Assembly (NCBI GenBank): GCA_016794585.1
Contig: JAEUJM010000032.1
Span: 124,001 to 188,000, forward strand
Reading direction: 5' to 3'
DNA length: 64,000 nucleotides
Source of the DNA: Acidimicrobiales bacterium
Lineage (GTDB): Bacteria; Actinomycetota; Acidimicrobiia; Acidimicrobiales; DATDAH01
A program made the position numbers and the translations under genes. The notes below the pieces were generated by a model, which was not told where the DNA came from, searched no databases, and saw nothing but the letters and a program-made list of their open reading frames with translations. This document shows positions 1 through 64,000 of the stretch, in pieces (position 1 is the stretch's first letter; every line of letters begins with the position of its first letter).

Positions 1-647
1 TTGTCCCGGAGGAACGCGGCGGGCGAGGCCATGTCACCACCCAGGTTGTCGAGATACGTGCGGTGGCACTCGAGCGAGCGCACGCCGGCGTCGAAGGTGG
101 CGGTGACGTCGACCGCGTGCGTGGGCTCGGGGCTGGCGTTGAAGGCCGTGAACCGGACGCCGCCCCACGCGTCGCCGCGGTCGGGGAAGCACCAGGGGTT
201 GGCGGCATCGCGGACCGCGTCGAGCAGGGCCCGGCCGACGGCGCGGTGGTCGGCGTGGTTCCAGGACGGCCCGCCCCACGAGTCACGGAAGTTGATGGAC
301 AGCACCACGTCGGGGCGGTGGCGGCGGATGGCGGCGGCGAGGTCGGCCCGCAGCTCGAGGCCTTCGACGATGGCGCCGTCGGGGTGGCCGAGGAACTCGA
401 CGTCCTCGACGCCCACGACGCCACAGCTGGCCACCTGCTCGTGGCGGCGCAACGGCCCGGCCTCGGCGGGGGCCATGGCCTGGATCCCGGCCTCGCCGTC
501 GGACACCAGGACGTAGCCGACCCACTTGCCCTGCCCCGTCCACCGGGCGACCGCGGCGGCGGCGCCGTACTCCATGTCGTCGGGGTGGGCCACGACGGCG
601 AGCGCGCGGTCCCAGTCCTCGGGCATCGGTGGCAGCGAATCGGCCAT
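1..647 (-). CDS. PIG-L family deacetylase (partial, C-terminus beyond window)
   Basis: Zinc-dependent N-acetylglucosaminyl deacetylase of the PIG-L/LmbE/MshB family. Reading leftward from an ATG at 647, the product begins MADSLPPMPED and carries the family metal-binding signature AVVAHPDDMEYG (AHPDD) near residue 20, followed by DVVLSINFRDSW and a WNHADHRAVG histidine motif. The frame is open to the window edge, so about 215 residues are visible and the C-terminus is missing. In actinobacteria such proteins include mycothiol-biosynthesis and sugar deacetylases; the substrate cannot be told. It is divergent from the ArsR/phosphatase fusion, with about 64 bp between starts. Confidence 0.88.
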   Translation of the reverse strand, partial: MADSLPPMPEDWDRALAVVAHPDDMEYGAAAAVARWTGQGKWVGYVLVSDGEAGIQAMAPAEAGPLRRHEQVASCGVVGVEDVEFLGHPDGAIVEGLELRADLAAAIRRHRPDVVLSINFRDSWGGPSWNHADHRAVGRALLDAVRDAANPWCFPDRGDAWGGVRFTAFNASPEPTHAVDVTATFDAGVRSLECHRTYLDNLGGDMASPAAFLRD

Positions 648-681
648 GCGCTCACCGTAGGCGCCGTCCGTCCCGCTAGTG

Positions 682-705
682 CATCAATCTTGTTTGATGT
701 ATTGT
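682..705 (+). promoter_or_regulatory. ArsR-type operator and -10 box
   Basis: The dyad CATCAA (682-687) / TTGATG (694-699) has the ATCAA-N6-TTGAT layout typical of ArsR/SmtB operators. It directly abuts a -10-like TATTGT at 700-705, which lies 6 nt before the ATG at 712, so transcription could start at the start codon (leaderless). This placement predicts autorepression of the downstream fusion gene. No clear -35 box was seen. Confidence 0.55.
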
Positions 706-711
706 CCGGCC

Positions 712-1533
712 ATGGCCACCGCCGTCAGCACGCCGCCCGGCTCGCTCGAGGCGCTCGCCGACCCGGTCCGGTGGCAGCTACTGGGTGAGCTGGGCCGCAG
801 CGACCGACGGGTGGGCGAGTTGGTCCGCCTGGTCGACCGCCCCCAGAACCTGGTCTCGTACCACCTGCGGGCGCTGCGCGACGCCGGCCTGGTCACCGCC
901 CGGCGCAGCGCCTACGACGGCCGCGACACCTATTACCGGGTGGACCTGGACCGCTGCGCCGACCTGCTCCGCGTCGCCGGGGAGGCGCTGCACCCGGGGG
1001 TGCGCCTCACCCCGGCCGCGCCCCGGCTGCCCACCACCGACCCGCGGCGGCGGGTCCTCTTCCTCTGCACCGGAAACAGCGCCCGGTCTCAGATGGCCGA
1101 GGCGCTCCTGGCCCACGTCGCGGGCGGGACGGTCGAGGCCCGCAGCGCCGGCAGCCATCCCAAACCGCTCCACCTGAATGCAGTTCGGGTGATGGCGGCT
1201 CGCGGCATCGACATCTCGACCCACCGCACCAAGGCCGTCGACGAGGTGGCGGACCGGCGCTTCGATGTCGTCGTCACCCTCTGCGACAAGGTGCGAGAGG
1301 TGTGCCCCGAGCTGCCCGGCGCACCCGTGGCGGCGCACTGGAGCATGGGCGACCCGGCGGCCGAGGGGGACACCGACGAGGCCACCCTGGCGGCCTTCGA
1401 GCGCACGGTGTCCGAGCTCGAGGTGCGCATCCCCCATCTCCTCGCCGCGCTCGCAGCCCTCGGCCTTCCCGCCGCCGACGCCCCCGACCCCGCCCACCGA
1501 CGCCCACCGAGGGACCAACCAGGAAAGAGGTAG
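712..1533 (+). CDS. ArsR-family HTH fused to low-molecular-weight phosphatase / arsenate reductase domain
   Basis: A 273-residue two-domain protein. Residues ~10-95 form an ArsR-type winged helix (LEALADPVRWQLLGELG; NLVSYHLRALRDAGLV). Residues ~113-250 form a low-molecular-weight tyrosine-phosphatase/arsenate-reductase domain with P-loop CTGNSARSQ (Cys119, Arg125, the C-x5-R motif) and the acid loop HWSMGDP. Fusions of this kind are known in actinobacterial arsenic loci. The sensor domain probably represses its own promoter through the dyad at 682-699. The ATG at 712 is chosen over upstream codons because the operator and -10 occupy that DNA. The next gene starts 4 bp after the stop, indicating an operon. 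A second, diverged fusion lies at 42717. Confidence 0.88.
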   Translation: MATAVSTPPGSLEALADPVRWQLLGELGRSDRRVGELVRLVDRPQNLVSYHLRALRDAGLVTARRSAYDGRDTYYRVDLDRCADLLRVAGEALHPGVRLTPAAPRLPTTDPRRRVLFLCTGNSARSQMAEALLAHVAGGTVEARSAGSHPKPLHLNAVRVMAARGIDISTHRTKAVDEVADRRFDVVVTLCDKVREVCPELPGAPVAAHWSMGDPAAEGDTDEATLAAFERTVSELEVRIPHLLAALAALGLPAADAPDPAHRRPPRDQPGKR

Positions 1534-1537
1534 GACC

Positions 1538-1939
1538 GTGCCCGATGAGCCCCGCGTCACCGAGAACACCGTCAGCGTGCGCTACCTGGTCGACGACGTC
1601 GCCGCGTCCGTCGACTTCTACACCACGCACTTCGGCTTCACGCCCCACGTCGACGCGTCGCCCGCCTTCGCCGACGTCCTCCGGGGCAACCTCCGCCTGC
1701 TGCTGAGCGGCCCGCTCAGCTCGGCGGGGCAGCCCATGGCCGACGGCGAGCGGCCACGCGCGGGCGGTTGGAACCGCATCCACCTGATCGTCGACGACCT
1801 CGACGCCGAGATCGCCCGCCTCGAGGGTGAGGGGGTGACCTTCCGCAACGAGGTCGTCCGTGGCCCCGGCGGCGCCCAGGTCCTGGTGGTCGACCCCTCG
1901 GGCAACTTCGTCGAGCTCTTCCAGTCCGCCTTCCACTGA
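1538..1939 (+). CDS. VOC/glyoxalase-fold protein
   Basis: A 133-residue single-module vicinal-oxygen-chelate protein (VSVRYLVDDVAASVDFYTTHFGF at the start, ending HLIVDDLD...VVDPSGNFVELFQ). The GTG start is supported by the AGGAAAGAGG ribosome site just upstream and by the 4-bp gap after the ArsR/phosphatase stop, so the two are cotranscribed. Such proteins bind a divalent metal and act as dioxygenases, glyoxalases or drug/metal-resistance factors. The paired-cysteine signature of ArsI is absent here, so an organoarsenical lyase role is not supported. Substrate unknown. Confidence 0.85.
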   Translation: MPDEPRVTENTVSVRYLVDDVAASVDFYTTHFGFTPHVDASPAFADVLRGNLRLLLSGPLSSAGQPMADGERPRAGGWNRIHLIVDDLDAEIARLEGEGVTFRNEVVRGPGGAQVLVVDPSGNFVELFQSAFH

Positions 1940-1950
1940 GGGTCTCGCGG

Positions 1951-1973
1951 GCGTCGGGTCACGGGCACGACGC
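1951..1973. terminator. Candidate bidirectional terminator
   Basis: A 6-bp-arm dyad GCGTCG / CGACGC lies in the 42-bp gap between two convergent genes. The stem is short and has no T-tract, so support is modest. Confidence 0.3.
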
Positions 1974-1981
1974 GTCCGGGC

Positions 1982-2440
1982 TCAGGCGAAGATGCGACCC
2001 CAGCCCTCGGAGGACGGTGCCAGGAAGACGGTGGTGAGGGTCATGCGCTCGTGGCGCCACACGCCGTCGGTGCCGCGGGCGTAGACGTCGTCCTCGACGC
2101 CGCTCATCCACTTCGTCGACCCGTCGGCGAACGTGCAGGGGGCGAGGATGTCCCACCGCCCGGTGGCGCGGGTGGCCTCGTCGTCCACCTGGATCTGCGG
2201 CTTCACGAAGAGGTGGCGGGAGAACGTGAGCGGCGAGGTGGCCAGGCGGGCGGCGATCTCCGCCCGGCCCGTCGCCGTCCCGAGCGCCGGCCCGCCGTCC
2301 CAGACCCCGTCCTCGGTGAAGGTGGCGGCGATGGCATCCGCGATGCGGGCCAGGTCGTCCTCGTCTTTCAACCGCCCCCGCTCGAAGCGGGAGTCGACGA
2401 GGTCGCCGTACCGGGCCTTCAGCTCGTGGATGGCGAGCAC
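1982..2440 (-). CDS. SnoaL-like / NTF2-fold protein, 5' end interrupted by a stop
   Basis: A 152-residue alpha+beta-barrel (SnoaL_4-type) protein of unknown substrate: LAIHELKARYGDLVDSR at the start, then GVWDGGPALGTATGRAEIA and GRWDILAPCTFADGSTKWM. The usable start in the open frame is GTG at 2440. The same frame continues upstream through 19 more family-like codons to a TAG (2495-2497), and 5 codons before that is an ATG (2510-2512) preceded by a strong AGGAAGGGG ribosome site. The original start was therefore probably 2512, with a nonsense codon at position 6. The remaining gene may be expressed by re-initiation or may be decaying. Confidence 0.7.
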   Translation of the reverse strand: MLAIHELKARYGDLVDSRFERGRLKDEDDLARIADAIAATFTEDGVWDGGPALGTATGRAEIAARLATSPLTFSRHLFVKPQIQVDDEATRATGRWDILAPCTFADGSTKWMSGVEDDVYARGTDGVWRHERMTLTTVFLAPSSEGWGRIFA

Positions 2441-2548
2441 CGCCTCGGCGGCGTCGAGGCGGCGCCGGAGCGTCCGGATCTCCGCCCACAGTTCCTAGTC
2501 GTCGGCGCTCATCGGCCCCTTCCTACCGCAACCCCGCCGTGCTGGACG

Positions 2549-2599
2549 CGAACTCGACGCAATGACCGTCGGATTCCGACCGCCATTGCGTCGAGTTCG
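2549..2599. terminator. Long nested dyad, 3' end of DUF4386 gene
   Basis: Outer arms are 16 bp and perfect (2549-2564 with 2584-2599). An inner 6-bp dyad GTCGGA-T-TCCGAC sits at 2568-2580. The element starts 17 nt downstream of the DUF4386 stop on the minus strand and has no T-run. It is most likely a transcript-end hairpin. Its two-tier design recurs at 23950 and 27906. Confidence 0.6.
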
Positions 2600-2615
2600 G
2601 CGTTGCTCGGTGAGG

Positions 2616-3395
2616 TCAGGCCGGAGCGATGGCGTCCTCGTCCAGAAGCGGGGAGGGCCGGAAGCCCTTGAAGGTCAGGAGGAAGCCGAGCGACAGCTCC
2701 CAGAGCGCCAGCGGCACGACCAGCACCGAGGGGCTGGACACCTGGTCCCAGGCCCCGAAGAGCGTGCCGAGGCTGGCGGTGAGCAGGAGGGGGGCGCCGA
2801 CGAGGCCCATGGTCGGAAGCCAGCGGGGGACCAGGCGGGAGCGGTACAGGAGCGAGCCGAGCAGCAGAGCGTTGATGGCGGGCATCATCCCGGGACCGAA
2901 CAGGAAGCTCCAGTCGTGCAGGGCCAGCAGGGCCTGCCCGGTGACGTTCAGAGACGTGGCCGCCTCGGCGCCGGTGCCGACGAAGTCTTCGCGAAGGGTC
3001 ACCATGGCCATGACGGCGATGGCGCCGACGGTGAGGATGGCCCCCTCCAGGGTCCGGCTGACGACGAAGCCGAGGGAGCTGGAGCGGCTCTGGCGCCGGA
3101 CGACCGGGTACAGGGCGACGGCGGAGGCGATGCCGGCCACGCCGCAGATGAAGTCGAACAAGGCCGCCCAGGTCACCCCCGTGGTGCTGCCGGCGCCGAG
3201 GATGAAGTCGGCGTCGTCCAGCGGCGCCTTCATGGCCAGGGTCGGGATGGAGAAGACGAAGGTGAGCAGGTAGGCCACACCGGCCGCGAGGGCGAGCTTG
3301 CGGGACCGGGTCATCGGCGTGCGGCGGCCGCCTGTGGCCGGGCGGGTGCGGTGCTGCGGGGCGGTCGCTTCGGTGGTGCGGACGTCGGTGGTCAT
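2616..3395 (-). CDS. DUF4386-family membrane protein
   Basis: A 259-residue integral membrane protein with about six hydrophobic segments (e.g. LALAAGVAYLLTFVFSIP, ALFDFICGVAGIASAVALYPVV, LLLGSLLYRSRLVPRWLP). It follows the DUF4386 pattern, a family of unknown function common in actinobacteria and usually next to a regulator. A cytoplasmic Thr/Arg-rich N-terminal tail of ~27 residues precedes the first helix. The ATG at 3395 overlaps the stop of the upstream small gene (ATGA), so translation is coupled. A second possible start is the Met at residue 28. Confidence 0.85.
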   Translation of the reverse strand: MTTDVRTTEATAPQHRTRPATGGRRTPMTRSRKLALAAGVAYLLTFVFSIPTLAMKAPLDDADFILGAGSTTGVTWAALFDFICGVAGIASAVALYPVVRRQSRSSSLGFVVSRTLEGAILTVGAIAVMAMVTLREDFVGTGAEAATSLNVTGQALLALHDWSFLFGPGMMPAINALLLGSLLYRSRLVPRWLPTMGLVGAPLLLTASLGTLFGAWDQVSSPSVLVVPLALWELSLGFLLTFKGFRPSPLLDEDAIAPA

Positions 3396-3673
3396 GGGTG
3401 GTTCCCTTCGGGGTCGGAGCCGGGGCTCGTGGTCGGAGGTGCCGGCGGACGGGGGCGGACCCGGGTGACCGAGAGCAGCGGCACGCCGAGGTCGCGCAGC
3501 CGCTGGAGGACGCCGTGGAGGGCGGCCTGGTCGACCACGGGTCCGTGGAGGACGGTGGTGCCGTCCGCCTCGACCCGCAGGGTCAACCCGTCGAACCACG
3601 TCGCCCAGCGAGCGTCGAGGTGGCCCTCGACGTGGATCTCGTAGTCGGCGGGTCCGTTCTCGTCTGCTGGCAC
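3392..3673 (-). CDS. Small conserved hypothetical protein
   Basis: A 93-residue soluble protein (MPADENGPADYEIHVEGHLD, then WATWFDGLTLRVEADGTTVLHGPVVDQAALHGVLQRLRDLGVPLLSV). The pattern is one I recognise from many actinobacteria beside DUF4386 and LuxR genes; no biochemical role is known to me. It is the first gene of the pair with DUF4386, overlapping it by 4 bp (ATGA). The array of GTGGTGA half-sites lies 22-63 bp upstream of its start and is the likely control region. Confidence 0.8.
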   Translation of the reverse strand: MPADENGPADYEIHVEGHLDARWATWFDGLTLRVEADGTTVLHGPVVDQAALHGVLQRLRDLGVPLLSVTRVRPRPPAPPTTSPGSDPEGNHP

Positions 3674-3694
3674 GCAGGCACCGTCTCAACCGAT

Positions 3695-3736
3695 GTGGTG
3701 AGCGCGGATCACCACGTGTGGTGATCTTCGTGGTGA
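3695..3736. promoter_or_regulatory. Array of four GTGGTGA half-sites (operator)
   Basis: GTGGTGA occurs at 3695-3701, inverted as TCACCAC at 3709-3715, and again at 3718-3724 and 3730-3736. The middle pair forms a 20-bp palindrome (9-bp arms, 3707-3726). It sits just upstream of the small-protein/DUF4386 operon and just downstream of the LuxR gene. A dimeric regulator, plausibly the adjacent LuxR protein, could bind here. Confidence 0.55.
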
Positions 3737-3751
3737 CCCGGGCCCCCGGGT
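3736..3751 (-). terminator. Terminator of the LuxR gene
   Basis: A compact dyad ACCCGGG-CC-CCCGGGT lies 6-21 nt beyond the LuxR stop on the minus strand. GC-rich, no T-tract. Confidence 0.45.
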
Positions 3752-3756
3752 GGTCG

Positions 3757-6471
3757 CTACAGGCCGAGCTCGTCGGCGCGCCGGACTGCGGCCCGGCGGC
3801 TGGTGACGCCGAGTTTGGCGTAGATGTGCTTGGTGTGGGTGCGGACGGTGTTGAGCGACACGATCAGCTCGCGGGCGATGTCGGGGCCGCTCAGGTCGGA
3901 CCGGAGGAGGCGCAAGACGTCGAGCTCGCGCTCGCTCAGGGGCTCGACCAGGCCGGCCTGGTTCGCCGGGCGGTCGGGCGCCCCGGAGGCGCCGGCGTCG
4001 GTATCGCCCTCGGCGGCTGCCAGCACGGTCGCCGCGGCCCCGGCGGCGGTGCCGTGCTTCGCGGCCAACTGGAGGAGCTCGACCATCGGCGGCCCCTCGT
4101 CGAGGAAGGCGCGGACGTCCCCTTCGGGCGCGGTGAGCTCGAGGGCACGGTCGAGCGGGACGAGCGCGGCGCGGACGTCGCCGCGGGCCTGCCGGGCGAG
4201 CGCCTGGAGGACGAGCACCTCGACGACGGTGCCGGTCCGGCCCCCGGCGTCGGCGGCGACGAGCAGGCGGTCGAGGAGCGGCTCGGCGTCGGCGGACCCC
4301 TCGGCGAGGAGCAGGCGGGCGAGGGTGACGTGTTCGAACTCGTGGAGGTAGTCGTGCTCGTCGGTGGGGGAGAGCTGCCGCTCGTCGGCCCAGCGCCGGG
4401 CCTCGTGGAGCTCGCCCCGCCGGATCCGGAGGCGGGCACGGACGGCGGGGACGGGCCGGACGTCGGGCGAGTAGTCGCCGAAGTAGACGGCGGCGGCCTC
4501 GTCGAGCAGGGCGAGGGCGGCGTCGAGGTCGCCCTCGACCTGGCACAGGTGGGCCCGGACGACCCGCCACCGGTAGGGGTTCTGCGGGAGGGCCCCGTTG
4601 TCGCCGAGTGCGTGGCTGGCGTCCAGGTGCCGCCGGGTGCCGGCGAGGTCGCCGCCGGCGAGGGCGACGCCGGCCAGGCCCACGTGCATGTCGGCCGCGC
4701 CGCGCAGGACGGGGCCCCCGGGCGGCTCGACCAGCGCCAGGGCCCGCTCGAAGGTGGCGGCGGCGTCGCGCCGGCGACCCAGGGTGAGGCGCATGTCCGC
4801 CAGTGCGATCGCGCACCCCGCCGCGTCCGCGAGGTGCCCGGCTGCCTCCAGCGCGTCCAGCGCCTCCCCGTACCGGTCGGCGGCCTGGCTTAGATCGCCG
4901 ATGCTCCAGAGCGCCAGCCCCAGGAGCGCAGAGGCACTGCCCCGGCTGAGGTGCTCGTCGTCGTCCATCAGGGCGAGGGCGCGCTCGGCGTGGGCGATGG
5001 TGGCCGCGGGGTCGCCGGCCAGGTGCGCGAGCCCGGCCCGGTAGACGGCGATCTGGGTCGGAAGGCGCCGCCGGCGCTCGGCGTCCCCCTCCGGGCGCGC
5101 CCCGGCGGGCCCCCCGGCCGCTGGCGTCGCGGCGGGTTCGGGGGCGTCGGAAGACAGGAGGACCTCGGCCCGGTCGAGCAGCTCGGCCACGCCGGCGGTC
5201 TGTCCGTGGACCATGCGCACGCCCACCAGGTCGACGGTCAACACCGGCCGTTCGGCGATCACCTCGTCGGGCAGCGCGTCGAGCCAGGCGGCGATGGTGG
5301 CCTCGCCCCGCGTCTGGTGGAGGCCGGGAGCCGCGCGTTCGACGAGATCGGCGGCGCGCTCGGGGTCGTGGCCGGCCAGCGCGTGGGCGATGGCCTCCGC
5401 CGGGTCGCCCTGCTCGTCCCACCACGCCGCCGCCCGGCGGTGGAGCTCGTCGACCCGCTCGGGATGCTCGTCGAGCAGGCGGGCGCGGAGGACGTCGGCG
5501 AAGAGGTGGTGGTACCGGTACCAGCGCCGGCGGTCGTCCAGCGGGATCAGGAAGAGGTTGGCCCGCTCGAGGGAGTCGAGCGTCGCGCCGCCGTCGCGGT
5601 CGCCCGATCCGCCGCCGGTGACGGCGTCGCACAACGGACCGGTCAGGCGGGTGAGGATCGACGTCTCGAGGAGGAAGGTGTGGACGTCCTCGGGTTGACG
5701 CTCCAGCACCTCGCCGGCGAGGTAGTCGACGACGTAGCGGTCGTCCCCCGCGAAGTCGGCGATGAACCCGTGGGGGTCGCCCCGCCCCTGCATCGACAGC
5801 GCCGCCAGCTGGAGGGCGGCGGCCCAGCCCTCGGTGCGCTCCTCGAGCGCGGCGACGTCGTCCGGGTCGAGGGCCAGTCCCATCGGGCCGTTGAGGTAGG
5901 CGCCGGCCTCGTCGGGGGTGAAGCGGAGATCGGCGGCCCGCACCTCGACGAGTTCGCCTCGGGCGCGGAGGCGGGCCAGGGGCAACGGTGGATCCGAGCG
6001 GGTGGTCACGACGAGGTGGATCCGCTCCGGCAGGTGGTCGACGAGGAAGGCGAGGCCCTCGTGGACCTCGGCCCGCCCGACGGCATGGAGGTCGTCGAGG
6101 ACGAGAACGACGTCGTGGTCGGTGCGGCTGAGGTCGTTGACCAGCACGGCGAGGACGGCCTCGAGGTCGACCGCGGCGGCGCTGAGCTCGGCCAGCGCAC
6201 CCTCGCCTGTCGGGCCCAGGGCCGTGGTCACGTAGGTCCAGAACTGCGTGGGCTCGTCGTCGCGTTCGTCGAGTGAGACCCAGGCCACGTGGGCGTCGAG
6301 CCCGCCGACCCAGTCGGCCACGAGGGTCGTCTTGCCGAAGCCCGCCGGGGCGGACACGAGGGTGACGGCCGCGTCGGCGTCGAGCGGGACACGGAGCCGG
6401 GCGCGCGCGACGAGGTTGCGCCGCCGGCGGGGCACGTGCAGCTTCGTCTCGAGCAGCGGGCCCGGCACCAC
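3757..6471 (-). CDS. LAL-type LuxR family transcriptional regulator (MalT-like)
   Basis: A large 904-residue STAND regulator. An N-terminal NTPase has Walker A APAGFGKTT (residues 41-49), Walker B VVLVLDDLHAV and the MalT-type patches YRYHHLFADVLRARL and EAIAHALAGHDPERAADLVE. A long TPR-like middle follows. The C-terminal LuxR helix-turn-helix carries PLSERELDVLRLLRSDLSGPDIARELIVS then LNTVRTHTKHIYAKLGV. ATP and an inducer are expected to trigger oligomerisation and DNA binding. Two adjacent GTG codons (6471, 6468) follow a GGGGGGAGG stretch; either can be the start. The target is probably the neighbouring DUF4386 operon with its GTGGTGA array. The reading frame continues upstream antiparallel to nothing but is spurious beyond the ferritin stop. 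Confidence 0.92.
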   Translation of the reverse strand: MVPGPLLETKLHVPRRRRNLVARARLRVPLDADAAVTLVSAPAGFGKTTLVADWVGGLDAHVAWVSLDERDDEPTQFWTYVTTALGPTGEGALAELSAAAVDLEAVLAVLVNDLSRTDHDVVLVLDDLHAVGRAEVHEGLAFLVDHLPERIHLVVTTRSDPPLPLARLRARGELVEVRAADLRFTPDEAGAYLNGPMGLALDPDDVAALEERTEGWAAALQLAALSMQGRGDPHGFIADFAGDDRYVVDYLAGEVLERQPEDVHTFLLETSILTRLTGPLCDAVTGGGSGDRDGGATLDSLERANLFLIPLDDRRRWYRYHHLFADVLRARLLDEHPERVDELHRRAAAWWDEQGDPAEAIAHALAGHDPERAADLVERAAPGLHQTRGEATIAAWLDALPDEVIAERPVLTVDLVGVRMVHGQTAGVAELLDRAEVLLSSDAPEPAATPAAGGPAGARPEGDAERRRRLPTQIAVYRAGLAHLAGDPAATIAHAERALALMDDDEHLSRGSASALLGLALWSIGDLSQAADRYGEALDALEAAGHLADAAGCAIALADMRLTLGRRRDAAATFERALALVEPPGGPVLRGAADMHVGLAGVALAGGDLAGTRRHLDASHALGDNGALPQNPYRWRVVRAHLCQVEGDLDAALALLDEAAAVYFGDYSPDVRPVPAVRARLRIRRGELHEARRWADERQLSPTDEHDYLHEFEHVTLARLLLAEGSADAEPLLDRLLVAADAGGRTGTVVEVLVLQALARQARGDVRAALVPLDRALELTAPEGDVRAFLDEGPPMVELLQLAAKHGTAAGAAATVLAAAEGDTDAGASGAPDRPANQAGLVEPLSERELDVLRLLRSDLSGPDIARELIVSLNTVRTHTKHIYAKLGVTSRRAAVRRADELGL

Positions 6472-6601
6472 CCTCCCCCCTGTCGGCCGGCCCCCACGGT
6501 AGGGCGCGGCCGCACCCGTCGGCGCGTGCGACGTGCCGGAGCGGGGCGGGGTGGGTCGGGGTGGTTGGGGGTGGAAAGCCGTGCCGGGGCCCGTGCCCGG
6601 G

Positions 6602-6910
6602 TCAGTCGCCCTCGGCGTCGGCCTCGATCTCGGTGATGGGCCCCTCGGTGAAGAGGTAGGTCCGCAGGTGGCGGTCGAGCTCGGCGTCGTTGCGTCGAAG
6701 CCACTCGAGCACCATCGCCGCGTGCTCCTTCTCCTCATCGCGGTTGTGGGCGAGGATCGCCGCCAGCTCCTCGTCCTGGGTGGCGGCGACCCGCTGGTCG
6801 TACCAGTCGACCGCCTCCAGCTCCTCCATGATCGAGGCGATCGCCCGGTGGCGGTCCAGCACCTCCTCGGGCAGTCGCTCGATCGGTTCGTGGAACCCTT
6901 CACTTGCCAT
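6602..6910 (-). CDS. Encapsulated-ferritin-like (EncFtn) protein
   Basis: A 102-residue two-helix ferroxidase-type protein matching the EncFtn family: MASEGFHEPIERLPEEV, then EELEAVDWYDQRVAATQDEELAAI and LAHNRDEEKEHAAMVLEWLRR, with the E...ExxH ligands expected at the subunit interface. Family members oxidise Fe(II) inside encapsulin shells and are normally next to an encapsulin gene with a C-terminal cargo-loading peptide. Here the tail ends TEGPITEIEADAEGD without such a peptide, and no encapsulin is in the window. The ATG follows GAGGAGCACGCC. Confidence 0.85.
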   Translation of the reverse strand: MASEGFHEPIERLPEEVLDRHRAIASIMEELEAVDWYDQRVAATQDEELAAILAHNRDEEKEHAAMVLEWLRRNDAELDRHLRTYLFTEGPITEIEADAEGD

Positions 6911-7272
6911 GGCGTGCTCCTCGTCCTGTGCGTCGGCAGGCCCGTCCGCGGGCGCGGCCGGTCGGCGTTCCGTACCCCGCCGGCGGCGGCGCCAGCACCT
7001 CGCTCTGCGCCGGGAGGCGGAGGCCCGGCACGGTCGCCGCCGTGGTCCAGGTCGGCGCGCCTCGGCAGAACGGCCGCGAAGAAGAAGGGGCCGCCCGCTC
7101 GTGCCGGATGCCACCCGGACCGGCCTCGCCACGCTCGGCGGCCGGATCTGCTCGGGGTTTCCCCCCGGCGCCAGTCGTTGGAGGAAATACCTCCCGTCTA
7201 CGGGGGCTATTTCCTCCAACGGGGCTCGGCAGGCCGGTGCGACCGGCGCCGGCGCCACGCTCGGTGGTGACG
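6911..7272. other. 362-bp non-coding region
   Basis: Separates the ferritin start from the sigma-factor stop (both minus strand). It holds the strong hairpin at 7176-7221 and must contain the ferritin promoter, but I could not identify convincing -35/-10 boxes. No credible small gene was found. Confidence 0.6.
7176..7221. terminator. 46-nt near-perfect hairpin, 3' end of ECF sigma gene
   Basis: Perfect 14-bp arms (7176-7189 with 7208-7221) enclose a further CCCG-TCTA-CGGG stem, giving a near-continuous stem with a 4-nt loop. It begins 52 nt after the sigma-factor stop. No T-run follows on either strand. Confidence 0.6.
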
Positions 7273-8586
7273 TCAGCCCGCGGGCGGGGCCAGGGCGGCG
7301 CGGCGAGCGGAGAGGAAGGCGCGCTCCGTGGGGTTGGTGGTGAGGGTGAGCGCCCGGTCGTAGGCGTCGGTCGCCGCTTCGAGGTGGCCGGCGCGGGCCA
7401 GCAGGTCGGCCCGGGCGGCGTGGTAGGGCTGGTAGGCGTCGAGCTGGGCGGCGTCCAGCTCGGTGAGAGCGGCCAGGCCGGCCTCCGGCCCGTCGCGCTC
7501 GCCGACGGCGACGGCCCGGTTGAGAGCGACGACGGGGTTGGGGCGCAGCGTGAGGAGCAGGTCGTAGAGCGTGACGATCTGGTCCCAATCGGTGTCGTCG
7601 GCGCGGGCGGCGTCGGCGTGCACGGCGGCGATGGCGGCCTGGACCTGGAACGGGCCCGGTTGGTCCCGGCGCAGGCAGGCGCGCACGAGGCCGTGGCCCT
7701 CGTCGACGAGTGCCCGGTCCCAGAGGGAGCGGTCCTGGTCGGCCAGGCGGACCAGGGCGCCGCCCGCGTCCGTGCGGGCGGGGCGACGGGCATCGGTGAG
7801 CAGCATCAGCGCGAGCAGGCCGACGGCCTCGGGCTCGTCGGGCATCAGCTCGGTCAGGACGCGCCCCAGGCGGATGGCCTCACGGCTGAGGTCCACCCGC
7901 GTGAGCTCGTCACCGGAGGTGGCGGTGTGGCCCTCGGTGTAGATGAGGTAGATGGCCGAGAGCACCGCGTGGAGGCGGTCGGGCAGCTCGGCCGCCCGGG
8001 GGATGCGGTAGGGGGCGTGGTTGTCGCGGAGCTTGCGCTTGGCCCGCACGAGGCGCTGGGCGAGGGTGGCCTCGGGGACCAGGAAGGCCCGGGCGATCTC
8101 GGGGGTGTCCAGCCCCCCGAGCAGCCGGAGGGTGAGCGCCACCTGGGCGTCGGGAGCGATCGCGGGGTGGCAGCAGAGGAACATCAGGCGGAGCTGGTCG
8201 TCGGGGACGACGTCGACGAAGCCGTCGAGGTCGTCCAGGTCGGGGTGGCCGGCGGTGGGGTCGCCGAGGGGGTCCATGGGATCGGCGTCGCTGGGGAGGG
8301 CGTGGAGTCGGTGAGCGGCCCGGTGGCGGTCGTCCCGCGACGCCTCCCGTCGCAGCCGGTCGATGGCCCGGTTGCGGGCGGTGGTGGTGATCCACCCGCC
8401 CGGGTTCGGGGGGAAGCCCCGAACCGGCCATTGCTCGGCGGCGATGGCGAAGGCCTCCGCGACCGCATCCTCGGCGAGGTCGACGTCGCCGAGGATGCGG
8501 ACGAGGGTGGCGGTGCAGCGCCCGACCTCCCGCCGGTAGACGGCGTCGAGGTCGTCAGCGGCGCCGTGGCCGCGGGGCTCGCCCAA
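7273..8586 (-). CDS. ECF sigma factor, ECF42 type, with C-terminal TPR extension
   Basis: A 437-residue extracytoplasmic-function sigma factor. Region 2 is near residues 15-80 (AEDAVAEAFAIAAEQWPVRGFPPNPGGWI), and region 4 near 150-200 (RLMFLCCHPAIAPDAQVALTLRLLGGL...TLAQRLVRAKRKL). A long C-terminal helical-repeat domain follows (VALNRAVAVGERDGPEAGLAAL; YHAARADLLARAGHLEAATDAY). This architecture plus an adjacent DGPF/YciI gene defines group ECF42, which lacks a classical anti-sigma factor. The TTG start at 8586 lies 8 bp after the partner's stop with GAGG 7 nt ahead. A motif resembling the ECF42 promoter precedes the operon. Confidence 0.9.
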   Translation of the reverse strand: MGEPRGHGAADDLDAVYRREVGRCTATLVRILGDVDLAEDAVAEAFAIAAEQWPVRGFPPNPGGWITTTARNRAIDRLRREASRDDRHRAAHRLHALPSDADPMDPLGDPTAGHPDLDDLDGFVDVVPDDQLRLMFLCCHPAIAPDAQVALTLRLLGGLDTPEIARAFLVPEATLAQRLVRAKRKLRDNHAPYRIPRAAELPDRLHAVLSAIYLIYTEGHTATSGDELTRVDLSREAIRLGRVLTELMPDEPEAVGLLALMLLTDARRPARTDAGGALVRLADQDRSLWDRALVDEGHGLVRACLRRDQPGPFQVQAAIAAVHADAARADDTDWDQIVTLYDLLLTLRPNPVVALNRAVAVGERDGPEAGLAALTELDAAQLDAYQPYHAARADLLARAGHLEAATDAYDRALTLTTNPTERAFLSARRAALAPPAG

Positions 8587-8594
8587 CGGTGGCC

Positions 8595-8963
8595 TCAGCC
8601 CTCGGGCTCCGGCTCGACCTGCATGGGCCGCAGTTCGACGGGGCCCTCGCACGCGGCGGCGCACTGGCCCGCCCAGTCGAGGGCGGCGTCGAGGTCGGCG
8701 GCCTCGATGACCCAGAAGCCGCCCATCTGCTCCTTGGTCTCGGCGTAGGGGCCGTCGGTCATCGACACGTCGCCGGCCGCGCTGCGCACCACGGTGGCGG
8801 TCGAGGCGGGCTGGAGGCCGGCGCCGAACACCCAGGCGCCGGTGGCCTCCATCTTCTCGTTCAGGGCGCCGACCTGCTGGCCGAGGCGGGCGATGTCGGG
8901 ATCGCTGAAGTCGTTCTCGCCGTACTCGTCGTCGTGCCAGACGGAGATCAGGTACTGGGGCAT
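8595..8963 (-). CDS. YciI-like / DGPF-domain protein, partner of ECF42
   Basis: A 122-residue alpha+beta-barrel protein with the diagnostic motif DGPYAETKEQMGGFWVIEA. The DGPF family is almost always encoded beside ECF42 sigma factors. Its biochemical role is not established, though a signalling or regulatory function with the sigma factor is assumed. It is the first gene of the two-gene operon. The ATG follows AAGGAGACCCCTCCG. Confidence 0.92.
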   Translation of the reverse strand: MPQYLISVWHDDEYGENDFSDPDIARLGQQVGALNEKMEATGAWVFGAGLQPASTATVVRSAAGDVSMTDGPYAETKEQMGGFWVIEAADLDAALDWAGQCAAACEGPVELRPMQVEPEPEG

Positions 8964-9049
8964 CGGAGGGGTCTCCTTGGTTTGGGTGAGGTGCGGATCG
9001 GTTCGTTGCTGCTGGTGAGACGGAGCCGGGTGGCGCCGCTCACCGTGTC

Positions 9050-9075
9050 CACGAACGACATCGCCCGGATCGACA
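9050..9075 (-). promoter_or_regulatory. Candidate ECF42-dependent promoter
   Basis: On the minus strand TGTCGA (9075-9070) is followed after 16 nt by CGTG (9053-9050), about 90 bp upstream of the DGPF start. TGTCGA is, from memory, the -35 element of ECF42 promoters and the -10 is CG-rich, so this could be an autoregulatory promoter. Confidence 0.4.
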
Positions 9076-9127
9076 CCCTCGACCGGGAAATCTCGGGAAT
9101 TCTCCGCGTCGCCCGGTCGGCGCCGCC

Positions 9128-9676
9128 TCATCCCTCGTCGAGCAAGGTGACGAGCTTGGTCGTGGTGGACCAGCTGCGGATGGTCATCCGCTTGTACTCG
9201 GGGGTCACCATGATCTTGTTCAGCTTGGACTTCGTGCGCTGGGCCGACAGGCGCTGGAAGTAGACGACGCCACTGCCGGGCCAGGCTCGGTCGACGCCGT
9301 CGCGGCACTGCACGACCTTCATGGCCTGCGCCGCGGTGAGCGGCGCCTTCAGGAAGACGGCGTCGGAGTGGTAGGTGTCGGGTTGCTGCCCGAACCCCTG
9401 CGGGGCCTTGGCGACGACGGCCCGGAACTGCCGCTCGGTGCGGATCACGACGAGGATCGGGATCCCGAAGGCCGCCTCGAGCACAGCCTCGACCCGTTCC
9501 TCGAGGCCGGCGACCGGCTCGCCGGTGGAGAACAGCACGTTCCCGGACTGGATGTAGGTCCGCACGTCGCCGTACCCGGCGGCCTCCACAGCCGCCCGCA
9601 GGTCGGCCATGGGGACCGGGTTCTTCCCGCCCACGTTGATGCCACGCAGCAGGGCGACGGCTCGGGTGGTGGCCAT
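9128..9676 (-). CDS. DUF1697 family protein
   Basis: A 182-residue conserved protein with the family opening RAVALLRGINVGGKNPVPMADLR and the segment YIQSGNVLFSTGEP. The C-terminus carries the conserved WSTTTKLVTLL-type stretch. Cytosolic, function unknown; a structure of a family member resembles a ferredoxin-like fold. It begins at ATG 9676, 41 bp after the stop of the MDMPI-like gene, and may share its transcript. Confidence 0.88.
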   Translation of the reverse strand: MATTRAVALLRGINVGGKNPVPMADLRAAVEAAGYGDVRTYIQSGNVLFSTGEPVAGLEERVEAVLEAAFGIPILVVIRTERQFRAVVAKAPQGFGQQPDTYHSDAVFLKAPLTAAQAMKVVQCRDGVDRAWPGSGVVYFQRLSAQRTKSKLNKIMVTPEYKRMTIRSWSTTTKLVTLLDEG

Positions 9677-9717
9677 GGCGCCGACCCTAGGCGGGGAGTC
9701 GGCGGCGGCGCCTGGGG

Positions 9718-10398
9718 TCAGTCCCGGTAGAGGTTGACCGCGGGGTCGAGGCCGAGCGTCGCGGCGTCGAGGCGGCCGGTGGCAGCCAGGAGGAAGTCGT
9801 GGGGGTCGATGGCCACGGTCGGGGTGGTGTCGTCGGCGCCGCCGAGCTCGATGGTCGGGTGGTCGCCGCGGGTGAGCTCGATGCGGGCGGGGCCGAAGCC
9901 CTGGGCCTCGAGCTGGCCCATGACGTAGGCGAGCGCCGCCTGCTCGCCCTGCCCCGGCTCGGTCGGGCGGCCGAGGGCCACGCCGATGTCGTCGGCGTGG
10001 ACGTAGGTGTCGTACCAGAGGGTCAGCACACCGTCGCCCATCGACAGGTCCGGGGCGCCGCTCGGGCCGTTCCACACGTCGTCGTCGAGGGCGGCGGCGA
10101 GGGCGCGCAGGCCCTCCAGCGCGGCGTTCAGGCGGGCGACCGCCTCGGCGGGGCCGTCGTCGCCCAGCGCCGCCGCCTCCTCCTCGAAGGTACGGCTGCC
10201 GGGGGCGCCGCCGGCCACGTCCTCGACGATGCCCACGACGTGACCGACGACGTCACGGACCGGGGCGTCGCAGCGGGTCGGCGCCCGCCACTCGTCCTCG
10301 GTCAGCGGCGCCACCAGGGCGGCGAAGCGGTCGTACTCGTCGAGCATCCCGGCGATGACGTCGGGCCGGGCGGGCAGGAGGGCGTTGTCGATGGGCAT
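9718..10398 (-). CDS. Mycothiol-dependent maleylpyruvate isomerase-like (MDMPI/DinB-like) protein
   Basis: A 226-residue actinobacterial four-helix-bundle protein of the TIGR03083 type. The N-terminal DinB-like bundle has ALVAPLTEDEWRAPTRCD and DVVGHVVGIVED (the metal-ligand histidine region), and YDTYVHADDIGVALGRP supplies further conserved histidine. A smaller C-terminal domain follows. Characterised members are Zn-dependent, mycothiol-using isomerases, but most paralogues have unknown substrates. Start at ATG 10398 with GGAAGGA upstream. It lies 46 bp after the thioesterase stop. Confidence 0.85.
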   Translation of the reverse strand: MPIDNALLPARPDVIAGMLDEYDRFAALVAPLTEDEWRAPTRCDAPVRDVVGHVVGIVEDVAGGAPGSRTFEEEAAALGDDGPAEAVARLNAALEGLRALAAALDDDVWNGPSGAPDLSMGDGVLTLWYDTYVHADDIGVALGRPTEPGQGEQAALAYVMGQLEAQGFGPARIELTRGDHPTIELGGADDTTPTVAIDPHDFLLAATGRLDAATLGLDPAVNLYRD

Positions 10399-10444
10399 GG
10401 CGGAGTCCTTCCGGGTCGGTGGGGCGGGTCAGCTGGTGGGCGGG

Positions 10445-10879
10445 TCAGAGCGGGATGACGGCCTGGGTCTGGGTGACGAGGGCGAGGCGGCGATCGCGGT
10501 CGTCGCGGATGTCGGTCTGCACGACGATCGTCGTGCGCCCGACGTGCAGCGGCGTCGAGGTGGCGTGGGCCCGGCCGCCGTCACGCAGCCCCCGGAAGAA
10601 GTTCGTCTTCGACTCGATCGTGGACGTGACCGCACCCTCGGGCAGGTTGAGGAAGGCGCACACCGCGCCCAGGCTGTCCGCCAGCACCATCAGCGCGCCG
10701 CCGTGCAGGAGGCCGCCGATCGTGCAGCGCTCGGGCGACCAGTCCATCCCGCCGACGACCTCCTCGGCGCTGGCCCGGTCGATCTCCACGCCGCTGGCGA
10801 CGGCGAAGGGCATGGTGGCGACGAGGGCGGCGGGGGAGAGTGCATCGGAGGCGTCGGGCGGCGGCGGCATGGACACCAT
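10445..10879 (-). CDS. PaaI-type hotdog-fold thioesterase
   Basis: A 144-residue acyl-CoA thioesterase-like protein. The hotdog signature GGLLHGGALMVLADSLGAVCAF is followed by SKTNFFRGLRDG and THATS-like core strands; the usual catalytic HGG(x)...D pattern is present. It probably hydrolyses small or aromatic acyl-CoAs. Two in-frame ATGs (10879, 10870) are available; the first is favoured by GGGAG 4 nt upstream. Divergent from the XRE regulator at 10958, whose dyad lies between the two genes. Confidence 0.85.
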   Translation of the reverse strand: MVSMPPPPDASDALSPAALVATMPFAVASGVEIDRASAEEVVGGMDWSPERCTIGGLLHGGALMVLADSLGAVCAFLNLPEGAVTSTIESKTNFFRGLRDGGRAHATSTPLHVGRTTIVVQTDIRDDRDRRLALVTQTQAVIPL

Positions 10880-10901
10880 CGTGCTCCCGGGAGGGAACGG
10901 T

Positions 10902-10926
10902 GGCGATTCCCTGGGAGGTAATCGCC
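10902..10926. promoter_or_regulatory. Inverted repeat between thioesterase and XRE regulator
   Basis: Perfect 7-bp arms GGCGATT (10902-10908) and AATCGCC (10920-10926), spacer 11 bp, centred in the 78-bp divergent gap. This is a good candidate operator for the adjacent helix-turn-helix protein. A second palindrome, CTCCCGGGAG (10884-10893), covers the thioesterase ribosome site. Confidence 0.5.
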
Positions 10927-10957
10927 CTGCCCCGCCGCCGTGGGTACCGTCCGCGTC

Positions 10958-11770
10958 ATGACCGCCACCACCGAGCACCCGTCGGTCGGTCCACTGCTGC
11001 GGTCGTGGCGGCAGCGGCGTCACCTGTCCCAGCTCGAGTTGGGCACCGAGGCCGGCGTCACCACGCGTCACCTCAGCTTCGTGGAGACGGGCCGGGCCCG
11101 GCCGAGCCGGGAGATGGTCCTCCACCTGGCCGAGGTACTCGACGTGCCGCTGCGAGAGCGCAACCACCTGCTCGTGGCCGCCGGATTCGCGCCCACGTTC
11201 CGGGAGAGCCCGCTCGACGACCCGTCGTTCGCCGTCGTGCGGACCGCCCTCGATCAGGTGCTCGCCGGCCACGAGCCCTATCCCGCCATCGTCGTCGACC
11301 GCCAGTGGCAGCTGGTCGCCTCCAACCTGGCGGCCTTCGTGCTCGTCGAGGACGTCGCTCCCGAGCTGCTCGAGCCGCCCGTCAACGTGCTGCGGGTGAG
11401 CATGCACCCGCACGGCCTGGCCCCCCGGATCCGGAACCTGGGGGAGTGGGCCGGGCACGTGCTCGACCGGCTCCGCCGCCAGGCCCTCATCACCGGCGAC
11501 GCCGAGGTTGGCGCGCTGGAGGAGGAGCTGCGCGGCCTCCTGCAGGAGCAGGGCATCGACGAGACCCGGGCAGGTGGCGAGCACGCCGGTGACGTGGCCA
11601 TGCCGATGCTGCTCGAGTCGGCCAAGGGCCCCCTGGCGCTGATCACCACCATCGCCACCTTCGGCACCGCCCTCGACATCACGCTGGCCGAGCTGGCTCT
11701 CGAGGCCTTCCTCCCCGCCGACGCGGCCACTGCCGAGATCCTCCGCGAGTACGCCGCCGACCTCGCGTGA
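10958..11770 (+). CDS. XRE-family regulator with MmyB-like ligand-binding domain
   Basis: A 270-residue regulator. The helix-turn-helix spans residues ~12-65 (LRSWRQRRHLSQLELGTEAGVTTRHLSFVETGR). A C-terminal MmyB-like PAS-type domain follows (YPAIVVDRQWQLVASNLAAF), known in the family to bind a fatty-acid-like ligand. ATG 10958 is favoured over an upstream in-frame GTG. TACCGT lies 7 nt before it, consistent with a leaderless transcript. It probably controls itself and the divergent thioesterase. Confidence 0.88.
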   Translation: MTATTEHPSVGPLLRSWRQRRHLSQLELGTEAGVTTRHLSFVETGRARPSREMVLHLAEVLDVPLRERNHLLVAAGFAPTFRESPLDDPSFAVVRTALDQVLAGHEPYPAIVVDRQWQLVASNLAAFVLVEDVAPELLEPPVNVLRVSMHPHGLAPRIRNLGEWAGHVLDRLRRQALITGDAEVGALEEELRGLLQEQGIDETRAGGEHAGDVAMPMLLESAKGPLALITTIATFGTALDITLAELALEAFLPADAATAEILREYAADLA

Positions 11771-11793
11771 CCGGTGCGGGGGATCTCACCGGT
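11770..11793. terminator. Convergent-gene terminator
   Basis: The 7-bp dyad ACCGGTG / CACCGGT with a 10-nt loop overlaps the last base of the XRE stop and lies between two convergent genes. Confidence 0.45.
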
Positions 11794-11810
11794 GGGAAGG
11801 GGAGGGCGCG

Positions 11811-12569
11811 CTACGTGGCGAAGTCGGGCTGAGCGGAGCGGACCGCCTCGCTGCGGCCTTGCGGCTCCTCCCACTCCTCCTGGCGGCCGAGGGCGGTGAG
11901 ATCGAGGAAGTAGTAGCTCCCGCCGGTGCTCTCGAGTCCGCGGGCGTACTGGGAGTAGGTGTGGAACACCTCGCCGTCGACGGCGAGGAAGCAGCTGCGC
12001 CCCGGCATGTCGTAGGGCTGGTCGGCGGTCTTCATCGACTCCTCGCCCCGGGCGGCGTACTCGTCGAGGGTCCGGTAGTTGAAGGTGTCGTACCCGCGGG
12101 ACTCGTCGATGGTGGCGCCGAAGTCGTAGCTGAAGGCCGAGTCGCCCGACGAGTACCAGGGCACGTCCCAGCCCCGCTTCGCCTTCCAGTCCTCGAGCTT
12201 GGCCAGGGGCGCTCGCGAGACCATGGCGTAGGTGGTGTCCCGGGTGTGGAGGTGCTCGAGGAAGCCGGGCGACAGCTCATCGGTGCCGGCAGTGCAACTC
12301 GAGCAGCCCTCGTCCCACTCCGGGTGGAACATGAAGTGGTACACGATCAGCTGCGGGCGGCCCTCGAAGAGGTCGAGCAGGCGGACGGTGCCGTCCGGGC
12401 CGTCGAACCGGTAGTCCTCCTCGACGAGGACCATGGGCAGCGAGCGCCGGCGGGTGCTCAGGGCGTCGCGCCGGCGGGTCAGCTCCTTCTCCTCGGCGAG
12501 CAGCGCGACCCGGGCGGCGAGCCACTCCTCCCGGGTGGTGACGCTGGGCAGGTTCGGGGGCAGGTCCAT
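11811..12569 (-). CDS. DUF899 family thioredoxin-like protein
   Basis: A 252-residue protein of the DUF899 family, related to thioredoxin-fold dithiol-disulfide oxidoreductases. It shows the family opening VTTREEWLAARVALLAEEKELTRRRD, the CSSC motif (EGCSSCTAGTDEL, near residue 105), the GWDVPWYSSGDSAFSYDFG signature and VFHTYSQYARG. Cytosolic, physiological substrate unknown. The ATG follows AGGAACCTGCG. Divergent from the luciferase-like gene with a 117-bp gap. Confidence 0.88.
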   Translation of the reverse strand: MDLPPNLPSVTTREEWLAARVALLAEEKELTRRRDALSTRRRSLPMVLVEEDYRFDGPDGTVRLLDLFEGRPQLIVYHFMFHPEWDEGCSSCTAGTDELSPGFLEHLHTRDTTYAMVSRAPLAKLEDWKAKRGWDVPWYSSGDSAFSYDFGATIDESRGYDTFNYRTLDEYAARGEESMKTADQPYDMPGRSCFLAVDGEVFHTYSQYARGLESTGGSYYFLDLTALGRQEEWEEPQGRSEAVRSAQPDFAT

Positions 12570-12686
12570 CGCAGGTTCCTCTTCGGTTGGTGGTGCCCGC
12601 CTCCGTTCCGACGGATGCCACCGCCGGCACTCATCGGGACCCGGCCCGATCAAGGGCCCGCACCGCCGCGCCCCTACGGTGACCGC

Positions 12687-13556
12687 ATGAGCGCGCACCC
12701 GTCACTGACCGGCACCGGCGTCTGGGCCCACGAGCTCCGCTACGGGGATCCCGCCGAGATCGCCGACCTCGCCGCCGAGCTCGAGGGTCTGGGGTTCACG
12801 GCGCTCTGGGTGCCCGACGTCGGCGGGGACCTCTTCGGGTCGCTCGACAACCTGCTGACGGCGACGTCGTCGGTGGAGATCGCCACCGGGATCCTCAACG
12901 TCTGGATGCACACGCCGGCCGAGACCGCCGAGTGGTGGGCGGCGCAGTCCGCGGCCGACCGGCAGCGGCTGCTCCTCGGCATCGGCATCAGCCACGCCTC
13001 GTTCATCGACGCACACGAGGGGATGTCGTGGGACAAGCCGCTGTCCACGATGCGCACCTACCTCGACGGACTCGATGCCGGCGGCGTGCCCCGCGAGGCC
13101 CGCTGCCTCGCCGCCCTCGGGCCGAAGATGCTCGAGCTGGCCCGCGACCGCTCGGCCGGCGCCCACCCCTACCTGGTGACCCCGGAGCACACCGCCCTCG
13201 CCCGCCAGACGATGGGCCCGGATGCCCTGCTCGCCGTGGAGCAGGGGGTCGTCCTCGACACCGATCCCGACGCGGCCCGGGACGTGGCCCGAAAGGCCCT
13301 GTCCATCTACGCCACGCTCCCGAACTACACCAACAACTGGAAGCGCCTCGGCTTCACCGACGAGGACGTCGAGAACCTGAGCGACCGCCTCGTCGACGAG
13401 GTGGTGGCCTGGGGCGACGTGGACGACCTCGCGGCCCGGGTACAGGCCCACCGCGACGCCGACGCCGACCACGTGTGCGTGCAGCTGCTGGGCGCGCCGG
13501 GCGCCCCCGTCGACCGCGAGGCGTGGCGCCGCCTCGCGCCGGCGCTCCTCGCCTGA
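12687..13556 (+). CDS. LLM-class F420-dependent oxidoreductase (TIGR03620-like)
   Basis: A 289-residue luciferase-like TIM-barrel enzyme. GVWAHELRYGDPAEIADLAAELEGLGF and ALWVPDVGGDLF near the start, followed by LLLGIGISH and a C-terminal VQLLGAPG barrel strand, match the F420-type subfamily common in actinobacteria. It probably reduces or oxidises a small hydrophobic substrate with F420; the substrate is unknown. The start is the ATG at 12687. Confidence 0.85.
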   Translation: MSAHPSLTGTGVWAHELRYGDPAEIADLAAELEGLGFTALWVPDVGGDLFGSLDNLLTATSSVEIATGILNVWMHTPAETAEWWAAQSAADRQRLLLGIGISHASFIDAHEGMSWDKPLSTMRTYLDGLDAGGVPREARCLAALGPKMLELARDRSAGAHPYLVTPEHTALARQTMGPDALLAVEQGVVLDTDPDAARDVARKALSIYATLPNYTNNWKRLGFTDEDVENLSDRLVDEVVAWGDVDDLAARVQAHRDADADHVCVQLLGAPGAPVDREAWRRLAPALLA

Positions 13557-13604
13557 CACAGCCGCCGGCGCTCCCCGCGGCCGACCGGGAGGCGCGCCTG
13601 CCTT

Positions 13605-13640
13605 CGCCGCCCTGTTCGCGCCGCCCTGTTCTCGCCGCCC
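13605..13640. repeat. Short tandem repeat, 14-bp unit
   Basis: Two copies of CGCCGCCCTGTTC[G/T] (13605-13618, 13619-13632) followed by a partial third (13633-13640). It lies in the 156-bp gap between convergent genes and has no obvious function. Confidence 0.6.
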
Positions 13641-13712
13641 CGGCGCCCGCCCGACGCCCAGACGACCGCGGCTCGACACCGGACCGCCAGGGCCGGCGGC
13701 CCGGCGCCGAGA

Positions 13713-13904
13713 TCAGCTCGCGCCGCCCTCGCGGGCGGTCTGCTCCTGGTCCCAGCCCTTGCGCTCCGCCTCGGCGATGGCCTTCTCCTCGGCCCGTTCC
13801 GGATCCTGCTCGCCCTCGTCGACCTGCTTCTGGAGCTCGTCGCCGACGCGACTGGCGGGGGCGCGCTCGGCGTCGCTGGGGTCTCGATCGTCGGTTCCAG
13901 GCAT
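13713..13904 (-). CDS. Small charged hypothetical protein (internal start)
   Basis: A 63-residue acidic/basic protein (MPGTDDRDPSDAERAP, then LQKQVDEGEQDPERAEEKAIAE). The ATG at 13904 has a near-perfect AGAGGAGG ribosome site 5 nt upstream, so it is very probably translated independently even though it is in frame with the longer ORF above. Predicted soluble and largely helical. Function unknown. Confidence 0.65.
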   Translation of the reverse strand: MPGTDDRDPSDAERAPASRVGDELQKQVDEGEQDPERAEEKAIAEAERKGWDQEQTAREGGAS

Positions 13905-14489
13905 GGTGCCTCCTCTGATGGCGTCCGCAGGACCTACCCGGCCCCGCCGGGCAGTAGTCAGAAGGCATGCCCCACGCGGGATCGTCGCCGGGTCCGGCTC
14001 GCCCGGGTCCATCACGACGGCGTCGCCGTCCTCCGCTCCGGCGCCGAGGGCGGGCTCGTGCATCGCCGGCGGGCGTCGCTCGTGGCCGGACTGGCCATGG
14101 GTCCGGCGCTGCTCCTTCAGTTCGGCCTCGAAGAGGTGGCGCCGGCCGTCGGCCAGCTCGTCGAGGAGGCGCCGTTCGCCCGCGCGGATCGGCCCGTAGT
14201 ACAGGTCGTCGAACTCCTCGACCATCTGGAAGGTCCATCGACCGTCGAGGACGTTGCGTCCGATCACCTCCTCCTCGACCCAGGCGGCGGCGTCGTCGTG
14301 GCCGGCCTCGCGGAAGAGGCGGGCCGCCTCGTCCATCTGGAAGTCGAGGTGCCCGACCATCTGGTGGAAGTCGTAGAGGCGACCTCGGGCCCGCTCGAGC
14401 CACTCGATCGCCTCGGACAGCTTGCCGAGGGCTTCCACGGTCTCGTCGGTCACGCCGGGAGGGCGTGCGTGGGAATCGGGGGCAGTCAT
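13713..14489 (-). CDS. Hypothetical protein, open frame running into a second small gene
   Basis: An open frame of 258 codons from ATG 14489. The first ~130 residues are highly charged and helical (VEALGKLSEAIEWLERARGRLY; HLDFQMDEAARLFREAGHDDAAAW; VLDGRWTFQMVEEFDDLYYGP) and look like a genuine conserved actinobacterial protein. Residues ~140-195 look like translated spacer. The frame then enters, without a stop, the separate small gene at 13904. Either the stop of the upstream gene was lost, making a fusion, or the C-terminal boundary lies in a read-through. Function unknown. Confidence 0.6.
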   Translation of the reverse strand: MTAPDSHARPPGVTDETVEALGKLSEAIEWLERARGRLYDFHQMVGHLDFQMDEAARLFREAGHDDAAAWVEEEVIGRNVLDGRWTFQMVEEFDDLYYGPIRAGERRLLDELADGRRHLFEAELKEQRRTHGQSGHERRPPAMHEPALGAGAEDGDAVVMDPGEPDPATIPRGACLLTTARRGRVGPADAIRGGTMPGTDDRDPSDAERAPASRVGDELQKQVDEGEQDPERAEEKAIAEAERKGWDQEQTAREGGAS

Positions 14490-14580
14490 CGGCCTGCTCC
14501 CTAACCCAGTGGGCGCCGCCATAGTCACGACGGACGGTGACCCACCGACGTTGCGGGAGGGTGGCTCCGATGCGGGGCGC

Positions 14581-15087
14581 TCAGCCGAAGCGGAAGCGGG
14601 TGACGTCGGCGGGAAAGTCGAACCAGGCCATCGCCTTGACGGGGGTGAAGCGCACGAGGCCACCCGAAGCCTCGCCCTCCCACGCGTCGGGCTCGGGCTC
14701 GTAGCCCTTCTCGCCGTACTTCCGGCGCATCTCGGCGGCGATGCGGCCGCCGAGCTCGAGGCCCGGGGGTTCGGCCGGCGCCGCGGTGCCCTCGACGATC
14801 ACGGCCTGCCAGCCGTCCTCGAGGTGCAGGACGCAGTCGCCGCGGGCGGCGACGTTGCGGGCGTGCAGCGTGGCCGGCGAGCCGTCGTAGTAGAGGCCGC
14901 CGTCGAGCCAGATCCCCCAACGGGGGACGACGTGGGGCCGACCGTCGGCGCGGGCGGTGGCCATCCAGTACTGGGTGGACTCGACGAGGCGCTCCTCGAC
15001 CTCGGCCCACGCCAACATCCCGTCGTCGGTCTCGGGCACCCCGTACCCCTCGGGCATCAGCGGGCGGTCGGTCTTCGGCTCGGCCAT
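14581..15087 (-). CDS. Pyridoxamine 5'-phosphate oxidase-like flavin/F420-binding protein
   Basis: A 168-residue split-barrel protein. ATARADGRPHVVPRWGIWLDGGLYYDGSP is the flavin/F420-binding core of the PNPOx-like superfamily, followed by CVLHLEDGWQAVIVEGTA. The C-terminal RFTPVKAMAWFDFPADVTRFRF completes the barrel. Probably an F420- or FMN-dependent reductase, not the vitamin B6 enzyme itself. ATG 15087, with GGGGGAG upstream. Confidence 0.85.
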   Translation of the reverse strand: MAEPKTDRPLMPEGYGVPETDDGMLAWAEVEERLVESTQYWMATARADGRPHVVPRWGIWLDGGLYYDGSPATLHARNVAARGDCVLHLEDGWQAVIVEGTAAPAEPPGLELGGRIAAEMRRKYGEKGYEPEPDAWEGEASGGLVRFTPVKAMAWFDFPADVTRFRFG

Positions 15088-15199
15088 CGGGCTCCCCCTT
15101 GTCGTCACTCGGTCCGTCGTCCGCCCGCCGGCGGATGGTACCGCCGCCCCGGTCGGCCGTCTCCGGCCGTGATCGATCGGGGGCGGACGGACGCGGAGC

Positions 15200-15229
15200 G
15201 GCGGCCCCGGTCCGGGGACCGGGGCCGCC
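15200..15229 (-). terminator. katG terminator hairpin
   Basis: Perfect 14-bp arms (15200-15213 with 15216-15229) form a very GC-rich hairpin 21-50 nt beyond the katG stop. No T-tract follows. Confidence 0.6.
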
Positions 15230-15249
15230 ACGTCAGGTGGTGGATCGGA

Positions 15250-17481
<2,232 letters not shown>

Positions 17482-17548
17482 TCAAGCGCTACCCGCCACT
17501 CTCCTCCCCCCGCGCCGATCAGGGAAGTTCCGGTTTCCTCTCACGGCG

Positions 17549-17563
17549 ATAACCTCTTGTTAT
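17549..17563. promoter_or_regulatory. LysR-type (OxyR-like) operator at the oxyR start
   Basis: The perfect dyad ATAAC-CTCTT-GTTAT contains the T-N11-A LysR motif and overlaps the oxyR start codon. Bound here, OxyR could repress itself and activate divergent katG. Confidence 0.55.
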
Positions 17564-18503
17564 GAATCGCCCCACCGTCCAACAGCTGCGTTACGCGGTG
17601 GCGGTGGCCGACGAGCGCCACTTCGGGCGGGCGGCGCAGGCCTGCTTCATCAGCCAGCCCGCCCTCAGCAACCAGATCCGGGAGCTGGAGACCAAGCTCG
17701 GGGCGCAGCTGTTCGAGCGCACCAACCGCGGCGTGCTGGTGACGCCTGCAGGCGAGGAGGTCGTGGCCCGGGCCCGGCGCATCCTCAGCGAGCTGGACGA
17801 CCTGTGTGAGGCGGCCGGCGACGCCGGGGGCGAGCTCGGGGGCTCCCTGCGCCTCGGGGTCATCCCCACGATCGCCCCCTACGTGCTGCCCCGGGCCATC
17901 CCCCTCGTCGAGCGCGCCCATCCCGGCGTCGAGCTCTACCTCCGCGAGGACCGCACCGAGTCGCTCATCGCGCAGCTCCAGGCCGGCGAGCTCGACCTGC
18001 TCCTGCTGGCCCTGCCGCTGCACCGGCCCGGCATCGACGAGCTCGCCCTCTACGACGAGCCGTTCCTGCTGGCCGTGCCCGAGCGCCATCCCCTCGCCAG
18101 GGGCCGCCGACCGGCGCTCTCGGCCCTGACCCACGAGCGCCTCGTGCTGTTGGAGGAGGGCCACTGCCTGCGCGATCAGGCCCTCGCGGTGTGTGAGCTG
18201 GCGGGCCACGACGGCACCGTCGAGGTGCAGGGCACCAGCCTGCCGACCGTGGTGCAGATGGTGGGCTCCGGGCTCGGCGTGACCCTCCTCCCCGCCACCG
18301 CGATCGAACGGGACGTCCACCCGGGCGAGCGGGTCGTGGTGCGGGAGCTGCGCCCCGACGTGCCCACCCGCACCGTCGGGCTCGCCTGGCGGTCCTCGTC
18401 GGCCCGGGCCGACAGCTACCGGGCCCTCGGCGAGGCCATCGCCGAAGCGGGGCGGGCCGGCATGGCCGCGCTCACCGGCGCCTCGAAGGCCTCGGGCGCG
18501 TAG
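17562..18503 (+). CDS. oxyR: Hydrogen peroxide-sensing LysR-type regulator OxyR
   Basis: A 313-residue LysR-family activator. The helix-turn-helix is at residues ~6-60 (QLRYAVAVADERHFGRAAQACFISQPALSNQIRELE in the sequence order). The effector domain carries EEGHCLRDQALAVC, giving Cys202 and Cys211, nine residues apart as in the redox-active pair of E. coli OxyR, with the same GHCLRDQA motif. Peroxide should form the disulfide and switch DNA binding. Divergent from katG, the standard partner. Confidence 0.93.
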   Translation: MNRPTVQQLRYAVAVADERHFGRAAQACFISQPALSNQIRELETKLGAQLFERTNRGVLVTPAGEEVVARARRILSELDDLCEAAGDAGGELGGSLRLGVIPTIAPYVLPRAIPLVERAHPGVELYLREDRTESLIAQLQAGELDLLLLALPLHRPGIDELALYDEPFLLAVPERHPLARGRRPALSALTHERLVLLEEGHCLRDQALAVCELAGHDGTVEVQGTSLPTVVQMVGSGLGVTLLPATAIERDVHPGERVVVRELRPDVPTRTVGLAWRSSSARADSYRALGEAIAEAGRAGMAALTGASKASGA

Positions 18504-18530
18504 CCGGCGGCGACGCGGCACACTCGCACC

Positions 18531-19526
18531 ATGCGCTTCGTCGTGGTGGGGGCCGGTGCCATCGGGGGAGTGGTCGGCGGGCGGCTCTTCCAGCGCGGCC
18601 ACGACGTCGTGCTGGTGGCCCGTGGTGCCCACCACGACGCCATCCGGGACCGGGGTCTGACCATCCAGTGCCCGACGGGCGAAGTGACCCTGGCCGTCCC
18701 GGTGGTCGATCGTGTCGGGCGCCTGGAGCTCGGCGCCGACGACGTGGTGCTGCTGGCGGTCAAGAGCCAGGACACCGCCGGCGTGGTCGCCGCCCTCGAC
18801 CCCGTGGCCCCGCCCGGGCTCGCGGTGGTGTCGCTCCAGAACGGCCTCGAGAACGAGCGCGTCCTGCTGCGCCACTTCGACCCGGTCTACGGCGTGTGCG
18901 TGATGTTCCCGGCCACCCACGTCGAGCCCGGGGTGGTGCAGGCCAACTCGACACCCGTCGAGGGGCTGCTCGACCTCGGCCGCTATCCCGCCGGCGGTGA
19001 CGGGACCGGCGACATCGAGGCCGACCCCACCGCGGAGGCCATCGCCGCGGCCTTCCGCTCGGCGGGGTTCGAGTCCGAGGTGCGGCCCGACATCGTGCGC
19101 TGGAAGGCGGCCAAGCTGCTGTTGAACCTGGCCAACGCGGTCGACGCCGTCTGTGGCCTCGAAGGTGCCGGGGGCGAGCTCTACGTGCGGGCCCAGGAGG
19201 AGGGCCGGCGCTGCCTGGCCGCGGCGGGCATCGACCACGTGTCCGAGGAGCAGGACGCCGAGCGTCGCGGGGACCTCATCCAGCTCCGCCGCATCGACGG
19301 CCAGCGCCGGGTGGGCAGCTCGGGCCGCCAGAGCCTCGCCCGGCAGGCCGGCGCCATCGAGGTCGACTACCTGAACGGTGAGATCGTCCTGCTCGGCCGC
19401 CTCCACGGAGTGCCCACCCCGGTCAACGAACTGCTGCGGCGGCTCGCGAACGAGTGCGCCCGCGAGCGCCGCCCGCCGGCGTCGATGGCGCCGGAAGAGG
19501 TGCTGGCCCTCCTCGACGCTCCCTGA
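18531..19526 (+). CDS. Ketopantoate reductase family protein (PanE/ApbA-like)
   Basis: A 331-residue NADP-dependent oxidoreductase. The Rossmann motif GAGAIGGVVGGRL is at residues 8-20. VVLLAVKSQDT, the catalytic-lysine region RWKAAKLLLNLANAV and VDYLNGEIVLLGRLHGVPTPVN match the 2-dehydropantoate 2-reductase family. It could supply pantoate for CoA synthesis, but many actinobacteria carry divergent paralogues. It starts 27 bp after oxyR and may be cotranscribed with it. Confidence 0.85.
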   Translation: MRFVVVGAGAIGGVVGGRLFQRGHDVVLVARGAHHDAIRDRGLTIQCPTGEVTLAVPVVDRVGRLELGADDVVLLAVKSQDTAGVVAALDPVAPPGLAVVSLQNGLENERVLLRHFDPVYGVCVMFPATHVEPGVVQANSTPVEGLLDLGRYPAGGDGTGDIEADPTAEAIAAAFRSAGFESEVRPDIVRWKAAKLLLNLANAVDAVCGLEGAGGELYVRAQEEGRRCLAAAGIDHVSEEQDAERRGDLIQLRRIDGQRRVGSSGRQSLARQAGAIEVDYLNGEIVLLGRLHGVPTPVNELLRRLANECARERRPPASMAPEEVLALLDAP

Positions 19527-19555
19527 GGGCGGCGGCACCCGGAGGCGCGCGGGGT

Positions 19556-19573
19556 GTCGGCCGTCCGGCCGAC
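19556..19573. terminator. Convergent-gene terminator
   Basis: Dyad GTCGGCC-GTCC-GGCCGAC between the PanE-like gene and the convergent quinone oxidoreductase. Confidence 0.5.
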
Positions 19574-19584
19574 GCGCCCGGCCG

Positions 19585-20547
19585 TCAGGGGTGCAGGACG
19601 GTCTTGCCGATGGTCGCCCGCGTCTCGACCGCTCGGTGGGCGTCGGCTGCGTCGGCGAGGTCGAAGGGTGGTCCCACCACGGGCGTCAGCGCGCCGCTCG
19701 CCGCCGCGGCGAGGGCGCGGTCCTCGAGGGGCCGCAGGTCCGTGGGTCGCACCCACGGGGCAACCTGCACCCCACGGTCGGCGAGGGCCGCCTCGTCGAT
19801 CTCGAGCGGGGTGCCCGAGGACCAACCGTTGACCGCGAGGGTCCCTCCCGCACCGAGCAGGGCCACGGCGGCCTCGCCGATGCGGCCGCCCACGCTCTCG
19901 TAGACCAGTGACACGTCCCGGCCGTCGACGGCGGCGCGCACCTCCTCCGGCCAGTCCGGGCGGTCGTAGTCCACCGCCACATCGGCGCCGAGGCCGCGGG
20001 CCACGTCGACCTTGTGGGGCCCTCCCGCAGCGGCGACCACGGTGGCGCCGGCACCGACCGCCGCCTGCACCAGCAGGGTCCCGATCCCGCCGGCCGCCGC
20101 GGTCACCAGCACCACGTCGTCCGTGGTGGGCGCGGCCCGGTCCAGGATCGACATCGTCGTGCGGCCGGTGCCGATCATCGCCACCGCGCCGTCGGCGTCC
20201 AGGCCGTCCGGGACGGCCTGGAGCGAGCTGGCCTCGGCGAGGGCCAGCTCCGCATAGCCGCCCGACGCCATCCCGAGGTGCACCACCACGGCACGGCCGA
20301 GCCATGACGGGTCCACCCCGTCGCCGGTGCGGTCGACCGAGCCGGCGACCTCGCGACCGGGCGTCATCGGGAGGTCGGGGGGTGGGAAAGGGCCGGGCTC
20401 GCCCCGCCTGATGGCGGTGTCGACCACGTGCACGCCGGCGGCCGACACCCGGACCCGCACCTGGCCGGCGCCCGGCTCGGGGTCCGGCACCTCCTCGTAG
20501 TGCAGCTGTTCGGGCCCGCCGAAGGCGTGCTGGCGGATGGCCCACAT
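19585..20547 (-). CDS. Zinc-free quinone oxidoreductase (MDR superfamily)
   Basis: A 320-residue medium-chain dehydrogenase/reductase. The GroES-like N-terminus opens MWAIRQHAFGGPEQLHYEEVPDPEPG. The Rossmann domain has VLVTAAAGGIGTLLVQAA, an AAxGGxG-type NADPH motif. The structural-zinc cysteines of alcohol dehydrogenases are missing, fitting the quinone reductase class. ATG 20547 follows GAAGGAGACACCC. A SoxR-box-like promoter 80-110 bp upstream suggests induction by redox-cycling drugs. Confidence 0.88.
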   Translation of the reverse strand: MWAIRQHAFGGPEQLHYEEVPDPEPGAGQVRVRVSAAGVHVVDTAIRRGEPGPFPPPDLPMTPGREVAGSVDRTGDGVDPSWLGRAVVVHLGMASGGYAELALAEASSLQAVPDGLDADGAVAMIGTGRTTMSILDRAAPTTDDVVLVTAAAGGIGTLLVQAAVGAGATVVAAAGGPHKVDVARGLGADVAVDYDRPDWPEEVRAAVDGRDVSLVYESVGGRIGEAAVALLGAGGTLAVNGWSSGTPLEIDEAALADRGVQVAPWVRPTDLRPLEDRALAAAASGALTPVVGPPFDLADAADAHRAVETRATIGKTVLHP

Positions 20548-20626
20548 GGGTGTCTCCTTCGCTCTGGACGCAGGTGGCCGGTCGCCGGCTCCAGGTGGCC
20601 TTGGGGCCCGGTCGACCTGGCTCCGC

Positions 20627-20657
20627 ACCCTAAATCCTCGAGTTGACTTGAGGTCAA
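20627..20657 (-). promoter_or_regulatory. MerR/SoxR-type promoter of the quinone oxidoreductase
   Basis: On the minus strand a -35 TTGACC (20657-20652) and a -10 TAGGGT (20632-20627) are 19 bp apart, the overlong spacer typical of MerR-family promoters. The spacer holds the 18-bp dyad CCTCAAGTCAACTCGAGG (20636-20653), 16/18 identical to the E. coli SoxR box as I recall it. Confidence 0.6.
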
Positions 20658-20704
20658 GGGCCTCGCCGTCGGAAGGGGCGGGCGATTCGGCGGATGGCCC
20701 CGGG

Positions 20705-21805
20705 CTACGCCGCCACGGTCTCGACGCGCGCCCGTCCCGGGCGCCCGTAGAGCGCGAGCACCCGAGCGGCCTCGTCGGCGATCTCGTCCCGGTCCCGGCG
20801 GGACAGGCGCGGGACGACGGTGGCCACCAGGTCGTCGTCGTCCCACCACCAGGTGCCCACGACCAGGCCGTCGTGCAGCACGGTGCCCTTGATGTGCGCC
20901 TCGGGGATGCCGACCGCGAAGCGCTCGCCGTCGACGAAGAAGCGGGACCGGTCCTGGTGGGACAGGAGCACGTTGTCGAACGTCGGGAGGAAGCGGACCG
21001 GGGCGGGCACGTCGGGGTCGGGCAGGGGCCCGTCGGGCACGTCGAACAGCTCACGCCCCCGCTCGTCACGGACGACCCGGAGCCGGGGGCGGAGGCGCTC
21101 GAACACGGGCCGCATCGCCGTCAGCCGGCACCAGGCGGTGGCGTCCCCGGGGGTGGCGGGGCCGAACGCGGCCAGGTAGCGGAGCAGGAGGTCGTCGAGC
21201 GTGGTGGTGGGTGGCGGGTGGCCCACCCAGGTGTCGAGGTGGGCGAGACGAACCGTCCCCTTCTTCCCCCACACGCCGCGGGGCGGCACCTGCACGAGCG
21301 GGAGGTGGGTGCGACAGACGTAGGCGAGCCCGGCGGCGTGGCGGTCGGGCACGGCGTCGGCGAAGCGGGCCCGTAGCTCCGCCGGCGTGCGCGGTGACTC
21401 GTCCAGCCACCGCCGCCCCAGGGCGAGGGCGTCGTCGAAGGGCCGGTCCATCACCTGGCGGGCGTCGGGATGCGCCTTCACCTCGGCGTCGAGCACGGGC
21501 TGCACGATGGGGCGGACCGCGCCGGCGTCGTCCGCGGTCATCAGGTGGATGGTCGACCGCATGACCGCGATGCGCACGACGGCCCGCGCCTCGAGCAGGT
21601 CGCCGAGGGCGTCCGGCTCGAAGCCGTCGAGTCGCGACCACAGTGCGAGGTAGGGGTCGAGCGGCTCCTGGGCCTGGAGGCCGACGAGGTGCTCGACGGC
21701 GCCCACGACGTCGACCGAGCCCGCCGGCCGGCGCGCCAGCAGCCACTGGCGCTCGAGGGTGGCGCGGTTGAGGGCCCGGTCGGACAGGACGAGCGGCGCA
21801 GCCAT
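20705..21805 (-). CDS. HTH_42 (AlkZ/YcaQ-like) winged-helix protein
   Basis: A 366-residue protein of the HTH_42 superfamily: LNRATLERQWLLARR, then VEHLVGLQAQEPLDPYLALWSRLDGF. The QAQ motif (Gln44-Gln46) matches the Q-x-Q catalytic motif of AlkZ-type DNA glycosylases that unhook alkylated or crosslinked bases. The C-terminal winged-helix region ends VLALYGRPGRARVE. It may repair DNA or bind it; substrate not known. ATG at 21805. Confidence 0.82.
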   Translation of the reverse strand: MAAPLVLSDRALNRATLERQWLLARRPAGSVDVVGAVEHLVGLQAQEPLDPYLALWSRLDGFEPDALGDLLEARAVVRIAVMRSTIHLMTADDAGAVRPIVQPVLDAEVKAHPDARQVMDRPFDDALALGRRWLDESPRTPAELRARFADAVPDRHAAGLAYVCRTHLPLVQVPPRGVWGKKGTVRLAHLDTWVGHPPPTTTLDDLLLRYLAAFGPATPGDATAWCRLTAMRPVFERLRPRLRVVRDERGRELFDVPDGPLPDPDVPAPVRFLPTFDNVLLSHQDRSRFFVDGERFAVGIPEAHIKGTVLHDGLVVGTWWWDDDDLVATVVPRLSRRDRDEIADEAARVLALYGRPGRARVETVAA

Positions 21806-21827
21806 CGCCCCATGGTGACCGGTTGCG

Positions 21828-21855
21828 CCGGGGCATGCCCGGGGGCATGCCCCGG
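21828..21855 (-). terminator. DUF1275 terminator hairpin
   Basis: 13-bp arms (21828-21840 with 21843-21855) containing GCATGC in each arm, 6-33 nt beyond the DUF1275 stop. GC-rich, no T-tract. Confidence 0.55.
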
Positions 21856-21860
21856 GGCGT

Positions 21861-22562
21861 TCAGTCAGGGTCCGCCGAGGCGGGTTGCGTTCGCCGGGAG
21901 CGCAGGGCGTGGACGGCGACCAGCAGGGCCAGCGCCGCCACGGGCACCATGAGCGGGAGCGACCAGTGCGCCGCGATCGAGGCGCCCGCCGCCGCCCCGG
22001 CGACGTAGGTGGCGACGCCGAGCGCCAGCACGAGGACCACGCGGGTGTCGGTCGCTCCGGGGCGGCCGAGTTGCTCGGCCAGCCGGGTCAACGCCCCGGT
22101 CTCGAAGGTGGTGCTCACGCCGACCCCGACCACGCGTCCGATGACCTCGGTCTGCACGCCCATGGCCAGGCCCAAGACGACGAGCGCCGCGATCCCCCGG
22201 GCCCCGTCGACGGTGGAGGGCGCCCCGTCGACGGGAAGGGCCCCCACGAGCAGGGCGGCCAGGGCGAGCAGGGCCAGCTCGGCGGCGAGTAGGCCCGGGT
22301 CCCGGCCTCGACCCAGCCGACCGCTCGACCGGGCGGCGGCCATCACCCCCAGCGCGAACGCGGCGATCGCCGCAGCGGTGCGCCCCACGGGGGTGCCGGG
22401 GGCGCCGCCGGTGACGAGGCCGAGGAGGATGAGGTTCCCGCTCTGGTTGGCGGGGAACACGCCGCTGATGCGGGTGTAGGCGATGGCGTCCACGCAGCCG
22501 GCGACGGCGGTCAGCCCGTAGGCGGTGGCGACCTGCGGCGACCGGGCGGTCGCCCCCCTCAT
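21861..22562 (-). CDS. DUF1275 (YoaK-like) membrane protein
   Basis: A 233-residue integral membrane protein with about six helices. The family signatures GCVDAIAYTRISGVFPANQSGN at the N-terminus and GLAMGVQTEVIGRVVGVGVSTTFETGALTRL in the middle are present. Function unknown. The ATG at 22562 has AGGGGAG just upstream and is preferred over the in-frame GTG at 22580. Confidence 0.87.
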   Translation of the reverse strand: MRGATARSPQVATAYGLTAVAGCVDAIAYTRISGVFPANQSGNLILLGLVTGGAPGTPVGRTAAAIAAFALGVMAAARSSGRLGRGRDPGLLAAELALLALAALLVGALPVDGAPSTVDGARGIAALVVLGLAMGVQTEVIGRVVGVGVSTTFETGALTRLAEQLGRPGATDTRVVLVLALGVATYVAGAAAGASIAAHWSLPLMVPVAALALLVAVHALRSRRTQPASADPD

Positions 22563-22660
22563 GTCGTCTCCCCTGGTCACTCGTCCCCCTCGGCGTCGCT
22601 GGGGACCATGGCGTAGCAGGAGGACGGGCCGCCTCGCCGGATGGGGTGACCGAGGGCGTG

Positions 22661-22694
22661 GCCGGCGGCGCCCCGGGGGAGAGACGCCGCCGGC
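22661..22694 (-). terminator. Amidohydrolase terminator hairpin
   Basis: Perfect 10-bp arms GCCGGCGGCG / CGCCGCCGGC with a 14-nt loop, 11-44 nt beyond the amidohydrolase stop. Confidence 0.5.
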
Positions 22695-22704
22695 GGGGGG
22701 ATCC

Positions 22705-23919
22705 CTAGACGCCCATCAGCTCGTACATGTTGGCGCCCATGATCTTGGCCACGTCCTCATCGGCGAGGCCCACCTCGTCGCGGGCGTACACCGCGTACTC
22801 GACGGGGTCGGCCAGGCCCTCGGGGTGCGGCCAGTCCGAGTTGAACAGCACGTGGTCGAGGCCGATGGCGTCGATCAGCGGCTCGAGGTCGTCCTCCCAG
22901 AAGGGGGCGACGTAGAGCGCTCGCTTGAGGGTGTCCGCCGGGTCCTCGGCGAACAGGTGGGGCATCTTCCCGTAGCCGTCGGCGAGGTCCTCGACCACCC
23001 GACCGATCCACTTGCTGCCGCACTCGATGGTGCCGATGCGCACGCCGGGGAAGCGAGAGAGCATGCCGTGGATGACCGCCGAGAAGATGGTGTCCATGGT
23101 GGGCCGGTAAGCCTGGGACACGGCGTAGAAGGGGTGCTGCTCGAACGGGCGCATCTCGCCGGACACGCCGTTCCACTCGTTGGCGAAGCGGGAGTAGCCC
23201 GAGTCCGAGGCATGCAGCATGACGGGGATGTCGGCCTCCTCGACCGCCCGCCAGAAGGGGTCGTTGTCGGGGAGGAAGGGTGAGCGCGGGCCCCGGTGGC
23301 CGGCGACCGGAGCGGGCCGGACCAGCACGGTCTTGGCGCCCCGCTCGAGGGCCCACTCCAACTCGGCGACCGCTCCCTCGGGGATGGCGAGGTTCATGAC
23401 CGGCGTGGTGAAGATGCGGCCCTCGTGGTCGAAGCCCCACTCGTCGTGCATCCACTGGTTGAAGGCGTGGACCAGCACCTGCGAGGCGACGGGGTCGTCC
23501 ATGAAGTTGACCTCGATCAGCGACGCCAAGGTCGGGAAGTTCACGATGGCGTCGATGTGCATGCGGTCCATCAGGGCCAGGCGGGCGTCCGGGTCGGTGA
23601 ACTCGGGGATGGCCCGCATGGGTCGGACGATCTCGCGGTAGCTCTTGCCGGCGGTGTTGCGCCCCGAGAAGTACTCCGCGGCGGACCCCGGCTCGGCCAC
23701 CACCTCGAAGGTGGGGTTGGGGATGTAGTCCGACACCCGGCCTCGCACGATCATCTTGCGCCGGCCGTCCACCTCGGCGATGCGGATGAGGCCCGCGTAC
23801 TCCTTCGGCAGGTACCGGGTGAACGAGTCCGCCTCCTCGTAGAGGTGGAAGTCGCAGTCGAACACCGGGTGGTCGAACGCGGAGTACGACATGTCCGGGC
23901 TGTGCGGCGTGTACTGCAT
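22705..23919 (-). CDS. Amidohydrolase family (Amidohydro_2, ACMSD-like) protein
   Basis: A 404-residue TIM-barrel metal-dependent hydrolase/decarboxylase-like protein. The N-terminal metal motif is DCDFHLYEEAD, followed by GAKTVLVRPAPV, PVMLHASDSGY and the C-terminal HVLFNSDWPHPEG with the conserved Asp. Actinobacterial paralogues cluster with steroid and aromatic-acid degradation genes; the substrate here is unknown. The start is ATG 23919. A GGGACC dyad 66-79 bp upstream of the start is a candidate control site. Confidence 0.87.
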   Translation of the reverse strand: MQYTPHSPDMSYSAFDHPVFDCDFHLYEEADSFTRYLPKEYAGLIRIAEVDGRRKMIVRGRVSDYIPNPTFEVVAEPGSAAEYFSGRNTAGKSYREIVRPMRAIPEFTDPDARLALMDRMHIDAIVNFPTLASLIEVNFMDDPVASQVLVHAFNQWMHDEWGFDHEGRIFTTPVMNLAIPEGAVAELEWALERGAKTVLVRPAPVAGHRGPRSPFLPDNDPFWRAVEEADIPVMLHASDSGYSRFANEWNGVSGEMRPFEQHPFYAVSQAYRPTMDTIFSAVIHGMLSRFPGVRIGTIECGSKWIGRVVEDLADGYGKMPHLFAEDPADTLKRALYVAPFWEDDLEPLIDAIGLDHVLFNSDWPHPEGLADPVEYAVYARDEVGLADEDVAKIMGANMYELMGV

Positions 23920-23949
23920 CGTGAATCCCCCGTGGCGAGAACGCTGTTT

Positions 23950-24011
23950 CCGCCGACGATCGCGAGCGGGGCCGCGGGGCGCTAGGGACCAAGGTCCCGA
24001 ATCGTCGGCGG
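23950..24011. terminator. Nested dyad between amidohydrolase and Bax inhibitor-1
   Basis: Outer perfect 11-bp arms (23950-23960 with 24001-24011) enclose GGGACC-AA-GGTCCC (23985-23998). It starts 54 nt after the Bax-inhibitor stop and 31 bp before the amidohydrolase start, so it can be the end of one transcript, the control site of the next, or both. The inner dyad resembles DosR/DevR boxes. Confidence 0.5.
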
Positions 24012-24064
24012 TGGGGGAGGTGGGGGAGGACGCCGTCGTGCCTCGACGGCACGACCGGCCGAGG

Positions 24065-24769
24065 TCAGCGGCGGCTGAGCAGGCGCAGCACGTACCAGAA
24101 CAGCAGCATCACCGAGGCGAACAGCTGGATCGCCGCACCGACGTAGGCCTCCTGGGGGTAGTGCCGCAGGATGGTCTGGGTCTGGTAGAGGATGGCCCCG
24201 CCGGCGAGGGCGATCATCGCGAGGGTGAACCACACGCCGAGCTCGAGGCCGAACAGGACGGCGGCGAGGATGAGCACGAGTGACATCACGCCCGCCCACA
24301 TGAGCAGGGGCCGCATGAACGACAGGTCTCGACGGGTCACCATGCCGACGACGGTGAGGCCGGCGAAGGCCACGACGGTGATGACCGCGGCGCTGGCCAC
24401 GGTGGTGGTGCCGCCGCCGCCCTCGTTGAACACGTAGTAGAGGAACGGGGCGAAGATCAGCGCCTCGGCGCCGGCCAGGGCGAACAGCCCGGCGTACTGG
24501 CGCCCGGGGTTGGCGAGGTCGTGGGCGGCGGCGGTGGCGAGCCAGTTGACGACCATGAAGCCGCCGAGGAGGAGCAACCAGGCGCCGCCGCTCCCGTAGA
24601 ACAGGTTGAAGAGGCCTTCCGCCGCGCCCGTGGCGAAGAGCAGGGTCTCGAAGGCCACGAAGGCGACGATCGCGGCGACGAGGTGTTGATACACCTTGAC
24701 CATGAAGTCGGCGCGCGTCTCCTCGTCGAGGGTGGCGACGGGGACGGCGTAGGGCTGGGCCTGGGACAT
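24065..24769 (-). CDS. Bax inhibitor-1 / YccA-YbhL family membrane protein
   Basis: A 234-residue protein with seven hydrophobic segments in the BI-1 order: HLVAAIVAFVAFETLLF, WLLLLGGFMVVNWLATAAAH, QYAGLFALAGAEALIFAPFLYYVF, and further helices ending FASVMLLFWYVLRLLSRR. Bacterial homologues (BsYetJ) are pH-gated calcium leak channels; whether this one is has to be inferred. ATG 24769. Confidence 0.87.
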   Translation of the reverse strand: MSQAQPYAVPVATLDEETRADFMVKVYQHLVAAIVAFVAFETLLFATGAAEGLFNLFYGSGGAWLLLLGGFMVVNWLATAAAHDLANPGRQYAGLFALAGAEALIFAPFLYYVFNEGGGGTTTVASAAVITVVAFAGLTVVGMVTRRDLSFMRPLLMWAGVMSLVLILAAVLFGLELGVWFTLAMIALAGGAILYQTQTILRHYPQEAYVGAAIQLFASVMLLFWYVLRLLSRR

Positions 24770-24843
24770 GGGCTCCTCGTTGACCGGGGTCGGGTTCCGC
24801 CCGTTCCCTCCAGGCTACGGCCGGTGCGTGGCCGCCGCTCGGC

Positions 24844-25674
24844 TCAGGTGGCGCGGACGTCGGCGGCGGCGGCGATCAGCTTCGGGCAGGCGCCGTCCAG
24901 GGGGCACCGCGCGCAGTCGGGGTCGCGGGGGCGGCACCACTGGCGTCCGACGTCCCACGCCGGAAGGTCGAGCGCGCCGGGGCGCTCGGGGTGGGCGACG
25001 CGGGCCTGCTCGACGATGTGGGTGAGGTCGTCGGCGTCGGCGAGGCCGGCACGGAGGAACACCCGCCGGACGTGCACGTCGTAGGCCACGTCACTGCCGG
25101 TCACCTCGCGCAGCGGAACGCCGTAGTCGCGCTCGAGGATCTCGGCGGCCATGGCCGCCTTCTTCTGGCCGATCCCGTCGAAGGCCTGGAGGCGCCGGCG
25201 CAGCTCGGCAGCGGTGGGCTCGTCGTCCCAGATGGCGGCGGCGTCGCCGCCGTAGGCGTCGAGCACCTGCTGTGCGGCGGAGACGACCCACCGTGGCGTG
25301 TTGACCACGTAGCGGTGGATGCACGGTGGCTGAGCGATGGCGGCCTCCACCGCCTCGGGGTCGGCGACCATGCGCGCCGGGTCGAGGTGGCCGAGTCGCT
25401 GGCGCAGCAGCCACGGCGACGACCACGCCCGCTCGGCGGTGATGCCCTGGCAGAGCACGACGGCCACGAGGAAGGCGAAGGGATCGGACCGCAGGAACGC
25501 GTCGGCCTCGGGGTCGGGGGCGGCATTGGCGGGCGGCTGTGCGGCCAACACCGCGCCGTGAGCGAGCAGCGCGGCGACGACGGAAGCGACCTCGGTGGCG
25601 GCCGACGGGACGCCGCTCACGGTTGCCCCGATCGTGCCGTCCGGGCGGGACCGGCGTCCCCGCAGGTCTCCCAT
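24844..25674 (-). CDS. Endonuclease III-like HhH-GPD DNA glycosylase with 4Fe-4S cluster
   Basis: A 276-residue base-excision-repair-type protein. The helix-hairpin-helix is LQAFDGIGQKKAAMAAEIL with Lys171/172, and the catalytic Asp199 lies in AYDVHVRRVFLRAG. The C-terminal cysteines 247, 254, 257 and 263 form the C-x6-C-x2-C-x5-C iron-sulfur loop. It therefore has both features of a bifunctional glycosylase/AP lyase. It is longer at the N-terminus than E. coli Nth. Specificity is unknown. The ATG at 25674 is 67 bp from a divergent gene. Confidence 0.88.
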   Translation of the reverse strand: MGDLRGRRSRPDGTIGATVSGVPSAATEVASVVAALLAHGAVLAAQPPANAAPDPEADAFLRSDPFAFLVAVVLCQGITAERAWSSPWLLRQRLGHLDPARMVADPEAVEAAIAQPPCIHRYVVNTPRWVVSAAQQVLDAYGGDAAAIWDDEPTAAELRRRLQAFDGIGQKKAAMAAEILERDYGVPLREVTGSDVAYDVHVRRVFLRAGLADADDLTHIVEQARVAHPERPGALDLPAWDVGRQWCRPRDPDCARCPLDGACPKLIAAAADVRAT

Positions 25675-25741
25675 GGGCGGAGCGTACCCACGGGTCTGGC
25701 GACGGCCCCGTGCCGGGACGTGTGGACGCGAAGATGGGGGG

Positions 25742-26287
25742 ATGCGGGTGGGGATCGCCGATCACCTGGGTTGGGCCGTGGTGGTGACGGCGTCGGCCGA
25801 CCACGCCGTCGTCGACCGGCGGCGCATCGAGCTGGTAGAGCCCGGGACGCCGGTCATGCCCGTCCATCACGACGGCCAGGCCCTCGACGACGACGGCATG
25901 GCCGCTCTCATCGCCTCGGTGCGGGCATCCGCCGAGCACGCCACCGCGAGGGCGCTCGACGAGCTCGAGCGCTCGCTGCCGGCGCCGGTGGCCTCGATGG
26001 CGCTACGGCACTCACCCGACGAGTTCCCCACCGACGTGGCGACCCTGCGGGTGCCCCCGTGGGACGCCCGGGCCGACGCGGTCATGTACCGCGAGGTGCT
26101 GGCCGAGGCGGCCATCCGGCGCGGGTGGGCCATCCACCGCTACGACGCCAAGACCGCCGAGTCGCAGGCGGCCGCGCTCCTCGGGGACCGGGCCGATGAC
26201 GTGCTGCGCGGGCCGCGGGCGCGGCTGGGGCCGCCCTGGGCCAAGGACCACCGAGTGGCGCTGGCCGCGACGATCGTCGCCGGCTGA
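25742..26287 (+). CDS. Conserved hypothetical protein
   Basis: A 181-residue protein opening MRVGIADHLGWAVVVTASAD and closing LGPPWAKDHRVALAATIVAG. I recognise the pattern as widely conserved in actinobacteria without an assigned function. The beginning (beta-strand, Asp, turn, beta-strand) and the end (DHRVALAATI) recall an RNase H-like fold, but this is inference. Soluble. The acyl-CoA synthetase starts 26 bp downstream on the same strand. Confidence 0.75.
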   Translation: MRVGIADHLGWAVVVTASADHAVVDRRRIELVEPGTPVMPVHHDGQALDDDGMAALIASVRASAEHATARALDELERSLPAPVASMALRHSPDEFPTDVATLRVPPWDARADAVMYREVLAEAAIRRGWAIHRYDAKTAESQAAALLGDRADDVLRGPRARLGPPWAKDHRVALAATIVAG

Positions 26288-26312
26288 GGGGCCCGGGCCG
26301 GGCGCGGCTTGA

Positions 26313-27890
26313 ATGGCGGCCGTGGCCGAGCTCCTGCACGAGGTCGTCGCCGAGGCGGCGGTGGGCGACCCGGGCCGGGTCGCGGTCGTGGCGCCGGACG
26401 GCACCGCCACGTTCGCCGAGCTCGACCGCACGGTGGCGGCGCTCGCCGTCTGGGTCGCGGGCCGGACGGCGCCGGGCGACCGGGTGGCGGTCGTCGCCGA
26501 GAACTCGCTGGCCTACGTCGCCTGCTACCACGCCGTGCCGCGGGCCGGTCGGGTGCTCACCCTCGTGAACCAGCGCCTCAGCGCGGGCGACCAGCGGGTG
26601 CAGCTCGACCTGGCCGAGCCGAGCCTCGTCGTCGGCGACGCCGTGTTCCTCGACGCGCTGGTGGCCGACGGTCTCGATCTCCCGATCGTCACCTTCGGCT
26701 CATCCGAATGGGCGGCGGCGACCTCGGGTGACCGGCGCGTCGCCGACGACCGTCCCGCCGTCGGTCTCGTCCGCTCGGGGCCCGACGACCCGGCGTGGCT
26801 GCTGTTCACCAGCGGGTCGACCGGTGCGCCGAAGGGCGTCGTGCACACCCACCGGTCGCTGCTCGCGGCCGCCCGGGGCACCGTCGAGGGGCGGGGTGTG
26901 GCCGGGGCCGGCGTGTACCTGCTGCCGTTCCCGATGTGCCACGTGGCGGGATACAACCTGCTGGTCCAGCACCTCGTCGGCTCGACCGTGGTGCTCACGG
27001 CCCACTTCCGCCCGGACGAGTTCGTGGCCCTCGTCGAGGCCCACGGCGTGGCCACCTGCTCGCTGGCCCCGACCATGCTCCACGCCCTGGTCGCCCACCT
27101 CGACGAGTCGGGGATCCGACCCGGGGCCCCGACCCCGATGCCGACCCTTCGGGGCATCGCCTACGGCGCGGCGGCCATGTCCCCCGACCTGCTGCGCCGC
27201 GCCGCCCAGCGGCTCGACGTCGGCTTCGACCAGGGCTACGGGATGACCGAGGCGGGCGGCAACGTCACCTTCCTCGGCCCCGACGAGCACCGCCGTGGGC
27301 TGGCCGACGAGCCCGCGCTCCTCGCCACCGCGGGCCGGCCCCACTCGGGCGTCGAGGTGGCCATCGCCGACGACGACGGTGCGTTGCTCCCGGTCGCCCA
27401 GACCGGCGAGATCGTCCTGCGGGGTGATCCGGTCACCCCGGGTTACTGGCGGGACGCCGTCGCCACGGCCGCCTCCCGCACCCCCGACGGCTGGTTCCGC
27501 ACCGGCGACATCGGCCGCCTCGAGGCCGACGGCCGCCTCTCGGTGGTCGACCGCAAGAAGGACGTGATCATCACCGGCGGCGAGAACGTCTCCTCCCGGG
27601 AGGTCGAGGACGTGCTCTCCACCCACCCGGGTGTCGACCAGGTCGCCGTCGTGGGCGTGCCCGACGAGTACTGGGGTGAGGCCATCTGCGCGGTCGTGGT
27701 GGCGGCCCCCGGTGCCGCCCCGTCTGCCGACGAGCTCGCCGACCACGTCCGAGCGCACAGCTCCCCCCTGAAGCGCCCCCGCCACGTCCTGTTCGTCGAC
27801 GCCCTGCCCACCACCACGAACGGCAAGGTGGCGAAGGACGCGGTCCGGCGCCTCGCCGGCGCCGCGACGGAGGACGCGCCGGAGCGGTGA
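26313..27890 (+). CDS. Acyl-CoA synthetase / AMP-dependent ligase
   Basis: A 525-residue ANL-superfamily ligase that adenylates a carboxylic acid and transfers it to CoA. Motifs in order: LLFTSGSTGAPKGVVHTH (ATP loop, ~residue 163), GYGMTEAGG, GWFRTGDIGR, DRKKDVIITGGENVSSREVE (hinge) and TTNGKVAKD with the catalytic lysine near the C-terminus. Full length. Chain length of the substrate cannot be judged. It begins ATGGCGGCC at 26313. Confidence 0.9.
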   Translation: MAAVAELLHEVVAEAAVGDPGRVAVVAPDGTATFAELDRTVAALAVWVAGRTAPGDRVAVVAENSLAYVACYHAVPRAGRVLTLVNQRLSAGDQRVQLDLAEPSLVVGDAVFLDALVADGLDLPIVTFGSSEWAAATSGDRRVADDRPAVGLVRSGPDDPAWLLFTSGSTGAPKGVVHTHRSLLAAARGTVEGRGVAGAGVYLLPFPMCHVAGYNLLVQHLVGSTVVLTAHFRPDEFVALVEAHGVATCSLAPTMLHALVAHLDESGIRPGAPTPMPTLRGIAYGAAAMSPDLLRRAAQRLDVGFDQGYGMTEAGGNVTFLGPDEHRRGLADEPALLATAGRPHSGVEVAIADDDGALLPVAQTGEIVLRGDPVTPGYWRDAVATAASRTPDGWFRTGDIGRLEADGRLSVVDRKKDVIITGGENVSSREVEDVLSTHPGVDQVAVVGVPDEYWGEAICAVVVAAPGAAPSADELADHVRAHSSPLKRPRHVLFVDALPTTTNGKVAKDAVRRLAGAATEDAPER

Positions 27891-27905
27891 CGGTGGCGAC
27901 GGGCA

Positions 27906-27956
27906 CGAGGTGGAGGTCACGACGTCCGGATTCCGGACGCTGTCGCCTCCACCTCG
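27906..27956 (+). terminator. Nested dyad, 3' end of acyl-CoA synthetase
   Basis: Outer 11-bp arms (27906-27916 with 27946-27956) and inner 7-bp dyad GTCCGGA-T-TCCGGAC (27924-27938), 16 nt beyond the stop. Architecture and GGATTCC core match the element at 2549. Confidence 0.6.
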
Positions 27957-28012
27957 GGGCCGATCGGGGTGCCGTGGACCGGGGGTGCCGGCCAGGACGT
28001 AGCGTCGCGGTC

Positions 28013-28516
28013 ATGGCATCGCACCCGAAGCGCACGGTCGCCCTGCTCGTCGGCGGCGTCGCCGGCCTGACCCTCGTCCTCGCCGCGTGTGGCAGCGACG
28101 GTGGGGACGACGCCACCACGACCACGACGGCCGAGGTGACCACGACCACTGCGGCGCCCACCACCTCGACCACCACGGCGCCGCCGACCACCGCGGCGCC
28201 CGCCACGTCGACCACGACGGCCGGCGGCCTGCCCACCGATCCGGACGCCTACGCCACCGCCTTCGTGCAGGCGTGGGAGGTGGGGGACCAGGCGACCGCC
28301 CTCGAGCTGGGCACGCAGAGCGCGGTCGACTCGATCTTCGCCTTCGAGAGCGGTGGCGCCGGTTCGTGGTCGCTGGAGAACTGCGAGGGCGCGGCGGGCT
28401 CGTCGTTCTGCACCTTCACCGCCGGCGGCGACCCGACCGTGGTGGTCCAGGTGGGCAACGACGCGGCGTCGCAGGGCCAGCCGCAGGCGGTCACCTCCGT
28501 CCAGGTCTCGGGCTGA
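28013..28516 (+). CDS. Secreted lipoprotein with Thr-rich linker
   Basis: A 167-residue predicted lipoprotein. The signal peptide ends in the lipobox LAAC (Cys26). A Thr/Ala/Pro-rich tether follows at residues ~33-72, then a small globular domain with two cysteines (ENCEGAAGSSFCTF) that could form a disulfide. Likely anchored outside the membrane with the domain projecting through the envelope. No family recognised. Confidence 0.8.
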   Translation: MASHPKRTVALLVGGVAGLTLVLAACGSDGGDDATTTTTAEVTTTTAAPTTSTTTAPPTTAAPATSTTTAGGLPTDPDAYATAFVQAWEVGDQATALELGTQSAVDSIFAFESGGAGSWSLENCEGAAGSSFCTFTAGGDPTVVVQVGNDAASQGQPQAVTSVQVSG

Positions 28517-28533
28517 GCGCCGGCCCGCTGCGG

Positions 28534-28563
28534 CTGACCCAGATCTGACGCAACTGTTAGTTT
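28534..28563 (+). promoter_or_regulatory. Leaderless promoter of alpha/beta hydrolase
   Basis: CTGACC (28534-28539), an 18-bp spacer, and TAGTTT (28558-28563) ending 6 nt before the ATG at 28570. No ribosome site is present, consistent with initiation at the ATG itself. Confidence 0.45.
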
Positions 28564-28569
28564 CGGTCC

Positions 28570-29331
28570 ATGGACCTCGACGGCATCCACGTCGAGGCGC
28601 ACGGACCGGAGACGGGCACGCCCCTGGTGCTGGTGCACGGGGCGCCTGACCGATCGAGCAGCTTCCGGCCGTTGCTCACCGAGCTCGCCGACCGGCGGGT
28701 CGTCGTCTACGACCGCCGCGGCTACGGCCGCTCGCTCGGGGCCGAGCCGCCGACGGCCATGGTCGACCACGCCCACGACCTGCTCGGGGTCATCGAGCAG
28801 GCGGGGGCGCCGGCGGTGGTCGTGGCCCACAGCTTCGGGTCCAACCCCGCCATGTTGGCCGCCACCCTGCGCCCGGAGGCCTTCGCCGCCCTCGGGATGT
28901 GGGAGCCGCCGCTCGTCTGGATCGACGAGTGGCCGCAGTTCACCAAGGACTACAACGCCCGTGTCGCGGCCTCCGATGATCCGGGCGCGACCGTCGAGCA
29001 CTTCTACCGACGGGTGCTGGGCGATGCGGTCTGGGAAGGCCAGAGCGATTCGGGCCGGGCCCGGCGTCTGGCCGAGGGCGTGGCCTTCCAGGTGGACATG
29101 GCCTCCGAGCTGACCGCGCCCTTCGCCTTCGAGGACGTCGGCGTGCCCGCCCTCGTCGGCTACGGCAGCGAGACCGGCGCGTTCCACGACGGCGGCGCCG
29201 TCTGGCTCGCGGAGACGCTGCCCGACGCCCGCCTGCACGTGATCGAGGGTGCCGCCCACTTCGCCCCCCGCAGCCACCCGGTGGAGTACGCCGCCTTCGC
29301 GCGGGCGACCGCCGCGCTGGCCGAGCGGTGA
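28570..29331 (+). CDS. Alpha/beta hydrolase
   Basis: A 253-residue alpha/beta-hydrolase fold enzyme. LVLVHGAPDRSSSF provides the oxyanion-hole HG motif, and VVAHSFGSNPA the nucleophile serine. The catalytic histidine is in EGAAHFAPRSHP. Full length with a cap region. Substrate unknown. The DUF2889 gene begins 4 bp after the stop, so the two form an operon. Confidence 0.88.
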   Translation: MDLDGIHVEAHGPETGTPLVLVHGAPDRSSSFRPLLTELADRRVVVYDRRGYGRSLGAEPPTAMVDHAHDLLGVIEQAGAPAVVVAHSFGSNPAMLAATLRPEAFAALGMWEPPLVWIDEWPQFTKDYNARVAASDDPGATVEHFYRRVLGDAVWEGQSDSGRARRLAEGVAFQVDMASELTAPFAFEDVGVPALVGYGSETGAFHDGGAVWLAETLPDARLHVIEGAAHFAPRSHPVEYAAFARATAALAER

Positions 29332-29335
29332 CCGC

Positions 29336-30361
29336 ATGACCGACGCTTGGGATCCGAGGGCCGGGCCCCGCCCTCCCTCGGGACCGCACCGGCCCTTGTC
29401 GGGCACACCGGCGCAGGTGCCCGGCTCGACGCGGCGGACGACCACGACGGACACGCTGCGTCCGGACGGCCCGGCGGGACTGGCCACCGAGGTCGTGCTC
29501 CGGGGGCGAGACCGGCGCCTGGGTGAAGACGGCGAGGTCGACGAGGAGCACTCGGTGTCGCTGCGGCTCACGCTCGACCCGATGACCGCCGAGATCACGA
29601 GCATCGACGGAGATACGGACGACGTCGTCGGCCTCGAGGGCCTGGTCGGGGTGAGCGTGCGGGGCGGGTTCGGTCGGGTGGTCGCGACCGTGCTGGGCGA
29701 TGAGCTCGCGTTCCGGTCCCTGCGGGCGTCGATGCTGGAGGACCTGCCCGGCGCCGTCCTCGTGTCCGGCTACGCGCCGCTGCGGGCCGGCGCCCTCCGC
29801 GTGACGGCCGGTGGCGGCGGCGACATGGCCTCCCACCAGGGAGACATCTGCATCGGCTGGGCCGCGGGCGGCGAGATGCACACGGTGCTGGCGGATCACG
29901 ACCACGTGGCCGTGCCGCTCGGACCCGCCGCCCCCGACCTCGCCGGCGACGGCGACTGGCATGACGATCCGCCGCTGGCGCTGGGCACGGTCCGCCGGCG
30001 CCGCCGCCTCGACGTCGGCCCCGCGCCCGACGGCACGCCCGGCCTCGTCACCGACAGCCACCTGCGCGACACCTACCGGTCGGTGGACGGTGACGAGGTC
30101 GAGGAGATGGTCCTCCACGAGTACGTCGTGCGCTCCCTGCTCGGTGCGGACGGCCGGTTCGAGGCGGTCGAGGTCGACCCCCGCACGCTCCCGTGGCGGG
30201 AGTGTGCCGGCGGCGCGAGCTCGGCGCAGGCCCTCGTCGGGGCCTCGCTCGACGAGGTCGCCACCCAGGCCCGCACCGAGCTGGTCGGCCCGACGACCTG
30301 CACCCACCTCACCAGCACGCTCCGCGCCCTCGCCGACGTGCAGGCCCTCGCCCCCACCTGA
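29336..30361 (+). CDS. DUF2889 domain-containing protein
   Basis: A 341-residue protein. The body is beta-rich (SVSLRLTLDPMTAEITSIDGD), and the C-terminus carries the DUF2889 signature CTHLTSTLRALADVQAL with a preceding PWRECAGGASSAQALVGASLDEV. Family members have been found near acyl-CoA and aromatic catabolism genes, function unknown. The N-terminal ~35 residues are Pro/Arg-rich and disordered. Cotranscribed with the preceding hydrolase. Confidence 0.82.
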   Translation: MTDAWDPRAGPRPPSGPHRPLSGTPAQVPGSTRRTTTTDTLRPDGPAGLATEVVLRGRDRRLGEDGEVDEEHSVSLRLTLDPMTAEITSIDGDTDDVVGLEGLVGVSVRGGFGRVVATVLGDELAFRSLRASMLEDLPGAVLVSGYAPLRAGALRVTAGGGGDMASHQGDICIGWAAGGEMHTVLADHDHVAVPLGPAAPDLAGDGDWHDDPPLALGTVRRRRRLDVGPAPDGTPGLVTDSHLRDTYRSVDGDEVEEMVLHEYVVRSLLGADGRFEAVEVDPRTLPWRECAGGASSAQALVGASLDEVATQARTELVGPTTCTHLTSTLRALADVQALAPT

Positions 30362-30403
30362 CGCCGCCACCCAGAACGGGCGGTCCCGGCCTCGGCGGGC
30401 CGG

Positions 30404-31057
30404 TCAGCGGGCGGGGCGGTGGGCCACCACGGCCAGAGCCGGGCGCTTGGGGCCCTCGTGGGTGGACACGTCCACGTCGGCGAGGCCGGCGTCCCAGCAC
30501 ATGCCGGCGAAGGTGTCGGCCTGCGCCTCGGCCCACCCGTGGCTCCCGTGACCGCCCGCGCCAGGGTCGGCCTGGTGCTCGAGGGCCACGAACCGCCCGC
30601 CGGGCCGCAGCACCCGGGCCACCTCGGCCACGCCGGCGCGCACGTCGGGCCAGTGGTGCACGGTCGACAGGGCCCACACGACGTCGGCCGAGGCGTCGGG
30701 GAGGGGCAACGCCTCCGCCGATCCGACCTGCCAGGTGATCCCGGTGCGCGACCGGGTGGTCCAACGGGCGACGTCAAGCATCACCGTGGCGGGATCGACC
30801 CCGACCACCGTGGCGCCTTGCGCCGCGGCGAGGCGGACGGCGGTGCCCGGCCCGCAGCCGACGTCGACGACGTGGTCTCCGGGTCGAAGCCTGGCGAGGT
30901 CGACGGCGAGCTCGGCGTCCCCGCGGCGCCCGACGGTCATGGACAGCGCGGCGACGAGGCCGCCGACGCCGGCGAAGCCCGGGTGGTGGCCATGGTGGTT
31001 GGGGGGCAGATCGGCGGCGGCCGGGGCGTCGGCGGCGTCGGAGGGGTGGTGTGCCAT
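30404..31057 (-). CDS. Class I SAM-dependent methyltransferase
   Basis: A 217-residue methyltransferase. Motif I VVDVGCGPGTAVRLAA, motif II TVVGVDPATVMLDVAR and motif III RVLRPGGRFVALEH are clear. A His-rich N-terminal stretch (NHHGHHPG) is unusual. It is divergent from a MerR regulator with a shared operator, so it is probably that regulator's target; a role in resistance by methylating a toxic compound is possible but unproven. Confidence 0.87.
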   Translation of the reverse strand: MAHHPSDAADAPAAADLPPNHHGHHPGFAGVGGLVAALSMTVGRRGDAELAVDLARLRPGDHVVDVGCGPGTAVRLAAAQGATVVGVDPATVMLDVARWTTRSRTGITWQVGSAEALPLPDASADVVWALSTVHHWPDVRAGVAEVARVLRPGGRFVALEHQADPGAGGHGSHGWAEAQADTFAGMCWDAGLADVDVSTHEGPKRPALAVVAHRPAR

Positions 31058-31103
31058 CGGGGTCCTCTCGTCGGGGCCTCGGAACGAGGCCGATACGAGG
31101 ACC

Positions 31104-31133
31104 TTGACACTTGAACCCGACTTCAAGTCAACT
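31104..31133. promoter_or_regulatory. MerR-type operator in divergent promoter
   Basis: The dyad ACTTGAA-CCCGAC-TTCAAGT (31109-31128) lies between two outward TTGAC boxes: TTGACA (31104-31109, plus) and TTGACT (31131-31126, minus). A -10-like TCAACT (31128-31133) ends 6 nt before the MerR ATG, implying a leaderless message. The dyad inside the spacer is the MerR hallmark. Confidence 0.6.
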
Positions 31134-31139
31134 GCCGAC

Positions 31140-31559
31140 ATGGTGCGCGACGACGAGGCCCTCCTGACCATCGGCGAGGTGGCCGCCCGGGCTGGCGTGG
31201 CCACCTCGGCCGTCCGGTACTACGAGCGCCGTGGCCTGCTCGAGGCCGACGAGCGCCGGTCGGGCCAGCGCCGCTTCCGCGAGCCGACGCTGCGCCGCCT
31301 CGTGTTCATCGGCATGCTGCAGGACGCCGGCCTGTCCCTCGACGACATCGAGGTGATCCTCGGCGCGTCGACGGTGGACGAGTGGAAGGCGGTCGCCCGG
31401 GAGCGCCTGGCCGCCCTGGACGCGGAGATCGAACGGCTCCAGCGGGCGCGGGCCTACCTCGACGGCGCTCTGTTGTGCCGGTTCGACCACCCCGCCACGG
31501 AGTGCTGGGTGATGGGTGCCGAGATCGACCGCCGCCTGGAGGCGGCGCCAGTGGGCTGA
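31140..31559 (+). CDS. MerR-family transcriptional regulator
   Basis: A 139-residue MerR regulator. The winged helix-turn-helix is LLTIGEVAARAGVATSAVRYYERRGLLEADERRSGQRRF in sequence order. The dimerisation helix is near residues 85-115 and the C-terminal part has DGALLCRFDHPATECWVMG with two cysteines eight residues apart. This is not the SoxR iron-sulfur cluster pattern. A ligand or metal site using these cysteines is possible. It is divergent from the methyltransferase and shares the operator at 31109-31128. Confidence 0.88.
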   Translation: MVRDDEALLTIGEVAARAGVATSAVRYYERRGLLEADERRSGQRRFREPTLRRLVFIGMLQDAGLSLDDIEVILGASTVDEWKAVARERLAALDAEIERLQRARAYLDGALLCRFDHPATECWVMGAEIDRRLEAAPVG

Positions 31560-31607
31560 CCGGGTGACGGCGTTCCTCACCGAGGCGCTGGACGCCGGCG
31601 GGCGGGC

Positions 31608-32045
31608 TCAGCGGGTGATGAACGAGAGCTTGCCGCTTGTCTCGAGGACGGCGAGCCGCACGTCGTCGATGTCTTCGATGCCGTTTTGGCGAGCGGCCTC
31701 GAGCACCTCGGCCCACGGGATGAGCTCGAGGGCCAAGGTGGCCTCCACGGGCTGGCCGTCCTCGATGAGGACCACCGGCACGCCCTCGACCACGCGTCGA
31801 GCGCGGTCCGAGCGCCACGTCAACCATTCGAGCACGGACACCCAGAACGCGAAGGTGGCGATGGCGAGTGCCGAGCCCGTCACCGAGTAGTCCTCCTGGG
31901 TCACGCCCTGCTGGACCAGGTCGCCGATGACCACGAGCATGAGCATCTGGAGCGGGCTCATGTCACCGAGGGAGCGCTTGCGCAGCACCCGCAGGAGGAT
32001 GAGGACGAAGAAGAAGACCAGGGTGGCGCGACCGACGATCTGCAT
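31608..32045 (-). CDS. DUF421 (YetF-like) membrane protein
   Basis: A 145-residue protein. Two to three N-terminal helices (ATLVFFFVLILLRVLRKRSLG, MLMLVVIGDLV, ALAIATFAFWVSVLEW) precede a small cytoplasmic domain PVVLIEDGQPV characteristic of the YetF/DUF421 family. Function unknown; in Bacillus members are sporulation-related. Its ATG overlaps the upstream gene's stop by one base (TGATG), so translation is coupled. Confidence 0.85.
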   Translation of the reverse strand: MQIVGRATLVFFFVLILLRVLRKRSLGDMSPLQMLMLVVIGDLVQQGVTQEDYSVTGSALAIATFAFWVSVLEWLTWRSDRARRVVEGVPVVLIEDGQPVEATLALELIPWAEVLEAARQNGIEDIDDVRLAVLETSGKLSFITR

Positions 32046-32632
32046 CAGCGCAGCACCCTCGTGTGGAAGTGCACGGAGGCGACGGCCCGTCCGCCTTCGA
32101 CGACCGCGACGGTGCCGTCCCGCCCTTGTTGCTGTGACGGTTGGATGCGGCCGTCGTAGACGATCCGGAGCACATCGCCGGGCGGTGGGTCGAACTGGAG
32201 CACCAGCCGTTCGCCGTCCGCCCAGCCACCCGCCGGCGGAGGGTTCCACCCGTTCTCGTCCCACATCTCGATCCACGCCCACGACACCGCCACCCGGACC
32301 GGGCCGTCGAAGCCGCCGGACCGTTCGATGCGCAGGTCGAACGGGGCGGCCAGGGCCGGGCGGGTGACGGCGGGGTAACGCACGGTGAGCTCGTACCCGC
32401 CGCCGGCCGACGTGCTCGTTCGGGTCGAGGTCCCGGTCACCTCGGTCCAGCCCAGACGATCGGTGACGGCGCTGAGGACCAGCGCCACCATGAGCAGCCA
32501 TCCGCAGGCGTAGGTGATCCGACGGTGGCGGCGCCGGCGGGGCCCATCCTCGCGGTCGAAGTGGGTGACGGCCGCCAGCGGGTCCCGTTCGTGTCCGGGG
32601 GCTGCTCGTGCAGAACCGCGACCGGTGATCAC
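32045..32632 (-). CDS. Hypothetical protein with one membrane helix
   Basis: A 195-residue protein. An Arg/His-rich N-terminus is followed by a single helix ITYACGWLLMVALVLSAVT and an external beta-rich domain (YELTVRYPAVTRPALAAPFDLRIERSGGFDGPV). Probably an exported or membrane-anchored partner of the following DUF421 protein, with which it overlaps by one base. No family recognised. Confidence 0.72.
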   Translation of the reverse strand: MITGRGSARAAPGHERDPLAAVTHFDREDGPRRRRHRRITYACGWLLMVALVLSAVTDRLGWTEVTGTSTRTSTSAGGGYELTVRYPAVTRPALAAPFDLRIERSGGFDGPVRVAVSWAWIEMWDENGWNPPPAGGWADGERLVLQFDPPPGDVLRIVYDGRIQPSQQQGRDGTVAVVEGGRAVASVHFHTRVLR

Positions 32633-32691
32633 GATCCTGCTCCTACCCCCGCGATGGCCCCGTCAGGTCGCGACCGGGGTGAGGTGCTGGG

Positions 32692-34062
32692 TCAGACCAC
32701 GCCGTAGGCGACCATGGCGTCGGCCACCTTGACGAAGCCGGCGATGTTGGCGCCTTTGACGTAGTCGGTGAAGTCGCCCTCGGAGCCGTAGCGGACGCAC
32801 TCCGCGTGGATGCCGCGCATGATCTCGCGCAGCCGGGTGTCGACCTCCTCGCGGGTCCACGAGATGCGCAGCGAGTTCTGGCTCTGTTCGAGGCCCGACA
32901 CCGCGACGCCGCCGGCGTTGGATGCCTTGGCCGGGCCGTGCAGCAGCTTGGCCTCCCGGAACACGTGGATGGCGTCGATCGAGGTGGGCATGTTGGCGCC
33001 CTCGGCCACGAGCATCGTGCCGTTCTTCACGAGGGCGGCGGCGTCGTCCCCGTCGAGCTCGTTCTGGGTGGCGCACGGGAACGCGAGGTCGCAGGGCACG
33101 TGCCAGGGGCGCTGACCCGGGAAGAACGAGCAGCCGAAGTGGTCGGCGTACTCCTGGAGGCGACCCCTGCGCTTCTCCTTGAGGTCCTTGAGCCAGGCCA
33201 GCTTCTCCTCGTCGATCCCGTCGGGGTCGTGGACGAAGCCGCCCGAGTCCGACGCGGTCACCACCTTGGCGCCGAGGTGGTTCAGCTTCTCCATCGTGTA
33301 GAGCGCGACGTTGCCGGACCCCGACACGACCGCGGTCTTGCCCTCGATGCCCTCGCCGCGGGTGGCGAGCATGTCCTCGCTGAAGTACACGACGCCGTAG
33401 CCCGTGGCCTCGGTGCGCACGAGGCTGCCGCCGAAGGCCAGGCCCTTGCCGGTGAGGATACCGGTGAAGCGGTTGGCGAGGCGCTTGTACTGCCCGAACA
33501 GGTAGCTGATCTCGCGGGCGCCCACGCCGATGTCGCCGGCGGGCACGTCGGTGTCCTCGCCGATGTGGCGGTGCAGCTCGATCATGAGCGACTGGCAGAA
33601 GCGCATGACCTCGTTGTCGCTCTTGCCCTTGGGGTTGAAGTTGGAGCCACCCTTGCCCCCGCCCATGGGCAGGCCGGTGAGGCTGTTCTTCAGGATCTGC
33701 TCGAAGGCGAGGAACTTCAACACGCTGAGGGTGACGCTCTTGTCGAAGCGCATCCCGCCCTTGTACGGGCCGATCGAGTTGTTGAACTGCACCCGCCAGG
33801 CCCGGTTGACGCGCACGTTGTTGTCGTCGTCCTCCCACGACACCCGGAAGATGACCACCCGGTCCGGCTCGGTCATGCGCTCGAGGATCTGGGCCTTGCG
33901 GTAGTGCGGATGCTCGAGGGTGAAGGGGATGAGCGTCTCCGCCACCTCGAGCACGGCCTGCTGGAACTCGGGTTCCCCCGGGTTGCGCTTGACCAGCCCG
34001 GCCATGAAGTGGTCGAGCTCCGCCTGGGCCTCGCTGCTCAGCGTCCGTTGCACTTGGTGCAC
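32692..34062 (-). CDS. gdhA: NADP-specific glutamate dehydrogenase
   Basis: A 456-residue hexameric-class GdhA. It interconverts 2-oxoglutarate plus ammonium and glutamate using NADPH. Family motifs are present: GPYKGGMRFDKSV, GLPMGGGKGGSNFNPKGKSD, VPAGDIGVGAREISYL, GSGNVALYTMEKL and GVAVSGLEQSQNSLR. Length matches the family. The GTG start at 34062 has a G-run immediately upstream; a second GTG three codons later is possible. Central in nitrogen assimilation. Confidence 0.95.
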   Translation of the reverse strand: MHQVQRTLSSEAQAELDHFMAGLVKRNPGEPEFQQAVLEVAETLIPFTLEHPHYRKAQILERMTEPDRVVIFRVSWEDDDNNVRVNRAWRVQFNNSIGPYKGGMRFDKSVTLSVLKFLAFEQILKNSLTGLPMGGGKGGSNFNPKGKSDNEVMRFCQSLMIELHRHIGEDTDVPAGDIGVGAREISYLFGQYKRLANRFTGILTGKGLAFGGSLVRTEATGYGVVYFSEDMLATRGEGIEGKTAVVSGSGNVALYTMEKLNHLGAKVVTASDSGGFVHDPDGIDEEKLAWLKDLKEKRRGRLQEYADHFGCSFFPGQRPWHVPCDLAFPCATQNELDGDDAAALVKNGTMLVAEGANMPTSIDAIHVFREAKLLHGPAKASNAGGVAVSGLEQSQNSLRISWTREEVDTRLREIMRGIHAECVRYGSEGDFTDYVKGANIAGFVKVADAMVAYGVV

Positions 34063-34141
34063 CCCCCGGTTCGTGACTGCGGCGACGCTACCGCTGCCCC
34101 TGCGCCCGTGCGCTGAGAACCTTCGGGAGGCCTCGGATCCT

Positions 34142-34168
34142 CAGCAACTTCTCAGGTTCCGCCCAGGT
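34142..34168 (+). promoter_or_regulatory. Three 11-bp-spaced direct repeats upstream of dioxygenase-like gene
   Basis: CAGCA (34142), CAGGT (34153) and CAGGT (34164) begin exactly 11 bp apart. Such phasing is typical of OmpR/PhoB-type response-regulator sites, 32-58 bp before the start at 34200. Confidence 0.4.
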
Positions 34169-34199
34169 GACTCCCCGGTGCGGCGGTGACGATGCGGAC

Positions 34200-35177
34200 A
34201 TGGACGAACTCGATGTCACCACCTCATCTGCTCTGCCCGCCGGGTCCCGTGACGGTGCTCAGGACGCCCACGACCTCGGCCTGCGGTACGACCTCACCGT
34301 CCTCGCCGCCCGCCGCGCCGAGGTCATGGCCGCCCGTCTGTCCGATGCGCCCCGGCTCCTGCACCGGCGAGGTGCGCTGAAGCTGCTCGGCGGCGCCGGG
34401 CTGGGGCTCGTCCTCGCCGCCTGCGGCTCGTCCTCGTCGTCCTCCTCGGCATCCTCGACGTCGGCGGCGGCCGGCGGATCGACCACCTCGTCCGCCCTCG
34501 GCGCCGCCAGCACGACCGCAGGTGGCTCGTCCTCGGCGGCCGGCACGGTCACCGACGCCGTACCGGAGGAGACCGCGGGCCCATACCCGGCGGACGGCAC
34601 CAACGGCCCCGACGTGCTCACCGAGAGCGGCATCGTCCGCGAGGACATCACCACCAGCTTCGGCGACTACTCCGGCACCGCCGAGGGCCTCCCGCTCGGT
34701 GTCGACCTGACCGTGGTGCACGCCGGCGACGGCTCGCCCTTTCCCGGCGCCGCCCTCTACCTCTGGCACGCCGACCGCGACGGCCGGTACTCGCTCTACA
34801 CCGCCACCGACCAGAACTACCTCCGAGGGGTCCAGGTGGCGGGCGACGACGGCACGCTCTCGTTCACCACCATCTTCCCGGGCTGCTACGACGGCCGCTG
34901 GCCCCACATGCACTTCGAGGTGTACCCGAGCGTCGGCGACATCACCTCGAACGGCAACCGCCTGGTCACCTCGCAGTTGGCCCTTCCCGAGGACATCTCG
35001 AGCGAGGTGTACGGCAGCGCCGACGGGTACGAGAGCAGCGTCTCGAACCTGTCGAGGACGTCCCTGGCCACCGACATGGTGTTCTCCGACGGCGCCGACC
35101 TTCAGACCCCCACGGTCACGGGCACGCCCGCCGCCGGCGACCTGCGCATCGCCCTCACCGTCGCGGTGAACGCCTGA
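34200..35177 (+). CDS. Intradiol ring-cleavage dioxygenase-like exported lipoprotein
   Basis: A 325-residue protein. The export signal LLHRRGALKLLGGAGLGLVLAAC includes twin arginines (56, 57) and a lipobox (Cys75), followed by a Ser/Thr/Ala-rich tether to ~residue 115. The C-terminal domain has the intradiol dioxygenase core: ALYLWHADRDGRYSLY and FPGCYDGRWPHMHFEV with candidate Fe(III) ligands Tyr230, His236 and His238. Exported members of this family exist in actinobacteria, and their substrates are unclear. The start is ATG 34200; 34167 is an alternative. Confidence 0.82.
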   Translation: MDELDVTTSSALPAGSRDGAQDAHDLGLRYDLTVLAARRAEVMAARLSDAPRLLHRRGALKLLGGAGLGLVLAACGSSSSSSSASSTSAAAGGSTTSSALGAASTTAGGSSSAAGTVTDAVPEETAGPYPADGTNGPDVLTESGIVREDITTSFGDYSGTAEGLPLGVDLTVVHAGDGSPFPGAALYLWHADRDGRYSLYTATDQNYLRGVQVAGDDGTLSFTTIFPGCYDGRWPHMHFEVYPSVGDITSNGNRLVTSQLALPEDISSEVYGSADGYESSVSNLSRTSLATDMVFSDGADLQTPTVTGTPAAGDLRIALTVAVNA

Positions 35178-35235
35178 CCGGCGTCGTTCCGACGCGCCCC
35201 TTCCCCGCGGCCCGTCGATCCGAGATGATGGCCCC

Positions 35236-35598
35236 ATGCTCGTGACCCTTCCTGACCTGCCCGACGGCGTCATCGGCTTCGAGGTCGTCGGTGAGATCCA
35301 CAGCGACGACTACCGCGACACGCTCATCCCCGCCATCGAGGCGGCGGGCGAGGCGGGTGCCATCCGTCTCGTGTACGTCCTCGGTGACCGCTTCGAGGGC
35401 TACAGCGCGGGCGCCTCGTGGCAGGACGCCAAGCTCGGCGTCCACCACCACGGCAAGTGGCGCCGGGCCGCCCTGGTCACCGACATCGACTGGGTGCGCC
35501 ACCTCACCAGCGTCTTCGGGTGGGCCGTCCCGGGCGAGGTGAAGGTGTTCCCGCTGGCCGAGCAGGCCGACGCCGTCGCCTGGGCGGCCGCCGACTGA
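35236..35598 (+). CDS. SpoIIAA-like (STAS) protein
   Basis: A 120-residue single-domain protein of the SpoIIAA-like family: VIGFEVVGEIHSDDYRDTLIPAIEAA, then FEGYSAGASWQDAKLGVHHHGKWRRAALVTDIDWV and FPLAEQADAVAWA. Fold-related to anti-sigma-factor antagonists, but this lineage lacks the phosphorylated serine motif and its role is unknown. It is convergent with the CAP-domain gene, with only 9 bp between stops. Confidence 0.85.
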   Translation: MLVTLPDLPDGVIGFEVVGEIHSDDYRDTLIPAIEAAGEAGAIRLVYVLGDRFEGYSAGASWQDAKLGVHHHGKWRRAALVTDIDWVRHLTSVFGWAVPGEVKVFPLAEQADAVAWAAAD

Positions 35599-35607
35599 GC
35601 GTCGGGC

Positions 35608-37623
35608 TCAGGCGGGGCTGACCTTCGCCCGCACCAGGTCGCGGACGAAGGGGCCGGCGCCGTTGCGGACGCCGAGGTCGACCTTGATGGTCCCCGGGCG
35701 GGCACCGGTGGCCGAGCGCTTCACCTTGATCTTCACGGTGACCGACTCGCCGGGCTGGAGCGAGCCGGTCGAGTAGGTGCCGGCGTTGACCGCGGAGGTG
35801 ATGTTCGTCGTCCCCGCGACGTAGCGGACCGTGTAGCCGGCCCCCGTGGTGGTGGTCCCCTTCAGGCGGAAGCTCGCCGCCGCGCCGCCGTCGTTGGTCA
35901 CGGTCACAAAGAAGGTGTGGGTGCCGCCCTTCGCCACGGTGACCGACGAGGTCTGCGTCGGCGTGCTGGCGGAGGAGTACACGTCGGTCCCCGCCGGTGT
36001 GCTGGTGGCGTCGGGGGCGATGGCCGCGTCCGGGCGCTGGGTGACGGCGTAGGGGCGCTCGACGGTCTGGACGTTGCCGGCACCATCGGTGGCGGTGACC
36101 GAGAACGGTCGGCTCGCCCCCAGGGCCGAGGTGTTGACCGTGGCGCCGTCGGCCACGGTGCCCGTGCACGACACGAGACCGGAGCCGCCCGACTCGTCGG
36201 TGCAGCCGTAGTCGGCCGTCACCGACTGGCCCTGGACGTACGACGCCCCGGTCGGCGGCGTGGTGATGGTGACCGTGGGCTTCGTCTTGTCCACCACCGT
36301 GTAGCGGTGGGTCCGGATCTCCTGGGCGCCGGAGCTGTCCGTGGCCGTCACCGTGAAGCTGCGGGGGCCGAGGGTGCTCGTGTCGATGGCGGCCCCGTCG
36401 GCGACGGTGCCGACGCACGACACCTGGTTGGGCATCTGGCAGGAGAAGTCGGCCAGGACCGAGCGGCCGCGCGCGTACTCCGCCTCGTTCCCGGGCGTGA
36501 CGATGGTGACCGGCTCGGGCGGCACCATGACGTCGAAGGCGTTGATGTCGTACTCGTACACCGACCGCGGCGCGCCCGACACCCCGCGGATGGTGACGTG
36601 GTAGGTGGCGGGCTGGGTGTTCGCCGCCGGCACCTCCCAGACGAGGGTGTTGATGCCGTAGCCGTTGGCGGGGGTGTGCTCGACGTCGGTGACGGGGTTG
36701 CCGTTGCGGGTCACCGCGACGCTGGCGTTGGCGAAGTTGGCGCCGTCGATCCCGAACGAGAAGCGGTCGAAGACGAGGTCGTCGGGGACGAAGCCCGGGG
36801 GCGGCCACGCCACGAACCCGTCGCGGGGCCGGGGGACCGGGTCGAAGATGTGACCGTCCATCACATAGAGCGCGGCGGCGGTGCGGAAGGGCTGGTTGGC
36901 GGGGCCTCGGATCGAGCCGATGCCCATGCTGCGGGTCGGGGGGTGGAGGACCCAGCGCCGGTGCCCGGCCGGCTCGTTCCCGTTGCCCGGGTCCTCGATC
37001 CACCCCGTGATCGCGGCCGCGCCGTAGCGGCTCAGCCACAGGTTGGACTTGTTGGCGGCGGCGCCGCCCTGGGGCGTGTAGCAGGCCCAGGACGAGGGCG
37101 GTGTGTGGCTGATGCTCTGGTTGGCGGCCATCATCAGCGACACGCGTTGGGCGCGAGCGTTGAAGTCCGGGTTCAGGGCGATGTCGTCGGGCACGCCCGC
37201 CATGGCCCGGAAGTAGTTGACGCGGTCGAGCACCTCCTGGCGGAAGCTCTGCGTGGTGCCCGGGGACGAGCAGCTGGCGGGGTTGGTGGTGACGGGGAGC
37301 TGGGCGTCGACGTTGGTGACGTACAGGTCCTGGTAGAGCTGCCACGAGGCGAGACGGGTGCTGGGGGCGAAGCCCGAGCCGCGCCCTTCGGGTGCGGCGG
37401 TCTCGGCCCTCGAGGTGGACGCGGCGGCAGGGACGTCGCCGGACTCGGCGACCGGGGCGCCGGTGAGCGGGTCGCCGACCGGGTCGGCGCCGGCACCCGC
37501 CGATGCCGACGACAGCGATGCCGCAACCACTCCCGCGCACATGGCCAGCGCGATGGCCTTGTGCCGCCGTGCGCGTCGAGACGCGTTCGTCGTGGTGCCG
37601 CCGTCGATCGATCCCAGGGCCAT
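35608..37623 (-). CDS. Secreted CAP-domain protein with Ig-like repeats
   Basis: A 671-residue exported protein. The signal peptide is HKAIALAMCAGVVAASLSSASAGAGA (around residues 21-46). A CAP/SCP-like domain at ~128-255 includes VLDRVNYFRAMAGVP, LNPDFNARAQRVSLMMAANQSISH and GHRRWVLHPPTRSMGIG. Two HYR/Ig-like repeats (~372-444 and ~450-527) share SVxADYGC, VSCxGTVADGA and FSVTATD. A C-terminal beta domain resembles an adhesin-type module. CAP proteins act outside the cell as nucleases, lipid binders or adhesion factors. The ATG at 37623 has GAGAGG upstream. Confidence 0.82.
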   Translation of the reverse strand: MALGSIDGGTTTNASRRARRHKAIALAMCAGVVAASLSSASAGAGADPVGDPLTGAPVAESGDVPAAASTSRAETAAPEGRGSGFAPSTRLASWQLYQDLYVTNVDAQLPVTTNPASCSSPGTTQSFRQEVLDRVNYFRAMAGVPDDIALNPDFNARAQRVSLMMAANQSISHTPPSSWACYTPQGGAAANKSNLWLSRYGAAAITGWIEDPGNGNEPAGHRRWVLHPPTRSMGIGSIRGPANQPFRTAAALYVMDGHIFDPVPRPRDGFVAWPPPGFVPDDLVFDRFSFGIDGANFANASVAVTRNGNPVTDVEHTPANGYGINTLVWEVPAANTQPATYHVTIRGVSGAPRSVYEYDINAFDVMVPPEPVTIVTPGNEAEYARGRSVLADFSCQMPNQVSCVGTVADGAAIDTSTLGPRSFTVTATDSSGAQEIRTHRYTVVDKTKPTVTITTPPTGASYVQGQSVTADYGCTDESGGSGLVSCTGTVADGATVNTSALGASRPFSVTATDGAGNVQTVERPYAVTQRPDAAIAPDATSTPAGTDVYSSASTPTQTSSVTVAKGGTHTFFVTVTNDGGAAASFRLKGTTTTGAGYTVRYVAGTTNITSAVNAGTYSTGSLQPGESVTVKIKVKRSATGARPGTIKVDLGVRNGAGPFVRDLVRAKVSPA

Positions 37624-37795
37624 GTCCGTCACCTCTCGCCGCCGCCCCGCTGACCTGCTCTCCGGTCGAACGCTACCGGAGCTCGCTCGTCCGGGGACGG
37701 GCCCCGGTCATCTGTCCCTTCTTCCGGCGCCGTCGTCCTGCGAGCACGAGCCCGCCCGGAGGACACGCTGGTGCGGGCGGAAGGGACCAAGCGGG

Positions 37796-39466
37796 TCAGG
37801 AGGGAGGGTCGTCGAGGGGGCGGAGGCGGTGCCCGGGCTCGATGGCCAGCCACCTTGTGATGGCGAGGCGCTCGAGCAGGCCGCGGTCGTGGCTCACCAC
37901 CACGAGCGCGCCACGGAAGGCACCGAGCGCGTCGACGAGCTGGTCCACGGTCTCGCGATCGAGGTTGTTGGTGGGCTCGTCGAGCACGAGGAGCTGAGGC
38001 GGGGGGTCAGCCAGGAGCAGACGGGCCAGGCAGAGTCGGAAGCGCTCGCCTCCGGACAGCTGCCGTGCCGGGAGGCCGAGGGCGTCGCCGCGCAGCAGGA
38101 AGCGGGCGAGCTGCGCGCGGAGCTCGACGGTGGGGCGCTGGGGTGCCGCGGTACGCAGGTTCTGGAGCACGGTGGCGTGCTCCTCGAGATCGTCGAGGCG
38201 CTGGGCGAGGTGGGCGACCCGGCGGGGGTCGAGGTGGACCGTGGCGGTGACGCCGGCGCGGTCCGCGGCCGGGCCCGCGGGATCGAGGATCGCCTCCACG
38301 AGGGTTGTCTTGCCTGCGCCGTTCGGCCCCACCAGCGCCAGTCGCTCGGGCCCGTGGACGAGCAGGGCGGTGTCGCCCTGGCGGATCGACAGCACGCGCT
38401 TGGCGGCGGGGACGGCCGTGGCCGGCAGGTCGACCCGGATGGCGGTGTCGTCGCGCACCCGGCCCCGCACCTCGGCCAGTGCTGCGGTGGCCGACTCGAC
38501 CTTGGCGGCCGCCTCGGTGCGCAGCTTGCCGGCCGACACCTGCGCCTGCGCCTTGCGGGTGTTGGCGAGGATCTTCGGCACGTTCTCGGCCTGGGCGCTT
38601 GCGTAGCGGGCCCGTCGGGCCAGCTTCACCTGCGCCTCGGCGTGCTGGCGGCGCTCGGTGTCCAGGCGGCGCTCTGCGGCTCGCTGGGCCCGGGCTGCGG
38701 CCTCCTGTTCGGTGGCGAGATGGGCCTCGAACGCGGTGAGGTTCCCGCCGAACGTGGTGACCGACCCCTGGCGGACCTCGGCGGTGGTCTCCATGAGATC
38801 CAGGAGCGCATGGTCGTGGCTCACCACGAGCAGCACCCCGGGCCACGCCCGGACGAGATCGTGCAGGCGGGACCGGGCCCCGGCGTCGAGGTTGTTGGTG
38901 GGCTCGTCGAGCAGGGTCACGGGGGCCGACCCGAGGCGTAGGCCGGCGAGCGCGGTGAGCACGGCCTCGCCTCCCGAGAGGGTCCCCACGCGACGGTGCA
39001 GGCCATCGACGCCGAAGGGGAGCCCGGCGGCGTCGAGCGCGGCGGCGGCCCTCGCCTCGACGTCCCACTGGCCGTCGAGCACCTCGAGGTGCTCGGGCCG
39101 GGCCTCGCCGGCGTCGAGGGCGGCGAGCGCGTCGAGGGCGCAGCGCACCCCGAGCAGGTCGGCCACGGTCGCGTCGGTGGCGAGGTTCAGGCGCTGGTCG
39201 AGCGTGGCCACCCGTCCGTGGATCCGGACGTGCCCGGCCGTCGGGCGGAGCTCGCCGGCCACGAGGCGCAACAGGGTGGTCTTTCCGGACCCGTTGCGAC
39301 CGGTGATCCCGGTGCTCCCGGGGCCGAACGCGACGGTCACCCCCTCGAACGTGGGCATGCCGTCGGGCCAGTGGTGGTGCACGTCGTGCAGGCTGATGGC
39401 CGGCGCCCCGTCACGGTGGTCGAGCTGGTGCCCGCGGCGCGGGGATGAAGCAGACGGCTGGGCCAT
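37796..39466 (-). CDS. ABC-F family ATP-binding protein
   Basis: A 556-residue soluble tandem ATPase of the ABC-F family. Walker A motifs are GRNGSGKTT (~55) and GPNGAGKTT (~376). Signatures are LSGGEAVL and LSGGERFR, with DEPTNNLD in both halves. An Arg/Ala-rich linker (~230-340) inserts toward the ribosomal tRNA sites. No transmembrane domain. ABC-F proteins rescue ribosomes stalled by antibiotics or difficult peptides. Its ribosome site (GGGAG before ATG 39466) is buried in a hairpin behind a leader peptide, implying ribosome-controlled expression. Confidence 0.92.
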
Positions 39467-39468
39467 GA

Positions 39469-39506
39469 GGGCTCCCGGGAGGTCGGTGGCGCTGACCTCG
39501 GAGCCC
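39469..39506 (-). promoter_or_regulatory. RBS-sequestering hairpin (attenuator) of ABC-F gene
   Basis: GGGCTCC (39469-39475) pairs with GGAGCCC (39500-39506), and GAGGTC (39479-39484) with GACCTC (39494-39499), giving a 13-bp stem with a 3-nt bulge. The 3' arm on the minus strand contains the GGGAG ribosome site of the ABC-F gene, whose ATG is 3 nt away. Confidence 0.55.
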
Positions 39507-39526
39507 CCTGGGGCGATCGACGAGCG

Positions 39527-39568
39527 TCAGCGCACGGAGGCGGACTGCGGACCGTCGAGCAGCTTCAT
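39527..39568 (-). CDS. Candidate 13-residue leader peptide
   Basis: A short ORF MKLLDGPQSASVR on the same strand as the ABC-F gene, ending 60 nt before its start. Upstream it has GGTGACGGAC, a weak ribosome site. Leader peptides of this size are known to control antibiotic-resistance ABC-F and Erm genes by ribosome stalling. The fit with the following hairpin is the main support. Confidence 0.45.
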   Translation of the reverse strand: MKLLDGPQSASVR

Positions 39569-39636
39569 GTCCGTCACCGTAGGGACCGCTCGCGGCGCCG
39601 CCAACCGATTTCCGGTCGCCGGTGCGTGCCGGTTGC

Positions 39637-40047
39637 TCAGGTGACCGGCGCGCACACCTCGAGCTCCATGCCGTCGACGTCGCGGAAGAACAGCGACCAG
39701 GTGTCGCCGCCGAGGTTCTGGATCTCGCCGATGTCGGCGCCGGCCGCCTCGAGGCGTCCCTTGATCTCCTCGAGGGTGGCCAGGTCGTCGACGGCGATGC
39801 CGAAGTGGTCGATCGCGCCCCGGCCGCCGATGCGGCGGCGGTCGCCGATGAGGTCCTCCTCGGGGACCTCGAACACGTTCAGGGCGGCGCCGCCCCCGAG
39901 ATCGACGATGAACATGCGGGGGTGGTCGCCCTCCGCCTCCATGGTGAACGTGACCTCGGCGCCGAACACCTCGCCGTACCAGGCGGCGAAGCGGTCGAGG
40001 TCGGTGGTGAGGGTGGCCACGTGGTTGAAGCCGCTGGTGATCGCCAT
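39637..40047 (-). CDS. VOC/glyoxalase-fold protein
   Basis: A 136-residue two-module VOC protein: FNHVATLTTDLDRFAAWYGEVFGAEVTF, then AIDHFGIAVDDLATLEEIKGRLEAAGADIG and SLFFRDVDGMELEVC, with His/His/Glu candidate metal ligands. Substrate unknown. ATG 40047. It is divergent from rtcB, with a 122-bp gap. Confidence 0.85.
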   Translation of the reverse strand: MAITSGFNHVATLTTDLDRFAAWYGEVFGAEVTFTMEAEGDHPRMFIVDLGGGAALNVFEVPEEDLIGDRRRIGGRGAIDHFGIAVDDLATLEEIKGRLEAAGADIGEIQNLGGDTWSLFFRDVDGMELEVCAPVT

Positions 40048-40169
40048 GGCCTGAAGGTACGACGCCGTCCGTTCGCCTGCAGCGGATATCAGTTGCCCTG
40101 CCGGTCGGATCCTGCGCATCGTCGACCCTGCACGACACCGACCCCGATCACACGAAGGAGGGGGTGACC

Positions 40170-41330
40170 ATGCCCACCACCATCAACGACAAGCTCGTCT
40201 CCTGGGCCAGCGACCTCGACCCCGGCACCGTCCGCCAGGCCGAGAAGACCGCCCGGCTGCCCATCGTCGAGGGCCATGTGGCCCTCATGCCTGACGCTCA
40301 CGTGGGCCTCGGGGCCACCGTGGGTTCGGTCATCCCGACCCGCGGCGCGGTCATCCCCGCCGCGGTCGGCGTGGACATCGGCTGCGGCATGGTCGCGGCC
40401 GAGCTCGACCTGACCGCGGCCGACCTGCCCGACGACCTCGGGCCCCTCCTCGGCCGCATCGCTGACGTGGTCCCCGCCGGCGTCGGCAAGGGCCACGACG
40501 ACGTCTCGCGCGCCGCCGACAAGTGGCTCAGCGCCCACCGCCCCGCCACCGAGCTCTCCCAGGGCCGGTCGGTGAAGGCGGCCAAGCAGTTCGGCACGCT
40601 CGGCTCCGGCAACCACTTCGTCGAGGTCTGCCTCGACGAGCGCGACCGGGTGTGGGTCGTCCTGCACTCGGGCAGCCGGGGCATCGGGAACCAGCTGGCC
40701 CAGGCCCACATCAAGACCGCGAAGCGCCTCGCCAAGGACCTCCAGCTGCGGCTCGAGGACCCGGACCTGGCCTACTTCGTCGAGGGCACGCCCGAGTTCG
40801 AGGCCTACCTCGCCGACATGCTGTGGGCCCAGGACTACGCCCGCGCCAACCGCGACCAGATGGTCGAGCGGGCGCTGCGTGAGGTGGTGGCCTTCGTCGG
40901 TGCGGGCCGCGAGACGTCCCGCATCAACTGCCACCACAACTTCACCCAGCGCGAGGTGCACGACGGCGTCGAGCTGTGGATCACCCGCAAGGGGGCGATC
41001 GCCGCCGGCGCCGACGACCTCGGCGTCATCCCGGGCTCGATGGGCACGGGTACCTTCATCGTCCGGGGCAAGGGCAGCGCCGCCAGCTGGCGGTCGTGCT
41101 CCCACGGTGCGGGCCGGCGCCACAGCCGCAGCCAGGCCAAGAAGCTGTTCAGCGGCGAGGACCTCGCCGCCCAGATGGCGGGCAAGGTCTGGCTGGCCGA
41201 CCGGGCCGACGCCCTGGTCGACGAGATCCCGTCGGCCTACAAGGACATCGACCGGGTGATGGCGGACCAGGCCGACCTCGTCGAGGTGCAGCACACCCTG
41301 CACCAGGTCCTCAACTACAAGGGCACCTGA
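40170..41330 (+). CDS. rtcB: RNA-splicing ligase RtcB
   Basis: A 386-residue GTP/Mn-dependent RNA ligase joining 2',3'-cyclic phosphate and 5'-OH ends in tRNA or rRNA repair. Candidate metal and guanylylation residues: Asp42/His44 (MPDAHVG), Asp69/Cys72 (GVDIGCGM), Asn148/His149 (GNHFVEV), His166 (HSGSRG), His256 (INCHHNF) and the guanylated His312 (CSHGAGRRHSRSQA). RRHSR replaces the more usual R-x-MSR by a single His. ATG 40170 follows AAGGAGG; a GTG 6 nt earlier is possible. Confidence 0.93.
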   Translation: MPTTINDKLVSWASDLDPGTVRQAEKTARLPIVEGHVALMPDAHVGLGATVGSVIPTRGAVIPAAVGVDIGCGMVAAELDLTAADLPDDLGPLLGRIADVVPAGVGKGHDDVSRAADKWLSAHRPATELSQGRSVKAAKQFGTLGSGNHFVEVCLDERDRVWVVLHSGSRGIGNQLAQAHIKTAKRLAKDLQLRLEDPDLAYFVEGTPEFEAYLADMLWAQDYARANRDQMVERALREVVAFVGAGRETSRINCHHNFTQREVHDGVELWITRKGAIAAGADDLGVIPGSMGTGTFIVRGKGSAASWRSCSHGAGRRHSRSQAKKLFSGEDLAAQMAGKVWLADRADALVDEIPSAYKDIDRVMADQADLVEVQHTLHQVLNYKGT

Positions 41331-41335
41331 GATCG

Positions 41336-41353
41336 GGCGGCGCTACCGCCGCC
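41336..41353. terminator. Convergent-gene terminator
   Basis: Dyad GGCGGC / GCCGCC with a 6-nt loop between rtcB and the convergent DUF5522 gene. Short stem. Confidence 0.35.
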
Positions 41354-41379
41354 ACTGCCCGGCCCCGGCCGCAACCCGG

Positions 41380-41595
41380 CTACACGGGGTACGGGCAGTG
41401 GCGGCACCCCTCGCCGCAGCACCGCTCCCGGGCGGCGAGGGTGATGGCGGTCAGCACGAACAGCCCAGAGTCCGGGTCGAAGTAGCCCGGCTCGCCGGCC
41501 CGCACGGCGGCGAGGTGCGTCGCCCGCTGGCCATCGGTCAGGCCGTCGTCGTCGGTGTCGGACCCGTGGTCGTCAGCTGCGCGGTGGCCGGCCAC
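41380..41595 (-). CDS. DUF5522-like small protein
   Basis: A 71-residue protein with the family core GYFDPDSGLFVLTAITLAARERCCGEGCRHCPY. The C-terminal C-C-x3-C-x2-C cluster is a plausible metal or iron-sulfur site. An acidic disordered N-terminus (DDHGSDTDDDGL) precedes it. Function unknown; members are often near RtcB or tRNA-processing genes. Confidence 0.78.
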   Translation of the reverse strand: MAGHRAADDHGSDTDDDGLTDGQRATHLAAVRAGEPGYFDPDSGLFVLTAITLAARERCCGEGCRHCPYPV

Positions 41596-41838
41596 CCGTC
41601 GACCCTACGGGGCCCTCCGTCTTCCGCCTCGACGCAGACCAGGGCGAGGCGAGGTCGCGCGCAGGAAGCCACGCTCTCCACCAAGGGTCACGGGGTCGTC
41701 GAGGAGCCGGGCGGTGACGCGTCCCTCGTGGCTGGCGACGGCGTCCCTCCGCTCACGGCGGCCTGGTCGCCGTCGTCGCCGGTAGGGTCCGCCCCGGCCG
41801 CGGCGCACCCGCCGGTGGCCGGGACGAGGGGGACCGAA

Positions 41839-42657
41839 ATGAGCGACTGGGCCGGCAGCGAAGGCGAGCACTGGGCGGCGCACGCCGACCGCTACACCCG
41901 GGTGCTGGCCCGGTTCGGGGCGCTGCTGGTCGAGGCCGCCGGCTTCGCGCCGGGGCAGCGGGTCATCGAGATCGGCTGCGGTAACGGCGACACCGCGGTC
42001 GCCGCCGGCCGGGCGGTGGGCGAGGAGGGCAGCGTGCTGGGCGTCGACCTCTCGGAGGACATGCTCGGCGTGGCCCGGGCCCGGGTGGCCGCCGCCGGCC
42101 TCACCAACACCACCTTCGTGGCCGCCGACGCCACGACCTTCGCTCCCGACCCGGCGGGCTTCGACCTCGCGGTGAGCCGCTTCGGGGTGATGTTCTTCGA
42201 CGATCCCGTGGCCGCATTCACCAACATCCGCGGTCTGCTCGCCCCGGGCGGCCGCCTCGTGTTCGCTTGCTGGCAGTCGCTGCTGGTCAACGACTGGCTG
42301 CTCGTGCCCGCCGCCGCGGTCGCCGAGGTCCTGCCCCTGCCCGTCCCCGCCGATCCGAACGCGCCCGGGCCGTTCGCCTTCGCCGACGCCGAACGGGTGG
42401 CGGGGATCCTGAGCGCCGCCGGCTTCGACGGCCCGGCGGTCGAGCCCATCGTCGCCAAGGTATGGGTGGGCGACTCCCCGGAGGAGGCCGCCGACTACCT
42501 GCGCACCACCGGCATGGGGCGGGCCATCTTCGCCGAGGCCCCGCCCGAGCTCATCGACGAGGCGCTGGCCCGCGCCGCGGCGGCGGTGGCCCCGCACGCA
42601 GGACCGGCCGGCATCGAGCTCGACGGCGCCGCGTGGCTCGTCACCGCCACGACCTGA
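41839..42657 (+). CDS. Class I SAM-dependent methyltransferase
   Basis: A 272-residue UbiE/ArsM-like methyltransferase. The N-terminal WAGSEGEHWAAHADRYTRVL is typical of a small subfamily. Motif I VIEIGCGNGDTAVAAG, then SVLGVDLSEDMLGVAR, and LLAPGGRLVFACWQ. The conserved cysteine trio of arsenite methylase ArsM is not evident, so arsenic methylation is not supported despite the adjacent ars genes. ATG 41839, preceded by GAGGGGGA. Confidence 0.84.
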   Translation: MSDWAGSEGEHWAAHADRYTRVLARFGALLVEAAGFAPGQRVIEIGCGNGDTAVAAGRAVGEEGSVLGVDLSEDMLGVARARVAAAGLTNTTFVAADATTFAPDPAGFDLAVSRFGVMFFDDPVAAFTNIRGLLAPGGRLVFACWQSLLVNDWLLVPAAAVAEVLPLPVPADPNAPGPFAFADAERVAGILSAAGFDGPAVEPIVAKVWVGDSPEEAADYLRTTGMGRAIFAEAPPELIDEALARAAAAVAPHAGPAGIELDGAAWLVTATT

Positions 42658-42681
42658 ACGGGAGACTTTCCTCAGCCTCTA

Positions 42682-42710
42682 TTGACTCAACAAGTACTGA
42701 GTGAAATGCT
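42682..42710 (+). promoter_or_regulatory. Promoter and ArsR-type dyad of second fusion gene
   Basis: TTGACT (42682-42687), a 17-bp spacer and AATGCT (42705-42710) end 6 nt before the ATG 42717, so the transcript is probably leaderless. The dyad ACTCA (42685-42689) / TGAGT (42698-42702) sits in the spacer, suitable for autorepression. The -10 match is weak. Confidence 0.45.
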
Positions 42711-42716
42711 GAGGCG

Positions 42717-43394
42717 ATGGAGACAGGCGACGACGCGAACGAGCGGGACCTGCGGGCGGCGCGTCATGCGGCGCTCGGCGATCCTGTCCGCCTCGCCATC
42801 GTCGACGAGCTCGTGGTGTCGGACCGGGCGCCGGTCGAGCTGCGCCGCCGCCTCGGGATCGAGTCCAACCTCCTGGCCCACCACCTCGACGTGCTCGAGG
42901 GGGTCGGCCTGGTCGAACGCACCCGCTCGAGCGGCGACGGTCGCCGCCGCTACGTCCACCTCCGGCGTGGCGCGCTCCACGGGCTGACGCCCGGCCGTCC
43001 GGTGCCGGGCGGTTCCGCGCTGTTCGTGTGCACCGCCAACTCGGCCCGGTCGCCCCTGGCCGCGGCCCTCTGGCGCCACCGCACCGGTCGGCCCGCGGCG
43101 TCCGCGGGCACGCACCCGGCCGAGCGGATCCACCCGGGCGCGGTCGCGGCGGCTCGTCGTGCGGGCGTGGACCTCGCCGACGACGCCCCCTCGTCGATCG
43201 CGGACGCCGGCCGCCCGCCCGCCATCGTCGTCACCGTGTGCGACCAGGCGCACGAAGAGCTCGACCCCGACCCGTCGTGGCTCCACTGGTCGGTCCCCGA
43301 CCCCGTGCCCGCCGGTACCGCGGCCGCCTTCGACGCCGCCGTGACGGAGTTGGCCGAGCGCATCGACGCACTCGCCGCCGAGGACACCCCCTGA
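42717..43394 (+). CDS. ArsR-family HTH fused to low-molecular-weight phosphatase domain (second copy)
   Basis: A 225-residue relative of the gene at 712. Winged helix at ~15-90 (AALGDPVRLAIVDELV; NLLAHHLDVLEGVGLV), phosphatase domain from ~100 with CTANSARSP (Cys105, Arg111, C-x5-R) and acid loop LHWSVPDPVPAG. It is shorter than the 712 copy and lacks its C-terminal tail. The P-loop carries Pro instead of Gln, a change likely to affect activity. First gene of the arsenic operon. Confidence 0.87.
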   Translation: METGDDANERDLRAARHAALGDPVRLAIVDELVVSDRAPVELRRRLGIESNLLAHHLDVLEGVGLVERTRSSGDGRRRYVHLRRGALHGLTPGRPVPGGSALFVCTANSARSPLAAALWRHRTGRPAASAGTHPAERIHPGAVAAARRAGVDLADDAPSSIADAGRPPAIVVTVCDQAHEELDPDPSWLHWSVPDPVPAGTAAAFDAAVTELAERIDALAAEDTP

Positions 43395-43461
43395 TGGCCG
43401 TCCGAAACACCCTCCCCGCCGTGTGCCCCCAGGCCCCGGCCGTTACCTCGGCGCGAAGGCC

Positions 43462-44283
43462 GTGAGCGTTCACGGTGCAGGGGCCGACGACGTGCGGGAC
43501 GGGGAGGTGCGGGACGGGGAGGTGCGGGCCGAGGTCCCGACCGACGAGGAGCTCGCCCACGAGGTCGAGTCGGGCACGGGCGCCCTGCGTCTCGACCTCA
43601 CCCGCCGCCTCGTCGCCGAGGGCCTCGGCACCGGCCTGCTGGTCATGGCCGTGGTCGGCTCGGGCATCGCCGCCAGCCGCCTCTCGGCCGGCGACGTCGG
43701 GCTCCAGCTGCTCGAGAACGCGGCCGCCACGGCCGGCGCGTTGATCGGCCTGATCCTCATGTTCGGGGCGGTGTCGGGTGCCCACTTCAACCCGGTGGTC
43801 ACCATCCTCGACCGCGCCCTCGGGACCACCACGACGAGGGACACCGGCCTCTACGTCGTGGCCCAGGTGATCGGCGGCTGCCTCGGGGCGATGGTGGCCA
43901 ATGTCATGTTCGAACTGCCTGCGGTCGAGGTGTCGACCCACGACCGGTCGTCGGCGGCCTTGTGGCTGTCCGAGTTGGTGGCCACGGTCACCCTCCTGCT
44001 CCTCATCCAGGGGTGCGTGCGCACCGGACGGGCCGCGGTCGTCCCCGTCGCGGTGGGGGCGTGGATCGGCGGGGCCTACTTCTTCACCTCGTCCACCAGC
44101 TTCGCCAACCCGGCGGTCACCGTGGCGCGCACATTGAGCGACACCTTCGCCGGCATCGCCCCGTCCTCGGCGCCGATGTTCATCCTCGTGCAGCTCGCCG
44201 CCGTGGCCGTGGCCTACCCCCTCGTCCGCCTCTTCTATCCCCACCCTCACGCTCACCCGCACACCGACGCCGAAGCGAACTGA
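43462..44283 (+). CDS. AqpS-like MIP channel of arsenic operon
   Basis: A 273-residue aquaglyceroporin-type channel with six helices and two half-helices carrying NPV (SGAHFNPVVT, Asn110) and NPA (SFANPAVTV, Asn216). Following NPA the usual selectivity-filter Arg is Val, as in the arsenic-specific AqpS of Sinorhizobium as I recall. This opens the pore to uncharged arsenite. Between an ArsR fusion and arsenate reductase, it should be an As(III) exit path. The acidic, repetitive N-terminal ~35 residues are extra. The GTG start is uncertain. Confidence 0.82.
   Translation: MSVHGAGADDVRDGEVRDGEVRAEVPTDEELAHEVESGTGALRLDLTRRLVAEGLGTGLLVMAVVGSGIAASRLSAGDVGLQLLENAAATAGALIGLILMFGAVSGAHFNPVVTILDRALGTTTTRDTGLYVVAQVIGGCLGAMVANVMFELPAVEVSTHDRSSAALWLSELVATVTLLLLIQGCVRTGRAAVVPVAVGAWIGGAYFFTSSTSFANPAVTVARTLSDTFAGIAPSSAPMFILVQLAAVAVAYPLVRLFYPHPHAHPHTDAEAN
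43492..43528 (+). repeat. 15-bp in-frame tandem repeat in the channel gene
   Basis: GTGCGGGACGGGGAG occurs at 43492-43506 and 43507-43521, with a partial third copy. It encodes VRDGE repeats in the N-terminal tail. Confidence 0.8.
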
Positions 44284-44295
44284 ACGGAGCTTCCC

Positions 44296-44949
44296 GTGGC
44301 CGACCTGACCCTCACCGACCTCCCCCTCGACCAGCAGGTGCTTGTGCGCCAGGTCGTCAGCCGCCTCGCCCCCGCCTACGAGGGCACCCTCGGCGCAGAG
44401 ACCGTCGAGCGGTTCGTGGTCGACTCGCTCGAGCAGCTCCTGCCCAAGGCCACGGTGGCCACCCACCTGCCCGTCCTGGCCGAGAAGTTCGCCAAGGACC
44501 GGCTCCGGGCCCTGCTGCGCCTCGAGGAGTCGGCGGGCGATGCCATCCCCGGCGTGCTCTTCCTCTGCGTCCACAACGCCGGCCGGTCCCAGATGGCGGC
44601 GGGTTGGCTGCGCCACCTGGCCGGCGACCGGATGGACGTCTGGTCCGGCGGCTCCGAGCCGACGTCCACCATCAACCCCGCTGCGGTCGAGGCCATGGCC
44701 GAGGTGGGCATCGACATCGCCCAGGAGTTCCCCAAGCCGTGGACCGACGAGATCGTGCGGGCCGCGGACGTGGTGATCACCATGGGCTGCGGCGACGCCT
44801 GCCCGCTCTACCCCGGAAAGCGCTACGAGGACTGGGTCCTGGAGGATCCGGCGGCCATGGACGTCGACAGCGTGCGGGTGGTGCGCGACCAGATCGAGGC
44901 CAAGGTGCGGGCGCTCATGACGTCCGTCGGCGTCGACCCCGTCACCTAG
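44296..44949 (+). CDS. arsC: Arsenate reductase (low-molecular-weight phosphatase type) with N-terminal helical domain
   Basis: A 217-residue protein. An N-terminal three-helix domain (~10-80) is followed by the reductase domain: VLFLCVHNAGRSQMAAG (Cys91, Arg97), DVWSGGSEPTSTINP, TDEIVRAADVVITMGCGDACPLYP and WVLEDPAAMD with the acid Asp. It reduces arsenate to arsenite, probably with mycothiol/mycoredoxin or thioredoxin. Two further cysteines (GCGDAC) could supply the intramolecular disulfide path. Third gene of the ars operon, 12 bp after the channel gene. Convergent with the ArsR gene. Confidence 0.9.
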   Translation: MADLTLTDLPLDQQVLVRQVVSRLAPAYEGTLGAETVERFVVDSLEQLLPKATVATHLPVLAEKFAKDRLRALLRLEESAGDAIPGVLFLCVHNAGRSQMAAGWLRHLAGDRMDVWSGGSEPTSTINPAAVEAMAEVGIDIAQEFPKPWTDEIVRAADVVITMGCGDACPLYPGKRYEDWVLEDPAAMDVDSVRVVRDQIEAKVRALMTSVGVDPVT

Positions 44950-44968
44950 CTGGCAGCGACGCCCTGGA

Positions 44969-45316
44969 TCAGCGGGAGAGGGCGGCGCTGGGGCCGAGGG
45001 CGCCGCGGATGGCGGCGAGGCGCTCGGGCACGACCCGGTACCAGGCCCACTTGCCGCGCTTCTCGCGGGTGAGCAGGCCGGCGTCGACCAGCAGCGACAG
45101 GTGGTGCGACACGGTGGGCTGTGAGCGGCCCACGGGCTCGACGAGGTCGCAGGCGCAGGCCTCGCCCGTCTCGGCGGCGGCCACCATCGAGAGCAGGCGG
45201 AGGCGGGCGGGGTCGGCCAGCACCTTGAACACGGCGGCGAGCTCGGCGGCGTCGTCCTCGCCCAGCACGCCCTCGGTGACCGGGGCGCAGCACAGGTCGT
45301 CGGCATGCACGTCCAT
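44969..45316 (-). CDS. arsR: ArsR-family arsenite-responsive repressor
   Basis: A 115-residue winged-helix repressor. ELAAVFKVLADPARLRLLSMV and SQPTVSHHLSLLVDAGLLTREKRGKW are the helix-turn-helix region. Cys9-Cys10 and Cys54, Cys56 (EACACD) match the ArsR1-type As(III) site of Corynebacterium glutamicum. Divergent from arsI, with perfect operator dyads in the 104-bp gap. As(III) should release it. Confidence 0.92.
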   Translation of the reverse strand: MDVHADDLCCAPVTEGVLGEDDAAELAAVFKVLADPARLRLLSMVAAAETGEACACDLVEPVGRSQPTVSHHLSLLVDAGLLTREKRGKWAWYRVVPERLAAIRGALGPSAALSR

Positions 45317-45352
45317 GGTGGGCTCCCTTCCTGGAGGAATCTCGCGAACGTA

Positions 45353-45403
45353 TTGACATTCGTCGATGTGTTGCTAAGGTACTCACATCGACGAACTTCG
45401 ATG
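45353..45403. promoter_or_regulatory. arsI promoter and ArsR operators
   Basis: -35 TTGACA (45353-45358), a 16-bp spacer and -10 TAAGGT (45375-45380). A perfect 12-bp dyad TTCGTCGATGTG (45359-45370) / CACATCGACGAA (45384-45395) brackets the -10. A second dyad CATCGA / TCGATG (45386-45403) overlaps it. Binding would block transcription in both directions. Confidence 0.65.
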
Positions 45404-45420
45404 AGTCTACCGGAGGTCCC

Positions 45421-45912
45421 ATGTCCCGCCTGCAACTCGCCCTCAACGTCACCGACCTCGAGGCCGCGGTCGCCTTCTACGGCAAGCTCTTCGCCATCGA
45501 GCCGGCCAAGCGCAAGCCCGGCTACGCCAACTTCGAGGTGGCCGACCCGCCCCTGAAGCTCGTGCTCTTCGAGGCCGCCGAGGGGGGCACCCTCAACCAC
45601 CTGGGGGTCGAGACCGAGACCGCCGCCGAGGTCACCGCCGCCGAGGCCCGCCTCAGCGAGACCGGCCTCGAGACCACGGGCGTCGACGACACGACCTGTT
45701 GCTTCGCCACCAAGGTGGAGACCTGGGTGACCGACCCCGACGGCGCCCGCTGGGAGTGGTACGTGAAGACCGGCGACGCCGACACCATCGGCGGCGGGGC
45801 CGACCCCGCGACCGGCGAGGCCGTGTGCTGCGCCCCCGTCGCCGAGTCGCCCCCCGAGCCCGTGACCCTCGGGGCGTCTGCGGCGACGAACGGCGGGTCC
45901 GGCTGCTGCTGA
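45421..45912 (+). CDS. arsI: ArsI/CadI-family C-As lyase
   Basis: A 163-residue VOC-type non-heme iron dioxygenase that cleaves the carbon-arsenic bond of trivalent organoarsenicals. The vicinal Cys93-Cys94 (TTCCFATK) is the As-binding pair. Candidate metal ligands are Gln5, His60 and Glu112. A C-terminal cysteine-rich tail (AVCCAPV; GSGCC) is typical. It follows the arsR-controlled promoter with a GGAGGTCCC ribosome site. Confidence 0.9.
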   Translation: MSRLQLALNVTDLEAAVAFYGKLFAIEPAKRKPGYANFEVADPPLKLVLFEAAEGGTLNHLGVETETAAEVTAAEARLSETGLETTGVDDTTCCFATKVETWVTDPDGARWEWYVKTGDADTIGGGADPATGEAVCCAPVAESPPEPVTLGASAATNGGSGCC

Positions 45913-45920
45913 GCTGACCG

Positions 45921-45955
45921 CGAGCCGCCGTCGCTCACCGGAGGCCGGCGGCTCG
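45921..45955. terminator. Bidirectional terminator between arsI and the reductase gene
   Basis: Perfect 10-bp arms CGAGCCGCCG / CGGCGGCTCG with a 15-nt loop in the gap between convergent genes. Confidence 0.55.
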
Positions 45956-45969
45956 GTCGCGTCCGTCGC

Positions 45970-46995
45970 TCAGGCGGCCGGGACGACGACCCCGGTGTCG
46001 GGGACGAGCTCCTCCGCCGGCGGCGGGGGCGGCGGGGAGCCATCGCCGAAGGGGCGGCCCCCCAGCTCGAGGCGCCCGTGCGGCGCCAGCCACCCCGAGA
46101 CGTCCGGCCCTGCGGGGACGATGCCCGACGGGTTGAGGTCCTGGTGGACGCAGTAGTAGTGCCGCTTGATGTGGTCGAAGTCGATGGTGTCGCCGAAGCC
46201 GGGCGTCTGGAAGAGGTCGCGGGCGTAGGCCCACAGCGCCGGCATCTCGCTCAGCTTGTTCCGGTTGCACTTGAAGTGCCCGTGGTACACGGCGTCGAAG
46301 CGCACGAGCGTCGTGAACAGTCGGATGTCGGCCTCGGTGAGGGTGTCGCCGACCAGGTAGCGGTGGGTGGTGAGGTGCTCCTCGAGCAGGTCGAGGCGTT
46401 CGAAGAGCCGTCGGTAGCTCGCGCCGTAGGCGGCCTGGTCGCCGGCGAAGCCGCACTCGTAGACCCCGTTGTTGACGTCGATGTAGATCGTGGCCATCAC
46501 CTCGTCGAACTCGTCACGACGGGCTTCCGGGTAGAGGTCCGGCGCGCCCCTCCGGTGGTGGTCGGTCCACTCGGTGGTGAGGTCCAGTGTGAGCTGGGGC
46601 ACGTCGTTGGTCACGACCTCGCCGGAGGAGACGTCCACGATGGCGGGCACGGTGATGCCCTTGTCGTAGGTCGGGTCCCGCCGCAGGTAGGCCTGCTGGA
46701 GGCGCTCGATGCCGAGCACCGGGTCGTAGCCCCCGGGGTAGGTCTCGGAGAAGTCCCAGCTGCGCTCGTCGTGGGTCGGGCCGGCGATGGCCATCGACAG
46801 CGCGTCCTCGAGGCCCAGGAGACGCCGCACGATGATGGCGCGGTTGGCCCAGGGGCAGGCTCGGGCCACCACGAGGCGGTAGCGGCCCGCCTCCACCGGG
46901 AAGCCGTCGCGTCCGTCGGCGGTGATGCGAGTGGTCAGGTAGGTGGTGTCGCGCTCGTAGGCGCCGCCGTCGGCGACGTAGTTGTCCGGGGTCAT
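45970..46995 (-). CDS. Glutathionyl/mycothiol-hydroquinone reductase-like GST (Xi class)
   Basis: A 341-residue ECM4/YqjG-type glutathione S-transferase. The catalytic CPWANR motif is in LVVARACPWANRAIIVRRLLGLE. The family LYPEARRDEFDEVMATIYIDVNNGVYECGFAGDQAAY and PALWAYARDLFQTPG blocks follow. These enzymes deglutathionylate hydroquinones; actinobacteria lack glutathione, so mycothiol may replace it. The proline-rich C-terminal tail is unusual. Confidence 0.88.
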   Translation of the reverse strand: MTPDNYVADGGAYERDTTYLTTRITADGRDGFPVEAGRYRLVVARACPWANRAIIVRRLLGLEDALSMAIAGPTHDERSWDFSETYPGGYDPVLGIERLQQAYLRRDPTYDKGITVPAIVDVSSGEVVTNDVPQLTLDLTTEWTDHHRRGAPDLYPEARRDEFDEVMATIYIDVNNGVYECGFAGDQAAYGASYRRLFERLDLLEEHLTTHRYLVGDTLTEADIRLFTTLVRFDAVYHGHFKCNRNKLSEMPALWAYARDLFQTPGFGDTIDFDHIKRHYYCVHQDLNPSGIVPAGPDVSGWLAPHGRLELGGRPFGDGSPPPPPPAEELVPDTGVVVPAA

Positions 46996-47042
46996 GGGGA
47001 CTCCCTACCCAGCGGGGCCCGGGCAGGCGGCAAGATGGGCCG

Positions 47043-47801
47043 ATGGCGACGATCGTGATGGTGCACGGGGCCTTCAACGAGCTGTGGGGGCCCAACGAGC
47101 TCCACCACCGCTGGCTGCCGGCCCTGCGGGACGGGTTGTGGCACGCGGGCGCCGAGATCGCCGCTGACGACGTCGACGTCTGCTTCTACGGCGACCTCTT
47201 CCGCCGTGACCCGGAGTCGCCCGACCAGCCCGACGACGCCACCCGCGCCGGAGTGGCCGACATGTTGCAGGAGACCCTCGGCGACGACGGGCTGACCGCC
47301 CTCGAACAGGCGGCGGGCAGGGCGACGTTCGACCGCACCGTCGACCTGGTCGTCACCATGACGACCCAGGCGGACCTGCGCGACCGGGTGCAGGCCCGCG
47401 TGCGCGACGTCGTCGGCCCCGACACCCGCATCCTCGTCGCCCACTCGCTCGGCACCATCGTGAGCTACCGGGCCCTGTGCCAGAACCCGGACTGGGCCAT
47501 CGACACGTTCGTCACCCTGGGCTCACCCCTCGGCTCGCCGATGCTGGCCGACCAGATCCTCGAGAAGGGCGACGACGGGCTCGCCGCCTGGCCGGGGTCG
47601 GCGCAGCACTGGGTGAACGTGGCCTCGGTGGGGGACCACGCCTGCGCGCAGCCCCGTCTCGCCGAGGTCTTCGGCCCGCGGGTGGTGGACCGCCTCGTGG
47701 ACAACGGCCACCGGGCCCACGACCCGCAGCCCTACCTGAACAACCCCGCCACCGGCGCAGCGGTGGCCGAGGCATTGGCCCGGGTGCGCGGCGGCGCCTG
47801 A
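47043..47801 (+). CDS. Alpha/beta hydrolase (lipase-like)
   Basis: A 252-residue alpha/beta-hydrolase. The opening TIVMVHGAFNELWGPNEL gives the oxyanion strand. ILVAHSLGTIVSYRAL is the nucleophile elbow (Ser). LGSPLGSP and the histidine in DNGHRAHDPQPYLNN complete the site. No signal peptide. Substrate unknown. Divergent from the GST gene by 47 bp. Confidence 0.85.
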   Translation: MATIVMVHGAFNELWGPNELHHRWLPALRDGLWHAGAEIAADDVDVCFYGDLFRRDPESPDQPDDATRAGVADMLQETLGDDGLTALEQAAGRATFDRTVDLVVTMTTQADLRDRVQARVRDVVGPDTRILVAHSLGTIVSYRALCQNPDWAIDTFVTLGSPLGSPMLADQILEKGDDGLAAWPGSAQHWVNVASVGDHACAQPRLAEVFGPRVVDRLVDNGHRAHDPQPYLNNPATGAAVAEALARVRGGA

Positions 47802-47804
47802 GGA

Positions 47805-47836
47805 AGGCCCGGATTCGGAGGGAACTCCCAGGGCCT
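47805..47836 (+). terminator. Terminator of the alpha/beta hydrolase gene
   Basis: AGGCCC / GGGCCT arms enclose a smaller GGGA-ACT-CCC element. It starts 4 nt after the stop. Confidence 0.4.
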
Positions 47837-47925
47837 CATCAGGCGGCTCCCGGCCGGCGGATCGACGATGGGTCGGTACCCAGCCACCCCCGATCGACCC
47901 GATCGCATCCCCAAGGGAGAACGCC

Positions 47926-48108
47926 ATGAACCTCGGAGGCCCCGAGATCGTCATCCTGCTCGCCGTCGTGCTGCTGCTCTTCGGCAGCTCGAAGGTGCCC
48001 CAACTCGCTCGCAGCCTGGGCAGCGCCAAGCGCGAGTTCGAGACCGCCCAGAAAGACGGGAGCGACGCGACCCCCACGGAGATCCCCGAGGCCGCGCCGG
48101 CCGCGTAG
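47926..48108 (+). CDS. tatA: Twin-arginine translocase subunit TatA/E
   Basis: A 60-residue TatA-type protein with the canonical N-terminal helix LGGPEIVILLAVVLLLFGSSKVPQLARSLG and an amphipathic helix, followed by a short acidic/proline tail. It forms the pore of the Tat pathway with TatBC, which are not in the window. GGGAGAACGCC precedes ATG. An isolated tatA copy is common in actinobacteria. Confidence 0.9.
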   Translation: MNLGGPEIVILLAVVLLLFGSSKVPQLARSLGSAKREFETAQKDGSDATPTEIPEAAPAA

Positions 48109-48128
48109 GTGCGCTATCAACGAAGCCT

Positions 48129-48170
48129 GAATCACGATTCTTGACACACGAATCCTAGAACGTCTTTAAT
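48129..48170 (+). promoter_or_regulatory. Leaderless promoter and GAATC repeats of the dab operon
   Basis: TTGACA (48141-48146), an 18-bp spacer and TTTAAT (48165-48170) end 6 nt before ATG 48177. Three GAATC half-sites flank the -35: GAATC-AC-GATTC (48129-48140) and GAATC (48150-48154). These could bind a CO2/bicarbonate-responsive regulator, but none is encoded nearby. Confidence 0.55.
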
Positions 48171-48176
48171 GGCGGC

Positions 48177-49814
48177 ATGCCCACCGCCTCCATCCTGCTC
48201 GTCCTCCTCGGCGCCCCCCTCGCCGCTGCGGTCGTCGTGCCCTCGCTCGCCGCCCTTCCGGTCGGTCGCCATCGCCGGGCCGGGGCGAGCCTCACCGCGG
48301 CGGCGGCCGCCGCCGCCATGAGCGCCGTGGCAGCGGCCGGGGCGACGGCGGTCGTCGTGGCCGGCGGCGAACCGACGCTGACCTGGGGCGGCACCACCGT
48401 CGTCCGCTACGACGCGCTGGCAGCGCTGGTGGTCCCGGTGGTGGCCCTGGTGTCCACCACCGTCCTGCTCTACGCCCGCCGCAACCTCGAGGGGGACGAG
48501 CGCGCCCCACGCTTCGCGGCCGCCGCCGGCGCCCTCGTCGGGGGGACCCTCGTGGTCGTCACGGCGGCCACGCTGGCCGTGCTGGTCGCCGGTTGGCTCC
48601 TGGCCTCGGTGGCGACCGTCGCCCTGTGCGCCTACCGGGGGACCTCCGTGGCGCGGGCGGCGGCGGGCCGGGCGGCCCGGGCCTTCGCCGTCGGCGACCT
48701 CGCCCTCATCGGTGCGCTGGCCACGACCGTCGCCCTCGTCGGCAACCCCGATCTGTCGGACCTGGGCGCCGCGGCGGCCGAGCTCCAGGGGTGGACCCTG
48801 CTGGGCCTCGGCCCGGTCACCGTGACCGCCGCGGCGGCGGTGGTCGGGCTCCTCGTGGTGGCGGCACTGGCCCGGGGCGGCCAGCTCCCCTTGCCCCGGT
48901 GGCTGCCGGGCACGGTCGCCGCACCCACGCCGGTGTCCGCCCTGCTCCACGCCGGCGCGGTGAACGCCGGGGCCATCGTCCTCATCCGCACGAGCCCGAT
49001 CGCCGCGGAGGCGCCGGCGACCATGGTGGCCCTGGCGGCCTGCACCCTGGCCACCATCGCGGTGGTCCTCCCGGCGGTGCGCTCCCACGCCGACGTCAAG
49101 GGGCAGCTGGCCGAGGCCACCTCGGCGCAGATGGCCTTCATGTTGCTGGCCTGCGCGGTCGGGGCCCCGGTGGTGGCCCTCACCCACCTGGCCGGCCACT
49201 CGCTCTACAAGTCGGCCCGGTTCCTCGGCGCCGGCGACACCATCCGCCACGAGGTCTCCCGCCGCCGGTGGCTGCCCGCTCCGACCTCCCTCCACCTCGG
49301 GGCGGCTGTGGCCATCGGCGGCGCGGTGGCGGTGGCGTGGGCGGCGGTCAGCGGATGGGCGGGCGCGCCCGCCCCCGAGCGCTGGTTCGTCGGCGCCGCC
49401 CTGGTCGCACTGGCAGCACAGGCCACCGGCGCCCTCGCCGGTCGGGGGTGGGCCGTCTCCCCGTCCCTGCTGCTGGTCGCGGTCGGCGCGATCGCCATGG
49501 CCGTCGGTGTGGCCCTCGCCGCCGAGCGCCTGGTGGGCCCGGCCCTGTTCCACGCCGACGCCTTCGTCGATCCCCGGCTCGCCCTGCTGGCCCTCGGCGG
49601 CCTCGCCGCCGGGACCGCCCTGCTGCGGCGCACCCCCGCAGGGGCGGCCTGGCTGGCCGGCGTCACGCCGGTGGCAGCGACCGCTCCGACCCAGGTCGCG
49701 ACCTCGCTCGTGTCGGCGTCGACGTCCGTCGGCCCCCGACCGGCGCAGCGAGCCCGGCCCCGTCCTGCCGCCGGCGAACCGGCGTCGGCACCGGCCCTCG
49801 AGGGGGCACGGTGA
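48177..49814 (+). CDS. dabB: DabB-type proton-conducting membrane subunit of inorganic-carbon transporter
   Basis: A 545-residue protein of the NuoL/MrpA family with ~13-14 helices. Functional residues lie in LLHAGAVNAGAIVLIR and THLAGHSLYKSARFLGAGD, the lysine/histidine proton-channel signatures. DabB couples ion flow to DabA. Its C-terminal ~60 residues are Pro/Ala/Arg-rich. It is the first gene of the operon and its stop overlaps the dabA start (GTGA). Confidence 0.88.
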   Translation: MPTASILLVLLGAPLAAAVVVPSLAALPVGRHRRAGASLTAAAAAAAMSAVAAAGATAVVVAGGEPTLTWGGTTVVRYDALAALVVPVVALVSTTVLLYARRNLEGDERAPRFAAAAGALVGGTLVVVTAATLAVLVAGWLLASVATVALCAYRGTSVARAAAGRAARAFAVGDLALIGALATTVALVGNPDLSDLGAAAAELQGWTLLGLGPVTVTAAAAVVGLLVVAALARGGQLPLPRWLPGTVAAPTPVSALLHAGAVNAGAIVLIRTSPIAAEAPATMVALAACTLATIAVVLPAVRSHADVKGQLAEATSAQMAFMLLACAVGAPVVALTHLAGHSLYKSARFLGAGDTIRHEVSRRRWLPAPTSLHLGAAVAIGGAVAVAWAAVSGWAGAPAPERWFVGAALVALAAQATGALAGRGWAVSPSLLLVAVGAIAMAVGVALAAERLVGPALFHADAFVDPRLALLALGGLAAGTALLRRTPAGAAWLAGVTPVAATAPTQVATSLVSASTSVGPRPAQRARPRPAAGEPASAPALEGAR

Positions 49815-52171
49815 GCGTCGAGGAGACGGTGACGGGGATCGCCGTGACGACCGACGACGCGACCAGTCAGCTGGACACGACGGTCGAGGCGCGGGCCCGG
49901 CTACGGGTTGAGATCGCCGAGTCGTCCCGGATCGTGGCGCCGGTCTGGCCCCTCGAGCGCTTCGTGGCGGTCAACCCGCTCCTCGGCCTGCTCGAGGAGG
50001 GCTTCGACGGCGCCGTCTCGGACGCTCGTCGGTGGCTCGGCGCCCGGGGCTACCCCGGCGTCCCGGCGCCCTCGCAACGCGTGGGCACGGTGCTGGCGAC
50101 CGCTGCCCCTGATGTCGCCGAGGCCGTGGCCGGGCTCGTGGCCCGTTGGTGCGCCCTGCTGGTCGATCCCCACGGCACGATGGCCGGGGCGGCGAGCCGC
50201 TACGAGGCGTGGCGCCAGGTGGCCCGCCACGACCGGTCGCTCCGGCGGCTCGTCGGCGGCGACCTGGCGGCCTCCGTGGCCGCCCTGCCCGACCGGGCCG
50301 ACGACGCCGTGCTCACCGCCCTCGATCGACTGGGCATCGAGCCCGAGGGGCGGACCCACGAGCTCAGGGCGCAGCTGGCCCGCCTGCCCGGGTGGGCGGG
50401 CTACGCCCGGTGGTGCGACGAGTGGTCCGGTCCGCAGGACCCCACCCCCCGCCTCCACCTCGTCGAGCTGCTCGCCATCGCCCTCAGCACCGATGCGATG
50501 GTCGCCGGAGCGGCCGGCGTCGACGCCTCCACCGGGGCGGCGGGCATCGAGCCCGCCACCACCGATGACGTCGACGAGCCGGCGTGCGCGGCGGCGCGAG
50601 AAGGGCTCGCTGCCGCCGAGGGCGCCTACCGGGACCACCTCCTCGCGGCCCTCGCCGGTCCCGGGCGACACGGACCCGTCACGCCGGCGGCCCAGGTGGT
50701 GTGCTGCATCGACGTGCGCAGCGAGCTGCTGCGCCGCCATCTCGAGGCGGTCGGCCCCTACGACACCCTCGGCTTCGCCGGCTTCTTCGCCACCCCGGTG
50801 CGCATCCGCCCGCTGGGCTCGGCGGAGTCGTACCCATCGGCGCCGGTGCTGCTCGACCCCGAGGTCGAGGTCAGGGAGCGACCCGATCCCGACCACCCCG
50901 AGAGCGCCGCGGGCGTGGTGCGGTCCCGGGCCCGGCGCGCCGCCGGCGTGGCTGCGGTGGAGGACCTCGGCCACGACGCGGTGGCCATGTACGCACTGGC
51001 CGAGACCGCGGGGTGGGTGTTCGGCCCGGCGGCGCTGGCCCGGACGGTGGCGCCCTCGCCTCGTCGGGGACGCGACGCCGCTGCGGTGACCGTGGTGGAT
51101 CCCGCTGAGGTGCTCGGCCTGGACGAGCGGGCGACCGTGGCCGAGACCGCGCTGCGCACCATGGGCCTCACGGAAGGCTTCGCCCCCGTCGTCCTGCTCT
51201 GTGGGCACGGGGCCACGACGGCGGCCAACGCCCACGCCGCCTCGCTCGACTGCGGGGCCTGCGGCGGCAACCACGGGGGACCGAACGCCCGCACCCTGGC
51301 CGCCATCTTGAACGACGAAGAGGTCCGCGCCGAACTGCGGGCGCGGGGCGTCACCATCGGCGAGGGCACGTGGTTCGGCGCCGCCGAGCACGACACCACG
51401 ACCGACGAGGTGGCGCTGCTGGACGCCCACCGCGCCCCGGCCTCCCACCGAGACGCGGTGGACCGCCTCGCCGCCGACCTGGCCATCGCCGGCGAGCGGG
51501 CGGCGGCCGAGCGGATGACCCGACTCCCCGGCGGGCTCGGGCGGGACCGCAAGGCCGGGACGGCCACGGCCAAGCGGGCGGCACGGCGGGCCCGTCGCCG
51601 CGCCGGCGACTGGGCGCAGACCCGGCCCGAGTGGGGGTTGGCCCGCAACGCCGCCTTCGTGGTCGGTCCCCGGGATCTGACACGGGGCGTGGACCTCGCC
51701 GGCCGCACCTTCCTCCACTCCTACGACGCCGCCGCCGACACCGCCGGCGTGGCCCTCGAGACCATCCTCACCGCGCCGATGGTGGTGGCCCACTGGATCA
51801 ACGCCCAGTACTACTTCTCCACCGTCGACCCCGAGGTCTTCGGGGCGGGTGACAAGGCCCTCCACAACCCCGTGGCGGGCGTCGGCGTCCTCTCCGGCGC
51901 CGACGGCGACCTGCAGGTCGGCCTGCCCTGGCAGTCCGTGGCCGGCCCCGACGGCCCGTACCACGAGCCGTTGCGCCTGCTCACCGTGGTCGAGGCGCCC
52001 CTCGAGCGCATCGACGCGGTCATCGCCCGCAACCCGATCCTCCAGCACCTCTTCGGGGGCCGGTGGGTGCACCTCGTCGCCCGGTCCGACCCCGACCAGC
52101 CGTGGACGCAATGGGCGGACGCGGGGGTCTGGCACGCCGCCCACGTGAGCCGAACGGAGTGCTTCACATGA
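49811..52171 (+). CDS. dabA: DabA, zinc-dependent CO2-to-bicarbonate subunit of DAB carbon accumulator
   Basis: A 786-residue DUF2309/UPF0753 protein. It is proposed to hydrate CO2 vectorially inside the cell using energy from DabB, raising bicarbonate. The four zinc-site positions identified in Halothiobacillus DabA are conserved: Cys299 and Asp301 (VVCCIDVRSE), His466 (CGHGATT) and Cys481 (DCGACGG), with the same 15-residue spacing between the last two. Length is typical. The GTG start overlaps dabB by 4 bp and the stop overlaps the next ATG. Confidence 0.93.
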   Translation: MSVEETVTGIAVTTDDATSQLDTTVEARARLRVEIAESSRIVAPVWPLERFVAVNPLLGLLEEGFDGAVSDARRWLGARGYPGVPAPSQRVGTVLATAAPDVAEAVAGLVARWCALLVDPHGTMAGAASRYEAWRQVARHDRSLRRLVGGDLAASVAALPDRADDAVLTALDRLGIEPEGRTHELRAQLARLPGWAGYARWCDEWSGPQDPTPRLHLVELLAIALSTDAMVAGAAGVDASTGAAGIEPATTDDVDEPACAAAREGLAAAEGAYRDHLLAALAGPGRHGPVTPAAQVVCCIDVRSELLRRHLEAVGPYDTLGFAGFFATPVRIRPLGSAESYPSAPVLLDPEVEVRERPDPDHPESAAGVVRSRARRAAGVAAVEDLGHDAVAMYALAETAGWVFGPAALARTVAPSPRRGRDAAAVTVVDPAEVLGLDERATVAETALRTMGLTEGFAPVVLLCGHGATTAANAHAASLDCGACGGNHGGPNARTLAAILNDEEVRAELRARGVTIGEGTWFGAAEHDTTTDEVALLDAHRAPASHRDAVDRLAADLAIAGERAAAERMTRLPGGLGRDRKAGTATAKRAARRARRRAGDWAQTRPEWGLARNAAFVVGPRDLTRGVDLAGRTFLHSYDAAADTAGVALETILTAPMVVAHWINAQYYFSTVDPEVFGAGDKALHNPVAGVGVLSGADGDLQVGLPWQSVAGPDGPYHEPLRLLTVVEAPLERIDAVIARNPILQHLFGGRWVHLVARSDPDQPWTQWADAGVWHAAHVSRTECFT

Positions 52172-52941
52172 CCACCTCGAACACCGTGGCCCCGCTCCCG
52201 TGGCCCGCCCTCACCTCCACCGGGCCCTCGACCACCACGGTCGGCCTGGTCGCTGACGCGTCGGCCCTGGGCCCCGCCCGTCACGCCGCTGATCGACTCG
52301 GCCTCGGCCTGACGGTGTTCGACCCGTCCAGGGACGACGGCGGCGACCTGGCCGCCCTCCTGGGCTTCGCGTCCGGGTGCGATGCGGTGAGCGTCGATCC
52401 GGCCCTCGTCGGGCCCGACCGCCTACCGCCGGGCCACCTCGACGCCCTCCGTGACGCCGGCCACCGCGTGTGGCCCGACCCCGTGGCCGTTCGCCTCAGC
52501 CAGGACCGCGCCTTCGCTCGGAGCGCGCTCGGGCTCGCCGGGTTCCCGGTGACGGCCGGGACCGGTGACGGGGCCGGGGCCGGACGGGCCCGCCTCTCGG
52601 TGCTGGTGGCCCGCCGGCCCGCCGGTTGGTGGCGAGCCAGGGTCACCGCACCGGCCGGCGACGGCCCGGTGCTGCGCACCACGACCCTTGCGGAGGCGCG
52701 GGCCCTGGCCGTGTCGGTGGCCGACGGACTGGGAGCGGTGGGCGCGCTCGCGGTCGACCTCGCCCTCACCGCGTCCTCGGGCCTGGCGGTCGCCGGCGTG
52801 ACCGCCGGCCCACGGCCTCCCGTCGCTCGTGGGGTCGATGCCGCGATGGACCACCTGACCGCGCTCCTGGACCGTCCCTTCACCGGGGGCACCGGCGCAG
52901 GGCGGGCCCAGGAGGCCGCTGCGGTGGTCGAGCGCCCGTGA
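52168..52941 (+). CDS. Degenerate PurK-like protein (N5-CAIR synthetase relative) in dab operon
   Basis: A 257-residue protein aligning with PurK in three blocks: an N-terminal preATP-grasp region (VGLVADASALGPARHAADRLG to WPDPVAVRLSQDRAFARSALGLAGFPV), a short middle segment ARLSVLVARRPAGWW, and a C-terminal block VADGLGAVGALAVDLALTASSGLAV. The ATP-grasp core (~50-60 residues, with the ATP-lysine and Gly-rich loop) is missing, and the ELAPRPHNSGH metal motif is replaced by VTAGPRPPVARG. Catalysis is not expected. PurK uses bicarbonate, so a carbon-related binding or regulatory role is conceivable. Confidence 0.68.
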   Translation: MTTSNTVAPLPWPALTSTGPSTTTVGLVADASALGPARHAADRLGLGLTVFDPSRDDGGDLAALLGFASGCDAVSVDPALVGPDRLPPGHLDALRDAGHRVWPDPVAVRLSQDRAFARSALGLAGFPVTAGTGDGAGAGRARLSVLVARRPAGWWRARVTAPAGDGPVLRTTTLAEARALAVSVADGLGAVGALAVDLALTASSGLAVAGVTAGPRPPVARGVDAAMDHLTALLDRPFTGGTGAGRAQEAAAVVERP

Positions 52942-53768
52942 GCGGCTCCTCCTCGCTCCTCGACGGCAAGCGCCTGCTCGTCACCGGGGTGGCGACCCCG
53001 GACAGCATCGCCACAGCCACGGCACGCGCGTGCCTCGAGCAGGGCGCCCGCATCGTGCTGACCGCCTTCCCCCGCGATATCGAGGCGGCCCGCGCCGTGG
53101 CCGCCGACCTCGACCCGACCGTCCCGGTGCTGTCCCTCGACCTCACAGACCGGGGCGAGGCCGACGCGGTAGCGACCCAGGCAGCCGAGCAACTCGGCGG
53201 CCTCGACGGGGCGCTGCACGCCGTCGCCTTCGCCCCTCGCACCGCACTGCACGGACCGTTCACCGAGGCCGACCCCGCCGACGTCGAGCTCGCCTTCCGC
53301 ACCAGCGCGTGGACCCTCGCCGAGCTCGCTCGCGTGCTGGCCGTCCAAGCGCCGCCCTCGGGGGCGTCGCTGGTGGCCCTGGACTTCGACGCCGACGACC
53401 GGGCGTGGCCCCTCTACAACTGGATGGGCGTGTGCAAGGCGGCCCTGCGTTCGACCGCCCGCTATCTGGCCCGGGACCTCGGCCCGGCCGGCATCCGGGT
53501 GAACCTGGTCGCCGCCGGCCCCCTGCGCACCCGGGCGGGCAGCGCCATCCCCGGCTTCGAACGCCTCCTCGAGGCCTGGGACACCACCAGCGCGCTCCCG
53601 TGGGACGCCTCCGACCCGGCGCCCGTGGCCGACACCGCCTGCTTCTTGTTCTCCGACCTCGCCCGGGCAATCACCGCCGAGGTCCTCCACGTCGACGGCG
53701 GGTATCACGCAATGGCCACCCGTCTTCGCGACGCCGATCCTCCGTCGGAGGTCGTCCTCTCGACGTGA
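52938..53768 (+). CDS. fabI: Enoyl-ACP reductase, InhA/FabI type
   Basis: A 276-residue short-chain dehydrogenase of the FabI class, catalysing the NADH-dependent last step of fatty-acid elongation. LLDGKRLLVTGVATPDSIA is the unusual FabI nucleotide motif. Tyr160 and Lys167 (YNWMGVCK) form the Y-x6-K catalytic pair, and IRVNLVAAGPLRTRAGSAI is the substrate loop, all close to mycobacterial InhA. Fourth gene of the operon; GTG overlaps the preceding stop. Its presence here links carbon uptake and lipid synthesis, at least genetically. Confidence 0.92.
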   Translation: MSGSSSLLDGKRLLVTGVATPDSIATATARACLEQGARIVLTAFPRDIEAARAVAADLDPTVPVLSLDLTDRGEADAVATQAAEQLGGLDGALHAVAFAPRTALHGPFTEADPADVELAFRTSAWTLAELARVLAVQAPPSGASLVALDFDADDRAWPLYNWMGVCKAALRSTARYLARDLGPAGIRVNLVAAGPLRTRAGSAIPGFERLLEAWDTTSALPWDASDPAPVADTACFLFSDLARAITAEVLHVDGGYHAMATRLRDADPPSEVVLST

Positions 53769-53774
53769 GTCGGC

Positions 53775-53788
53775 CTGACGTGGGTCAG
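53775..53788. terminator. Weak terminator between fabI and WYL gene
   Basis: CTGAC-GTGG-GTCAG, 6 nt after the fabI stop, between convergent genes. Short stem. Confidence 0.3.
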
Positions 53789-53814
53789 CGGGTGGTCCGC
53801 TGTGACCGGTCCGT

Positions 53815-54354
53815 TCACCGGTAGCGGCTCGCCGCCTCCTCGAGCCGTGACGCCACCTCGCGCCGCAGCGCCGGCGGGGCCAGCACCTCGACGTGCGGGC
53901 TCAGGGCCAGCACGTCGATGACCGCGGCCTCGACGGTGTCGATGCGGAAGGTCGCCTCGAGCCATCCCTCGTCGTCGGCCGGCACCGCCCGGCGGACCCG
54001 CAGCGGCCGGGGCCGGCCGAGCAGGGCGGCCAGGCGCCGGCCCTCGGGCGAGATTCGCACCGCCGCCCGTCGCGCCCGTTCCGACGGCGGCCGAGCGCCC
54101 GGTGCGGACGGCCGCGCCGGCGCCGCGGGGAGCTCGGGGCGGTAGCCGTCCAGCAGCTGGAAGCCGCCGGCACGGCCGCGGGTGGCGTACACCGGGACGC
54201 CGGCGCCGGAGAGCTCGTCGAGGTCGCGGAGCACGGTGCGCTCGCTCACCTCCAGCTCGCGGGCCAGGTCGCGGGCGGTCATGCGGCCGCGCTCCTGGAG
54301 CAGCAGCATCAGGGTCACCAGACGTCCGGCCCGCACGAGGGGGGAGTCTGACAA
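53815..54354 (-). CDS. Short WYL-type HTH regulator (WYL core missing)
   Basis: A 179-residue regulator. The N-terminal DeoR-type helix-turn-helix is [45 protein letters not shown] with the following [10 protein letters not shown]. The C-terminal ~80 residues match only the WCX end of WYL proteins ([27 protein letters not shown]). The usual central WYL effector domain is absent, roughly halving the length. The TTG at 54354 is the most likely start, GTG 54336 the alternative. Its operator may be the dyad at 54368. Confidence 0.78.
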
Positions 54355-54367
54355 ACCCCGGAAATCA

Positions 54368-54382
54368 TGACAAGAGATGTCA
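54368..54382. promoter_or_regulatory. Operator-like dyad at WYL promoter
   Basis: TGACA-AGAGA-TGTCA, 14-28 bp upstream of the WYL start, with a further TGTCAG copy near the start codon. Candidate autoregulatory site. Confidence 0.4.
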
Positions 54383-54448
54383 GTTTCACCTCGGTAGGTT
54401 TCGGTTCACGGGTGCCGACGGCGGCGCCACCGATCGACAGGAGCACCC

Positions 54449-54868
54449 ATGGCGGACACCGAGGTCGAGGGCAGCGGCACCCCTGAGGATCCCTGGATCC
54501 TGCTGACGCCCCCGGGCAAGTCCGAGTTCGAGGCCTACCGCGACCCCGAGGCCGATCCGCCGGCGCTGGTCGTGCAGGTGGGCTCCACTCAGCTTCGCTA
54601 CCACCTCTCGTGCATCGAGGACCTGCACGCCATGCTCACCAAAGCGGGGGACTGGGTGCCGCTCGGCAACGCCGACGAGCAGAAGCCCGCGGCCGAGGGC
54701 ACGGTCGAGGCGTGGGGCCGGTCGGACGACAACCCGGTCGGCGGCTGGTACGGCCTGAAGAAGGGACTGCGCGGCCGCTTCGGCAACTACGTGCCACCCG
54801 TGCTCGAGGTGCTCGGCCTCGCCGAGGTCGAGCACAACGCCCGCAACAACCGCATGCGGGCCCTCTGA
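54449..54868 (+). CDS. Conserved hypothetical protein (DUF6855-like)
   Basis: A 139-residue soluble protein: GTPEDPWILLTPPGKSEFEAYRD, then LVVQVGSTQLRYHLSCIEDLHAML and SDDNPVGGWYGLKKGLRGRFGNYVPPVLEVLGLAEVEHNARNNRMRAL. The pattern is a widely conserved actinobacterial family with no assigned function. ATG 54449 follows CAGGAGCACCC. It is divergent from the WYL gene and could be its target. Confidence 0.78.
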   Translation: MADTEVEGSGTPEDPWILLTPPGKSEFEAYRDPEADPPALVVQVGSTQLRYHLSCIEDLHAMLTKAGDWVPLGNADEQKPAAEGTVEAWGRSDDNPVGGWYGLKKGLRGRFGNYVPPVLEVLGLAEVEHNARNNRMRAL

Positions 54869-54931
54869 CGCAGCGGGTCTCGTCCTGCCAAGGTGGAGGG
54901 GTGGGACCCCGGCCGGCGCCAGCCGGAGCGG

Positions 54932-57115
54932 CTACTTGATGAGCGGGTCGCGGGGCAGGCCGAGGATGCGTTCACCGATCTGGTTGCGCTTGATCTCGGA
55001 CGTGCCGCCGGCGATGGACATGGCCCGGTGCAACAGCACGAGCATCCCGGACATGGCGCCCTCACCCTCGAGGAAGGCGGCCTCGGGGCCGGCCAGCTCG
55101 CTGAGCATGGCCGCCGCCTCGTGGCCGATCTCCGACAGCACCAGCTTGGTGATGGCGCCCTCGGGCCCGGGCTCGCCGCCGCCCTCGACGGCGCGGTGGG
55201 CGCTGCGCAGGTTGAGCGCGGCGATGGCCTCGTACTGCGCGAGGTAGCGGCCGATGCGCACCGAGCCGCCGGCGAGGCGCTCGGGGTGGGCGTCGTAGCC
55301 GGGGAGGAAGCCGGTGCCGGGCATCATCATCCCGCCCTGGCCGCCGCCGATGCTCACGCTCTCGTTGCCGAGGGTGGCGCGGGCCACGGTCCAGCCGCCG
55401 TCGATGGGGCCGACCACGTCGTCGTCGGGGACGAACACGTCGTCGAAGAAGACCTCGTTGAACTCGGAGTTCCCCGTGGGCATCTTCAGGGGGCGGACGG
55501 TGACGCCGTCGTCCTCCATGTCGATCACCATGATGGTGATGCCCTCGTGCTTGGGCACGTCGGGGTTGGTGCGCACGGTGGCGAAGCCGTAGCGGGACAG
55601 GTGGGCGCCGCTGGTCCAGACCTTCTGGCCGTTGACCAGCCAGCCGCCGTCGACCCGGGTGGCCTTGGTCTTCACGCCGGCGGCGTCCGAGCCGGCGTCG
55701 GGCTCGCTGAAGAGCTGGCACCAAATGACCTCCTGGCGCAGTGTCTGGGGGACCCACCGCTGGATCTGGTCGTCGGTGGCGTGCTGGATGATGGTGAGGA
55801 TCACCCAGCCGGTGATGCCGTAGGCCGGGCGGGTGATGCCCGCCGCCCCCAGCTCCTGCTCGATGACGAGCTGCTCGACGGCACCGGCGTCGCGGCCGAA
55901 CGGCGCGGGCCAGTGGGGCATCACGTAGCCCGTCTCGATGAGGGCGTCGCGTTGGGCGTCGGCGTCGAGGCCCTTGATGCCCTCGGCGAAGGCGCGCACC
56001 TCGTCACGGAAGGCCTCGGCCTCGGGGGGCAGGTCCACCGAGCGGGTGAGGGTGGCGCCGTCGCGGGCGAGGTCGGTGGTGGCCGTGGCGGCCGCCTCGC
56101 CGGGGAGGATGGCGGCCATGGCGGTGGCGCGGCGCAGGTAGAGGTGGGCGTCGTGCTCCCAGGTGAAGCCGATGCCGCCGTGCACCTGGATGTTGAGGTT
56201 GGCGCACAGGTCGGCGGCCGGGATGGCGAGGGTGGCGGCGATGGCGGCGGCGTAGGCGCGGGCCTGCGGGTCGGCCCCGGGGCCGCAGAGGCGGGAGGCG
56301 TCCCACACGGCGGCCGTCGAGAGCTCGGTGGCGACGGCCATGTTGGCGCAGTGGTGCTTCACGCCCTGGAACATGGCGATGGGGCGGCCGAACTGCTGGC
56401 GCTCCTTGGCGTACTCGGCGGCCATGAGGGTGCAGGCCCGGGCGATGCCGGTGGCTTCGGCGGCGAGGACCACCCGGGCCAGGTCCACGAGCAGCGCGGC
56501 GGCGCCGGCCAGCACGGTGGCGGGCACGCCGTCGAGGCTGATGCGCACGCTGTGGCGGGTGGGGTCGAGGTTGGCGGGGTCCTCGACGGACACCCCGGCG
56601 ACCCGGGCGCCGTCGCCGCCGGTCAGCTCGACCACGGCCACGTCGTCGCCCACCGCGACCAGCAGGACGTCGGCGAGGCCGCCGCCCAGCACGACGCCGG
56701 CTGACCCGGACGCGGTACCGCCGTCCACGGTCACGTCGCCGCCGAGGGCGAAGGCCCCGGTGCGGGTGCCCTCGGCGAGGCCGGGCAGCAGGCGCGCCGC
56801 GCTCTCGTCGGGCAGGGCGCCCGCGAGCACCGCGCTGGCCACGACCGTGGGCACGAAGGGCCCGGGGGCGAGGGCGGCGCCGAGCTCCTCGACGACCACC
56901 AGCAGCTCGGGAAGGCCGAAGCCCGAGCCGCCGTGCTCCTCGGGGACGTGCAGGCCGGGCCAGCCCAACTGGCAGAGATCGTCCCAGAACGAGGGGCGGG
57001 TCTCGTCGGCCCCTTCGAGCAGGGCTCGGCCGGCGGCCAGCGAGCCGTGCTTGGCCAGGAAGTCGGCGGCGGTGTCGGCGAGGGCGCGGTGGTCGGCGGT
57101 GATGGCGATCGGCAT
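54932..57115 (-). CDS. Tandem acyl-CoA dehydrogenase fusion
   Basis: A 727-residue fusion of two acyl-CoA dehydrogenase modules. Module 1 (~1-360) has the N-terminal fold SFWDDLCQLGWPGLHVPEEHGGSG, then YAKERQQFGRPIAMFQGVKHHCANMAV and HGGIGFTWEHDAHLYLRRA. Module 2 (~375-727) has LFSEPDAGSDAAGVKTKATR and the C-terminal GGTSEIKRNQIGERILGLPRDP. FAD-dependent; the two halves may act as a heterodimer-like unit in steroid or fatty-acid beta-oxidation. ATG 57115. No flanking beta-oxidation genes identify the substrate. Confidence 0.9.
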   Translation of the reverse strand: MPIAITADHRALADTAADFLAKHGSLAAGRALLEGADETRPSFWDDLCQLGWPGLHVPEEHGGSGFGLPELLVVVEELGAALAPGPFVPTVVASAVLAGALPDESAARLLPGLAEGTRTGAFALGGDVTVDGGTASGSAGVVLGGGLADVLLVAVGDDVAVVELTGGDGARVAGVSVEDPANLDPTRHSVRISLDGVPATVLAGAAALLVDLARVVLAAEATGIARACTLMAAEYAKERQQFGRPIAMFQGVKHHCANMAVATELSTAAVWDASRLCGPGADPQARAYAAAIAATLAIPAADLCANLNIQVHGGIGFTWEHDAHLYLRRATAMAAILPGEAAATATTDLARDGATLTRSVDLPPEAEAFRDEVRAFAEGIKGLDADAQRDALIETGYVMPHWPAPFGRDAGAVEQLVIEQELGAAGITRPAYGITGWVILTIIQHATDDQIQRWVPQTLRQEVIWCQLFSEPDAGSDAAGVKTKATRVDGGWLVNGQKVWTSGAHLSRYGFATVRTNPDVPKHEGITIMVIDMEDDGVTVRPLKMPTGNSEFNEVFFDDVFVPDDDVVGPIDGGWTVARATLGNESVSIGGGQGGMMMPGTGFLPGYDAHPERLAGGSVRIGRYLAQYEAIAALNLRSAHRAVEGGGEPGPEGAITKLVLSEIGHEAAAMLSELAGPEAAFLEGEGAMSGMLVLLHRAMSIAGGTSEIKRNQIGERILGLPRDPLIK

Positions 57116-57207
57116 GACCGCCAGTCTCGCCGCTCCCGCCGGCGCCGTCGTCATCGAGCGGCGACCCCACGGCGCCGGACACCCCTGCCGCCGTTGCGGT
57201 ACCTACC

Positions 57208-57227
57208 TGGCTACGCCTGTGTAGCCA
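57208..57227. promoter_or_regulatory. Dyad between substrate-binding protein and acyl-CoA dehydrogenase genes
   Basis: TGGCTAC-GCCTGT-GTAGCCA, 93-112 bp upstream of the dehydrogenase start and 50-69 nt past the binding-protein stop. It may be a TetR-like operator of the former or a terminator of the latter. Confidence 0.4.
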
Positions 57228-57276
57228 ACTCGATACCAGAACGAGGACTCTCGCCGCCGGGGCGGCGCCCCGCTGG

Positions 57277-58707
57277 TCAGCCGCTGGTCGAGCCGACCTC
57301 GATGTCGATCAGGTTGTCCTCGTCGCAGTCGAAGCCCTCGTCCGGGGCATAGCGCACGAAGGCGCCGTCCTGGACCTGGAGGATCATCGAGCAGTGGGTG
57401 GGGGTGTTGGTCGACGGGTCGGTCGGGGCGTGGAGGCCGCCGCCGGTCCACTCGGTGACCGAGCCGGCCGTGGCGAGCACGCAGGTGCGGGTGAGGGTGC
57501 CGGCGTCGTCGCACTGGCGGGCGGCGTCGGCGAAGAGCAGCCATGCCGACACGCTCTGGGCGCCCAGGAGGGCCACCTTGCCGTCGACGGCCTCGATCAT
57601 GTCGAGGTACTGCTGGGTGGCGGCGTTCTCGCCGGCCTCCTCGAAGGGCACGTAGACGGCACGCACGAAGGTGCCTTCGGCCGCCTCGCCGGCGGCGGCG
57701 AGGTACTCGGCGTCGTAGTGGTTGGCCTCCTGGAAGGTGACCTCGGGCTGGTAGCCGATCTCGACCATGGCCTGTTGCAGGAGGGCCAGGTTCTGCGGCT
57801 CGCCCACGAAGTAGACCCACTGCACGCCGTCGTCCTCGAGCGCGCTGGCGATGGGTCCCCAGTTGGCCTCTCCCAACAGGTTGTAGGTGAGCTCGGTCAC
57901 CACGGTGCCGCCCTCGGCCTCGATGGCCTGGCGGCCCTTGTCGGCCTGGAGGCGCAGCGTCTCGAAGTCGCCGTAGAGGATCCCGACGTGCTGGAAGGCC
58001 TCGGGGTGCTCCTCGGCGAGGGTCTGCAGGCCGCCGACCTCATAGGTGTCGGAGGTGTTGGGCACCGCCTGCACGACCCGTGACTCCTCGACCACGTCGG
58101 GCCCGACCGTCCCGGACTTCTCCGGCGTGACCGCGAAGCCGGCCACGTCGATGAGGCCGCAGGCCGCGCCGGTGGTGGCCCACAGGTTGTCCTGCACCGC
58201 GCCGCCGCCGACCATGGCGAACTCCTGGTCGCAGGCCTCGGTCATCTTCGTCTGGTAGTTCTGGATCGCGGCGTCGTACTCGGTGAGCTGGAGCTCGCGC
58301 CCGTTGATGCCGCCCTGGTCGTTGCACCAGGCCACGAACGCCTGGCCGGCATCGAAGATCTCCTGGTTCAGGCCCGGCGAGCCCGAGAAGCCGGGGTCGG
58401 CGACGGTGCCCACGGCGATGGCGTCGTCGGTGATGCCCTGGGCGTCGCCCTCGGGGGCGTCGGAGGGGTCGGCCGCCGTGGTGGCGGTGCCGTCCGACGC
58501 CGCGTCGGCGGACGCCGGCCCGCAGGGGGACGCCATGTTGCCGAAGGTCACGCCTTCCGCCTCACCGCCGCCGGCGGCGGCCGTCGCCGTGGCGTCGCTG
58601 CTCGTGTCGGTCCCTCCGGACGCGTCCTCGCCGCGTGACGAGCACGCGGCGCCCAGGAGGGCGAGGGCGGCGAACAGGACGACGAACAGCGAACGGCGGT
58701 GAGTCAC
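57277..58707 (-). CDS. ABC transporter substrate-binding lipoprotein (branched-chain amino-acid type)
   Basis: A 476-residue periplasmic-binding-protein family 6 (LivK-like) protein. The lipobox GAAC places Cys22, followed by a long Ala/Ser/Thr/Gly linker. The core has the type I fold: AIAVGTVADPGFSGSPGLNQEIFDAGQAFVAWCNDQGGINGREL, then HVGILYGDFETLRLQADKGRQAIEAEGG. Substrates in the family range from amino acids to aromatic and lipid compounds. No permease or ATPase genes are adjacent, so its transporter is encoded elsewhere. GTG 58707. Confidence 0.88.
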   Translation of the reverse strand: MTHRRSLFVVLFAALALLGAACSSRGEDASGGTDTSSDATATAAAGGGEAEGVTFGNMASPCGPASADAASDGTATTAADPSDAPEGDAQGITDDAIAVGTVADPGFSGSPGLNQEIFDAGQAFVAWCNDQGGINGRELQLTEYDAAIQNYQTKMTEACDQEFAMVGGGAVQDNLWATTGAACGLIDVAGFAVTPEKSGTVGPDVVEESRVVQAVPNTSDTYEVGGLQTLAEEHPEAFQHVGILYGDFETLRLQADKGRQAIEAEGGTVVTELTYNLLGEANWGPIASALEDDGVQWVYFVGEPQNLALLQQAMVEIGYQPEVTFQEANHYDAEYLAAAGEAAEGTFVRAVYVPFEEAGENAATQQYLDMIEAVDGKVALLGAQSVSAWLLFADAARQCDDAGTLTRTCVLATAGSVTEWTGGGLHAPTDPSTNTPTHCSMILQVQDGAFVRYAPDEGFDCDEDNLIDIEVGSTSG

Positions 58708-58742
58708 GGCGGTGGAGCCTAGAGCCGGTTGGTGAACGTCGT

Positions 58743-58755
58743 ATACCTCGGGTAT
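58743..58755. promoter_or_regulatory. ATACC/GGTAT dyad upstream of binding-protein gene
   Basis: ATACC-TCG-GGTAT, 36-48 bp upstream of the GTG. It shares the GGTAT core with the operator at 61253. Confidence 0.4.
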
Positions 58756-58838
58756 GCGAGTGGACACACGTGTACACCGCTCGTGCACGACTCGGATGGC
58801 CACCCAGGTCCGCAGGAGCGGCGCCTGCGGACCCGGGC

Positions 58839-61208
58839 TCAACCCACCGAGGCAGGCGGCGCGCCGGCCAGCTGTCGGACCGTCGCGAGCTCGACGGGCA
58901 GCGACCGCCCACGAGCGAGCAGGACAGCGAACCGGTCGCCGACCCGAGTTTCCAGTGCGGCGCGCTGGACCGCGTGCGGGAACGCCGCCATCGGGTGCAG
59001 GGGTGCGCCCAGTGCGTCACACCATTCGTCCACCAGGCCGCTGAGGACCACCGCCTGCTCGTCCTCGCCGCTCAAGGCGAGCGCGTCCGCGATCCGTGCG
59101 GTCCGGGCGGCGGCGTGGACGACCGAGTCCACCTCGAGGAAGGCCTCCAGGGCTTCGAGGGACAGCGCCACGGCGTCGTTCGGACGGCCCCGATCGAGGG
59201 CCAGGTCGGCGCGTCCTGACGCGACCATGGCCCGCGTCCAGGTACCCGATCTCCCGATGAGGGCCTCGGCCCGGGCGAGGTGCTCCTCCGCCGTGTCGAG
59301 GTCGCCGGTCAGGCGCGCGAGGGTGGCCGCCCGCAGCCCGGTGAGGATGATCCACTCCCTTCCCGCTGCGTCCGCTGTCGTCGTGCAGCGCTCGGTCAAC
59401 TCGGCCGCTGCTGCGATGTCACCGGCGCTGAGCGCGAGGAGCTGCTCGATGCCGAGCGCCTCGGCGAGCCAGGTGGCGTCGCCTGCCTCGGCGGCTCCCG
59501 CCACGGCCTGTCGGATGAAGGCGACGGCGCCATCGAGGTCCGCCGCCTCCCAGCGGGCGACCGCCGCGTAGTAGGCGGCGCGGTAGTGGTCGGCCGGAGG
59601 GTCGTCTGGGTGGAGGCTCTGGTGGGCCAGCGTGCTCCAGCGCAGCAGATCGGTCACCTGCCCACGGAAGTACCAGAGGGGGCCCATGGCCAGGAGGAGC
59701 CGCCGGCCGGTACGGGGGTCCCCACCAGGCCCGAAGCACCAGGCCAGTGCGGTGAGGGCGTCGGGCTCGATGAGCGCGAGCGCGTCGATGTCACGACGTT
59801 CCGGCCAGGCATCGATGCCAGGGGACTCGGCCGTCGCTCGATCGGCGACGACCCTGGCGTGACGCGCGCTGAGCTCGGCGTCCTCGCCTTCGTCGACCTG
59901 CCGGTCACGAGCGAACTGGCGCACGACCATCAGGAGGTCGTAGCGGCGGGTACGGCCGGCCGCGGGCAGCGTGGCGCGCACGAGGCCCTGGCGCACCAAT
60001 TCCTGGAGGGCATCCTCGGATCGGCGCTCCTCTCCGGCCAGCGAGGCGAGGAGGGCGGCGTCGAAGCTCGCGGAGAGCGTCCCGGCCACCCGGAGCAGGT
60101 GCCGGCACGGAGGGTCGAGGAGGTCGTAGCTCCAGCCGATCGAGCCGGCCGCTGACCCCAGGCGGACGTCTCGGCCCCGGCCGGCGCCGAGGAGCACGCC
60201 GCCGCCTCCGTGCAGCCGCTCGACGAGCTCGGTCGGTGTGTGGTCGCGCAGGCGTCGGGCGGCCAGCTCGATGGCGAGCGGCAGGCCGTCGAGCAGGCGA
60301 CAGAGCTCGACCGCGGCCGGATCGTCGGCGACGCCGGCCAGGCGCGGGTCGACCGCCGAGGCCCGCTCGCCGAGGAGGGCGAGCGCGGGCGGCGCGGCCT
60401 CGGGCTCGATCGGGGCTTCGTTGCCGGGCGCGGCGGTGGCAGGGAGCGGGTCGACGGCCAGCGGGTCGAGGGGGAGGCAGTGCTCGCCGTACAGGTCGAG
60501 CGGTGTGCGGCTGGTCACGAGGCAGGTCAGGTCCGGGCATCCTTCGAGCAGCACGGCGACGTGGTCCGCGGCATCGAGCACGTGCTCGAAGTTGTCGAGG
60601 ACCAACAGCGTCGGCGTCCGCCGCAGGGCGTGGGTGGCCAGGGTCGACACGTCGACCGTCGCCGCCGAGGGCGTCGCCACCGTGGCCGCCAGGCGAGCGG
60701 AGAACTCGTCGGGACCGCGGATGACGCTGAGGTCCACGAACACCGGAGGCACGTCGAACTTGCGGAGGGCCCGCTCGGCGACCTCGACCGCGAACCGCGT
60801 CTTGCCCACCCCCGGTGGCCCGACGACCGTGAGCAGGCGCGCCGGGCCACCGGCGACGGCCAGGCGGTCGAGCGCGTCGGCGATCTCGGCCTCACGTCCG
60901 ACGATGCGATGCGGAGGGGCCGGGAGGTCGCCTCCGGGGCCGAACACGTCGCCGGCGGCCGGCGTCGTCAGGCGGGCCGGTGACACGACGGCACGGGCGG
61001 CGGCGACGAATCGGTCGGCCGACTCGCCGTCGAGCTCGAGGGCCTCGGCGAGGCGCTCGGCCATCACCTTGGACGGCCGGCGCTCGTCCCCCTCGATCTT
61101 GCGCACGGTGATGGGTGCACACGCGACGCGTCGGGCCAGTTCGGCCTGCGTGAGGTCGAGGGTGACGCGCCGGCGCCGCACCCACGCTCCGAAGCTCGCC
61201 GTCTCCAC
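58839..61208 (-). CDS. XRE-type HTH / NB-ARC ATPase / TPR regulator
   Basis: A 789-residue STAND regulator. The N-terminal helix-turn-helix at ~4-60 is FGAWVRRRRVTLDLTQAELARRVACAPITVRKIEGDERRPS in sequence order. NB-ARC: Walker A VVGPPGVGKTRFAVE (~129-143) and LLVLDNFEHVLDA (Walker B), GLPLAIELAARRL (the GLPL motif). The C-terminal TPR array spans ~480-770. ATP and a ligand should drive oligomerisation. The GTG at 61208 has GGGAGG five bases upstream. A 10-bp-arm operator lies 45-71 bp upstream. Confidence 0.9.
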   Translation of the reverse strand: METASFGAWVRRRRVTLDLTQAELARRVACAPITVRKIEGDERRPSKVMAERLAEALELDGESADRFVAAARAVVSPARLTTPAAGDVFGPGGDLPAPPHRIVGREAEIADALDRLAVAGGPARLLTVVGPPGVGKTRFAVEVAERALRKFDVPPVFVDLSVIRGPDEFSARLAATVATPSAATVDVSTLATHALRRTPTLLVLDNFEHVLDAADHVAVLLEGCPDLTCLVTSRTPLDLYGEHCLPLDPLAVDPLPATAAPGNEAPIEPEAAPPALALLGERASAVDPRLAGVADDPAAVELCRLLDGLPLAIELAARRLRDHTPTELVERLHGGGGVLLGAGRGRDVRLGSAAGSIGWSYDLLDPPCRHLLRVAGTLSASFDAALLASLAGEERRSEDALQELVRQGLVRATLPAAGRTRRYDLLMVVRQFARDRQVDEGEDAELSARHARVVADRATAESPGIDAWPERRDIDALALIEPDALTALAWCFGPGGDPRTGRRLLLAMGPLWYFRGQVTDLLRWSTLAHQSLHPDDPPADHYRAAYYAAVARWEAADLDGAVAFIRQAVAGAAEAGDATWLAEALGIEQLLALSAGDIAAAAELTERCTTTADAAGREWIILTGLRAATLARLTGDLDTAEEHLARAEALIGRSGTWTRAMVASGRADLALDRGRPNDAVALSLEALEAFLEVDSVVHAAARTARIADALALSGEDEQAVVLSGLVDEWCDALGAPLHPMAAFPHAVQRAALETRVGDRFAVLLARGRSLPVELATVRQLAGAPPASVG

Positions 61209-61252
61209 CCGGACCTCCCGCGGTATCCGCGCAGACCGTAGCCCTGTATCGC

Positions 61253-61279
61253 CGTTGGTATCGCCCGTGGATACCAACG
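61253..61279. promoter_or_regulatory. Operator between XRE/NB-ARC regulator and membrane protein
   Basis: Perfect 10-bp arms CGTTGGTATC (61253-61262) and GATACCAACG (61270-61279), spacer 7 bp, in the divergent gap. Additional GTATC half-sites lie toward the regulator gene. Likely autoregulation plus control of the gene at 61347. Confidence 0.6.
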
Positions 61280-61346
61280 GGCCCGTCGCCGGTGGTCCCC
61301 TGAGCGTCGTCGCCCGACAACCGGGCCCGATCCCAGGAGGGAACCC

Positions 61347-62000
61347 ATGAGCCAACGCATCGGTGCCGCTGCCGGCATCCTCTTCATCGTCCTCAGCTTC
61401 GCCACGCTGGGACTGGCGCCGCCGCCCCCCGGTCTCGACGCGACGCCGGCGGAGGTCGTCGAGCACTTCGCCGACAACACGGGGGGGCTCCAGGCCATGA
61501 GCCTGCTCTTCGCCTTGGCCATCGCCGCCGCCACCGTGTGGTTCGGCGCGGTCCGCGCCCACGTGTGGACGGGCGGGGACTCCGCGCCGTGGGCCCCGGT
61601 CGCGACGGTGGGCATGGCGGTGGTCGCCGTCTCCTGGCTGCTGATCGGCGCGATCGTGAGCGCGACGGCGCTCCAGCTCGAGGACCTCGACCCGGGGACC
61701 GTCCTCTTCGCCGGCACGCTGACGGACATGGCGAACTTCGCCAGCCAGCTCGGCATCGCACTGCTGGCCCTCGGGGTGAGCGCCGGTGCCCGCGAGCGAC
61801 GGTCCCTCCCGACCTGGCTCGTGGTGGTCGGCGCCGTGATGGCCGCGATCTCCCTGCTCTCCACCGCCGGCTTCGCCACGGACGCGGCGTGGGTGGAGGC
61901 CACCCTCTACGCCTCCTGGCTGCCCTTCGTCGTGTGGTTCGTCGGCGTGTCAGTCGTGATGTGGCGGGCGGCGCCCGCTGAGGTGTCTGCCGCGGCCTGA
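61347..62000 (+). CDS. Membrane protein, probable target of divergent regulator
   Basis: A 217-residue protein with about six hydrophobic segments (GAAAGILFIVLSFATLGLA; LLFALAIAAATVWFGAVRAH; VGMAVVAVSWLLIGAIVSA; WLPFVVWFVGVSVVMWRA). The pattern is reminiscent of DUF4386-like membrane proteins. CCAGGAGGGAACCC precedes ATG. Function unknown. It shares the promoter region with the XRE/NB-ARC regulator. Confidence 0.8.
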   Translation: MSQRIGAAAGILFIVLSFATLGLAPPPPGLDATPAEVVEHFADNTGGLQAMSLLFALAIAAATVWFGAVRAHVWTGGDSAPWAPVATVGMAVVAVSWLLIGAIVSATALQLEDLDPGTVLFAGTLTDMANFASQLGIALLALGVSAGARERRSLPTWLVVVGAVMAAISLLSTAGFATDAAWVEATLYASWLPFVVWFVGVSVVMWRAAPAEVSAAA

Positions 62001-62020
62001 CGCGCGCCGGGGTCGGCGCC

Positions 62021-62068
62021 TTCCGGGTACTCCCCTCTGTTCTGGACCGCACGGGGGAGTACCCGGAA
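62021..62068 (+). terminator. Long hairpin after membrane-protein gene
   Basis: Perfect 15-bp arms TTCCGGGTACTCCCC (62021-62035) / GGGGAGTACCCGGAA (62054-62068), loop 18 nt, 20 nt beyond the stop. No T-tract. Confidence 0.6.
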
Positions 62069-62118
62069 CGAGGCGTTGCGCCAGCCGGGGCGCTGCGTAC
62101 GGCACCTACCATCCGGGG

Positions 62119-63498
62119 GTGGGCACCCGCGCGATCCGCACGATCACCGAGCCGGCGCGGGAGGTGCCGGTCGTCGCCGAGGCCGACGTCGTCGTGGTGG
62201 GGTCCGGGCCGGGCGGGCTGTCCGCCGCGCTGGCCGCCGCCCGTGCCGGCGCCGACGTCGCCCTGGTCGAGCGCTTCGGCTGCTTCGGGGGCAACATCAC
62301 CGCCGTCGGGGTCGAGGGGTTCGCCTGGTACCGCCACGAGCGCACGGTGGAGGCCGGCGGGCTGGCCGCCGAGTTCGAGGCGCGCGCCGCGGCCATGGGC
62401 GCCGCTGTGCCCGAGAGCCAGTCGCAGTCCTACGAGCTCGACTCCGAGGGCTTCAAGGTGGTGGCCGACCGCCTCGTCGAGGAGGCTGGCGTTCGCCCGA
62501 TGCTCCACCGGGCCTTCGCCGCGCCGATCCTGGACGGCGACGTCGTCGCGGGGATCATCGTCGAGTCCAAGGCCGGGCGCGAGGCGATCGCCGCGCGGGT
62601 GGTCATCGACGCCACCGGCGACGCCGACGTCGCCCACCGGGCCGGCGCCCCCACGCGGCGCACGCCCCGCGAGGAGATGATGGCGGCCTCGGTCATGTTC
62701 CACCTCGCCGGGGTGGACAAGCGCCGCTTCCTCGAGGGGGTGGCCGCCGACCCCCAGACCTACGCCGACTGGAGCGGGCCCGACGCCTGGTCCATCGAGA
62801 CGAGCGGCAAGGAGGACGGCCTCTTCTCGCCCTTCCTCAAGAAGCCGTTCGACCGGGCCATCGCCGATGGCCTGCTGCCCGCCGACCTGACCACCATCGC
62901 CGGCACCTGGGGGGCGATGCACGACTCGGGCGAGCTCACCTACCTCAACGTGTTGCACCTCGACGCCTGCGACGGCACCGACCCCGACGACCTCACCCGC
63001 ACCGAGATGGAGGGCCGGCGCCAGGCGCTGCTCGCCATCGAGGCGCTACGCCGCTACACGCCCGGATGCGAGGACGCCCGCCTCCGCAACTTCGGCATGA
63101 CCGTGGGCATCCGTGACACCCGCAAGATCGAGGCCCGCTACGACCTCACCGAGGACGACGTGCGCCACGAGGGTCGCTTCGACGACAGCATCGGCATCTT
63201 CCCCGAGTTCATCGACGGCTACGGCGTGCTCATCCTGCCCACGACCGGCCGGTACTTCCAGGTGCCGTACCGCTGCCTCCTACCCACCGGGGTGCGCGGT
63301 CTGCTCGTCGCCGGCCGGGCCACCGGGGGTGACGCACTGAGCCATGCCGCCACCCGCAACATGGCCTGCTGCGCGGTCACCGGCCAAGGCGCCGGCGTGG
63401 CCGCGGCGCTGGCCGTGCGCTCCGGGGTGGACGTGAGCGACGTGGACCTCGGTGCGTTGCAGGCCGAACTGGCTCGACAGGACGTCCGTCTGGCCTGA
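62119..63498 (+). CDS. FAD-dependent oxidoreductase (FAD_oxidored family)
   Basis: A 459-residue flavoprotein. The dinucleotide motif ADVVVVGSGPGGLSAALAAARAGADVALVER near residue 22 is followed by the GCFGGNITAVGVEG motif of the PF12831 family and RVVIDATGDADVAH. The C-terminal GLLVAGRATGGDALSHAATRNMACCAVTGQGAGVAAALA is the second FAD contact. Substrate unknown. The GTG at 62119 has only a G-run as ribosome site. Confidence 0.87.
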   Translation: MGTRAIRTITEPAREVPVVAEADVVVVGSGPGGLSAALAAARAGADVALVERFGCFGGNITAVGVEGFAWYRHERTVEAGGLAAEFEARAAAMGAAVPESQSQSYELDSEGFKVVADRLVEEAGVRPMLHRAFAAPILDGDVVAGIIVESKAGREAIAARVVIDATGDADVAHRAGAPTRRTPREEMMAASVMFHLAGVDKRRFLEGVAADPQTYADWSGPDAWSIETSGKEDGLFSPFLKKPFDRAIADGLLPADLTTIAGTWGAMHDSGELTYLNVLHLDACDGTDPDDLTRTEMEGRRQALLAIEALRRYTPGCEDARLRNFGMTVGIRDTRKIEARYDLTEDDVRHEGRFDDSIGIFPEFIDGYGVLILPTTGRYFQVPYRCLLPTGVRGLLVAGRATGGDALSHAATRNMACCAVTGQGAGVAAALAVRSGVDVSDVDLGALQAELARQDVRLA

Positions 63499-63518
63499 CC
63501 GCGGGCGGGGCGGGCCCG

Positions 63519-63538
63519 ATTGATGCAAACGGATCAAT
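63519..63538. promoter_or_regulatory. AT-rich dyad upstream of PAS gene
   Basis: ATTGAT-N8-ATCAAT, the most AT-rich stretch nearby, 94-113 bp upstream of the start at 63632. Candidate operator. Confidence 0.4.
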
Positions 63539-63631
63539 TGCCGCCGGGAGGGCGTGCCGCAGCTTGAGACGGAGGTCAACGGGGCCGACAGAGTCGAAAG
63601 GGGGCGGCGAGGACGACGACGGACGGGAACC

Positions 63632-64000
63632 GTGCTGCCCACCACCATGCTGCCCACGACGAGGACGACGGCGCCGACACCGGCGCAACTGCTCGCCGCG
63701 CTGCCCCAGGCACTGATCGCCACGGACCTCGACGGGCGCGTCACCTGGTGGACCGGTGCCGCGGAGGCGCTCTACGGCTGGTCCGCGGGGGAGGCGGTCG
63801 GGCGGCCGGTCTCCGAGCTGATCGTCCCGGAGCCGATCCGGGACCACGCGGCCCGGTTGCGGGGGGAGGCCCTGTCGGGCACCCCGTACGCCGGTCACTT
63901 CACCCTCTGCCGCAAGGACGGCTCGACCTTCCCCGCCCACGTCATGAACTCGCCGGTGTGCGACGAGGACGGCGTCGTGGTGGGGCTGCTCGGGATCGCC
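63632..64000 (+). CDS. PAS-domain signalling protein (partial, C-terminus beyond window)
   Basis: The first 123 codons of a gene cut by the window edge. A PAS domain covers residues ~25-120: LPQALIATDLDGRVTWWTGAAEALYGWSAGEAVGRPVSELIVP and LCRKDGSTFPAHVMNSPVCDEDGVVVGLLGI. The N-terminus is Thr/Pro-rich without a membrane helix. Likely a sensor kinase, phosphatase or diguanylate cyclase; the output domain is not visible. Start GTG 63632 or ATG 63647. Confidence 0.82.
   Translation, partial: MLPTTMLPTTRTTAPTPAQLLAALPQALIATDLDGRVTWWTGAAEALYGWSAGEAVGRPVSELIVPEPIRDHAARLRGEALSGTPYAGHFTLCRKDGSTFPAHVMNSPVCDEDGVVVGLLGIA

Follow-up and report, generated by a model that had tools for sequence, protein, structure and literature searches.

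Work on DAB (DAC) complexes has so far mostly treated them as aids to RuBisCO or, in Staphylococcus, as substitutes for carbonic anhydrase (CA). In DAB2 of Halothiobacillus neapolitanus, which supports RuBisCO-based fixation in an autotroph, mutation has shown that the zinc ligands, an Asp-Arg dyad and a finger Glu are needed; the purified complex binds CO2, and vectorial hydration driven by the proton-motive force has been proposed (PMC13144422). MpsAB of Staphylococcus aureus is a DAB homologue in a heterotroph, where it was proposed to supply bicarbonate for acetyl-CoA carboxylase (ACC), pyruvate carboxylase and purine carboxylation (Fan et al. 2019, PMC6689103). MpsAB tends to exclude CA and has been argued to be a Na+/HCO3- system (PMC6689103, PMC8552792). 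No fabI or purK has been described in its operon.

The window analyzed here, a stretch of 64,000 nucleotides from a member of the Acidimicrobiales, carries a dab locus with both kinds of neighbor. Its features are as follows:

48141-48170, + strand: candidate promoter read by eye (TTGACA at 48141-48146, an 18-bp spacer, TTTAAT at 48165-48170)
48177-49814, + strand: dabB, a NuoL/Mrp-type proton-conducting subunit of 545 aa (PF00361, E 9e-24; matches DabB2, 9rd0_B)
49811-52171, + strand: dabA, a β-carbonic-anhydrase-like DAB subunit of 786 aa (PF10070, 729 bits; 9rd0_A, E 8e-112)
52168-52941, + strand: apparent PurK-derived pseudoenzyme of 257 aa, with the pre-ATP-grasp domain kept and the ATP-grasp core and C-terminal domain deleted or eroded
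52938-53768, + strand: fabI paralogue of 276 aa, assigned to a clade that we call FabI-D (NF005908 match; InhA PDB matches, E 2e-52)

The four ORFs thus span 48177-53768, and each of the three junctions is an overlap of exactly 4 bp. The ORF coordinates and all three overlaps agree with the first-pass annotation, which had also called the genes "fused"; as a statement about gene fusion this was wrong, as they only overlap. In the loci examined, a simple gene caller placed 4-bp overlaps at 190 of 1033 junctions between same-strand neighbors (18%) and at 43 of 87 dabB/dabA junctions, so the overlaps point to one operon yet are ordinary in themselves. A consensus scan of the locus made no promoter or terminator call, having skipped the TTTAAT hexamer because it lacks an A at position 2. 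The dabB start codon lies about 7 bp past this hexamer, making a leaderless dabB transcript possible. By inspection, Shine-Dalgarno-like stretches occur just 5' of dabA (GAGGGGG) and of the PurK-like gene (CGGAG). None is evident in the stretch upstream of the fabI GTG start at 52938, which makes translational coupling of fabI through the PurK-like ORF plausible.

Most of the length of DabA aligns to DabA2 of H. neapolitanus (PDB 9rd0). In this alignment the zinc ligands C299, H466 and C481 correspond to DabA2 C351, H524 and C539, the dyad D301-R303 to D353-R355, and the finger Glu E384 to E444. The "four zinc-site residues" previously credited to DabA are therefore present in substance, as three zinc ligands plus the Asp. 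DabB, matched to DabB2 by a constant offset of -2, carries all six proton-path Ser/His/Lys residues (S254, H258, K308, H337, H341 and K345, for S256, H260, K310, H339, H343 and K347). With a PF10070 DabA adjoining a PF00361 DabB, and with the Cys/His/Cys ligands, dyad, finger Glu and NuoL-like proton path of the two-subunit DAB2 all represented, DabB and DabA appear by sequence to form a genuine DAB (DAC) complex. We infer that it is active and converts CO2 to HCO3- using the proton-motive force, as proposed for DAB2. Its setting is unlike that of DAB2, since it shares its operon with a FabI paralogue and a PurK remnant, in a genome that lacks RuBisCO. In three other loci (L069, L163, L182) DabB and DabA lie in a single ORF, an arrangement reported for Acidimicrobium ferrooxidans (PMC6689103).

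The host genome (5.49 Mb, 98% complete) contains no match to the RuBisCO family PF00016, and thus offers no basis for a RuBisCO-based autotrophic CO2-concentrating mechanism; its DAB probably serves heterotrophic bicarbonate supply. Among 148 genomes of the order, β-CA (PF00484) occurs in 6 of the 29 genomes with DabA and in 70 of the 119 others (Fisher p 3e-4, kinship ignored). DAB therefore tends to replace CA in the order, a mutual exclusion also described in Firmicutes, there between MpsAB and CA (PMC8552792). The host also carries a short β-CA with C-D-R and H-C motifs (L200) and a housekeeping FabI, so neither its DAB nor its FabI-D need be essential. The idea that a heterotroph uses DAB to provide ACC or purine carboxylation with bicarbonate, put forward in the first-pass annotation, is consistent with the missing RuBisCO; having been proposed for MpsAB in 2019 (PMC6689103), this part of it was already known.

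The third gene fared differently. Its product reaches at best 39.1 bits against the PurK profile (TIGR01161 / PRK06019), for which the cut-off is 327, and "PurK-like" holds as distant homology only. Aligned with intact PurK (N5-CAIR synthetase; PDB 3ax6), it retains the first α/β (pre-ATP-grasp) domain along with pieces from the second half of the ATP-grasp domain. Most of the ATP-binding core and the C-terminal domain are gone, and so are the GxGQL loop, the RPHNSGH motif and two glutamates, those of FDHE and VNE; the ATP-grasp core and the NE...RPHNSGH motif that mark a PurK are deleted or replaced. An AlphaFold model (mean pLDDT 71) predicts that the N-terminal domain folds, and in the PDB it is most similar to PurK structures (3ax6, for example), at about 17% identity. 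In a PurK tree the protein sits on a branch of 5.97, against a median of 0.71, and the tree did not single out a nearest relative; a grouping with the PurK of its own genome was not rejected (AU p 0.30). The ORF has a strong codon-position bias (GC3 0.89), and its GC2, 0.64 where true purK has 0.49, suggests that constraint on the protein has been relaxed. In view of the score and the lost catalytic residues we rejected it as a working PurK. A canonical PurK overlaps PurE by 4 bp elsewhere in the genome (contig C27, L084); a further PurK-family match (G000:C26) resembles PurT by eye. We conclude that the PurK-like protein is, as far as its sequence tells, a highly diverged pseudoenzyme and probably vestigial. 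Its proposed service as a bicarbonate-enzyme relative or product binder is unsupported, given the lost catalytic apparatus and the real PurK-PurE pair.

A search of 396 other genomes of the order yielded no orthologue of the PurK-like protein, so the exact four-gene order, when sought in relatives, looks private to the window genome. Uniqueness of the order was the refuting condition set in the first-pass annotation, and on that condition the exact four-gene unit falls. To place the locus more widely, we used 110 dab loci that formed 76 clusters at 80% DabA identity. Neighbors were counted by six-frame HMM searches, a simple gene caller having missed dabA in L070, L175 and L177. This set was drawn by similarity to the window DabA, so percentages from it describe relatives of the window locus and not all DAB. 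In 5 of the 76 loci a PurK is found no more than 6 kb from dabA (L003, L020, L047, L076 and L080, with L076 and L080 from Gammaproteobacteria), and in L003, L020, L047 and L080 it is the sole PurK in the genome; PurE is also near dabA in L186. A related genome (L003) has a five-gene version consisting of dabB, dabA, a full-length purK (397 bits), purE and fabI. This is likely the ancestral layout, and the window gene is probably the remnant of a PurK once present in the operon in the same way. On one low-coverage metagenome contig (L047:32-3411), DabA and PurK share an open frame of 965 codons, an apparent fusion, with purE next after a 4-bp overlap. The earlier pairing of PurK with DAB is thus borne out in some relatives, where purK and purE stand next to, or apparently fused with, dabA, but not by the window's own degenerate protein. 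Among 396 genomes drawn at random from the phylum, 23 had DabA and none of these had PurK near it, which indicates that the linkage is sporadic.

Other neighbors recur, but having been noticed post hoc they are weaker evidence: a TsaC/Sua5 family (8 clusters), BioD-like (4), LarB (4), PII-like (33) and a winged-helix regulator (41), together with IlvD (9) and Icd (5), the last two named by eye. TsaC uses bicarbonate, and BioD and LarB use CO2. A pyruvate carboxylase lies two genes from dabB in one locus (L183:10047-16778). An Icd-type gene (cluster c8) adjoins PurK in L013, L194 and L195.

FabI-D linkage, in contrast to the sporadic PurK linkage, is frequent in some lineages. The product of the fourth gene contains a FabI-type domain (PF13561, 219 bits) with a Y160-x6-K167 pair and an InhA-type Phe (F150), as expected of an SDR-type enoyl-ACP reductase (FabI/InhA; InhA, PDB 7kli). 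Against NF005908 it scores about 294.7-294.9 bits, just under the 299-bit equivalog cut-off, while the housekeeping FabI of the host (contig C47; 49% identical to it) scores 415.8. The original "fabI" label was thus right as to family and needs two corrections: the protein falls just below the family cut-off, and by its sequence it would be a FabI-family enoyl reductase that is a paralogue and not the housekeeping copy.

In a tree, 19 dab-linked FabI proteins and two unlinked ones (from G057 and G130, which lack DabA) formed one clade, FabI-D (support 100/99), apart from 29 housekeeping FabI. Differences from housekeeping FabI across the clade are A97 (19 of 19), N161, C166, F236, R243 and I245; C166 adjoins the catalytic Lys, and Y160, K167 and the InhA-type Phe are retained. 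FabI matches in the order sample separate by score: a large class scores high, and a small one scores low (about 220-312 bits). The low class lies within about 3 kb of dabA in seven genomes (G000, G032, G038, G082, G085, G109 and G139); with partial FabI near dabA in G021 (L188) and G102 (L185), the total is 9 of the 29 DabA genomes. The high, housekeeping class is never close to dabA in this sample, its nearest member being about 50 kb away. A second FabI accompanies FabI-D in G000, G038, G085 and G109. In G032, G082 and G139, FabI-D is the only match in a search for the FabI family, and it would thus probably suffice as the enoyl reductase of the cell.

In the wider set, 20 of the 76 dereplicated loci have a FabI no more than 6 kb from dabA. 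By our estimate, with about 3500 genes per genome, chance would put a single-copy gene in such an interval in well under 1 of 76. The first-pass association of DAB with FabI therefore holds, in that the dab-fabI link recurs across Actinomycetota, although the exact order with the PurK-like gene does not.

The explanation that we favor, and to which we give an even chance of being correct, is that DAB makes bicarbonate for biosynthetic carboxylases in a heterotroph and is co-expressed with FabI-D, the PurK-like gene being a remnant. The DabB proton channel and the DabA zinc hydrase would use the proton-motive force to convert entering CO2 to cytoplasmic bicarbonate, which would feed ACC, pyruvate carboxylase, PurK and the like instead of RuBisCO. 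FabI-D, a clade that travels with DAB in Actinomycetota, would be expressed along with it, so that bicarbonate supply (through ACC to malonyl-CoA) and the last step of each elongation cycle would rise and fall together; in this way DAB would be wired to fatty-acid elongation. The PurK remnant may have been kept open as a translational bridge, with fabI coupled through its ORF. Several points weigh against this reading: FabI itself uses no bicarbonate, the operon contains no acetyl-CoA carboxylase gene, the host has the short β-CA and the housekeeping FabI noted above, PurK linkage is sporadic, and the PurK tree does not trace the remnant to an operon PurK.

The main rival holds that FabI-D and DAB came together a single time, either on a mobile island or in an ancestral actinobacterium, and that they have since been inherited or transferred together without functional coupling; we consider this possible, if on the unlikely side. 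A near-identical dab-Icd-IlvD-FabI-BioD island occurs in different Pseudonocardiaceae genera (Pseudonocardia, Amycolatopsis, Saccharopolyspora, Prauserella and Saccharomonospora; L024, L025, L026, L032, L036, L037 and L074), which suggests transfer as a block; these islands reflect either recent horizontal transfer or shared contamination. Distances among DabA and among FabI-D proteins are correlated (Mantel r 0.79, with 0 of 5000 permutations as high), a result that fits co-transfer as well as co-function. Against simple co-inheritance, FabI is on the strand of dabA in all 22 linked loci measured, yet its position varies: it follows dabA in 12 and precedes it in 10, with differing intervening genes. 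If function played no part, repeated rearrangement should have disrupted both strand and proximity, even though fabI on either side of dabA could stem from one ancestral adjacency followed by rearrangement.

A bolder extension of the favored explanation gives DAB dedicated biosynthetic partners. Bicarbonate made by DabA would pass to enzymes encoded next to it or fused to it (PurK in L047; PurE/PurK in L003, L020, L076 and L080; pyruvate carboxylase in L183), and FabI-D would be a DAB-specific enoyl reductase coupling bicarbonate to elongation. We regard this as doubtful. If true, such a DAB would be the metabolic counterpart of the branch that serves RuBisCO.

Two further alternatives concern single genes, and both appear improbable. 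FabI-D could be an altered, inhibitor-tolerant backup enoyl reductase whose proximity to DAB is incidental. All 19 dab-linked FabI-D proteins have Ala where most housekeeping FabI have Gly (A97 in the window), a position that we take to correspond to Gly93 of E. coli FabI. Substitutions of Gly93 alter inhibitor binding, and the second FabI in four of the genomes would fit a backup; a backup is hard to square with the three genomes in which FabI-D is the sole FabI-family match, and no antibiotic-related family recurs beside it among the neighbors identified. Equally unpromising is a working PurK-like accessory subunit of DAB, sensing bicarbonate or a nucleotide: its open, codon-biased frame overlapping both neighbors, the predicted fold of its N-terminal domain and the single DabA-PurK frame in L047 (a possible precedent for physical association) are outweighed by the lack of orthologues in the order, the vanished metal/ATP residues and RPHNSGH motif, the extreme branch length, the raised GC2 and the scarcity of PurK, which is missing from the vicinity of most dab loci.

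A literature search, thin on subscription journals, found nothing relevant on DAB with an enoyl reductase or PurK. In the literature searched there was accordingly no earlier report of a dab-linked FabI-D clade, of DAB-PurE/PurK loci or of a DabA-PurK open frame; DAB in heterotrophs is already known. The analysis sets a second FabI clade apart from the housekeeping enzyme. Along with the apparent DabA-PurK fusion and the neighbors that use HCO3- or CO2 (PurK/PurE, pyruvate carboxylase, TsaC, BioD and LarB), it supplies named, testable genes for asking which carboxylations are limiting for heterotrophs at ambient CO2 and whether the bicarbonate made by DAB is channeled.

Directly upstream of the dab promoter region, the window carries a small TatA/E-type gene (47926-48108; PF02416, 53.5 bits). 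About 2 kb upstream of dab lies an arsenic-type cluster (42717-45912), whose families were named by eye without HMM: an ArsR-ArsC-like fused protein, a MIP channel, a second ArsC-like protein, ArsR and a CadI/ArsI-like protein. The channel, ArsR and CadI/ArsI-like families, again by eye, also occur 3' of dabB-dabA-fabI in a locus from Ilumatobacteraceae (L058).
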